Of a stretch of 42,108 nucleotides of DNA, positions 1-42,108 are shown one piece after another; positions within the stretch are counted from its first letter, which is position 1; each line of letters opens with the position of its first letter. This DNA is from Roseiflexus sp. (lineage in GTDB: Bacteria; Chloroflexota; Chloroflexia; Chloroflexales; Roseiflexaceae), in the NCBI GenBank assembly GCA_017743475.1, contig JAGHYV010000040.1, forward strand, positions 1-42,108, in the 5' to 3' direction. The notes beneath the pieces were generated by a model. The model saw only the letters and a program-made list of their open reading frames with translations, searched no databases and was not told where the DNA came from. The position numbers were made by a program, and so were the translations under genes.

Positions 1-481
1 TGGCAAATTGCCAGTACCTGACCAGCCAGAGATAGTTGCGCATGTCACGCAATTTCCCAACCGGCAGGAGTGTCCCAACCTTTTCCACCATCGCCATCAT
101 GCGCTGGATTGCATCAAGCGACGGCGGTTCTCCTGTTTCGCTCTCCTTTGCCATGCCCGCCATTGAAAATCCACCCAGACGTGTCAGAGCACGGCTCGCC
201 ATACTGTCACCATTGAGCACGACCACAGGACCGGTAAAACCGGTAATCTGCTGAACCAGTGCGCTGCTCAGGTCTTTGGGTGCACCCATCAAATCGAGCA
301 ACAGGATATCGGCGCCCTGGATTGCTGCGATGATCGGTTCCCAATCCGCAGGGTGCAGAGCGTCACGCCCGATATACTGCAACCGCAGGTTCAGTCGCTC
401 ACGCCATGGTGATCGCAGACCCAACGCCCGCATGTGACTCAACCCGACAGCGCTGACGGAAATAATCGTAACCGTGCTCAT
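1..481 (-). CDS. CobN/BchH-family chelatase large subunit, N-terminal part (cut by window edge)
   Basis: Only the first 160 codons are present; the gene continues left of base 1. The readable part has the layout of the N-terminal region of cobaltochelatase CobN and magnesium chelatase BchH: a Rossmann-like start, an ILLLDLMGAPKD segment, a GFSMAGM segment, and LRDMRNYLWLVRYW, which resembles the stretch just before the family's SPENL region. These proteins bind the tetrapyrrole and insert cobalt or magnesium with ATPase partner subunits. The start ATG (479-481) overlaps the TGA of the ATPase gene upstream as ATGA, so translation is probably coupled. The riboswitch at the head of the operon favours cobalt insertion (CobN) over chlorophyll synthesis, but the visible part cannot separate the two. 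A phototroph like this could carry several BchH/CobN paralogues. Confidence 0.7.
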   Translation of the reverse strand, partial: MSTVTIISVSAVGLSHMRALGLRSPWRERLNLRLQYIGRDALHPADWEPIIAAIQGADILLLDLMGAPKDLSSALVQQITGFTGPVVVLNGDSMASRALTRLGGFSMAGMAKESETGEPPSLDAIQRMMAMVEKVGTLLPVGKLRDMRNYLWLVRYWQFA

Positions 482-1911
482 CTGTTCACCTCATCCCGGC
501 ATGGGTAGGCACGCAAAAAGTAATCGTGCAACACCGACGCATTGCCATCCCTGTGAATGGCGCCCTTTTCGATCCAGATCACCCGCTCGCCGAAGGCGCT
601 GGCACACCGCCAGTCGTGTGTCACCACGATCAGCGTCAATCCCCACTGCTGCCGTAATGCGCCGAGCGCCGCAAGCATACGCTCGACTCCTCCGGCATCC
701 TGACCGACTGATGGTTCATCGAGCAACAGGATATCAGGGCGCATTGCGACCATCGCCGCCACTGCTACCAATCGCTTCTGACCGGTGCTCAGCGCATGCG
801 GGTGACGACCGGCGAGCGGCATTAATCCGAAACGCTCCATGACCTCTTCTGCAAGCGCAGGACTCTCCGCCTGCACTGCTATCTCGGAGCGCACACTATC
901 CATGAACAACTGACTGTTCGGATTCTGAAACACATACCCGATCTGGCGCAGCAGCGGTCGATGACGATCCAGACTGTAGCGCAATTGCCCCTGCTGCGGC
1001 TTGAGCAAACCCGCAATGACGCGCAGCAACGTCGTTTTGCCGCATCCGTTTTCGCCGAGCACAACGATCTGCTCGCCTTGCCGCACGGTCAGCGTGATGT
1101 CACGCAATACCGGTACGGCAGCATACCCGGCGCTTACCGAATCCAGTTCGATGGCTATGTCCGACGGTATGTGCCGGTTGGAAGCAGAGACAATGTTCGT
1201 GTGGCGAATGAGACGCTCGACATAGTGTAGCGCCTCATCGTGCGGCAGATCCAGCGTCACCCGCCCATCCTCGATCCAGATCAGGCGTGTGGCGTATGGG
1301 AGAATGATATCGAGACGATGCTCGGCGACGATCACGAGTGCGCCGTGCGACGCCAGATCGCGCAGCGTATCAAGCAGGCGCGCTGTGCCAACCGCATCAA
1401 GGTTCGCAAGCGGCTCATCAAGCAGGATCACGTGCGTTCCCATCGCCAGCGCCGCCGCAGTGATCAGGCGTTGCTGACCACCGCCGGACAGCGTGGAGGT
1501 CGCCTGATCGGGATTGAGATCAAGAAGCGCGCAACTGCGGGTAATCCGCTGCTGAATCGCTTCAGGCGTGACACCCAGGTTCTCACATCCGAAGGCAATC
1601 TCATCCTCCACACGCAACGTCACAATCTGCCCCTCGGCGTCCTGTGCCACCGTACTGATGGATCGGGCAATCTGCGCGACGGGTTGACCGGTGAGGGCGA
1701 CGCCGTTGAGTGCGATCTGTCCATGCATCTCACCATAAACGACCGCACTGCCGTTGATACAGTTGAGAAGCGTCGATTTTCCAGCGCCACTCGTTCCTGC
1801 GATCACAACAAACTCACCGCCGCGCAGATCAAGACTCACATCCTGAAGCACCCACTCGCTTGCCGTTGCGTAGCGAAAACGAAGATGAGAAATGGTCAGT
1901 TGAAGAGCCAT
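478..1911 (-). CDS. ECF transporter ATPase, two fused ABC domains (EcfA-EcfA')
   Basis: A 477-residue protein with two complete ABC ATPase domains in tandem. Domain 1 has Walker A GTSGAGKST (about residues 39-47), the signature LSGGGQQRL and Walker B VILLDEP. Domain 2 has GENGCGKTT (about 285), the signature LSTGQKRL and ILLLDEP. Energy-coupling-factor transporters need two ATPase subunits, and here one polypeptide supplies both. It would sit on the cytoplasmic face with the T protein encoded just upstream, powering uptake of the substrate bound by the S component. The ATG lies inside the end of the T gene (16-base overlap) and its stop overlaps the chelatase start, so the three genes are tightly coupled. 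Both domains keep their catalytic motifs, so both sites look active. Confidence 0.92.
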   Translation of the reverse strand: MALQLTISHLRFRYATASEWVLQDVSLDLRGGEFVVIAGTSGAGKSTLLNCINGSAVVYGEMHGQIALNGVALTGQPVAQIARSISTVAQDAEGQIVTLRVEDEIAFGCENLGVTPEAIQQRITRSCALLDLNPDQATSTLSGGGQQRLITAAALAMGTHVILLDEPLANLDAVGTARLLDTLRDLASHGALVIVAEHRLDIILPYATRLIWIEDGRVTLDLPHDEALHYVERLIRHTNIVSASNRHIPSDIAIELDSVSAGYAAVPVLRDITLTVRQGEQIVVLGENGCGKTTLLRVIAGLLKPQQGQLRYSLDRHRPLLRQIGYVFQNPNSQLFMDSVRSEIAVQAESPALAEEVMERFGLMPLAGRHPHALSTGQKRLVAVAAMVAMRPDILLLDEPSVGQDAGGVERMLAALGALRQQWGLTLIVVTHDWRCASAFGERVIWIEKGAIHRDGNASVLHDYFLRAYPCRDEVNR

Positions 1912-2597
1912 TGTGCGCCTGCCACTCCGCTCATCAGGATCACCATCAGCGCCAGTATTGCGTAATCGCGCCTGTGCAGGGCGACCGGACGATAGATCGT
2001 CGCGCGTGGATCGCCGGTAAACGCGCGCGTTTCCAGCGCCAGCGCCAGATTCTCCGATAGGGTCAGGACCCGGATCAGAAGCGGCACAACCAGTGCGCGA
2101 TAGAGAATACGAAGCGGCGTATGTCGCAGTGACAATCCACGCACCCGCATCGCGTCACGGATGCGCACCGCCTCGCCGACAAGTGTCGGGATCGAGCGTA
2201 CCGTAATGAGCAGACTCAGGGCAACAAGCGGCGGCGCGCCCGCCTGCCGCAATGCGCGCGCCAGTTGCGTCGGATCGATCGTCCAGGCAAACGCAATCGT
2301 CAAACCGAGCAGACTGATCCTACCGAACGTCATCAGACCACCAGACACTCCGCCGCCGAACAGTGCAGCCAGTACACCGATCAGCGCCGCCAGCGGGATG
2401 ACGATCCGCGCAATACGGGCTAACAACACTCCGTAGCCAACCATCATGAAGATCAACCCCAACCCCGCAACAAACGTCAGTAGCGTGGTTGCATCGCGCA
2501 GCAGCAACCCAAACGTCAGCGCAACCGCCGCACAGGCGACGCTGAGCAGCGGATGCAGCGGCTGCGCCACGGATGCAAGCCATAGTCGCTGGAACAT
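1896..2597 (-). CDS. ECF transporter T component (EcfT/CbiQ family)
   Basis: A 233-residue membrane protein with hydrophobic segments in the N-terminal half and near the C-terminus, separated by a charged cytoplasmic stretch typical of EcfT/CbiQ. That stretch holds the two coupling-helix motifs: an Arg-Val-Arg-Gly version (MRVRGLSLRH) and a TRAFTGDPR version of the usual Ala-Arg-Gly pair. In the family these short helices touch the ATPases and pass ATP-driven movement to the S component. The gene lies 15 bases after the S gene and overlaps the ATPase gene by 16 bases, so it is part of the same riboswitch-controlled operon. The family assignment rests on topology, motifs and neighbours. Confidence 0.85.
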   Translation of the reverse strand: MFQRLWLASVAQPLHPLLSVACAAVALTFGLLLRDATTLLTFVAGLGLIFMMVGYGVLLARIARIVIPLAALIGVLAALFGGGVSGGLMTFGRISLLGLTIAFAWTIDPTQLARALRQAGAPPLVALSLLITVRSIPTLVGEAVRIRDAMRVRGLSLRHTPLRILYRALVVPLLIRVLTLSENLALALETRAFTGDPRATIYRPVALHRRDYAILALMVILMSGVAGAQWLFN

Positions 2598-2612
2598 CGA
2601 ACACGCCCTTCC

Positions 2613-3158
2613 TTACGCCCGCAGCACACCCGCAACCCGCAACTCCTGCCCCAGACGCAACCCTGCCCAGGCGCCGATAAAACTCAAGAGCGCCGTTGCG
2701 CCCAGAACCGGCACAATCAGCCACGGATTCATCAGGAACTGCGCAATCGTCGGACCTCCAACCACCGCGCCGATACCCAGACTGACCAGCACGGTCAGCG
2801 GCATATACAGACCAGCCGCCAGCAGTACCGCCTCATTGCGCTGATAGGATCGGAACACCGCAAGCACAATAAGCTCAGCCAGCGCCCCCGCAATAACATT
2901 GACCGCAAACATCACCCATGCCATCATCAACAGCACCAGACCGACGAGACTCACGACAACGAACAGCGTACCGGGCTGACGCACCTTGAGCAGCGCAACT
3001 GCCAGCAGCAAACCGTAGAAAGGCGAGGGCGCCAGCGAACGAATGCCAGGGATAGGAATCGCAATGACCAGCGGCACAATTAGAAAACTGATAGCAAGTA
3101 GACAGGCGGCGACGACTGCAAGAAAGACGACATCGCGGAGCGTCAACCGTGCAATCAT
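2613..3158 (-). CDS. ECF transporter S component, MptD-like
   Basis: A 181-residue, very hydrophobic protein with about five or six membrane segments, the size and shape of a substrate-binding S component. A conserved-looking stretch, FAVNVIAGALAELI, and a charged loop RSYQRNE recall the MptD-type S family. It lacks the MHIPDG start of CbiM cobalt carriers, so it is not the usual cobalt permease. The S component decides the substrate. From the B12 riboswitch upstream and the CobN/BchH-like gene downstream, candidates are cobalt, a corrinoid or a corrinoid precursor; that is inference. A Shine-Dalgarno-like AGGAGG lies just before the ATG. The gene sits 33 bases after the methyltransferase. 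Confidence 0.75.
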   Translation of the reverse strand: MIARLTLRDVVFLAVVAACLLAISFLIVPLVIAIPIPGIRSLAPSPFYGLLLAVALLKVRQPGTLFVVVSLVGLVLLMMAWVMFAVNVIAGALAELIVLAVFRSYQRNEAVLLAAGLYMPLTVLVSLGIGAVVGGPTIAQFLMNPWLIVPVLGATALLSFIGAWAGLRLGQELRVAGVLRA

Positions 3159-3191
3159 GTGAACCTCCTTTATGTATCCAATGATGCAGCA

Positions 3192-4022
3192 CTAAACCGA
3201 CACGGACAGCGTACTGCCCGAAAGCCACACCACGATGCCGACCATCTGCGGATAAGCGTAGCGCCATCCGTTCTCGCAGCGTTGTAGAAGCGGCAGCAAG
3301 CCCTCCTCCAGAGCATCGAGCGCATCAGGAGATGCATCCGGCGCGAGCAGTTGCGCAACAGCGTATGGCGTCGAACCGACGATCTCACGGGTCTCACTGA
3401 CAACCCGCACGTCTGCCAGCAGTCCCATCTGCCAGAGTGTTCCTGCAATCAACAAGTGATTCGGATCCAGCGACTCCGTCCACTTCCCACAGATCGCCTC
3501 GATCAGCGAACGGTGTGGCGGACTGCTGCCAACGCCGCTGACGATCACCAACGCGCGACGCGTAACGGTAACCATCTTTTCCAGCGTTGCACGCAGATCA
3601 ACCAGGCGATAGAGCGACCAGGCGGCAAGTACAACATCGTGCGGTTCGACCACTGCATCCTGCCAGTCGGCTTCGAGCAGCGTGATATTCGTGATTCCTC
3701 GCGCATACGCCTTGCGCCTGAGCACATGCAGCATTGCCGACGACTGATCCAGCGCCGTCACGTGGCGCACCCGTGTTCCAAGGGGCAGCGTGAAACGCCC
3801 GGTTCCCGCACCCACATCGAGCAGCGTATCATTAGGGTGTAGCAAGTCGCCGATGATCGCCAGCGTCTGCGCAATAACGGCAGTATCACCGGCGCGTTCA
3901 TCGTAGCGCGTCGCGTACTTCTGCCAGAATGCCCGGTCCGCCTCAGGATCGAGACGCACATCCGGGCACTGCAGCATACTGTTCGCCCAGGCAGCCGCAA
4001 AATCGAACGGAAGATCGGGCAT
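3192..4022 (-). CDS. Class I SAM-dependent methyltransferase
   Basis: A 276-residue soluble protein with a Rossmann methyltransferase core. Motif I is LLDVGAGTGRFTLPLG (about residues 67-82), followed by an acidic strand end (ALDQSS) and a motif II/post-I region around LLEADWQD and VVLAAWSLYRL. It is the first gene after the cobalamin riboswitch and leads the ECF and chelatase genes, with the ATG at 4020-4022 preceded by GAGGGGAG. It does not resemble the canonical corrin-ring methyltransferases (CobA/CbiL-type tetrapyrrole methylases have another fold). Its substrate is unknown; a role in corrinoid modification, or use of a substrate brought in by the transporter, is a guess from position. 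Confidence 0.85.
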   Translation of the reverse strand: MPDLPFDFAAAWANSMLQCPDVRLDPEADRAFWQKYATRYDERAGDTAVIAQTLAIIGDLLHPNDTLLDVGAGTGRFTLPLGTRVRHVTALDQSSAMLHVLRRKAYARGITNITLLEADWQDAVVEPHDVVLAAWSLYRLVDLRATLEKMVTVTRRALVIVSGVGSSPPHRSLIEAICGKWTESLDPNHLLIAGTLWQMGLLADVRVVSETREIVGSTPYAVAQLLAPDASPDALDALEEGLLPLLQRCENGWRYAYPQMVGIVVWLSGSTLSVSV

Positions 4023-4204
4023 TATGCGCTCCCCTCAGATGAGTATCAGAGCACAAGAAATCCTCATAAGAGGACAGAAAGCTGTCGCTAGGCGTCAATC
4101 TCTATGGCTCGCCGGCGATCTGCGATCAATGAATTGCGCTCTGAAATCCAGGGAACGCGATGGTAATCGTGAGATGCGGGGAACACGGACAGGAACACAG
4201 TTCT

Positions 4205-4362
4205 CCTCCTTAGCGCGAGAAGGGTCGAACACACCATGTCGCGGCAGGCATCCTGGCTTCCGACAGTACAGCCGGTTACAGTTGCGGCACAGCGCTGGAC
4301 TTGCACCAGCTTCCACCTTTACGCCCTGGCATCCGGGCCTGCGGGTCACCGCGACGTTTGAA
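4205..4362 (-). promoter_or_regulatory. Cobalamin (adenosylcobalamin-type) riboswitch
   Basis: Read on the minus strand, this leader holds the conserved parts of the cobalamin aptamer in order: GGAAGCTGGTGCAAGTCCAG (4314-4295), the B12-box core GCCGCAACTGTAACCGGC (4288-4271), and the closing GGAAGCCAGGATGCCTGCCG (about 4262-4243). About 180 bases separate it from the methyltransferase ATG, leaving room for an expression platform. In the family, B12 binding switches off transport and synthesis genes. It should therefore repress the whole methyltransferase-ECF-chelatase operon when cobalamin is plentiful. The exact ends of the aptamer are approximate. Confidence 0.92.
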
Positions 4363-4384
4363 AGGTTTATCTAGTACAAATAGC

Positions 4385-4413
4385 ATGATACTCACTTATT
4401 GATCACGTGGCAA
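4385..4413 (-). promoter_or_regulatory. Candidate promoter of the riboswitch operon
   Basis: On the minus strand, TTGCCA (4413-4408), a 17-base spacer and TATCAT (4390-4385) form a good sigma-70-type promoter. The start site would fall near 4378, just before the aptamer. The stretch from 4414 to 4679 shows no gene or clear structure. Confidence 0.55.
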
Positions 4414-4679
4414 GACGATATACCATCACCTTAGTTGAAACCTGTTCACGAAAGGCGTCGGGAGCGAGACGGATGACCACAACCGGAAAGGCAAGTCTCA
4501 AATCCGCCCCTCCTGCCGGAAGAACCTGCTCTTGTAAGGTTTAAAGCCGAGCAGAACATCGGTTCGTGTCACGGATTCTTGGGTGCCATGGTGCAGCAAA
4601 TCTATCGCAGAACCCCTATTCCGCAGCGCAGGAGGGGACGGAAGATGAGGGCTGAAACGATTTTGTCCTCCCACCCGCC

Positions 4680-5057
4680 TCACAGCGTAATCACCTGATC
4701 CGGCGGATTGCCGGACAGGGCTTCGTACAGTTGCGGGAAACAACCGGCGACCACGCCCTCGACCAGTCCTTTCGCTCTCACCTGCCCGAGGCCGCACTGC
4801 GTGAAATCGCCCTCACCTAGGTCGCGCTCGATGGCGCACCGGTCACACACCATCAGCAGAATGTTCTGCTCCTTTGCGATCTTCGCCAGGCGCTCACCGA
4901 TTGGATCACCTCGACGTAATACATACAGATTGTCGTCGAAAAACATCATCCCCACCACCCGTGCACCATGAATCCCCTGTTCAAGTTGCGGCAGGATCAT
5001 CTTCCCCAACTTGTACGTGGCCGACATATCGGTAGCGAAAACGTATGCAACCTTCAT
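4680..5057 (-). CDS. DsrE/DsrF-like small protein
   Basis: A 125-residue protein beginning MKVAYVFATD. It shows an alternating strand-helix pattern and short motifs (MILPQLEQG, VGMMFFDDNLY) typical of the DsrE-like fold used in sulfur relay and sulfur-carrier proteins. It has three Cys residues after the midpoint (CDRCAIE and TQCGLGQ) and one near the end (AGCFP), which could carry persulfide or bind metal. The chosen start is preceded by GTGAGGAT; a longer frame beginning at 5096 would overlap the CobW gene and lacks a good ribosome site. It lies 35 bases downstream of the CobW gene, so it is probably the second gene of that metal-regulated operon. Its exact role is unknown. Confidence 0.65.
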   Translation of the reverse strand: MKVAYVFATDMSATYKLGKMILPQLEQGIHGARVVGMMFFDDNLYVLRRGDPIGERLAKIAKEQNILLMVCDRCAIERDLGEGDFTQCGLGQVRAKGLVEGVVAGCFPQLYEALSGNPPDQVITL

Positions 5058-5092
5058 GAATATCCTCACTTTCAGATCGACGACTTCTATGA

Positions 5093-6319
5093 TCAACCGT
5101 CAGATTCTTCCCAGACCGTCCACTCACCAAACGGATCGTCAAACTGTGCCCAACCTTCCGGTCCCAGCGCCATTTCCGCATCGGTCAGCAGGCATGCATC
5201 GAGGCGAGCGCGGAGTGCTGCCTCGTTCATATTCTGACCGATCAGCACCAGTTCTTGCCGCCGGTCACCCCACCGGCTATGCCACACCTGCGCCAGTTGC
5301 GCTTCCAGGTCGGGATCGTCCGGCCGTTTACCTTCTGGCAGCGCTGCCCACCAGAGAGCGCCCGGTTCGACCCGACAGGTGTTTCCGGCATGCGACCAGA
5401 TGCCACTCACCTGCATCCGCGTTGCCAGCCAGATTATTCCCTTCGAGCGCAACACGCCGGGCCACGCATCGTGGATCAGGTCCCAGAAGCGTTGTGGGTG
5501 GAACGGGCGTTGCGCACGATAGACAAAACTCGAAATGCCGTACTCCTCAGTCTCCGGAGTATGCTCACCGCGCAATTCTTTGAGCCAGCCGGGCGCCTGC
5601 GCCGCACGTTCGAAATCGAACCGTCCGGTGTTCAGAATCTCGTGCAACGGCACATGCCCAAAACTCGTGCGCACAATCCGCGCATCGGGGTTGAATTTGC
5701 GCAGCAGCGCCTCCAGGTGATCAACAGCGTCTGGATCGACCAGATCGACTTTGTTCAACACCAGCACATCGGCGAACTCCACCTGATCGATCAGCAGATC
5801 AACCACCGACCGCTCATCCTCCTCGCCAGCGGACAGATTGCGATCACGCAGATCATCGGTCGAGAAAAAATCGCGTGGGAAATTGAAAGCGTCAACCACC
5901 GTCACCATCGTGTCCAGGCGCGCCAGTTCCGCCAGACTGACCCCCGTTTCATCGGCGAAGGTGAAGGTTTCAGCCACGGGCAACGGCTCGGAAATGCCGG
6001 TTGACTCGATCAGAAGATAGTCGAAGCGCTGCTCGCGCGCCAGACGCGCCACCTCGACAAGCAGATCCTCGCGCAACGTGCAACAGATGCATCCGTTGGA
6101 CATCTCGACCAGACGCTCATCGGTACGACTAAGCGCCGCACCGCCACTGCGCACCAGTTGCGCATCAATATTGATCTCGCTCATATCGTTGACAATCACT
6201 GCCACCCGCAGTCCTGCGCGATTGGCAAGCACATGGTTGAGCAGTGTCGTCTTGCCGCTGCCAAGAAACCCCGACAGCACGGTTACCGGCAGGGGACGGA
6301 AAGCATGCCGTTGCTCCAT
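5093..6319 (-). CDS. CobW/COG0523-family GTPase metallochaperone (first paralogue)
   Basis: A 408-residue G3E GTPase. Walker A is GFLGSGKTT (residues 17-25). The family's metal-binding CxCC motif is in NGCICC (Cys77, Cys79, Cys80). The switch/Walker B region is in [14 protein letters not shown], the base-recognition motif is LNKVDLVD, and the C-terminal half is a CobW_C domain ([22 protein letters not shown]). Family members use GTP hydrolysis to hand Zn, Co or another metal to client proteins. It has no His-rich linker, unlike its paralogue at 7420. The promoter directly upstream carries a palindromic Fur-family-type operator, suggesting induction when metal, probably zinc, is scarce. The DsrE-like gene follows 35 bases later. 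Confidence 0.92.
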
Positions 6320-6362
6320 TGGTGTATGTTCGTTTTCTGTGCTTCGTCGGAATCGCAGTTAG

Positions 6363-6391
6363 ATGATAGATCATATCACTTCCGTTGTCAA
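6363..6391 (-). promoter_or_regulatory. Promoter of the first cobW unit
   Basis: On the minus strand, TTGACA (6391-6386), exactly 17 bases, then TATCAT (6368-6363). The -10 box lies inside the palindrome at 6364-6378, so a protein bound there would block RNA polymerase. Confidence 0.65.
6364..6378. promoter_or_regulatory. Candidate Zur/Fur-family operator (copy 1)
   Basis: TGATAGATCATATCA is a 15-bp inverted repeat (TGATA-N5-TATCA) that fits the 7-1-7 layout of Fur, Zur and PerR boxes. It overlaps the -10 box of the cobW promoter and ends 45 bases before the ATG. The same arms recur at 7106-7120 before the other cobW unit. Confidence 0.6.
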
Positions 6392-6470
6392 CAAACGTAA
6401 AGCGCGCTTAAGAAAGAACGCCGCCGGCTCAACCGACGGCGTTGGAGCGCTGCTCGACGATTGCTGCGAC

Positions 6471-6974
6471 TCAATGAGCTGCGGCGGGCTGTGAACGGCG
6501 GAGCAGGGCGACAATATCGCGCTCAATTGCTTCGGGGGTGTCGGTAGGGGCGTAGCGGCGGTACACCTTCCCTTCACGATCAACCAGAAACTTGGTGAAG
6601 TTCCACTTGATTGCCTGAGTTCCCAGAAATCCGGGGCGTGCCGCCTTCAGATACGCAAACAGCGGATGCGTGCGCGGACCATTGACGTCGACCTTCGCAA
6701 AGATCGGGAAGCTGACCCCATAATTGCGCGTACAGAACTGCTGAATCGCATTAGGATCATCGAACTCCTGATTGCCGAACTGGTCGCACGGGAACCCCAG
6801 CACAACTAGACCGTCGTTCTGATAACGACGGTAGAGCTTCTCGAGACCGGCATACTGCGGCGTAAATCCGCATTTGCTCGCGACATTCACGATGAGCAGC
6901 ACCTTGCCGCGGTAGTCGCCGAGGGACTTCGGTGTGCCGTCAATAAGACTGGCAGTTATATCGTAGATGCTCAT
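6471..6974 (-). CDS. Glutathione peroxidase-family thiol peroxidase
   Basis: A 167-residue protein with the family layout: the peroxidatic Cys35 in NVASKCGFTPQY, Gln69 in FGNQEF, the WNFTKF motif (residues 124-129), and Cys81 in QFCTRNYGVSFP at the usual resolving position. The active site uses Cys, not Sec. Members with a resolving Cys usually take electrons from thioredoxin rather than glutathione and reduce peroxides and lipid hydroperoxides in the cytoplasm. The start is the ATG at 6972-6974, which gives the normal family length; the longer in-frame extension from 7097 is not family-like. It has its own promoter (7047-7075), back to back with the promoter of the FmdB/CobW unit. Confidence 0.93.
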   Translation of the reverse strand: MSIYDITASLIDGTPKSLGDYRGKVLLIVNVASKCGFTPQYAGLEKLYRRYQNDGLVVLGFPCDQFGNQEFDDPNAIQQFCTRNYGVSFPIFAKVDVNGPRTHPLFAYLKAARPGFLGTQAIKWNFTKFLVDREGKVYRRYAPTDTPEAIERDIVALLRRSQPAAAH

Positions 6975-7046
6975 AAGAAGCCTTTCCGCCACTAAACCTG
7001 TGCCGTAATACACCGATAGCGTCATTCCTGCAATACCTTTGCACAT

Positions 7047-7075
7047 AGTATGCACGGTTTTGCGAGAGATGTCAA
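7047..7075 (-). promoter_or_regulatory. Promoter of the glutathione peroxidase gene
   Basis: On the minus strand, TTGACA (7075-7070), a 17-base spacer, then CATACT (7052-7047). The palindrome at 7106-7120 lies about 30 bases upstream of this -35 box and does not overlap it. Confidence 0.6.
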
Positions 7076-7085
7076 ACAATTGTGA

Positions 7086-7114
7086 TTGACATCCCACTTC
7101 TTAAGTGATAGCAT
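7086..7114 (+). promoter_or_regulatory. Promoter of the fmdB-cobW unit
   Basis: TTGACA (7086-7091), 17 bases, then TAGCAT (7109-7114). The -10 box again lies inside the TGATA-N5-TATCA palindrome, as in the other cobW promoter. Confidence 0.55.
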
Positions 7115-7120
7115 ATATCA
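7106..7120. promoter_or_regulatory. Candidate Zur/Fur-family operator (copy 2)
   Basis: TGATAGCATATATCA has the same arms and spacing as the box at 6364-6378. It covers the -10 box of the fmdB-cobW promoter, 29 bases before the fmdB ATG. Two copies, each on a CobW-unit promoter, argue against chance. Confidence 0.6.
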
Positions 7121-7149
7121 GAAATACAATTCCAGGAAACAAAACACCA

Positions 7150-7392
7150 ATGCCACTCTACGTCTACACCTGCCCAGAGTGCGAGATCGAGATTGAAGAG
7201 TTGCGACCTGCTGCGCGCGCCGACGACCCGGTTGAGTGTCCCGTCTGTCATGGGTTGTGCACTCGCGACATCAGTTCGTTCAGTTTCCGCTCACGCAGTG
7301 CGCCGACGCCAGTCTATGCCAGCCCACAACAGGTCGCCCGTGCACTCCACGGTCCGGGATGCCCGTGCTGCACTCCGCGTCGTCGGTCGTAA
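7150..7392 (+). CDS. FmdB-family zinc-ribbon protein
   Basis: An 80-residue protein starting MPLYVYTCPEC, the standard opening of FmdB-type putative regulatory zinc ribbons. Cys8, Cys11, Cys30 and Cys33 (CPEC and CPVC) form the four-Cys zinc site, and the tail has an extra Cys cluster (GPGCPCC). FmdB proteins are small and their role is poorly defined. The start at 7150 gives the canonical N-terminus; an upstream in-frame ATG at 7105 lies inside the promoter and operator. It is 27 bases ahead of the CobW gene and shares its operator, so it may be part of the zinc-limitation response or a client of the chaperone; this is inference. Confidence 0.85.
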   Translation: MPLYVYTCPECEIEIEELRPAARADDPVECPVCHGLCTRDISSFSFRSRSAPTPVYASPQQVARALHGPGCPCCTPRRRS

Positions 7393-7419
7393 TCGTTGTT
7401 GTGAATGAGGAGGATAAGC

Positions 7420-8502
7420 ATGTCTGTGGAAGCGCCGCTCCGCCCCGTGCCGGTCACCATTTTGACCGGTTTCCTCGGCGCAGGTAAAACAACGCTGCTC
7501 AACCGGATACTCCACGCCGACCATGGCTTGAAGGTGGCGGTGCTGGTGAATGATTTCGGCAGCATCAACATCGATACGCAACTCGTCGTCGGCGTCGAAG
7601 GCGAGACGATCTCGCTCGCCAATGGGTGCATCTGCTGCTCGATCCGCAGCGATCTCCTCAAAACGGCGCTACTCTTGCTTGACCGCGAGGAACCGCCGGA
7701 GTATCTGATCATCGAGACAAGCGGCGTGAGCGACCCGTGGGCTGTGGCGGAAACGTTCGACCTTCCCGAATTGCGCCCTTTCTTCCATCTCGACTCGGTC
7801 ATCACCGTTGTCGACGCGGAGTATGTGCGCCAGCAACAGTACTACGAAGACCTGATCATCCATCAGATCAGCGCAGCCGACGTAGTTGTATTGAGCAAAG
7901 TCGATCTGGTGAGTGAGGAGCAGCGCACTGAAGTGGAGCAGTGGGTGCGCCAGATCGTGCCCCGCGCCCGCATTCTCCCTGCTATCTACGGCGATGTGCC
8001 GATGAGCCTGCTGCTGGGCGTTGGGCGCTACAGACTGGACGTTCAACCGTTGGTCACGCCCCGCGTCCATGCCCACAACCACGACCACGAGCACGGTCCA
8101 CACTGCGACCACGACCACGATCACGACCACCACCACGACCATACAACTGAGTTCAGCTCGTGGAGTTATGTCAATCATCGCCCATTCGCGCTGAAAAAGT
8201 TGCGTACCGTTCTGCAAGACCTGCCTGAAACCATCTTTCGCGCTAAGGGGATCATCTATCTTGCAGAAACGCCGGGCCGCCGCGCCATTCTCCAGATCGT
8301 CGGCGTGCGGATTACGGTCTCAGTTGGAGAACCGTGGGGCGACACGCCTCCCGGCACGCAGATGGTTTTTCTCGGAATACCCGGCGGATTGAACGGCGAT
8401 GCGCTTCAGAAGGCCTTCGACTCCTGTCTGACCGACGTGCCAGCACAGGAGCAGGTAGTGGGGCAACAATCGTGGTTCCGCCGCATGTTCAGCGGAACGT
8501 AA
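7420..8502 (+). CDS. CobW/COG0523-family GTPase with His-rich metal-binding linker (second paralogue)
   Basis: A 360-residue G3E GTPase. Walker A is GFLGAGKTT (residues 17-25), and the CxCC motif is in NGCICC (Cys70, Cys72, Cys73). Other family motifs are IIETSGVSDPW and LSKVDLV, and the C-terminus is a CobW_C domain starting FSSWSYVNHRPF. Between the two halves is a linker very rich in His and Asp (HNHDHEHGPH followed by repeated HD pairs) with an added Cys, a typical metal buffer for Zn, Co or Ni. The ATG at 7420 follows GAGGAGGAT. Preceded by the FmdB gene in a two-gene unit under the palindromic operator. It resembles the first CobW (5093-6319) but is shorter and carries the His tract. 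Confidence 0.93.
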   Translation: MSVEAPLRPVPVTILTGFLGAGKTTLLNRILHADHGLKVAVLVNDFGSINIDTQLVVGVEGETISLANGCICCSIRSDLLKTALLLLDREEPPEYLIIETSGVSDPWAVAETFDLPELRPFFHLDSVITVVDAEYVRQQQYYEDLIIHQISAADVVVLSKVDLVSEEQRTEVEQWVRQIVPRARILPAIYGDVPMSLLLGVGRYRLDVQPLVTPRVHAHNHDHEHGPHCDHDHDHDHHHDHTTEFSSWSYVNHRPFALKKLRTVLQDLPETIFRAKGIIYLAETPGRRAILQIVGVRITVSVGEPWGDTPPGTQMVFLGIPGGLNGDALQKAFDSCLTDVPAQEQVVGQQSWFRRMFSGT

Positions 8503-8540
8503 TCGACTCAGCGCTTTACTCCCCGATGCAGGCGCGCTGC

Positions 8541-8690
8541 CCGCGCTCCCAGCCCGCCTTTGCGGGCGGGACGCCCACACTCCCAGCCTGCCTTTGCGAG
8601 CAGGACGCTCGCGCTCCCGGCCTGGTGGAACGCTGGGTTCGCGCGCAGCGCGCGCCGCTGCGAGCGGGTCGCTCGCGCTCCCAGAAATTG
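8541..8690. repeat. Tandem degenerate GC-rich repeat units
   Basis: Three imperfect copies of a unit of the form CTCCCAGCC-CGCCTTTGCG-GGCGGGACGC, at about 8547, 8579 and 8655, each with internal inverted symmetry. The stretch 8503-9325 has no convincing gene; long frames on either strand through it are repeat-derived. Confidence 0.6.
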
Positions 8691-8728
8691 TGCAATCTGA
8701 AGCCCTCACTGAGAGAATGGAAGCCTTA

Positions 8729-8847
8729 CAGGGGCAGGTTTTTTGGGAAGCCCCTGCATTTCTTCTCTCGTTTTGGGTTTCAGGACGCCCAAACTCCTCC
8801 TTCTCCCCGTGTGCGAGAAGGGGGTCGGGGGAATGAGGGGCAAACGG
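8729..8847 (+). repeat. Interspersed repeat, copy 1 (R4 family)
   Basis: About 120 bases beginning with GGCAGGTTTTTTGGGAAGCC and ending GGGGAATGAGGGGCAAA. It matches the block at 8966-9082 almost throughout, including a hairpin of CCTTCTCC with GAGAAGGGGG. Confidence 0.72.
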
Positions 8848-8965
8848 TTGCCGCAACGGAGTGGTCGTCATCGCGGGACGACCACGTTTCTGGCGCTCCT
8901 TCTCCGATTGCAGACATCCCGCCGGGTGCGCGCCGGAGGCGCGCGCACCCAGGGCATCTCCGCTT

Positions 8966-9082
8966 CCAGCGGCAGGTTTTTTGGCAAGCCCCTGCGCACC
9001 ATCTCCCGTCTCAGCCATCAGGACGCCCAGACTCCCCCTTCTTCCTGTGTGGGAGAAGGGGGTCGGGGAGATGAGGGGCAAA
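8966..9082 (+). repeat. Interspersed repeat, copy 2 (R4 family)
   Basis: Direct repeat of 8729-8847, 237 bases further on: GGCAGGTTTTTTGGCAAGCC, then CAGGACGCCCA, then GAGAAGGGGGTCGGGGAGATG. The hairpin at 32223-32251 is a related short piece. Confidence 0.72.
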
Positions 9083-9102
9083 GTCTCAAGGAACGAACCA
9101 GC

Positions 9103-9150
9103 CACACAGGAGGGCTTTGCCTTGTGTAGCTGAGAGGTTCAGCCCCACGG
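9103..9150 (+). repeat. Interspersed repeat, R1 family copy a
   Basis: CACACAGGAGGGCTTTGCC followed by TTGTGTAGCTGAGAGGTT. It resembles two copies at 35.1 kb and one at 42.07 kb (core GCAGGC-AGCTTTGCCCCGGATAGCCGAGG). This is the most diverged copy. Confidence 0.4.
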
Positions 9151-9325
9151 CACAAGGGCGAATCCGGGTTATATTCATCAGACCCCCGGATGGGAGGCTT
9201 TCCAGATGATTTCGCACGGAACGCCTTCGAGTGAAGAAGAGACAACAGAACCCAAAACCCGTTGCGCAGTGCGTCATGGCGCGGTATAGTAGAAAAGGGA
9301 CTGTGATCGTTCACAGGAGACTCAT

Positions 9326-10234
9326 ATGACACGCCTGCTACCTTCCACCTATACCGGGACAATCTATGCTCAGGTCGGTCCATTGACCGATCTGTCGATG
9401 TATCACGCTCGTCTTGCCCATCTTCCGAACGACATTGCCGATCTCTGCCGCATCATTCAGGGATTGCTGGTTCATGTCTTCTGGCATGGACTGGACGAAT
9501 CACCCCTGACCGAAGATCGCAAACGAGCACTTCAAACGCGCCCGGCTGCCGCAAAACTGGCAGCCATCCTGGCGCTCGATGATCGACCCTTGACGATCGC
9601 CCGCCCGCCGGAACGACGCCTGGCAGCAACTTCCCATGACTACAGCCTGCTCCTGGTAGCACTGCTGCGTCATCAGGGCATCCCGGCGCGGGTACGCTGC
9701 GGTTTTGCCACCTTTTTCGCCCCTCGCCGCTACGAGGAACACCGGATGGTCGAATACTGGAGCGACGATGATCACCGCTGGGTGCTGGTCGATCCGCAGA
9801 TGGACGATACTCAACGCGCAGCGCTGAGCGTCACGTTCGATCCACTCGACGTGCCGCGGTCGCGTTTTCTCAGCGGCGGCGCCGCATGGCAGCGCTGTCG
9901 CTCCGGTTCGCTCGATCCCGTCCTCTTCGGCAGTCTCGAAAACCGGGGGATGCATGCGATCCGCTGCACCTTGATCCACGATCTAGCGACGCTCAACTGC
10001 ATCGAAATGCTGCCGTGGGATCGCTGGGGTCTCATGCTGCCGCCTGACGAGATGCTGAGCGATGACGACATCGCGTTGCTCGATACGGTGGCGCACGTGA
10101 CCATTGGCGCTCTGGCGACCCCTTCTCCAGAAGCGGTCGCAGCGCTGTTTGCCTCTGATGCCCGTTTGCGTCTGCCAACGCTGATCGCGTCGATGAACGG
10201 CAAAGCATCGTTCGACCTTATCTGCACAAAATGA
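9326..10234 (+). CDS. Transglutaminase-like superfamily protein, nucleophile Cys replaced by Ser
   Basis: A 302-residue soluble protein. The middle matches the transglutaminase/papain-like core: TSHDYSLLLVALLRHQGIPA (residues 102-121), then HRMVEYW (His139) and WVLVDPQMD (Asp156). In active members the residue at the position of Ser103 is the catalytic Cys; here it is Ser while His and Asp are kept. The protein may therefore be a non-catalytic binding protein, or use Ser. No signal peptide or membrane segment is seen. The ATG follows CAGGAGAC. The gene stands alone between repeats and ppc (convergent), giving no operon clue to its role. Confidence 0.75.
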   Translation: MTRLLPSTYTGTIYAQVGPLTDLSMYHARLAHLPNDIADLCRIIQGLLVHVFWHGLDESPLTEDRKRALQTRPAAAKLAAILALDDRPLTIARPPERRLAATSHDYSLLLVALLRHQGIPARVRCGFATFFAPRRYEEHRMVEYWSDDDHRWVLVDPQMDDTQRAALSVTFDPLDVPRSRFLSGGAAWQRCRSGSLDPVLFGSLENRGMHAIRCTLIHDLATLNCIEMLPWDRWGLMLPPDEMLSDDDIALLDTVAHVTIGALATPSPEAVAALFASDARLRLPTLIASMNGKASFDLICTK

Positions 10235-10264
10235 CGCTTCTAATAGCGTCATATGGTTACCGTA

Positions 10265-12991
10265 TCAACCGGTCGCACGTAACCCGGCTGCAATTGCGTT
10301 AATCAACACCAGGACGCGGCGGAGATGTTCTTCGCCTGCTTCGGGATCACGATCACGCACCGCGCGCCATGTGCGCAGACGTGCAATCTGTTCACGATGC
10401 AGGCGATAGAGTCCTTCTCGCCGCAGTTCCAGCTGGCGGGCAATATAGGGACGCTTCTCTTCGAGCGTTCCGCCATAGACCTGTTCAAGTAACGCGCGGG
10501 TGCGCGCAAATTCATCAAGGATCTTCTGCAAAATAACCGTGCGTGTCGTGGCATCGCTAACAAGTTCTGCGTATGCGCACATGATCGTCTCATCGGCATT
10601 CATCACGCTGGTCGCTACATTGCCAAGCAGATAGTGCATTGGCGCCCATTCACGCATTCTCGCACACAGTTCCGCAAAGAGATCTGGTTCCTCCCGCTGT
10701 ACCATTGCCAGACCGCTGCCAATACCGTACCAGCCCGACAGATAGAAGCGCGCCTGGTTCCAGCTGAACACCCACGGAATCGCCCGCAGATCGGCAAGGG
10801 ATCGTGCGCCGGTGCGGCGTGCAGGACGCGACCCGATCCGGCTTGCCTCAATTGCATCGATTGGTGTTGCTTCGCGGAAAAACGGAATGAATCGTTCGTG
10901 CTCGATCAACGCACGATAAGCTTTCTGGCTCTCTCTGGCGATCAGCTCGAGCGCAGTCGCCAGGCTGTCGGGTCTGGGAGACGCCGGACGGAGTGTCGCA
11001 CCAGTGACGCCAGCAAGTAAAAGTTCGAGGTTATAAATAGCACTGATACGGTTGGCGTATTTCTGGGAAATTGTCTCACCCTGCTCGGTCATTCGCAGGT
11101 CGCCTGCCAATGCCTCTACTGGCAACGCCCGGATGAAGCGGCCTGTCGGACCAGCGCCCCGGCTTAACGTTCCGCCACGACCGTGGAAAAAGCGGATGCG
11201 CACGCCTGCTGCCCGTCCTTCGGCGGCAAGCGCCTGCTGTGCCCGTTGCAGCGCCCAAAAACTTGCGCCAATACCGCCATCCTTATTGCTGTCGCTGTAA
11301 CCGATCATCACCTGTTGGACTCGTTCGTCAGTATTATGCCTGCGCCGTTGCCACTCCAGGCTGCGTTGCACGATAGGATATGCCAGATACTGGCGCATAA
11401 TCGATGGACTGCGCTCTAGATCATCTATCGTTTCAAAAAGTGGCACAACAGGAAGCGGGCAGACAGGACCTTCGGGCGTGCTGATGAGCAACCCTGTTTC
11501 ACGGGCAAAGAGAAAGACGACAAGCAGATCGGAAAGCTGCCGTGTCATACTGACAATCAAAGCGCCCAGACCATCGATGCCGTAAGTATGCATATGCTCA
11601 GCCAGAACGCGATAACAACTCAGCACTGCCTCCGCTTCCATTCCGAGAGACATGCCGCTCCTGGTAAAAGGGCGCGGTGATTGCAGTTCGGCTTCGATCA
11701 GCGTCAGTCGCTTCTCTTCGCTCCAGGATGGGAAATCAGCGCCATCGATACCAGCCGCCGTGAGCAGTTGTGCAAGTGCCCGGTCGTGGAAGGCGCTGTT
11801 CTGCCGGATATCGAGCACTGCCAGGTGAAAGCCAAATGTGCGAACGCTCCGGATCAAGGGGCGCACATCGGATCGTGCCAGTCGAATGGCGCCAACGGAA
11901 ACCAGCGATTCATCAAGAATGCGCAGATCGGCAATCAGTTCCGCTGCACTTGTGTAACGACCAGGACCAGGCGCACCGGACGGTTCAGGCAACCGCGCCA
12001 GTATCAGATTGACCATTTGCCGCCACGGCTCATAAGGGTTGCGTTCGAGCGCCCGCTGTCCCGCCTCGCCAAGCAATGCAGCGTAGCGTTGGACAGTGTC
12101 AACTAGAATGTTCGGAGGGGTCTGAAGCAGATCCGAAAGACTCAACCGACGCGCGATAGCAGTCAACTGTTCACGCAACAGATCGATTGCATTAGTGCGC
12201 AATTCGAGCAGCGCTTTGCGCGTTACCTCAGCAGTGACTAGAGGATGCCCGTCGCGATCACCACCGACCCATGTGCCGAACGTGATTGATGGCAACGAAT
12301 CGGGGTCGTCCAGCAATGCCGGATCATTGCCGATCTCTTCCCAGATCTGACGCAGACGCTGATCGTGCATTGCCAGTGCTTCGGGAAAGACATTGCGCAG
12401 GTAGTGTATGACATTTTGCAATTCAGCAGTAACTTCGAGTTGCTTGAGAAAAATGTCACCAGTGCGCCAGAGACGTTCCAGGATGGTGCGCACATCATCG
12501 GCGATCCCTTTGCGCTCCAGTGGCGTCCACATCTGGTTCTCGGCTTTCACCAGTTGCAGGTAAAGTTCACGGTAGTGCGCCAGCACCGTTGCCCGCTTGT
12601 TCTCAGTTGGATGGGCGGTAAGCACCGGTTCAACACGGATGCGCGGAAGTGCGGCGGCAATCTGTGCGTCGCTCAGTCCAGCATTGCGAAGCTGCACGAG
12701 CGTTTGACCCCACAACCCGCGCAACGCAGCCGGACCGTCGATAGTTTCCGCAGCGCGTCGCGCCTGCGCCTCAGCATTCTCTTCAACAAGATTGAGCAAC
12801 TGAAAGGCAATAGAATACGCCTGCGGCGCACGTTCGGGCAGTTGATCGGGAAGATCTCCGTGCCCTTTCCAGGGCAGGAACAATCGTACCTCTTCAGCGT
12901 TGACAGTATCTAGCACTTCGCAGAAGCGATCCATCAACCAGTGTAAATCACGCTCCACTCGTGCCTGTGTCGGGATGTCACCTGTGCTCAT
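10265..12991 (-). CDS. ppc: Phosphoenolpyruvate carboxylase
   Basis: A 908-residue protein of normal family length that turns PEP and bicarbonate into oxaloacetate. Active-site motifs are all present: VLTAHPTENKR (His127), GYSDSNKDGG, and the glycine-rich FHGRGGTLSRGAGP loop. The C-terminus ends RATG where the family has a conserved NTG end. The ATG at 12989-12991 follows AAAGGAG with nine bases between; the in-frame extension to 13030 lacks family sequence. The enzyme refills the TCA cycle and, in filamentous phototrophs, supplies C4 acids. It is followed by a convergent transglutaminase-like gene and preceded by the malQ remnant, so it is probably a single-gene unit. Confidence 0.97.
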   Translation of the reverse strand: MSTGDIPTQARVERDLHWLMDRFCEVLDTVNAEEVRLFLPWKGHGDLPDQLPERAPQAYSIAFQLLNLVEENAEAQARRAAETIDGPAALRGLWGQTLVQLRNAGLSDAQIAAALPRIRVEPVLTAHPTENKRATVLAHYRELYLQLVKAENQMWTPLERKGIADDVRTILERLWRTGDIFLKQLEVTAELQNVIHYLRNVFPEALAMHDQRLRQIWEEIGNDPALLDDPDSLPSITFGTWVGGDRDGHPLVTAEVTRKALLELRTNAIDLLREQLTAIARRLSLSDLLQTPPNILVDTVQRYAALLGEAGQRALERNPYEPWRQMVNLILARLPEPSGAPGPGRYTSAAELIADLRILDESLVSVGAIRLARSDVRPLIRSVRTFGFHLAVLDIRQNSAFHDRALAQLLTAAGIDGADFPSWSEEKRLTLIEAELQSPRPFTRSGMSLGMEAEAVLSCYRVLAEHMHTYGIDGLGALIVSMTRQLSDLLVVFLFARETGLLISTPEGPVCPLPVVPLFETIDDLERSPSIMRQYLAYPIVQRSLEWQRRRHNTDERVQQVMIGYSDSNKDGGIGASFWALQRAQQALAAEGRAAGVRIRFFHGRGGTLSRGAGPTGRFIRALPVEALAGDLRMTEQGETISQKYANRISAIYNLELLLAGVTGATLRPASPRPDSLATALELIARESQKAYRALIEHERFIPFFREATPIDAIEASRIGSRPARRTGARSLADLRAIPWVFSWNQARFYLSGWYGIGSGLAMVQREEPDLFAELCARMREWAPMHYLLGNVATSVMNADETIMCAYAELVSDATTRTVILQKILDEFARTRALLEQVYGGTLEEKRPYIARQLELRREGLYRLHREQIARLRTWRAVRDRDPEAGEEHLRRVLVLINAIAAGLRATG

Positions 12992-13033
12992 ATGTACATA
13001 CTCCTTTCTATGCAATTTGATCCAGAGCAATCG

Positions 13034-14059
13034 CTAGCATATCTCTGCCAGATTGCGCAGACGTTTGGCGATTCGTTGATCAAGGGTGCCAGCAGGCATA
13101 CGCCAGGTTCAGTTGTGCGTCCCCGATGTGCCGGGCAGGTTCATCCGCGCCTCGCTCCCCAGACCAGGCAGATCCTGCATGGTTATCAGCGCAGTATCTG
13201 CGACCGACATCCATGCCGCGCGGACGAATGCCCAATTATTGGCATTGCCACACAGATAATAACGTAGCGCATCACGGCGTTCGGCGTCGGTTGAACTGCC
13301 GGTCAACCATCCGACAAGGGCGTCGTTGTCATGGGTACCAGCGTAGACGACACACGCACGCGGATAGTTGTGCGGTAAGAAACGATCACCTTCACAGCAG
13401 TTGAAAGCGAATTGAAAGACGCGCATGCCCTGAAACCCAAACTGCTCCATCAGCGCATTGAGACCAGTGCGTGACTCGGGCGCGAGATAGCCCGGGTTTC
13501 TACGATAATCGCTACATCTCCCAGTGCAGACAACCGCTGTAAAACAGCGCATCGCGCGGACCATCGACCCACTGCCCGTTGATCGCGATTGACACGACTG
13601 CCGGGATTTCCCGGTATTTGTAGAACCCACGGACCACATTAGCAACTGCATATGCAGTACGAAAACGTTCGATCCACCAGCAGTATCCATCGGCAGCCAT
13701 CACATCCCAGCGGTAGAGCGGATGTCCCCGCAGTTGCCGGTTTCGCTGAAATAATCGGGCAGCACTTCATCGGAATGTACAAGACATTCTGCCAGATCAT
13801 CAACCCTCAGATGCCCGGCAGCGATCAGACAGTTGGGACTGGTCAGCATGGGATTACCGGCAAGGGCAGATAACCCTGGTATGGCGAGTCGGCGAACCTG
13901 GTTGGGTGGAGCGGCAGCGTCTGCCACCAGATCTGCCTGGCAGCGACGAGAAAGTCCACAAAACGGTACGCTTCGACCCCGATATCCCCAATGCCATATG
14001 GTCCGAGAAGAGACATAGGGTTCAGGATCAATCCGCTCCGACAGGGATAAGGGTAGCAT
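13034..14059 (-). pseudogene. malQ: Decayed 4-alpha-glucanotransferase (malQ) remnant
   Basis: Pieces of MalQ can be read on the minus strand in order but in different frames. The N-terminal substrate-site region is LNPMSLLGPYGIGDIGVEAY with YRFVDFLVAARQIWWQTLP; the middle is ADGYCWWIERFRTAYAV and GQWVDGPRDALFY; the C-terminal part is MEQFGFQGMRVFQFAF and YAGTHDNDALVGWL. At least two frame changes (about 13.5 and 13.7-13.9 kb) and a TGA at 13109-13111, at a Trp-like codon, break it. The readable tail ends at a TAG at 13034-13036. The catalytic Asp region (usually RIDHFRG) reads as RGFYKYRE, so the enzyme is dead. MalQ would have moved glucan chains in maltose and glycogen metabolism. The gene is shorter than the roughly 500-codon family norm, so deletions are also present. 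Confidence 0.85.
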
Positions 14060-14071
14060 GTTTACGATCCT

Positions 14072-14108
14072 TTGACAAATGATTGCAATTTTGATTCGAT
14101 ATTGCAAT
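14072..14108. promoter_or_regulatory. Candidate promoter with two palindromic ATTGCAAT sites
   Basis: TTGACA at 14072-14077 is followed 17-18 bases later by a weak TTCGAT/TCGATA. Two copies of ATTGCAAT (14082-14089 and 14101-14108), each its own reverse complement, sit 19 bases apart centre to centre, about two helical turns. They lie between the malQ remnant and the DUF11 gene. Confidence 0.35.
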
Positions 14109-14260
14109 AGTTCGTCTATTGATTTATCCGGACAGACGGTATTACAGTAAACAGGCAGCACTGCACCTGCATTTCCGGAGAAAATATCAGGCGCTGCGCA
14201 TTGACAGACCACCGGACACTATTTCTAAAAACGATACTGAAAACAAGGAAGGATCGATCT

Positions 14261-16489
14261 GTGCTTCGACGCCTGCTTGCTCTTCTGACGTTCCGCGCAC
14301 CTGGATTATACAACAGCAGAGCGTGGTTACAACAGAGCGCACTGCTCACGACTGGCATCGTATTCCTTGCACTGGCACTTGCCAGCGCTCCCTCTGCGCG
14401 TGCGGTGTACACCAGTCCAACCGGCGGATCGGTAACGATGCCTCCTGCGGCACAAGGTGCGGCGACACCCTATCCCTCGACTATCGAAGTCAGCGGTGTC
14501 AGCGGTTCGATTGTCAGCGTTGTTGTGCGGTTGAATGGACTGTCACACACCTTCCCTGACGATCTCGACATTGTGCTGGTAGGACCGTCCGGTCAGGCAG
14601 TCATGCTCATGTCCGATGTTGGTGGTGCAACACCGATTACAGACGTGAATCTGGTGTTCGACGCAACCGCTGCAAGCGCCCTTCCCGATGCAGGACCAAT
14701 TGTGAGTGGAACCTACCGCCCAACCAATATCGGCGCCAATGATCCAATGCCAGTGCATCCAAATCTGCCCGCCGGACCATACGGAACGGCGCTGTCGGTC
14801 TACAACCTGACGAATCCCAACGGCATCTGGCGGCTGTATGTTGCCGAAGATGAGAATGGATCGAGTGGATCGCTGACGTCCTGGCAGATTGACATCGTCA
14901 CGATCGACCTGCAGGCAACGCTGGCTTCAGTGCCGTCATCGGTGAATGCTGGCGATCCGTTGAACTACAACATCACGGTAACCAATGCTGGCACCGATCC
15001 GGTATCGAATGTCACCGTCACGGGAACGATTCCCGCAAACACAACCTTTGATCAGATTACGCCACCAGGCGGATGGACCTGCCCGCCACCAGCATCTGGG
15101 GCCTCAAGCTTCAGCTGCACCGCTGCTTCGTTTGCGGTTGGCACCGTGACGTTCAATGTGCGGTTGAACGTTGACCCGGCCACTGCGCCCGGCACGACCC
15201 TGCCGCTCTCAGTTACCATTTCGTCAGCAATCCCGGAGGCGAACACCGCCAATAACAGTTCTTCTGCCACCGTTACCGTCACCACGTTGGCAAATCTGGA
15301 AATTGTGTCACTCACCGCGCCTGCCAGTATTAATGCAGGCGAAAATGTTGAAGCCATCGTGACCGTCCGCAACAACGGTCCCAGCTTTGCTGCCAGCGCC
15401 AGTCTGTCGCTGCCGCTCGACACAGACACGACGTTCGTCGCTCTGACATCGCCCTCTGGCTGGAACTGCACAACACCGGCAGTCGGCGAGACAGGAACGG
15501 CCACATGCACGCTTCCGACTTTTACGCTCACCAGCGTAGAGTTCCGTTTGACCACGCGGGTAAAGCCGGATACTGCCGCTGGTGCAACAGTTGACAGCAC
15601 TGCCACGATTTCATCAGCAACGACCGATCCAAACGCCGCCAACAATACCAGGCAGGCCACGACCAGCGTCACCACCCGCGCTGATCTGGTATTGACGGTA
15701 TCGGACGAACCCGATCCGGTCAGTGCTGGTGCGCAACTGACCTACGTGATCGCGGCGACCAACAACGGTCCCAGTCATGCCAGCGTTGTTACACTCACGA
15801 CTTCTATTCCAACCAATACCACATTTGTTGGGATTGATGCACCGAATGGCTGGACGTGCACGACGCCGGGCGTCGGAGATGTTGGTCCAATCACGTGCAC
15901 TGCCCCTAACATCGGTCTCGACAACGTGACGTTTACGCTTAGAGTCAGAGTGAAGCAGGGAACACCAGTCGGTACAACCATCACGCTCAATACAGGCATC
16001 GCCAGCTCGACGACCGATCCGAATAGCGCCAATAACACGGCAACGGGCGAAAGCACGGTTACGATCAATGCCGACCTGAGCGTAACCATTAGTGCCGACA
16101 AACCGCTCATTCGTCCTGGAGAGATGCTCACCTATACAGTGAACGCCAATAACAGCGGACCAGAGTTCGCCAATGATGTCACACTTACCATGGCAGCGCC
16201 CAGTGGAACATCGTTCGTTTCGCTGCAAAAACCCCTGGGTTGGGATTGTACAACGCCAGCAGTCGGTGCATCTGGCACTATTACTTGCACTGCTACTGCA
16301 CTCGACATAGCGACCGACACATTCATTCTCACGGTGACTGCCGACGATGCTCCCGATGACATCATGCTTACCAACACGGCAACGATCACATCACCTGTAA
16401 CTGACGGCAATCCATTGAACAATAGCGCGACGGCAACAACAGAACTCCAGGTCAAGCTGCGCGTGTACCTTCCGCTGGTAACCCGCTAA
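14261..16489 (+). CDS. Large secreted protein with P-domain-like and four DUF11 repeats, C-terminal YLPLVTR tag
   Basis: A 742-residue exported protein. The start is set at GTG 14261, after AAGGAAGGA with seven bases between; an in-frame TTG at 14201 has no ribosome site. A long signal peptide ends with ASAPSARA before VYTSP. Next comes a domain like the P/proprotein-convertase fold (FPDDLDIVLVGPSGQ and GIWRLYVAEDENGSSG). Then come four DUF11 repeats of about 120 residues, each starting with a Dxx...V.AG.. strand and holding a GW[TND]C motif with a second Cys further on, suggesting one disulfide per repeat. The protein ends LRVYLPLVTR, a tag shared with the secreted protein ending at 34888. 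Probably a cell-surface or sheath adhesive protein; it lacks an LPxTG signal and a C-terminal membrane helix. Confidence 0.85.
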   Translation: MLRRLLALLTFRAPGLYNSRAWLQQSALLTTGIVFLALALASAPSARAVYTSPTGGSVTMPPAAQGAATPYPSTIEVSGVSGSIVSVVVRLNGLSHTFPDDLDIVLVGPSGQAVMLMSDVGGATPITDVNLVFDATAASALPDAGPIVSGTYRPTNIGANDPMPVHPNLPAGPYGTALSVYNLTNPNGIWRLYVAEDENGSSGSLTSWQIDIVTIDLQATLASVPSSVNAGDPLNYNITVTNAGTDPVSNVTVTGTIPANTTFDQITPPGGWTCPPPASGASSFSCTAASFAVGTVTFNVRLNVDPATAPGTTLPLSVTISSAIPEANTANNSSSATVTVTTLANLEIVSLTAPASINAGENVEAIVTVRNNGPSFAASASLSLPLDTDTTFVALTSPSGWNCTTPAVGETGTATCTLPTFTLTSVEFRLTTRVKPDTAAGATVDSTATISSATTDPNAANNTRQATTSVTTRADLVLTVSDEPDPVSAGAQLTYVIAATNNGPSHASVVTLTTSIPTNTTFVGIDAPNGWTCTTPGVGDVGPITCTAPNIGLDNVTFTLRVRVKQGTPVGTTITLNTGIASSTTDPNSANNTATGESTVTINADLSVTISADKPLIRPGEMLTYTVNANNSGPEFANDVTLTMAAPSGTSFVSLQKPLGWDCTTPAVGASGTITCTATALDIATDTFILTVTADDAPDDIMLTNTATITSPVTDGNPLNNSATATTELQVKLRVYLPLVTR

Positions 16490-16526
16490 CATCGAGGCTG
16501 TATCTAAGCATTTGATCGGAACAGCG

Positions 16527-16551
16527 ACCGCTTGAGCGTGTCTCAAGCGGT
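16527..16551 (+). terminator. Intrinsic terminator of the DUF11 gene
   Basis: ACCGCTTGAG (16527-16536), loop CGTGT and CTCAAGCGGT (16542-16551) form a perfect 10-bp stem, followed by TGTTGGCTTTTGT. It starts 38 bases after the stop. Confidence 0.75.
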
Positions 16552-16604
16552 TGTTGGCTTTTGTGATACCATATGCGTTACCTGATAGTGTTGAGGAGAC
16601 AGGT

Positions 16605-17852
16605 ATGCACCCCCTCGATCTGACCTGGATTCGCGCACAGTTTCCAGCACTGGCGCAGGAAGTGAATGGACACCCCGCCGTGTTTTTCGACGGTCCGGGC
16701 GGAACGCAGGTTCCGCAACGGGTCATCGATGCTGTCGCCGATTATCTGACCTACCACAATGCCAATACCCATGGCGCATTTGCAACCAGTCGCCGCACTG
16801 ACGAAACGATTGATGCGGCACGCGCTGCTATGGCTGATTTTCTCGGGTGCGCTGCGGACGAGGTGGTTTTTGGACCAAACATGACGACGCTGACCTTTGC
16901 GATCAGCCGCGCATTCGGGCGTGACATTCGCCCCGGTGATGAGATTGTACTGACGCGCCTGGATCATGATGCAAACGTCGCGCCCTGGAAAGCGCTTGAA
17001 GAGCGGGGCGCTGTTATTCGTATGGTCGATATCGACACCGAAGAATGTACCCTCGATATGGCGGATATGGCGCGTGCAATCGGTCCACGAACAAGACTCG
17101 TTGCAGTTGGATATGCGTCGAACGCTGTGGGAACGATCAACGATGTAGCGACCATCACACGTATGGCGCATGCAGTCGGTGCACTGGTGTATATCGATGC
17201 GGTGCACTATGCCCCGCACGGACCAATTGATGTGCGGGCGCTCGATTGCGATTTTCTCGCGTGCTCGCCGTACAAATTCTTTGCACCACATATGGGAGCT
17301 CTGTACGGGAAACGCGAGCATTTGGCGCGTCTGCGCCCATACAAGGTGCGTCCTGCCTCCGATGATATTCCCGATCGCTGGGAAACCGGAACCAAAAACC
17401 ATGCAGGGTTAGCCGGGGTGACGGCGGCTATCGAGTACCTGGCAGAACTGGGTCAGCGCATCAAGCCAGCAACAACCCGACGCACGGCGCTGGTGCAGGC
17501 GATGGAAGCGATCAAAGCGTATGAACGTGGATTATCGGAGCGACTGATTGCCGGTCTGCTCGCAATTCCGGGATTGACATTCTACGGCATCAGCGACCCA
17601 GCGCGTTTCGACATGCGCACGCCGACTGCGGCAGTGCGTCTTGCTGGACGCACACCGCGCGAACTTGCCGAAGCGCTGGGACGTCGCGGCATCTTCTGCT
17701 GGGACGGCAACTACTACGCGATCAACCTGACTGAGCGCCTGGGCGTCGAAGCCGATGGCGGCATGCTGCGCATTGGTCTGGTGCACTACAATACAGTGGA
17801 AGAGATTGAACTGTTGCTGGAATCGCTAAACGAACTGAGGACCGGGAAGTGA
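16605..17852 (+). CDS. Class V aminotransferase, cysteine desulfurase-like (VC1184-type)
   Basis: A 415-residue PLP enzyme. The PLP lysine is Lys224 in ACSPYKFFAPHMG, and the cofactor-binding Asp198 and His201 lie in VYIDAVHYAPHG. An N-terminal FFDGPGGTQVP segment is typical of this subfamily. It resembles the VC1184 branch of cysteine desulfurase-like proteins, which lack a clear catalytic Cys loop; the C-terminal region here (GGMLRIGLVHYNT) has none, so desulfurase activity is unproven. The start is ATG 16605 after GAGGAGACAG. It follows the terminator at 16527-16551 and appears to be a single gene, with a repeat and tRNA-Pro downstream. Confidence 0.88.
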   Translation: MHPLDLTWIRAQFPALAQEVNGHPAVFFDGPGGTQVPQRVIDAVADYLTYHNANTHGAFATSRRTDETIDAARAAMADFLGCAADEVVFGPNMTTLTFAISRAFGRDIRPGDEIVLTRLDHDANVAPWKALEERGAVIRMVDIDTEECTLDMADMARAIGPRTRLVAVGYASNAVGTINDVATITRMAHAVGALVYIDAVHYAPHGPIDVRALDCDFLACSPYKFFAPHMGALYGKREHLARLRPYKVRPASDDIPDRWETGTKNHAGLAGVTAAIEYLAELGQRIKPATTRRTALVQAMEAIKAYERGLSERLIAGLLAIPGLTFYGISDPARFDMRTPTAAVRLAGRTPRELAEALGRRGIFCWDGNYYAINLTERLGVEADGGMLRIGLVHYNTVEEIELLLESLNELRTGK

Positions 17853-17877
17853 AAAGATGTCGTGGTACCTGTTCATA

Positions 17878-17945
17878 CCTTGGGGGTAACACACGCGCCT
17901 GGAAACGAGGGTGTCCTGATCTCGTCGCGTCTACAGGGGCAATTT
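17878..17945 (+). repeat. Interspersed repeat, R3 family copy
   Basis: A stretch with GCGCCTGGAAACGAGGGTGT and TCGTCGCGTCTACAGGGGCA. The minus strand of 29856-29950 carries the same elements in the same order (CTGTTCA-ACCT, GCGT-CTGGAA, TCCTG, TCGCGTCTAC-GGGCAA). Confidence 0.4.
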
Positions 17946-17972
17946 GACAAACCTGTTGGTCTTGCGTATGAT
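17944..17972 (+). promoter_or_regulatory. Promoter of tRNA-Pro
   Basis: TTGACA (17944-17949), 17 bases, TATGAT (17967-17972). The tRNA begins 16 bases after the -10 box. Confidence 0.7.
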
Positions 17973-17987
17973 TCACAATGGCTCTGA

Positions 17988-18064
<77 letters not shown>

Positions 18065-18233
18065 TCTATTCTTCACTGCCACATCGTTTCGTTCAGCCCG
18101 CTCCCGCGGGTTCTATTGGTCTACTCGAAAAAGCCGCATCCAAACCGCATCGCCCGTCGTATAATAGAGTGAATAGGAGCGAGCACCTCAGTGTGCTAAA
18201 GTCTGTTGTTGTGTAATTCAGGTTTATTGATTA

Positions 18234-18263
18234 TTGACAAGGCAGGCGCACTGAGTGTATGAT
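18234..18263 (+). promoter_or_regulatory. Candidate promoter of the first sigma factor gene
   Basis: TTGACA (18234-18239), 18 bases, TATGAT (18258-18263). The leader to the ATG at 18431 would be about 160 bases. The stretch 18065-18233 shows no gene. Confidence 0.6.
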
Positions 18264-18371
18264 TATGTCGGGTTCTTGTTCCGCAGAGCCTGGCGAGTTC
18301 GTCGCCCCCTGACATGCGCACGAGCGCTCGACCAGGCTTGTTGGGCGCGCCTGTTATTGGAGAAAAAGAGG

Positions 18372-18406
18372 GCGCGGCTCCTCCCGACATGATGGGGGAG
18401 CCGCGC
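18372..18406 (+). other. Strong hairpin in the leader of the sigma factor gene
   Basis: GCGCGGCTCCTCCC (from 18372) pairs with GGGGGAGCCGCGC (ending at 18406) around a GACATGAT loop, giving 13-14 nearly perfect pairs. It ends 24 bases before the ATG, close to the ribosome site, and could control translation or mRNA life. There is no U tract, so it is not a standard terminator. Confidence 0.5.
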
Positions 18407-18430
18407 TATGTCTCTAGATGGAGTTGCGCC

Positions 18431-19480
18431 ATGAGCCGAACAATGCATGAGCAGCATACGTGGGATGAACTTGACGAGCGCCAGGAGATCGCTAGTGAGG
18501 TCGAGATGGCGCCGATTGAAGATATTGAGGAACTTGCAGCCGAGAGTCTGGAGGAGACGCTGGATTCGGATTCGACCCTGGATTCGATCCAGCACTACCT
18601 GCAGGAGATCGGGCGGGTTCCGTTGTTGACGGCTGCCGAGGAGGTCGAACTTGCCGAGCGCATGGAGCGCGGCGCTGCCGCTGCGCGGCGGCTGGCGTCG
18701 GCAGAGGATCTCAGCCCGCAGCTGCGTCAGGCGTTGCTCGATGATGTCGCTGCCGGGCAGGAAGCGCGTCGGCACTTGATCCAGGCGAACTTGCGTCTGG
18801 TGGTGAGCATTGCCAAGAAGTATGTTGGGCGCGGTCTCTCGCTGCTCGACCTGATCCAGGAAGGCAATATCGGTCTAATGCGTGCCGTCGAGAAATTCGA
18901 TTACCGCAAGGGCAATCGCTTCTCGACATATGCGACCTGGTGGATCCGTCAGGCGGTAACACGTGCTATCGCCGAGCAGGGGCGCACTATCCGCCTGCCG
19001 GTGCATATGAGTGAGTCGGTCGGTCAGGTGAAGCGCGCTGCCGACCGCCTGGCGCAGGTGCTGGAGCGGCAGCCGACGCCTGAAGAGATTGCGACGGCGC
19101 TTGGTCAGCCAACTGAGCGGATCGAGCGAGTGCTCGAGGCGTCGCGTCGTCCAGTGTCGCTGGAAATGCCGGTTGGCGAGGATGGGGAGCATACGCTCGG
19201 TGATTTCTTGCAGGACAGCGATCTGCCGACGCCGGTCGAAGCAGCGTCGCATCAGCTGCTCCGGCGTGATCTTGCCGCAGCCCTTGATCGCTTGAATGAG
19301 CGCGAGCGACGGATCATTGATCTGCGCTACGGTCTGGTGGATGGGCAGCGCCGCACGCTTGAAGAAGTTGGGCGGGTTCTGGGGATGACCCGCGAGCGCG
19401 CGCGCCAGATTGAGGCGGAAGCGTTGCGTCGCCTACGCGCTCCTGATGTCGGTCTCCACCTGCGCGATTACCTGGAGTAG
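18431..19480 (+). CDS. RNA polymerase sigma-70 factor, SigA/RpoD group (first paralogue)
   Basis: A 349-residue group 1/2 sigma factor. Region 1.2 begins [18 protein letters not shown]. Region 2 contains [37 protein letters not shown] and [20 protein letters not shown], which recognise and melt the -10 box. Region 3 follows ([20 protein letters not shown]), and region 4 carries [21 protein letters not shown] for the -35 box. No long region 1.1 is present. The ATG at 18431 is chosen because GGAG lies eight bases before it; frames opening further up run through the leader hairpin. A second, similar sigma factor is at 39754. With two such genes, which one is the primary factor cannot be told from sequence alone. 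Confidence 0.93.
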
Positions 19481-19515
19481 CAGATCATTCCGCAGCGTGT
19501 ATCACAAAGCGCGTT

Positions 19516-19569
19516 TGCGCCCCGGAAAATGTTCTGTTCCAGATGGTGACAGGCATGTTCCGGGGCGCA
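19516..19569. repeat. Long inverted repeat (hairpin) downstream of the sigma factor gene
   Basis: TGCGCCCCGGAA (19516-19527) and TTCCGGGGCGCA (19558-19569) are perfect 12-base arms around a 30-base centre that itself can pair CTGT with ACAG. It starts 35 bases after the stop at 19480. It may act as a terminator or mRNA-end structure, or be a small mobile palindromic element. 19481-19984 holds no gene. Confidence 0.5.
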
Positions 19570-19609
19570 TGCATTTGCACGTGATATCAATCCTGCTGAT
19601 AGAATGACT

Positions 19610-19755
19610 TCGCTGCAAACACGCACCGCTGAGACGCCGAACGCACAGAGAACCTAAAAACGAAACATGTATGTGTATGGCAAAGCATGCGCGTAAATGA
19701 CGCAATATGGCCTCTTCCGCTGCAAACGCTGCGCCTCTGCGGTGAAACAACCTTG
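19610..19755 (-). repeat. Intergenic element of the CACCGCAGAGGCGCAG type
   Basis: On the minus strand the stretch begins TTTCACCGCAGAGGCGCAGC and contains GGTTCTCTGTGCGTTCGGCG followed by TCTCAGCGGTG. Fragments of this kind recur between genes in several bacterial genomes (recollection, not checked). Confidence 0.35.
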
Positions 19756-19799
19756 ATTTGCAGCGGACTCAGAGGATACATTCCTGCCAGGGCAACCTA

Positions 19800-19905
19800 T
19801 GGTCGTTCAGGGATGTTCCTGATGCGCTAGAACAGTATCACCTGGGTGTGCGGGCGTCTCGCCCGCATCATATAGTGTGTAATCATCACACGAGCGCGGG
19901 CAGCG
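19800..19905 (+). repeat. Interspersed repeat, R2 family copy a
   Basis: TGGTCGTTCAGGGATGTTCC, then GAACAGT, CTGGGTGTGCGGGCGTCT and GCATCATATAGTGTG. The block at 40988-41095 has the same elements in the same order. Confidence 0.45.
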
Positions 19906-19922
19906 CACTGTTACGATCCTGC

Positions 19923-21706
<1,784 letters not shown>

Positions 21707-21750
21707 TTATCTTCAACATATGATGAACGACGAAACTACGCAAAATGGTT

Positions 21751-21780
21751 TGAGGGGAAGGCAGTGATGCCTTCCCCTCA
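21751..21780 (-). terminator. Hairpin terminator after the recA-recX-hydrolase operon
   Basis: TGAGGGGAAGGCA, loop GTGA and TGCCTTCCCCTCA make a perfect 13-bp stem. On the minus strand it is followed by AACCATTTTGCG. It stands between the hydrolase stop (21916) and the pyrG start, so it most likely ends the operon. Confidence 0.7.
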
Positions 21781-21915
21781 AGAGACTCTAACCTGACAGG
21801 CGCCACGAGCGCCGCTGAGAACAACGTGTCTGTCTACGTGTTACCCGCGTATAGATGGCAAACCCGGATATTTTGACCATACTCCACACATTATAGCACG
21901 ATCTCAGCAATTGCC

Positions 21916-22578
21916 TCAAGAGACAGGTCGCATGACGATGATGCGTGTTTGCTCACCATCTCCGGGAAGATTGCTTGCATTGAGCGACAACCGTTCTTCA
22001 GGAGTATAGTCCTTAATGCCCAGTTCATGAAGGAATCGATCGAGCGGCGCCAGGTTCATGCCAACCAATCCATCCACTGCGTAGTGCATCGGGATCACAA
22101 TATGCGGTTCAATCTGACTGATCACCGACGCCGCCTCTGCCGGACCGATGGTTTCACCGCCGCCAACCGGGACAAAGAGCACATCGACGCTGCCGATTTC
22201 TTCGAGTTGTTGCGCAGTCAGTTCATGCGCCAGGTCGCCAAGATGGCAGAAAACGATATCATCAAGATGGATGACGTAGACAGTGTTTCGTCCGAGTTCA
22301 GCGCCTTTGTTCTTGTCGTGAAACGTACGCACACCAGTGATCAGCACTCCGCCGACCTCATATTCACCGGGACCATCGATCACCATCACCCGATCACGTG
22401 CCGGTCGCACGGCGGCAACATTGTCATGATCGGGATGGTGGTGGCTGACCGTCACGATATGCGCCGTCGGTCGACCAAGGTCGAGCCCAATAGAACGGTC
22501 ATACGGATCGGTAATGACAATGCCGTCACGCCCGCGCAGACGGAAGCATGCATGCCCAAGGTATTGTATATCTGCCAT
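21916..22578 (-). CDS. Metallo-beta-lactamase-fold hydrolase (UlaG-like)
   Basis: A 220-residue protein of the metallo-beta-lactamase superfamily. The metal motif is SHHHPDHDN (His46, His48, Asp50, His51). More ligands follow in DGPGEYEVGGV, HLGDLAHELT and IPMHYAVDG. The short form and the GPGEYE motif point to the UlaG-like branch, whose members hydrolyse varied phosphodiester or lactone substrates; the substrate here is unknown. It starts nine bases after the recX stop, so it is the third gene of the recA-recX operon. That suggests, but does not prove, a role linked to DNA damage or nucleotides. Confidence 0.8.
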   Translation of the reverse strand: MADIQYLGHACFRLRGRDGIVITDPYDRSIGLDLGRPTAHIVTVSHHHPDHDNVAAVRPARDRVMVIDGPGEYEVGGVLITGVRTFHDKNKGAELGRNTVYVIHLDDIVFCHLGDLAHELTAQQLEEIGSVDVLFVPVGGGETIGPAEAASVISQIEPHIVIPMHYAVDGLVGMNLAPLDRFLHELGIKDYTPEERLSLNASNLPGDGEQTRIIVMRPVS

Positions 22579-22587
22579 GATAGTTGA

Positions 22588-23277
22588 TCATCCTTCATCC
22601 TGTTCAACGTTCACGCCTGGGTCCACGCTGTCCCGGCTGCCACGTTCGCGCCAGAGGCGCTCGATAATCGGGAGGATCACATCGACGCTGAAACCGCGGC
22701 GTTGCAGGTAGCCGCTGAGCCGACGGACAAACGTCTGATAATCGGCAACGGTTGCATAGCGCCGCATGGCAGCGCGCGCAAGCATTTCAGCGCGCTCGGT
22801 CTCGTCGTCGGTCAGGGACGTATCGAGGGCAACAGCAACCACTTCAGCGTTCACACCCTTGCGTCGCAACTCTTCGGCAAGGGCGTGACGCCCGCGCGGA
22901 CGGCATGTTTGCCGATTTTCAATCCAGAACCGCGCAAACGCCGCATCATCGAGCAACCCGCTCCTCTGCAACCGTTCAATTGCTGCGTTGACCGTCTCAG
23001 ACGAAAAGCCTTTGCGTTGCAGGTAGCCACGCACTTCGGCAACCGAGCGGGGACGGGACTCGATCGCACGCAGGGCAGTCTGTACAGCGCGCTCGATGCA
23101 TTCTGCCGCCTCGATACGGGCGTATGCCGCAGCATCGAGGTACATACCGACACACAATCGCTCACGCGCAATTGTCGTCAGGCTAACGCTAAGAGCGAAG
23201 GCATGGTTAATGTACAGATTGACGTGCCGTGCGTCATGCTCCTGAGCGCGCAGCGCAGTAATGATTCCTTCCGGCAT
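22588..23277 (-). CDS. recX: Regulatory protein RecX
   Basis: A 229-residue protein built of three-helix repeats typical of RecX: the AIESRPRSVAEVRGYLQRKG segment, then LLDDAAFARFWIENR, then FVRRLSGYLQRRGFSVDVI. RecX binds RecA filaments and limits their growth and activity. The gene starts six bases after the recA stop, the classic recA-recX pairing, and is followed by the metallohydrolase gene. The N-terminal 60 residues are longer than in the shortest family members. Confidence 0.9.
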   Translation of the reverse strand: MPEGIITALRAQEHDARHVNLYINHAFALSVSLTTIARERLCVGMYLDAAAYARIEAAECIERAVQTALRAIESRPRSVAEVRGYLQRKGFSSETVNAAIERLQRSGLLDDAAFARFWIENRQTCRPRGRHALAEELRRKGVNAEVVAVALDTSLTDDETERAEMLARAAMRRYATVADYQTFVRRLSGYLQRRGFSVDVILPIIERLWRERGSRDSVDPGVNVEQDEG

Positions 23278-23283
23278 GGAAGG

Positions 23284-24348
23284 CTATTCCTCGAACAATC
23301 CTATATCTTCTACAATATCATCGTCATCTTTGGACGATGCGATCGAGATCGGCGCTGCCATTGCGTGAGCACGGATTAGGCGCTCAATTTCATCTGCAAG
23401 CGCCGGGTTTTCGTTCAGGAACTGCTTGGCATTTTCGCGCCCCTGACCCAGGCGATCTTCGCCAAGATAAAACCAGGCACCGCTTTTCCGAATAATGTCA
23501 AGCTCGACCCCAACGTCAAGGATATTGCCAGCGCGGGAGATACCCTCGTTGTGCATAATATCGAACTCTGCCTGGCGGAAGGGCGGCGCGACCTTATTCT
23601 TGACCACCTTCACCCGAACGCGGCTACCGATAGTCTCCTGACCGTTCTTCAGAGTCTCAATGCGACGGATGTCCATCCGCACTGATGCATAGAACTTCAG
23701 CGCCTGACCGCCAGTAGTAGTCTCCGGCGAACCGAACATCACACCGATCTTCAGGCGAAGCTGATTGAGAAAGATGACAACGGCACGCGATTTGCTAATG
23801 GCACCGGAAAGTTTGCGCAGCGCCTGGCTCATTAACCGCGCCTGCAGACCAGGGAGCGCGTCGCCCATGTCACCCTCGATCTCGGCACGCGGTACCAGCG
23901 CTGCAACTGAGTCGACAACAACCACATCGACTGCATTCGAGCGTACCAGCGTTTCGCAGATCTCGAGCGCCTGCTCACCGTAATCGGGTTGCGAGACCAG
24001 CAGATTGTTGACATCGACGCCACACCGCGACGCATAGACCGGATCGAACGCATGCTCGGCATCGATGAAGGCAGCGATACCGCCCATCCTCTGCGCCTCA
24101 GCGATGATATGTTGCGCCAGGGTCGTCTTACCGCTAGACTCTGGACCGTAGATTTCGATAACTCGACCGCGCGGCACGCCGCCGACGCCCAGTGCAATGT
24201 CGAGTGCAATCGATCCCGTGGGGATGACTTCGATCGCCAGTTTGGAACTGACTTCCCCCATCCGCATGATCGAGCCTTTGCCATATTTGCGGTCAATCTG
24301 GCTCATGGCTGCTGCCAGCGCCTTTTCTTTCTCCGGGGAGAGGGCCAT
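23284..24348 (-). CDS. recA: Recombinase RecA
   Basis: A 354-residue protein for strand exchange and the SOS response. Motifs are Walker A GPESSGKT (residues 68-75), [15 protein letters not shown], the L1/L2 loop region around [20 protein letters not shown] and [20 protein letters not shown], and an acidic C-terminus ending EDIGLFEE. The start is set at ATG 24346-24348 because GGAGG lies nine bases before it; upstream in-frame codons continue to 24528 with no family sequence. It heads an operon with recX and a metallohydrolase. The leader appears to be about 200 bases long from the promoter at 24561-24589. A LexA site was not recognisable by eye. Confidence 0.98.
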
Positions 24349-24560
24349 GATCTGCGATCCTCCACTCATATGCTTACTTGTGCTTCTGCTATCAAGAACG
24401 CGCGCAAAAGTATGCAACGTTTTCTTCCTGTCCCAGGCGACCTGCGGCTGAGTCTGGTTGCAGCGGCGCTGTTCGGGCGCTGCAGCGCAGTTGGAGCACC
24501 GCGCCACAGTTGGGGTGCAGCAGCACAATACTCCATGGTGCTTTGCCTTGCCTTTTTACG

Positions 24561-24589
24561 ACTCTACATGATCGCGCTAGTGCTGTCAA
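24561..24589 (-). promoter_or_regulatory. Candidate recA promoter
   Basis: On the minus strand, TTGACA (24589-24584), 17 bases, then TAGAGT (24566-24561). Two TATAAT hexamers lie further upstream (24608-24603 and 24619-24614) and could serve as other start sites. Otherwise 24349-24727 holds only the leader and no gene. Confidence 0.5.
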
Positions 24590-24727
24590 AGCGTTGCTAC
24601 ACATTATACTGGCATTATAGCACGGGGGTTCGCTTCGCACAAGTGGGCTATTTGGTTCACTTAATCAAGTACCAGCATCTCATGGCGCAGGCGATTCTGT
24701 GCGCACATCGGTGCGCACTGCTATACA

Positions 24728-25630
24728 TCAGCGTACATTCCAGCCTTCATTATTGGTGAGCGACTCATCGCTTTCTGCGCCATACGGGGTTGCGCGCACG
24801 ATGATGCGATACTTGAATTTGTCCGGTCCGCGGTCGGGCCAGCAGGTGACCAGCGTGACCATCTCTTCGCTCGTTGGTGCGATGTAGAGGGCGTTCATCG
24901 CCTGCTGTTCAGGTGATACGCCTTCCTCGTGCACCATTACCTGTTCGCGCACAACGTAGAGGTACTGTTGACCGCTGGCAAACAGGATAATCTGGTCACC
25001 TTCTTTGACGTTGATCAGATCTTTGAAGACCTTGCCGTAGCCGCCAACGTGACCGGCAAGCACGATGTTGCTTCCTTCGCCTGGGTTGGCAGAGCCGCGA
25101 TGATGCCCAACGGCGTATTCGGCGACCTGCCAGACAGCGACCTGCTGTCCATTCTGTTCTGCGACTTCCCATCCGACTTCGACGACTTTTGAATCGACAC
25201 CAATGCTCGGAATGATGATGCGCGAAATCTGTGACGCGACCGATGGCCGGACGATGTCCGGAACATTGCTGACAAGTTGTCCTTCACCGGTGTTGAGACG
25301 GGGTGCAATGAACGGCAGCGGCGCGACGAATGGCGCTGGCTCTGCGTCGGAGGCGCGTGGCGCTGCGACCGGTGCGAGCAGCGGTGCGTCGGTATCGCCG
25401 CGAGCCGCGTAACGGTTGTAATCCGCCTGGGCGTAGATACCGCCAACATATGCCAGCAGGATGGTGCCGATCAGCATGAGTAGATTGCCCAGCGTCCAGT
25501 AGAGTTTTTCACGGAATGTTGTCGGGGCGCCGGCGCGACGACTCGCCCAGCGAAAAGGGTTAAGCAGGATACCTCCGACCTTCGGAAGTTTCTGTGCATT
25601 GATGATAGATTCGCGGATGGTGTGCTTCAT
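24728..25630 (-). CDS. Sortase-family transpeptidase
   Basis: A 300-residue membrane-anchored enzyme. One transmembrane helix (about residues 44-66, WTLGNLLMLIGTILLAYVGG) is followed by a Pro/Ala-rich linker and the sortase domain. Catalytic residues are His194 (LAGHVGGYG), Cys263 (VTLVTCWP) and Arg275 (KYRIIVR). Sortases cut a sorting motif on exported proteins and join it to a surface acceptor. The short extra N-terminal region and lack of a class B helix fit a class D/E-type housekeeping or pilin-like enzyme, but class cannot be fixed here. No LPxTG protein with a C-terminal helix was seen in the window. It is downstream of two glycosyltransferase genes in the same direction. Confidence 0.88.
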   Translation of the reverse strand: MKHTIRESIINAQKLPKVGGILLNPFRWASRRAGAPTTFREKLYWTLGNLLMLIGTILLAYVGGIYAQADYNRYAARGDTDAPLLAPVAAPRASDAEPAPFVAPLPFIAPRLNTGEGQLVSNVPDIVRPSVASQISRIIIPSIGVDSKVVEVGWEVAEQNGQQVAVWQVAEYAVGHHRGSANPGEGSNIVLAGHVGGYGKVFKDLINVKEGDQIILFASGQQYLYVVREQVMVHEEGVSPEQQAMNALYIAPTSEEMVTLVTCWPDRGPDKFKYRIIVRATPYGAESDESLTNNEGWNVR

Positions 25631-25747
25631 CTTTACCTGGACTGCCCACGTGATTGACGCTTTTTCAGAGTGGATTCGCCTAAAGCATATGCTGCTGGCG
25701 TCTTTTTGCTTTTCTTAGTATAACGCACCATCGTCCAGTTGTAGATC

Positions 25748-26848
25748 TCAATTCAGCATCGAACGGTACGCGTGATAGTATTGTCGGGCAATTGCCGCCT
25801 GCGTGAAATGCGTCAGCACGCGATCCCGTCCGCGTTGCCCAAGGTCGTCGCGTAGCGCCGGATCGTCCGCCAGACGCTGCAGCGCATTGGCAAGCGCAGT
25901 AATGTCACCCTCGGGATAGATGATTCCGGCGTCGCCGACGACATCGGGAATGGCAGCCGATGAGGAGCCAATAACCGGGACGGCGCAACTCATCGCTTCG
26001 ACCAGGATGCGTCCGAACTGTTCTTTCCAGGTGCGCGTTGTGTGTGATGGCAACACTAGCACGTCGAGTCGCCGCAGTTCGTCGGGAACGCTAGTCGAAG
26101 GGACGGCGGGATGCAGTTCGACACGCTCGCCGATGCCCAGTGCAGCAATCCGCGTCTCGATGGCCGGGCGCAGTACGCCATTGCCAATCAACCGCAAGCG
26201 CACCGATGGTGCCCGCGCGACGGCTTCCACCAGGTCGATCACCCCTTTCTCCGGCACGAGACGCCCGATGTAGCCGACGACTAGTGTAGCGTTGCGGCAG
26301 TCGCGCCGCGCAGGTGCGTACAGGTCGGGATCGACGCCAAACTGCGGCAGGATGGTGAGCGGTCCGGTGTAGCCGTGGCGCCGCATGATCGTGGCTGCCT
26401 CGGCGCTGCATGCAAAGGCATGCGCTGCATGGCGAAAGGCGTAGCGCTCGAACAGGTTGAAGGGCGGTGGATAGAATCGGTCGATGTTGGCGTAGTTATA
26501 GAAGCAACAGCGGGCTCTGTGCCGCACTCCTGCCCGCAGCGCCAGAAACGTCGCCAGATTGAACGACTCCTCATCGACGTGTACAATATCGGGGCGCGTC
26601 CGGCGCACCAGGCGCTCGAATGTCGGGTAAAAATGCAGGTGGTGGCGACCGTTGAACATAACCGGCAGCGTGACCAGTTGATAGCCAGCGGTAAATCGTC
26701 GTTCCAGCCGGATAACGCCGACGCGTGGTTCATGCCAGGCAGGCGGCACGGCGACGATCAATTCAACGTCGGGCAGGGCAGCCAGTTCTTCGCACTTCTT
26801 CTGGTATGCGCCGTTGACCAGCGCTTTGGAGATCATTAGAATGCGCAT
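25748..26848 (-). CDS. Glycosyltransferase family 4 protein
   Basis: A 366-residue GT-B glycosyltransferase. The N-terminal domain starts MRILMISKALVNGAYQKK, and the C-terminal donor-binding half has GYIGRLVPEKGVIDLVEA and the E-x7-E region FGRILVEAMSCAVPVIGSS. Such enzymes transfer a sugar from a nucleotide-sugar to a lipid or glycan in the cytoplasm, building surface polysaccharide. The start lies four bases after the stop of the next glycosyltransferase gene, so the two are co-transcribed and probably act in the same pathway. Donor and acceptor are unknown. Confidence 0.88.
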   Translation of the reverse strand: MRILMISKALVNGAYQKKCEELAALPDVELIVAVPPAWHEPRVGVIRLERRFTAGYQLVTLPVMFNGRHHLHFYPTFERLVRRTRPDIVHVDEESFNLATFLALRAGVRHRARCCFYNYANIDRFYPPPFNLFERYAFRHAAHAFACSAEAATIMRRHGYTGPLTILPQFGVDPDLYAPARRDCRNATLVVGYIGRLVPEKGVIDLVEAVARAPSVRLRLIGNGVLRPAIETRIAALGIGERVELHPAVPSTSVPDELRRLDVLVLPSHTTRTWKEQFGRILVEAMSCAVPVIGSSSAAIPDVVGDAGIIYPEGDITALANALQRLADDPALRDDLGQRGRDRVLTHFTQAAIARQYYHAYRSMLN

Positions 26849-26852
26849 TGCA

Positions 26853-28004
26853 TCAACTGGAACTGTTGAGTGTCGCTGCGTAGATTGCCAGCGTCTCGCG
26901 TGCCATACGATCCGGGCTGAACTGTGCCGCGCGCTCTAGTCCGCGTCGGGACAGATCGGCGCGCAGGGCGTCGTCCGCCAGCATTCGCCAGAGTGCAGCG
27001 CTCCATCCCGTTACGTCCTCCGGTGGAACGCGCAGCGCTGCATCGCCGACGACTTCGGGCAGGCTGGCAGCATCAGCGACGATTACTGGCGTACCGCATG
27101 CCATGGCTTCGAGCGGCGGTAAGCCAAACCCTTCGTAGCGCGACGGGAAGGCAAATACTGTTGCTGCAGCGTAGAGCAGTGGCGCGTCATCGTAGGGTAC
27201 ATCAATGCGCTTCACAAACGCGCCAGCTCTGGCGAACATGATGGTGGCATCCAGGTCAGGAAACATCCGTGGATCGTTGCCAGATGCACGTCCGGCAATC
27301 ACCAGTGTGGCGGGAGGTCCGCCAGCGTACTGCATACGCGCAAATGCCCACACCAGCGTCGCCAGGTTCTTCCGCGCGTCCAGCCCGCCGACATAGTACA
27401 CGAACGGGGGCGTGACGCCGTAGCGCGCGGCAACTTCCGTTTCGCTCAAGGTACGGTCGCGCGGGCGGAACTGTGCGCCAGCTGCCAGGTAGACGACCGC
27501 CAACCGCGCTGCGCGGCAGCCGAGGTGACGAATAATGTCGCCAGCACTATGGTACGAAATCGTGATAATCTGCGTTGCACGCCGCGCAGCGTGCGTGACC
27601 AGACGCATATAGAGACGCACCGCTGCCCGTCCTCGATACTCCGGCAGTATGAGCGGAATAATGTCCAGGATTGTCACGACGGTCGGCAGCGGCGAGCGTA
27701 GCGGCGGCGCGAAGTACGGCACATGCAGCAAATCTGCGTTCAGGCGCAGCGTGGCTCGTGGGACGGCGATTTGCTCGAACCAGACCTTCGCCAGGTTCGC
27801 ATTGCGCCCATCGAACGGCGTGGGCACAGGCACCGCCTGAACATTCGGTGGCAGCGGTTCAGCGACCGGACGAAAGGCAGGCAGGAGCAGAGTCACTCGC
27901 ACATCGGGCGCAATGGCTGACAGGGCATGGACGAGCATGCGCAGGTATTGGCCGCTGCCAACAGTCGGTTGAGACCAGAACATGGCGTTGATAGCGAGAT
28001 GCAC
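26853..28004 (-). CDS. Glycosyltransferase family 4 protein
   Basis: A 383-residue GT-B enzyme, first gene of a pair. The N-terminus [20 protein letters not shown] has the glycine-rich donor-site opening. The C-terminal half has [20 protein letters not shown] and [19 protein letters not shown], with the E-x7-E catalytic region, then [19 protein letters not shown]. Function in extracellular glycan assembly is inferred from the pairing and from the sortase gene downstream. AGGAAACAGG precedes the ATG. Confidence 0.88.
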
Positions 28005-28132
28005 GTTGCAAGCCTGTTTCCTTTCCAGATCGGGATCATTGTACCAGAGGTTCGGTTTGCAACCGCTCTGGCTTCTTTCTGGTATACTGCGGTGTCACGA
28101 TACTGATGCACAGGTTTGGAAGGGAGTTGCGT

Positions 28133-28564
28133 GTGCTAACCATCCAGGAGATCATGGCGATCATTCCCCATCGTTATCCGTTTCTGCTGATCGACCGCAT
28201 TCTTGAACTCGAGCCGGGGCAGCGCGCGGTTGGCGAGAAACTGGTGACGATCGGCGAACCATATTTTCAGGGACACTTTCCTAACCATCCGATCATGCCG
28301 GGGGTGTTGATCGTTGAGGCGTTGGCGCAGACCGGCGCCGTGGCGGCGCTAAGTCTGCCGGAAAACCGGGGAAAGACGGCGTTCTTCGCCGGGATCGATG
28401 GGGTGCGTTTCCGCAAGCCGGTCTATCCTGGCGATACGTTGCGGCTGGAGGTGCGGTTCGACAAAATGCGGCGCGGCATCGGCAAAGGCACGGGGGTTGC
28501 GACTGTGAACGGGCAGGTGGTGTGTGAGGGAGAGTTGATGTTTGCGTTGAGCGGTGAAGATTGA
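28133..28564 (+). CDS. fabZ: 3-hydroxyacyl-ACP dehydratase
   Basis: A 143-residue hot-dog-fold enzyme that removes water from 3-hydroxyacyl-ACP during fatty acid elongation. The motif is [20 protein letters not shown] with catalytic His48 and Glu62. The start is GTG 28133, six bases after GGAAGGGAG; the ATG at 28106 in frame has no ribosome site and adds non-family residues. Length and motif are normal. It is divergent from the glycosyltransferase genes and followed by a minisatellite; no other fatty acid genes lie beside it. Confidence 0.95.
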
Positions 28565-28568
28565 AGGA

Positions 28569-28648
28569 AGGTTGGAGCGTTGAACGTTGAGCGTTGAACG
28601 TTGGAACGTTGAGCGTTGAGCGTTGGAAGGTTGAGCGTTGAATGTTGT
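28569..28648. repeat. Short tandem repeat (minisatellite) of about 10 bp
   Basis: About seven imperfect copies of a unit like GTTGAGCGTT/GTTGAACGTT, directly after the fabZ stop. Units vary by one or two bases (GAGC, GAAC, GGAAG), so this is a decaying simple repeat rather than a CRISPR. Confidence 0.7.
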
Positions 28649-28774
28649 GAAGGGGTCGTGGCGCGCATTGAAGAGATCGCATACAATGATTAAGGTAAAG
28701 ACGTTGTTGTGGATGGAAAATGGTCAGATGCTCTATCCCGACATGTATCTAATTGCTGAAAGAGATGTTCGTGG

Positions 28775-29489
<715 letters not shown>

Positions 29490-29622
29490 GGGGGCAATAT
29501 CTCACCTCTGCGGCAAGAAGTCCAGAATAGTGCACCAGGTCTGAACATGAACCGGAAATCTGTCCGGTCGGGGTTTTGACCGTTGACATGCGATTGTCCC
29601 GTTACTGGAACGACGAAGCCTC

Positions 29623-29650
29623 TTGCCAGACTGCCAGACTATGTTAAGAT
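29623..29650 (+). promoter_or_regulatory. Candidate promoter of tRNA-Leu
   Basis: TTGCCA (29623-29628), 16 bases, TAAGAT (29645-29650), 12 bases before the tRNA. Confidence 0.5.
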
Positions 29651-29662
29651 AGATCATGCAAA

Positions 29663-29748
29663 GCCGGAGTGGCGGAACGGCAGACGCTTCGGTCTTAAAA
29701 ACCGATGGGGGCAACCCCGTACGGGTTCGAGTCCCGTCTCCGGCACCA
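29663..29748 (+). tRNA. tRNA-Leu (anticodon TAA)
   Basis: GCCGGAG pairs with CTCCGGC in the acceptor stem. The anticodon stem TCGGT/ACCGA closes the loop CTTAAAA with anticodon TAA. The long variable arm (GGGG-CAAC-CCCGT) is typical of class II leucine tRNA. The T arm holds GTTCGAGTC and the 3' ACCA is encoded. Confidence 0.95.
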
Positions 29749-29814
29749 GCGCTGCGCATTCTTGAGATCTTCGCACGCCGCTCACCTGACAGCCGAACTC
29801 ATCGACAGTAGACA

Positions 29815-29835
29815 CGATCATCGATACGATGATCG
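29815..29835 (+). terminator. Hairpin downstream of tRNA-Leu
   Basis: CGATCATCG, loop ATA, and CGATGATCG form a perfect 9-bp stem followed by ACGTTTTGC. It lies 67 bases after the tRNA. Confidence 0.45.
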
Positions 29836-29855
29836 ACGTTTTGCAGTGGTACACG

Positions 29856-29950
29856 TAAGTGTTCACATTTCTCCGGGCAGCGAGGCATCTTGCCCTCGTA
29901 GACGCGATGAAGGCAGGACGCCATTGCTTCCAGACACGTTCCCAGGTGTG
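29856..29950 (-). repeat. Interspersed repeat, R3 family copy
   Basis: On the minus strand it starts CTGTTCACACCTGGGAACG and continues through GTCTGGAAGC, GGCGTCCTGCC and TCGCGTCTACGAGGGCAAGA. It shares this order with 17878-17945. The ends carry GTGTTCACA and TGTGAAC, an inverted pair. The rest of 29951-30243 has no gene or clear structure. Confidence 0.45.
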
Positions 29951-30243
29951 AACAGTTACTAGCATATCCACTCCACGCTAGCGCTACCGTTCCACGACTT
30001 CTAACGCGAGGACAATCCGGATCACCTCTGCGACACACCGGCAAGATGGTCTGCGTTTTGTCCTTCGACTGCGTTAGCCTGAATCTTTCCATCCGGTATC
30101 TCACTCGATGACCAAGTCACGTTCCGAAGAGCCTGTGCGTCACAAAATCCTTTGCTGAACGGCTTCCTGTACGAAAAAATGCTCCAAAGACTCAAAATAC
30201 ACTTTCGTAAATTATTTGTTGCAAAACCTCTACTTTGAGAGGA

Positions 30244-30271
30244 TTGACTCATTCTGCGTGGATCGTATATG
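30244..30271 (+). promoter_or_regulatory. Candidate promoter of the DUF4914 gene
   Basis: TTGACT (30244-30249), 16 bases, TATATG (30266-30271). It is 34 bases before the ATG. Confidence 0.35.
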
Positions 30272-30305
30272 CTTCCCCAGGAAATGCTCTGAGAGGAGGT
30301 ATCGA

Positions 30306-32174
30306 ATGGATTGGCAGAAGTATAACCCACCGGTTGATGCAGCTGACATTCTCTCGAAGTGTCCCAGCCTGGTCATAGCCAGCTCTATAGCTGAACTCGT
30401 TGATCTAGCATGTGGTGGCAGTGGCAGCGACAGCTTCGAGGTGGCGTTCGACGTTAAAGGTTTAGGCAGAGTTGTTGAGGCAACGGTAGCCCGCGTGCGC
30501 AATGGTGTCGCTGCTAACTACCCTGAACCATATATGCGTCGTCGTGACCCGGACTGCATGTTCATCGCCGACGACCTACCGACGAACAAGCCACGTTTCA
30601 AAGATCGATTCGGCTACGACTTTGCCGAGTTACGTCGAGAGACATTCGAGTGGCTGAAGACCCAGCCTTTGGCGATGTTCGGTTTCACCGCCGGGCAGCG
30701 AGGTATGGGACAGGATGCACTGGTGATTGCTCCGGCCAACACCGGTTTCTTCGCCCTCGGGTTGGCGTTGCTTCAGGGTATCACCGCCTATGAAGACATC
30801 CCCCCCAACTTCCATCCTACGGCAATCATCTACGTTGCGCCGCCGTTCCGTCACACGCACTTCGATGGCAAGCAGGTCGTTGTTCACAATCGTCGAGACG
30901 GTCTGCACGAAATGTTTTCCTACAATCTCTACCCCGGTCCAAGCGCCAAGAAGGGAGTCTACGGGGTCCTCATTAACCAGGGGGTCCGGGAGGGCTGGGT
31001 CACTGCCCACTGCTCCACAGTGCAGGTTGTCACGCCCTACGACAACGTGGTGACAATTATGCACGAGGGGGCAAGCGGTGGCGGCAAAAGCGAGATGCTG
31101 GAGCAGATACATCGAGAGCCGGATGGCCGCCTGCTGCTTGGAGTGAATATCGTGACTGGCGAGCATCGCTATCTCGAGATCCCGCGTGCGTGCAGATTGC
31201 GTCCAGTGACAGATGATATGGCGTTGTGCCATCCGTCGCTTCAGAACAATCAGCGCAAACTGCGGCTCACCGATGCCGAAGACGGCTGGTTTGTCCGCGT
31301 TAATCACATCACACGCTACGGTACCGACATCCACCTCGAGCGCCTGACTGCACAGCCTGAAGAGCCGTTACTCTTCCTAAATATTGATGCGGTCCCTAGA
31401 AGTCGCGCGCTCATCTGGGAGCATATTTACGATGCACCCGGTAAGCCCTGCCCAAACCCGCGCGTCATTCTCCCGCGCCGGATTGTTCCGGGCGTTGTTT
31501 TCGAGCCGGTGACGGTCGATATTCGCAGCTTTGGCGTTCGCACACCGCCATGCACCCGCGAGCGCCCAACCTATGGCATTATCGGGTTGTTCCACATCCT
31601 GCCGCCAGCGCTTGCCTGGCTGTGGCGTCTGGTCGCTCCGCGCGGTCACGATAATCCGAGCATCGTTGAAACCGAGGGTATGAGTAGCGAAGGCGTCGGC
31701 TCGTACTGGCCCTTCACAACCGGTCGTCGGGTCGATCAGGCCAACCTGCTGCTCAGGCAGTTTCAGGAAAACACGCAGATGCGCTACATTCTCTGCCCAA
31801 ACCAGCATGTCGGCGCATGGAAGGTCGGATTTATGCCGCAGTGGATCGCGCGTGAATACCTGGCACGGCGTGGAAACGCTCAGTTCTCTCCAGAGCAGAT
31901 TCAGCCTGCGCGCTGCCCGCTATTGGGATACGCACTCTTCCAGCTCTCGGTTGAAGGACGATCTATCGCCCGCTGGTTCCTCCAGGTCGACACCCAGCCA
32001 GAGGTTGGGCCGGAAGCTTACGATAAGGGGGCGGCGATCTTGTATGCCTTCTTCCGCAAATGTCTGGCAGACTTCCGTGATCCAGAGCTCGACCCGCTTG
32101 GACATCGGATCATCGAGTGCTGCCTTGATGGCGGTACGCTGCAGGATTATGAGGCGCTGATTCCGAGCAACTGA
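30306..32174 (+). CDS. DUF4914-family P-loop protein (PEPCK/HPr-kinase-like)
   Basis: A 622-residue protein of unknown function that I match to DUF4914 by its length and P-loop region. The core is MHEGASGGGKSEMLEQ (P-loop residues 255-262), like the PEP carboxykinase/HPr-kinase type of nucleotide-binding loop. Later blocks include FVRVNHITRYGTDIHLERL, NPRVILPRRI and EGVGSYWPFTTGRRVDQANL, and there is no membrane segment. The start is ATG 30306 after GAGGAGGT. It likely uses ATP or GTP to phosphorylate or decarboxylate a small molecule or protein, but the substrate is unknown. It stands alone with a terminator-like hairpin after it. Confidence 0.75.
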   Translation: MDWQKYNPPVDAADILSKCPSLVIASSIAELVDLACGGSGSDSFEVAFDVKGLGRVVEATVARVRNGVAANYPEPYMRRRDPDCMFIADDLPTNKPRFKDRFGYDFAELRRETFEWLKTQPLAMFGFTAGQRGMGQDALVIAPANTGFFALGLALLQGITAYEDIPPNFHPTAIIYVAPPFRHTHFDGKQVVVHNRRDGLHEMFSYNLYPGPSAKKGVYGVLINQGVREGWVTAHCSTVQVVTPYDNVVTIMHEGASGGGKSEMLEQIHREPDGRLLLGVNIVTGEHRYLEIPRACRLRPVTDDMALCHPSLQNNQRKLRLTDAEDGWFVRVNHITRYGTDIHLERLTAQPEEPLLFLNIDAVPRSRALIWEHIYDAPGKPCPNPRVILPRRIVPGVVFEPVTVDIRSFGVRTPPCTRERPTYGIIGLFHILPPALAWLWRLVAPRGHDNPSIVETEGMSSEGVGSYWPFTTGRRVDQANLLLRQFQENTQMRYILCPNQHVGAWKVGFMPQWIAREYLARRGNAQFSPEQIQPARCPLLGYALFQLSVEGRSIARWFLQVDTQPEVGPEAYDKGAAILYAFFRKCLADFRDPELDPLGHRIIECCLDGGTLQDYEALIPSN

Positions 32175-32222
32175 AGAACTTCGGATCGTTCAGAGAGGTG
32201 TCGTTGACCCTCTTCCCCCCTG

Positions 32223-32251
32223 CCCCCTTCTCCCACATGGGGAGAAGGGGG
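32223..32251 (+). terminator. G/C-rich hairpin after the DUF4914 gene
   Basis: CCCCCTTCTCCC (32223-32234) pairs with GGGAGAAGGGGG (32240-32251) around a five-base ACATG loop. This motif also occurs in the R4 repeats at 8.8 and 9.05 kb, so it is part of an interspersed repeat that may double as a terminator. Confidence 0.5.
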
Positions 32252-32299
32252 AGTGTGGGGCGTTCTGATGCTCTACTGCCCCTCTTCCCCCTGCCCCCT

Positions 32300-34888
32300 T
32301 GCATGCAACCATCGTATCCAGCGCTTCAGTGCTACTGGAACCTTCCTCGGCACGTGGGGGTCGTATGGCAGTGGCAACGGGCAGTTTGAGCGCCCTAAAG
32401 GCTTGGCCATCGCACCCGATGGCACGGTCTACGCGGCGGATACCAACAACGCCCGCATCCAGCGCTTCAGCGCCAACGGCGCGTTCCTTAGCGCGTGGGG
32501 AAGTGGGGTAGCGGCAACGGGCAGTTCTCTAATCCTAAAAGCGTGGCAATCGCGCCTGATAGCACGGTTTACGTGACGGATGAAGGCAACTACCGCATCT
32601 AGCACTTCAGCGCCGATGGAACCTTCCTCGGCGCGTGGGGAGCGTGGGGCACAGGCAATGGACGGTTCAAATGGCCTCGCGGCATGGCAGTGGCTCCTGA
32701 CGGGACTGTTTATGTAGCAGATACTCTTAACAATCGCATTCCAGGTATTCGGCACGCAGTACCCTGCCTCCTGGCGCGGCGAATTCTTCGCCAACGACCT
32801 CGCCGGACCGGTGTTGCACGTTGAAAACGTCTCCGAGCTGTTCCTCAACCGCTCATGGACCGGGCAACCGGCGGCGAACATCCCTGCCGACCATTTCACC
32901 AGTCGCTGGCTGCGCTACGTCAACTTCCCGACCGCCGGACGCTACCGCTTCACCATCAGCGCCGATGACGGCGTCCGTTTTTGGGTCGATGACTGGCTAG
33001 TGGTCGAGTCCTGGCAGCCGCAGTCGCTCACCCGCGAGGTCACCGTTGAACTGTCGGCAGGCTACCATCGGCTGCTGCTCGAACATTGGGATCAGCAGGG
33101 CGTGGCGACGCTCGCACTGGAGTGGACGCGCATAGACAACACGACGCCCTCGCCGACGGCGACTCCATCGCCGACGGTGACTCCATCGCCGACCGCGACA
33201 CCCACGCCCACCCCAATGGCCACGCCATCGCCGACAGCGACGGCCATCCCGACGGTGACTCCATCGCCGACGGCGACGCCCATGCGGACGCCCACGCCTA
33301 CCCCACCGGACAACTCCGTCATTGGGGTGGATCTAACAATCGGCCTGTATCGCAATCCAAACAGCGAGGAGCGGGCGGTTTACGAGGAGATGATTCGCTA
33401 CTTCGCCGATGCCCTCTTCGAGATGTCGAACGGCGCGCACAAGTTGCGCACGGTGCGTATCTATCCGAACACGACATCCAAAAAAGACATTATCTGGGTA
33501 GACCAGTGCTGGCCGCAAGCCACAATCTCAGGGTACGGGAGGGCACAGTACGGTGTGCTCATTCTGATGTGCGACAGCTTTGGGAGCTACAATTACTTGC
33601 AGAACCGGCGCGCCTGGGAGAATGCGGGTATACCCTTGCTCACGAAATGGGACACTACTTCTACTCGCTGTACGATGAATACCGAACGGATGACCCATGC
33701 GACCCAACAAGACCGAGTAGACCGTGCCGGGACGACACACCGGTCTCGCCATCGGTGATGCATAGTCAGTGGAATGCTGTGAGAGGTCAATACAGCTGGC
33801 TGAACTTCTCATCGGCGGCGAATTACAGCACGAGAACGGCTCAGTATCGTATGTATCGGGCAAGCGGTTGGGAGACGCTGATCCGGCGACCGGAGCACGA
33901 CCCGCGCGATGGCATCCTGGCAAATGCCCCCCGCCGGTTGTACCACCCCGAACTGCAGAATGTCGCTCTGGCGTCTGACCAACTCCCTCGCATCGACCTC
34001 ATCACCGGGCATCAGGCACGCAGTATGCTCCGGATTATCTGGGAACAGCCAGCCAGCGCGGCACTGGCCAGCGCCGAGATTACGGCTAGCCCGTTCGCGT
34101 TGGAAGGCAACAATGTCACTTACCCGCAACCGGTGCGGCTGATTGCTACGTTGCAACGCAGGCTGCCGATTGCCAACGCAGTCGTGCAGGGGGAGGTCAC
34201 GCTGCCGAACGGTCAGACCCAACTGCTGACCTTCCGCGATGATGGGGTTACCCCCGATGCACTTGCCGACGATGGACGGTACTCGGCGCTCTTCATCCCA
34301 ACCCAGGACGGCGCGCATCAATATCGGGTCACGTTCACCAACCCCAATCAATCGGCAGCTGAGGTCTACAATGGCCTGGAACTCGCGCCGCCGCCGGGGT
34401 ACCAACCAGACGATTCGCTGCTGTCGCCCGTACCGGTCGGCGAGAACTTCACTGTCAGCGCCCAGGCGACAATAGTGGTCAACGGGGTGAGGAGTGATGA
34501 CCACGGGAACGATCCCGGTACGGCTAGTCTGCTGAATACCGATAACCTTGACCGATGGGGGCATATCGAGCAGCCCGGCGACCGTGACCTGTTCCGCATC
34601 ACCCTACCGCAGGATATGACCATCGTGGTGCGCGTGACCAATCGGGCAGCGGGGATGCAACCGCGCCTGCGCCTGCTCGCCACGGATGGGACGACGCCGG
34701 TATCGGCATTGTCGCTGGCGGAGAACTACCCGGCGCTGGTGTACACGGCACGAGCAGGCAGCGTGATCTATGCTGAGGTAAGCCACGTCGACCCCATAGC
34801 GGGGAGGAGCTTGTACCGGATCAGTGCGGGTTTGGCAATCGCAAGTGATGGGCTGAACCAGGTGTATATACCCTTGGTGAAGCGGTGA
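32300..34888 (+). pseudogene. Broken secreted metallopeptidase: NHL repeats, PA14, P/T-rich linker, HExxH domain, C-terminal YIPLVKR tag
   Basis: One gene can be rebuilt across several frames. NHL beta-propeller repeats come first (FLGTWGSYGSGNGQFERPKG and APDGTVYAADTNNARIQRFS). A PA14 domain follows (WRGEFFANDLAGPVLHVENV to GYHRLLLEHWDQQGVATLAL), then a (TPSP)n linker, then a peptidase domain with HEMGHYFYSLYDE (zinc site). The C-terminal part has a beta domain, DRDLFRITLPQDMTI, and ends QVYIPLVKR. Damage: a TAG at 32600-32602 in place of a Gln codon, frame changes at about 32505, 32740 and 33627, and no N-terminus or signal peptide because a repeat lies upstream. The 33627 change is a single missing G in GGG (33626-33628): restoring one G joins ENAG to YTLAHE. 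The 3' half, from the HEMGH region on, is intact in one frame. Confidence 0.8.
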
Positions 34889-34948
34889 TCCCCGCTCAGG
34901 AGACGACGGCGGGCAGATCGGGAGCGGCAGCGAGCAGTGCACCTCCTT

Positions 34949-34970
34949 GCGCCTGGACATGTCCAGGCGC
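34949..34970. repeat. Perfect 22-bp palindrome
   Basis: GCGCCTGGACA and TGTCCAGGCGC meet with no spacer. It lies 61 bases after the stop at 34888, and no U tract follows, so it may be a protein-binding site or a cruciform. 34971-35070 has no gene. Confidence 0.4.
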
Positions 34971-35070
34971 GATCCGCTCTAGAACCGGGCAGGTTCTTGC
35001 CGCCCCCGGCGACTGACCCGCAAGAGCAGGACACCCTCGCCTCTCAAGGTTAGAGTTCCTGTCTCGCTCG

Positions 35071-35110
35071 CGCAGGCAGGCTTTGTCCTGGATAGCCGAG
35101 GGGTTTCCTC
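35071..35110 (+). repeat. Interspersed repeat, R1 family copy b
   Basis: CGCAGGCAGGCTTTGTCCTG, then GATAGCCGAGGGGTTT. It repeats 60 bases on at 35131. Confidence 0.5.
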
Positions 35111-35130
35111 CGACGGTTCACACCAGCCTG

Positions 35131-35172
35131 CGCAGACGAGCTTTGCCCCGCATAGCCGAGGACTTTAGCTCC
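35131..35172 (+). repeat. Interspersed repeat, R1 family copy c
   Basis: CGCAGACGAGCTTTGCCCCG, then CATAGCCGAGGACTTTAGCT. The same core appears in 35071-35110 and on the minus strand of 42050-42091. Confidence 0.5.
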
Positions 35173-35270
35173 ATGGGCCAGTTCGGGATACCGGATTATA
35201 GCAGTTTTCACAAAGGTTGAGCCTCATGGACGAGGTTGAACATTCCCAGAGTCGCGTACCCTCGAGGCAA

Positions 35271-35286
35271 CCGAAATGAATTTCGG
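35271..35286. repeat. Short palindrome CCGAAATGAATTTCGG
   Basis: Seven-base arms around GA. It is about 50 bases beyond the uvrC stop and may contribute to ending that transcript, but there is no clear U tract. Confidence 0.25.
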
Positions 35287-35336
35287 TCTACTTCAATACG
35301 CGTCGGAGCAGGGCGGCACGGGCGTAGGAGGCAACT

Positions 35337-37346
35337 CTACAGCATACTCTTCAACTCTTCGGCAGCTTTGCGCGTCATACCCGGCACAGCAGCGAGTTCA
35401 TCGACGGTCGCGTTGCGAATGCCTTCTAGCGACCCGAAGTGCTTCAGCAGCATCTGTCGCCGTTTCGGACCGATGCCGGGTATTTCTTCGAGCTGCGACG
35501 ATGTCGCCGATTTGCTGCGCAGTTTGCGGTGGTAGTCTTTGGCAAAGCGGTCGGCTTCTTCGTCAATCATGCGAATGAGACGCAGCGCAGCGCTGTCGCG
35601 TTCGAGCACAATAACATCACTCGCGCCAGGCAGCAACAGGTCGAAGCGATCACGGTTCGGTCCCTTGACCACCCCCGCGATCGGGATATGGTCGAAGCGC
35701 AGTTCGCGCAGCGCCTGGATCGCTCCGTTCAGTTGTCCGACGCCGCCATCAATCAGGATCAGATCGGGCAGTTCCGCCCAGGTTTCCTGGCGTTCAATGT
35801 CGGCGTGCGATCCCGGCGTGTCGGTCTTCTCCGCTTCTTCCTGGTCGTCTGCTTCTGCTGGACCGTTGATGCCACCGTTCATCAGCTGATCTCCCAATTG
35901 CTGTTCTTCTTCTCCGATGAGCATCGCAGCGCGACGGAAGCGGCGGCGCAGGATTTCCTGGATTGACGCGACATCATTGGCGCCCTGAACGGTTTTGATC
36001 CTGAACTTGCGGTAGCGGCTCTTCTTTGGCTCGCCGCGCTCGAAGACGACCATCGCTCCGACGGCGTGGCTTCCCTGGATGTTCGAGACATCGAAGCATT
36101 CGATGCGCGTCGGCAGTGCGCTCAAGCCAAGCAGATCGCGCACTTCGCTCAACCCTGCCACGGCGCGTTGCTCGCTGTTGAGCCACTGCAACCGCAGTTC
36201 TTCGAGTTTCTGGCGCGCGTTCTGTTCCGCCAGTTCGACGAGACGACGCTTTTCGCCGCGTTGTGGCGTGTGCAGCGTGATTTTGCGCCCCGCTTTCTGC
36301 GTCAGCCATTGCTCGATCACTGCCGGTTCATCGAGCGGCGTCGGCAACAGTAACGCTGCGGGGAGTTCAGCAGCCGTATCGTAGAACTGGGTCAGAAATG
36401 AGGCAAGCAGGTCTTCGTTGCGCTCCCCTTCGGCATTTTGCAGCGGAAACGATTCGGCGCTGATCAGTTTCCCGGCGCGAATGCACAAGACCTGGACGAC
36501 TGCCATCCCTTCCTCGCGCGCCAGACCGATGACGTCCTGATCGGCATCGTCGTGACGCAGCACCTGCTGGCGCTGGCTGATCAACTCAATGTCGCGGATG
36601 CTATCGCGCAACCGGGCAGCGCGCTCGAAATCGAGCCGTTCTGCCGCTTCTTCCATCTGGCGGCGCAACGTTTTCACCACCAGGTCGCTCTTCCCTTCCA
36701 GAAAACGACACACTGACTCGATGGTGGCACGGTATTCTTCCTGGTTCACCAGACCAGGCACGCACGGACCCAGGCATCGCTTGATGTCGTAATATAGGCA
36801 TGGCTTACCCATCCGCCGATGGCGGTTAAACTTGTCGTCGGGGCAGCGCGACGGCGGGCGAAAGGCGAACAGCCGGTTGAGCTGGTCAAGCGTGCGGTAG
36901 ACCGCTCCAGCGCTGGAGTAGGGTCCGAAGTAGCGTGCGCCCTCTTCCCAGCGCGGGTTACGCGTGGCAAAGATGCGGGGCCAGGTTTCATGCAACGTTA
37001 CTTTGATATATGGGTAACTCTTGTCGTCCTTCAACAGCACATTAAAGCGCGGACGGTGCTGCTTGATGAGAGTCATTTCGAGCAGCAACGCTTCGAGTTC
37101 GGTGGACGTAACGATCACCTGAAAATCGGCGATCTGTTCGACCAGTCGCGCCGTCTTCCCATAGGGATCGCTGGTCTGGTTGAAGTAGGATCGCATCCGA
37201 TCGCGCAGACGCTTGCTCTTGCCGACGTAGATGATCTTCCCCTGGGCGTTCTTCCAGAGATAGACGCCGGGTGCGAGCGGAACGGCGCGCAACCGTTCTT
37301 CAAAGGCGGTCGGATCCGCAATTGCAGTATGCTTCAGGTCAGGCAT
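35337..37346 (-). CDS. uvrC: Excinuclease ABC subunit C
   Basis: A 669-residue UvrC that makes both cuts in nucleotide excision repair. The N-terminal GIY-YIG nuclease has PGVYLWKN (Gly27-Tyr29) and IIYVGKSK (Ile39-Gly42). The middle UVR domain ([14 protein letters not shown]..., [20 protein letters not shown]) binds UvrB. The C-terminal RNase H-like half has [15 protein letters not shown], and a helix-hairpin-helix end has [18 protein letters not shown] and [17 protein letters not shown]. An acidic insertion sits around residues 510-535 ([16 protein letters not shown]). The start is ATG 37344-37346, giving the standard N-terminus; the frame further up has no family sequence. A TATAAT lies only six bases before the ATG, so the mRNA may be leaderless. 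Confidence 0.96.
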
Positions 37347-37352
37347 ATCTGT

Positions 37353-37358
37353 ATTATA
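37353..37358 (-). promoter_or_regulatory. -10 box of uvrC placed next to the start codon
   Basis: TATAAT (37358-37353 on the minus strand) is six bases from the uvrC ATG, so transcription would begin at or beside the start codon. No good -35 box is seen. On the other strand TACAAT (37396-37401) is a possible -10 for ilvD. Confidence 0.45.
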
Positions 37359-37463
37359 CCATTCTGGAACCTGTCGCTGTACCTGAAAAAAGTGGTACAA
37401 TCGTGGATGCACTTCTGCTCGTTCGGAAAGATCTTCACTATCACATCACGGAAGGACGGAGCC

Positions 37464-39143
37464 ATGTCCAGCGACCTCAAACGCCGCAGTCGCACCATTA
37501 CCGATGGGCGCACCCGTGCCGGGGCGCGCGCCATGCTCAAGGCAATTGGCTTCACCGACGAAGACCTGGCGAAGCCGATCATCGGCATTGCCAATACCTG
37601 GATCGAGACGATGCCATGCAACATCAACCTGCGCGCGCTGGCGGCGCGGGTCAAGGAAGGCGTGCGCGCTGCCGGCGGCACGCCGATGGAGTTCAACACC
37701 GTCGCTATCGCCGATGGCGTCACCATGGGTACGGAAGGGATGAAGGCGTCGCTGATCAGCCGCGACCTGATCGCCGACTCGATCGAACTGATGGGGCGCG
37801 GGTATATGTTCGACGCGATCATCGCGCTGGTGGCATGCGACAAAACGATCCCCGGAGCGGCGATGGGATTGACGCGCCTGAATATCCCCGGCTTCCTGCT
37901 CTACGGCGGATCAATTGCTCCCGGTCACTGGCGCGGCAAAGAGATCACCATCCAGCATGTGTACGAAGCGATCGGCGCAGTTGCCGCCGGTAAGATGACC
38001 GATGAAGAACTGAAAGAGATTGAAGATGCCGCATGTCCCGGTCCGGGAGCATGCGGCGGCCAGTACACTGCCAACACGATGGCAACCGTGATGGAAATCA
38101 TTGGTCTCTCGCCAATGGGGACAGCTGCAGTGCCAGCTGCCGACCCGCGTAAAGATTCGGTTGGATACCGTGCTGGGCAGTTGATTATGGATGTGCTGCG
38201 ACGCGATCTGAAGCCGCGTGATATTCTGACACGGGCAGCGTTTGAGAATGCAATCGCTAGCGTGGCGTTTACTGGCGGCTCAACCAACGCGGTACTCCAT
38301 CTACTGGCGCTGGCGCGTGAGGCAGGCGTGCCGCTAACACTCGACGATTTCGACGCGATCAGTCGTCGTACACCGCTCTGCTGCGACCTGATGCCGAGTG
38401 GAAAGTACTCTGCTATTCATATCGATCAGGCAGGCGGCATTCAGGTGATTGCAAAACGCCTGATCGATGGCGGTTTCGCGCACGGCGATGCAATTACCAT
38501 CACCGGTCGCACCCTGGCGGAAGAGGCGGCGGATGCCGTCGAAACGCCAGGTCAGGATGTGATCCGTCCGCTCGATAATCCGATCAAGCCAACAGGCGGG
38601 TTGCTGGTGCTGCGCGGCAATCTTGCGCCCGAAGGATCGGTAGTCAAACTGTTCGGTTACGAGCGCACCTACCATCGCGGCCCGGCGCGAGTCTTTGATG
38701 GTGAAGAGGCGGCGATGGCCGCCATTGTTAGCGGTGGAATTCGCCCGGACGATATTGTGGTTATTCGCTACGAAGGACCGCGCGGCGGTCCTGGCATGCG
38801 CGAGATGCTCGGCGTTACCTCCGCGATTGTCGGTGCTGGACTTGGACAGTCGGTCTCGCTCATTACCGATGGACGCTTCAGCGGCGCCACACGCGGCGTG
38901 ATGATCGGACACGTGGCACCGGAAGCGGCGCGTGGCGGTCCGCTTGCGATTGTGCAGGAAGGGGATGAGATCGAGATCAATCTTGACGAGCGCCGTGTCG
39001 ATCTGCTGCTGTCAGAAGAAGAGATTGCCGACCGGTTGATCGCCTGGCAGCCGCCGCCGCCACGTTATGAGTGGGGCGTGATGGCGCGCTACAGTGCGCT
39101 GGTGTCGTCGGCGTCCGAAGGTGCCGTGCTGGTAACGCCGTGA
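37464..39143 (+). CDS. ilvD: Dihydroxy-acid dehydratase
   Basis: A 559-residue enzyme of valine, isoleucine, leucine and pantothenate synthesis. Iron-sulfur ligands are Cys52 (TMPCNIN), Cys125 (VACDKTIPG) and the Cys in GPGACGG. Other family blocks are [14 protein letters not shown] and [15 protein letters not shown]. The ATG at 37464 follows GGACGGAG; the frame to 36819 reads through uvrC on the other strand and is not real. It is divergent from uvrC, with -10 candidates for both in the 117-base gap. No other branched-chain gene lies beside it. Confidence 0.96.
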
Positions 39144-39216
39144 ACAGCGCAGGTCAAGGAATAGTCGCTCTCGACAGATGACGGTCGGTGCAGGGGTGGC
39201 GTTATCCTGCGACCGT

Positions 39217-39630
39217 ATGCGCAATCTGTGTGCCCGACTCGATAGTTAGGCGAAGCGCACCGAGACGCCGCCTGACGGCGCACAGATTGCAGTGCAGGAG
39301 AAGGCATTATGCGAGAAGGTGCCGGAGGTCGAGAAATATCTCCTTGTTCCCGATCTGCGACCTGGTTAGGCGAATAATCTCAACCATGGGGTGCGTTTGC
39401 CGGAGAAGTTGACGAACGTTGCTGAAGTGGTCCAACCCGGCGATTACCGTCCGACCGACGCGGCAGAAGCGATATTTCAGGACTTCGCAGCGTGCATTGC
39501 TGTCTAGACTGCGTATTTTGAGGCTTTGATCGAAAGCGATTTGCTAGCGTCGAACACTGCGATTGCCGGTGCTGACTTCGGGGCGATTATGCTACCGGTA
39601 ACATCAGCGAAATATCTGGACAGACAGTGA
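39217..39630 (+). pseudogene. C-terminal remnant of a secreted VPS10/BNR-type protein, with three in-frame TAG codons
   Basis: A frame of 137 codons with no frameshift, but TAG at 39247-39249, 39367-39369 and 39505-39507, ending in TGA at 39628. Between stops the protein is well formed: TPPDGAQIAVQEKAL, PEVEKYLLVPDLRPG, NLNHGVRLPEKLTNVAEVV and YRPTDAAEAIFQDFAA. This looks like the helical C-terminal tail seen after BNR/VPS10-type beta-propellers (NxxIRLNNKLAxLAGVV-xPT-...). No propeller or signal peptide lies upstream, as the ilvD gene ends at 39143. I read this as a decayed fragment; recoding of TAG is less likely. Confidence 0.45.
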
Positions 39631-39753
39631 TTCGGGTTGGAGATAGGGTTAAACATTTTGGATGGGCTTTGCAGACAGGGATGGGAACGAAGCCAAATAC
39701 GGAGAAACGTCACGTATAGACAACACTGTTTCCCATCCCTAGAACGCTCTTTC

Positions 39754-40791
39754 CTACTCTAGATACGCCTGCAACCGTGCACCAATGCCAGGACGACGCA
39801 ACTGACGCAATGCATCAGCCTCGATCTGTCGGGTGCGCTCGCGGGTGATGCCAAAGGCAGATCCGACCTCCTCCAGCGTGCGGCGGCGTCCGTCGGTCAA
39901 GCCATACCTCAACTGGAGTACAGCACGCTCACGATCAGGCAGTTCCATCAGCGCCTGCGCCAGGTCTTGCTGGAGCATGCGTCGGGTTGCGATCTCTATG
40001 GGCGCATCGGCATCGTCGTCAGCCAGCAACTCACTGATCTGCCCTTCGCCATCACTAGTGATCGGTTGTTCCAGCGAAATCGGTTGCGCCGACGCCTGCA
40101 ACAGGAGTTTGACTTTATGCTCTGGCATATTGATAGCTGCCGCGATTTCTTCGACAGTTGGTTCGCGCTCCAGTGACTGCTCAAGCCGCCGGGCAACACG
40201 GCGTAACTGTGCAATAACATCACTCAAGTGCACCGGCAACCGGATCAGGCGACTCTGCTCGGCAATAGCGCGCGTAATTGCCTGACGAATCCACCAAGTT
40301 GCATACGTCGAAAAGCGATTACCTTTGCCAGCATCGAACTTCTCAACCGCGCGCATCAGACCGATATTCCCTTCCTGCACCAGGTCCATGAAGGAGAGTG
40401 GTCCACCGATGTACTTTTTGGCGATGCTGACGACCAGACGCAGATTCGCCTGAATAAGTCGTCGCCGCGCTTCTTCGGCCTGCATCACGCGCCGCTCGAG
40501 CATCAGGCGCTCGGTGAGCGATTCGAAGCGATGCGATTTCAATCTCTCCTGAGCCTCTCGACCAGCACGAATGTCGTTTGCCAAAGCAATCTCCTCTTCG
40601 GCGCTCAGCAGACTAACCTGCCCGATCTCGCGCAGATACATTTGTGTTGTGTCATCGATAGCTTCACTGCGGGAGAGGCGTCTTTCGTCCAGATCGTTGA
40701 TATCGGTCAGCCAGACAGAGTCGAACTCTTCAGCACTGAGATCGTTTTCAATACGATGCTGGTCTTTGGCGCAGATTTGGACCTGATTCAT
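39754..40791 (-). CDS. RNA polymerase sigma-70 factor, SigA/RpoD group (second paralogue)
   Basis: A 345-residue sigma factor very like the one at 18431. Region 1.2 is DDTTQMYLREIGQVSLLSA. Region 2 has [40 protein letters not shown] and [20 protein letters not shown]. Region 3 has QLRRVARRLEQSLEREPTVE, and region 4 has LEEVGSAFGITRERTRQIEAD. The tail RLQAYLE replaces the first factor's LHLRDYLE. The start is ATG 40789-40791, seven bases after GGAG; GTG three bases up is possible. An extra stretch before the NLRLVVS block (HRFESLTERLMLERRVMQAE) is longer than in the first paralogue. Two such factors suggest a primary sigma and a condition-specific relative. Confidence 0.93.
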   Translation of the reverse strand: MNQVQICAKDQHRIENDLSAEEFDSVWLTDINDLDERRLSRSEAIDDTTQMYLREIGQVSLLSAEEEIALANDIRAGREAQERLKSHRFESLTERLMLERRVMQAEEARRRLIQANLRLVVSIAKKYIGGPLSFMDLVQEGNIGLMRAVEKFDAGKGNRFSTYATWWIRQAITRAIAEQSRLIRLPVHLSDVIAQLRRVARRLEQSLEREPTVEEIAAAINMPEHKVKLLLQASAQPISLEQPITSDGEGQISELLADDDADAPIEIATRRMLQQDLAQALMELPDRERAVLQLRYGLTDGRRRTLEEVGSAFGITRERTRQIEADALRQLRRPGIGARLQAYLE

Positions 40792-40863
40792 CACGGTACT
40801 CCGGTAGCTTTATGTGAATCTATCCGTGTACTGTGTGGTACGCACTCTATTGACAGATGGATG

Positions 40864-40893
40864 TTCAATCGTTGAATATTCTTAGGATCCTAA
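40864..40893. promoter_or_regulatory. Two palindromes upstream of the second sigma factor gene
   Basis: TTCAA-TCG-TTGAA (40864-40876) and the perfect 12-mer TTAGGATCCTAA (40882-40893) sit side by side, 73-102 bases before the ATG. They look like operator sites, but no known consensus is matched. Confidence 0.3.
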
Positions 40894-40987
40894 TCTCTGG
40901 AAGATCCTTCTCCCTGTGCTATCCTCTGTGCTGCGCTGCTTATAGCAAACCTTAGCCAATGGAATGCATTCCTGCCGAAGCGCTCTG

Positions 40988-41095
40988 ATGGTCGTGATGG
41001 AATGTTCCTGGCGCACAGGAACAGTGCGCATTCACGCATCGTCTGGGTGCGCAGACGTCTTGTCTGCATAAGTGATACGACCCATTACGGGAGCG
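40988..41095 (+). repeat. Interspersed repeat, R2 family copy b
   Basis: TGGTCGTGATGGAATGTTCC, then GGAACAGT, CTGGGTGCGCAGACGTCT and GCATAAGTGATACG. It follows the same order as 19800-19905, with about two thirds identity by eye. Confidence 0.42.
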
Positions 41096-41109
41096 AGAGC
41101 ATCATGCAA

Positions 41110-42030
41110 GGGATGGACTGCTGCACGCTTTGCAGCAGACGCGAGCGCACGCTTGCCGTGTTCCCCGCTGCTCCAACCACGGGACGCCGCCCACACGCAG
41201 GGGCTGCATCTCGTCCACCGCGCCTCACGCACTGATGGTCAGGATCCGACCCGCTGGACCCTGGTAGGCATCCGCCACGCCTGCCCCTGGTTCCACGCCC
41301 GTGTGATGCCCGGCGTCCCCCCCTGGAGCGGCGCCGCGTCGTCTGGCGCTGGGCCCGCGCCCGTATGCCTGGATGCTGCCAGCGCACTGACCGCGCTGGC
41401 CACCGTCAGCGAACCGATGCGGGCCAATCCCCGGCGCACCTGCGGGCGCAGGCGCGCCGCGGCGACGATTGCACGCTACCCCGCGTGGGCCTGGGCCGCT
41501 GCCATGCGGGGCGCTGCCCAGGCGCACGCCGCGCTCCGGCAGTGCGCCGTCACCTTGACGCGGGTCGGCGCCCCGCGGGATGCGCCGACCAGTCCGGTCG
41601 GTTTTTGACGCGCGCAGCGCAGCAGGCTCGCGCCGTCGGGACCGTTCTCTCACGATATCCGTAGCGCGTCTTCCGCTGCCGCGGCTATGGAAGTCGGACC
41701 CGACCCCCGACCGGTGCATCCTCATCCGGATTGCCTGGTGACCCCGGCGCCCCGCCCTGCGTCCTCTCCCGTCTTTCGAGCAGGCCATTGGTCCACTAAA
41801 CCTCGTGCTGCGGCAAGACGGCAGCGGGGGTGGCGCCGATTGCCGATTCTGATGGTCCCGGCGCTGCCCTCTGCCGCGTGGCGCCGTCTCACTGAGAACA
41901 GCGGCGGCGCCTGCGGCGGCACACGGGGACCCATCTGCCGTGCTGGACGGGCGATCTGCTCAGGGTGCGAGCGGAGTTGATTGCTTCATATCCAGGTGCG
42001 CTGGCGGTTCGACCAACCTGCTCTATTGGT
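41110..42030 (+). pseudogene. Heavily decayed IS630-type transposase remnant
   Basis: Fragments in order, in several frames, fit the DDE transposases common in Chloroflexota. First is an HTH-linker block, DPTRWTLVGIRHACPWFH. Next is a core-strand region, LRQCAVTLTRVGAPRDAPTS, where intact copies read like IGALDAxTGxV. Then comes VHPHPDCLVTPAP (similar to NWPVHxHPDVL). Last is a tail, LRRHTGTHLPCWTGDLLRVR, with AELIASYPGALAV, like the C-terminal WLRQHVLH and LLRYVGL blocks. Many indels and stops are present, GC is high, and no inverted ends were found. The family match rests on memory of typical sequences; alignment is needed. Confidence 0.45.
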
Positions 42031-42049
42031 CTATCTACCGGAAAAGACC

Positions 42050-42091
42050 ATAAGCCCTCGGCTATCCGGGGCGAAGCTTGCCTGTGCGGGC
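42050..42091 (-). repeat. Interspersed repeat, R1 family copy d
   Basis: On the minus strand: GCACAGGCAAGCTTCGCCCC, then GGATAGCCGAGGGCTTATGG. It is the same core as 35071 and 35131 but inverted. The gap to the window end has no gene. Confidence 0.5.
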
Positions 42092-42108
42092 GAGAGCGGA
42101 TTATGTAG

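Follow-up and report, generated by a model that had tools for sequence, protein, structure and literature searches.

Within the window, the 42,108-nucleotide stretch of DNA that was analysed, we found what is, on the assembly as given, very probably a pseudogene of an NHL-PA14-metallopeptidase gene. The window belongs to a draft genome (G000) that we take to be a Roseiflexus, presumably from a hot spring. The assembly as given holds both homology to intact genes and lesions that disable the reading frame, so that the preliminary description of a broken gene with several lesions, made from the letters alone, was borne out by translation and by alignment of homologues. The remnant lies on the forward strand. 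A REP-like palindromic repeat (32204 to 32301, one copy and a partial second, without assigned strand) abuts its truncated 5' end and is followed by NHL blade fragments in one reading frame (32305 to 32502; Pfam NHL E 1.5e-9) and then in a second (32503 to 32740), which contains a TAG codon and is bounded by a frame change at either end. The PA14 domain returns to the first frame (32741 to 33155, or 32787 to 33155 in the whole-genome scan; Pfam PA14 E 1.9e-15) and leads into a Pro/Thr/Ser-rich linker of 18-base repeats (33142 to 33317). The peptidase domain begins in the frame of PA14 (33318 to 33628, some 100 residues), up to a third frame change, and its remainder continues together with the C-terminal domains from 33632 to 34885, with the stop codon at 34886 to 34888. 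This last piece includes the peptidase motif HEMGHYFYSLYDEY (33641-33682) and a choice-of-anchor X domain (34226-34333; NCBIfam NF041940, 42.5 bits against a cut-off of 25).

The domain assignments are well above the thresholds of their profiles, at 57.4 bits against a gathering cut-off of 24 for PA14 (PF07691) and 37.9 against 20 for the NHL repeat (PF01436). Against the homologous protein of a same-genus genome of 5,801,598 bases (G001, which we take to be Roseiflexus sp. RS-1), tblastn gave two pieces, one of 302 aligned positions at 76% identity and one of 466 at 77%, the second opening with roughly 30 out-of-frame positions; since identity reaches these values, the homology cannot be put down to chance. 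In an alignment with four homologues, the remnant keeps 43 of the 46 covered invariant columns in the N-terminal part of the peptidase and 161 of 169 in the C-terminal piece.

Three-frame translation and nucleotide alignment to the G001 copy, to that of a genome of the same order and another family (G014), and to a second copy in G000 itself (contig C56) located three frame changes, each of a single base, near 32503, 32740 and 33629; the TAG, seen in the three-frame translation, occupies 32600 to 32602. These positions are essentially those proposed beforehand, namely a TAG at 32600 and frame changes near 32505 and 32740. The spacing of the NHL repeats in the window, 141 and then 140 bases, lends independent, internal support to the first frame change, and the remaining differences in length from the three other copies either keep the frame, being multiples of three, or compensate one another within a short distance. 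The suggestion that restoring a single G at 33626-33628 would join ENAG to YTLAHE also agrees with the homologues, which read ENAG-YTIAHE in G001 and EEAG-YTIAHE in G014 at that junction. Past this break, the first in-frame ATG encodes the M of HEMGH, at 33647. The longest run at any break is GGGG, as judged by eye. Altogether, the remnant carries four point-like lesions in 1.1 kb and a 5' truncation.

The extent first assigned to the gene, 32300 to 34888, does encode the domains named, but its start is not a true gene start, since the signal peptide and the earlier blades are missing. The best colinear alignment to the G001 homologue opens at about residue 468, leaving some 445 to 467 N-terminal residues unaccounted for, depending on which of two possible G001 starts is counted; the exact register is uncertain because the blades are repeats. 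Judged against the intact homologues, the absent part comprises a probable signal peptide and most of the NHL blades. Homology to the C56, G001 and G014 copies opens at 32302 to 32316, directly past the REP-like repeat, and this adjacency suggests that the 5' loss may be associated with the repeat. The repeat gave at least 58 match rows in G000 (40 of 93 candidates scored), two of them at its own locus, and many matches in G001. Intergenic repeats flank the remnant on both sides (32204-32301 and 35049-35291), and related ones occur around the G001 and C56 copies.

At the other end, the 3' half had been regarded as intact. However, the break at 33629 cuts the catalytic domain in two, and the 600-aa open reading frame (ORF) at 33086-34888 consequently represents no intact enzyme: over its first 180 or so codons, the linker and the N-terminal portion of the peptidase are read in the wrong frame. 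An automatic gene call at this locus, whether of a 600-aa protein or of a working peptidase, would mislead annotation.

The homologues in G001 and G014 are single open frames of 1315 and 1334 aa, respectively, each with an N-terminal hydrophobic stretch (by eye). The G001 protein resembles the remnant in its NHL blades, PA14 domain, Pro/Thr linker, HEMGH peptidase and C-terminal domains, and differs from it in being a single frame, in its N-terminal hydrophobic segment and in its chromosomal place; the G014 protein has the same architecture as well, but is intact and belongs to a host of another family. The G001 gene lies between genes that we read as glutamate synthase and homoserine dehydrogenase, from their sequences. 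In G000, these flanking genes sit about 1.7 kb apart on contig C127, and the gene is absent from that slot; matches to it in G000 beyond the shared linker-type repeat were found only on C15, which holds the remnant, and on C56. Conversely, there is no copy beside uvrC in G001, so the remnant and the G001 copy are not syntenic. The three downstream neighbours of the remnant are intact in comparison with G001 at the protein level (uvrC 97%, a 559-aa ORF 98% and a 346-aa ORF 94%), and neighbouring DNA is 89 to 94% identical to G001 in long matches, compared with 78% for this gene. The upstream neighbour (30216-32174, forward strand) is a full-length DUF4914 protein (PF16260, 1056 bits).

As a control for sequencing error, we took 144 ORFs of 150 codons or longer from five stretches of G001 and searched them in four stretches of G000; an ORF counted as intact at 80% identity or more and 85% coverage or more, with no inner stop and no second frame. 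Of these, 63 had no match, 49 were intact (21,161 codons) and 32 failed the rule; third-position counts marked 2 of the intact ORFs as probably read in the wrong frame, and the other 47 comprise 20,738 codons. The frame was unbroken relative to G001 in all 43 of the 47 that were at least 90% identical (18,181 codons). Among the 32 are the studied gene, ORFs truncated where a stretch ends, ORFs whose starts are over-extended and ORFs that probably belong to the opposite strand (third-position share 0.11-0.20). Among ORFs at 90% identity or above, none showed a one-base break within the gene body; the two irregular cases were a 374-aa ORF (90%), a remnant with an internal deletion, and a 507-aa ORF (95%) with a stop at position 41, which is provisionally taken for an over-extended start. 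At lower identity, a 352-aa ORF (72%) has one stop, a 453-aa ORF (82%) carries two, and matches in two frames were given by a 183-aa ORF (transposase-like by eye, 82%), a 267-aa ORF (86%) and a 152-aa ORF (82%) located where a stretch ends. Since several control ORFs look broken, whether decayed or misread, breaks in this genome are not unique to the NHL-PA14-peptidase family. Two places stood out as candidates for decay: (i) the G000 counterpart (C56, about 233.7-234.7 kb) of the 352-aa G001 ORF just named, which is peptidase-like by eye and whose stop is in frame, and (ii) a possible remnant at 39196-39606 of the window (forward strand), matching the last 137 or so residues of a 1062-aa G001 ORF (L024:7764-10952) at 73% with three stops, whose coding frame is unsure because of a third-position share of 0.45.

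The breaks could be errors of sequencing or assembly in a gene that is intact in the cell, an account that we consider unlikely. It would suit a draft of 206 contigs, in which repetitive NHL blades could be misassembled, as well as the constrained look of the coding frames and the presence of broken ORFs in the control stretches. It would, however, have to cover four separate lesions and the 5' loss, one of the lesions (33629) lying outside the repeats; collapse is itself unlikely, because the C15 and C56 copies are just 78% alike over the part they share. The homopolymer error that had been offered for one site fares little better, given that no run exceeds GGGG, that the lesions are several and accompanied by truncation, and that the frame is unbroken in the 43 controls with 90% identity or higher. 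Expression of the C-terminal part as a shorter protein, also raised in the preliminary description, would be in keeping with the long open frame, free of stops for 418 codons, with its low omega and with the preserved HExxH...DEY motif. Such a product would lack both a signal peptide and the N-terminal portion of the catalytic domain, which is encoded upstream in a different frame, and its earliest in-frame ATG falls inside HEMGH; together these points make a stand-alone protein, and in particular an enzyme, extremely unlikely. A promoter scan of 32150-33700 returned none, against 0.6 expected by chance, and says little.

Programmed recoding, by slippage or frameshifting, might in principle yield the full protein, and transcript slippage at a T5C5 run has been reported for an IS630 transposase of Roseiflexus (PMC5009743). 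At the breaks of the remnant, by contrast, we saw by eye no T5C5 or run of like length and, at 33629, no slippery heptamer; recoding would have to overcome all three frame changes together with the stop codon and the lack of a start, and the G001 and G014 genes read straight through, so that the chance of it is close to nil. A pseudogene thus remains the preferred reading, most likely the outcome of ordinary gene loss in a patchily distributed, modular family of secreted peptidases. The intact homologue is most likely an exported zinc peptidase, with NHL and PA14 domains that would tether it to glycans or proteins, either on the surface or outside the cell. We propose that an ancestor possessed a gene for a large, secreted NHL-PA14-linker-metallopeptidase, one of a family that is modular and spreads horizontally. 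The gene would have lost its 5' end, and with it the signal peptide and the bulk of the NHL blades, apparently in or beside the REP-like repeat; what is left has three frame changes of one base each and a nonsense codon, and would not be expected to give a functional peptidase. In this scheme, the lesions, the truncation, the existence of intact homologues and the absence of synteny are observed, and we infer the order of events, the involvement of the repeat, the loss of function and the role of the intact enzyme.

The second NHL-PA14 gene of G000 (L022:3311-5772, minus strand; contig C56, about 244.3-246.8 kb) has a signal-like N-terminus. It shares with the remnant the NHL blades, the PA14 domain and the start of the linker, at 78% nucleotide identity, and differs in having kept its 5' end, in carrying a clostripain-like tail in place of the metallopeptidase (TIGR02806 E 1.3e-20, below the cut-off of that family) and in its lesions, namely a TAG that precedes PA14 and a frame change inside that domain. 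These breaks lie at different places from those of the window and are independent of them. G000 has three further PA14 genes in the whole-genome scan, which are open frames of 920, 646 and 1132 aa. The clostripain-like tail implies that the NHL-PA14 stalk combines with different peptidases. One might go further and regard the stalk as a shared chassis whose enzyme tails are swapped by recombination, the two broken copies being no plain dead genes but a silent reservoir of tails, which we think very unlikely. That two NHL-PA14-peptidase genes of a single genome were broken independently, and that a copy from a host of another family stands nearer to G001 than the remnant does, makes a small, clear case of the gain and loss of an accessory extracellular enzyme.

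The peptidase region is 87% identical between G001 and G014 over 491 residues, and 83% (query residues 67-490) and 79% (residues 1-72) identical between G001 and G000, whereas UvrC shows the opposite order (97% between G001 and G000, 66% between G001 and G014), a reversal that points to horizontal transfer between families. This comparison of identities indicates a probable horizontal spread between families, followed by loss. Matches at E 1e-8 or better occur in 15 of 158 genomes of the class, G000 included, and a contig search for relatives returned one, an Oscillochloris metagenome-assembled contig (L028). N-terminal architectures varied among the six relatives whose longest frames were read, with the exception of L036, whose frame is truncated by the end of its contig; the peptidase had no match in 72,556 plasmid records. 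On the G000 branch, omega was estimated from three sequences at 0.17 (bootstrap 0.11-0.27) for the PA14 and N-terminal peptidase piece and at 0.21 (0.13-0.32) for the C-terminal piece, values within the range of the intact branches (0.10-0.30, with intervals up to 0.62 and 1.03), and the 3' part runs for 418 codons without a stop. Because coding constraint persists, inactivation looks recent; most of the divergence probably arose under constraint and so predates it, and omega alone does not prove decay. Constraint without visible relaxation fits recent inactivation, and would also fit a frame still in use, or read errors.

With regard to known peptidases, no Pfam family matched the peptidase above its cut-off, and a profile search of solved structures gave no sequence match for it. 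Among the zincins, Peptidase_M64 (PF09471) matched weakly in all four aligned members (best E 0.0069; 16 bits for the G001 member against a cut-off of 26) and CLCA_N (PF08434) in two of the four (best E 0.0045), the G001 member not among them. An AlphaFold2 model of the L028 domain was too poor for use (mean pLDDT 34.1). L028 has the same kind of peptidase domain, followed by a von Willebrand A-like stretch (DRSAS motif, by eye), as in animal CLCA proteins. The available part of one published account (PMC3650047) gives the M64 motif as HExxHxxxxLxDEY and the CLCA consensus as HExxHxxxGxxDEY, describes M64 as the known family nearest to CLCA, with three conserved cysteines downstream as a second zinc site, and argues that CLCA genes passed from animals to bacteria. 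Roseiflexus sp. RS-1, Chloroflexus aurantiacus and Herpetosiphon are among the CLCA holders listed there, and the Chloroflexi proteins are said to have species-specific, unusual architectures, in an account of CLCA proteins that, in this part, names neither NHL nor PA14 (PMC3650047). The sequence HEMGHYFYSLYDEY fits the M64 motif, and differs from the CLCA consensus in that the window and G001 have S where the consensus has G, a residue that L028 carries; this M64/CLCA-like motif appears to be of a type that has been described before in Roseiflexus sp. RS-1 (PMC3650047).
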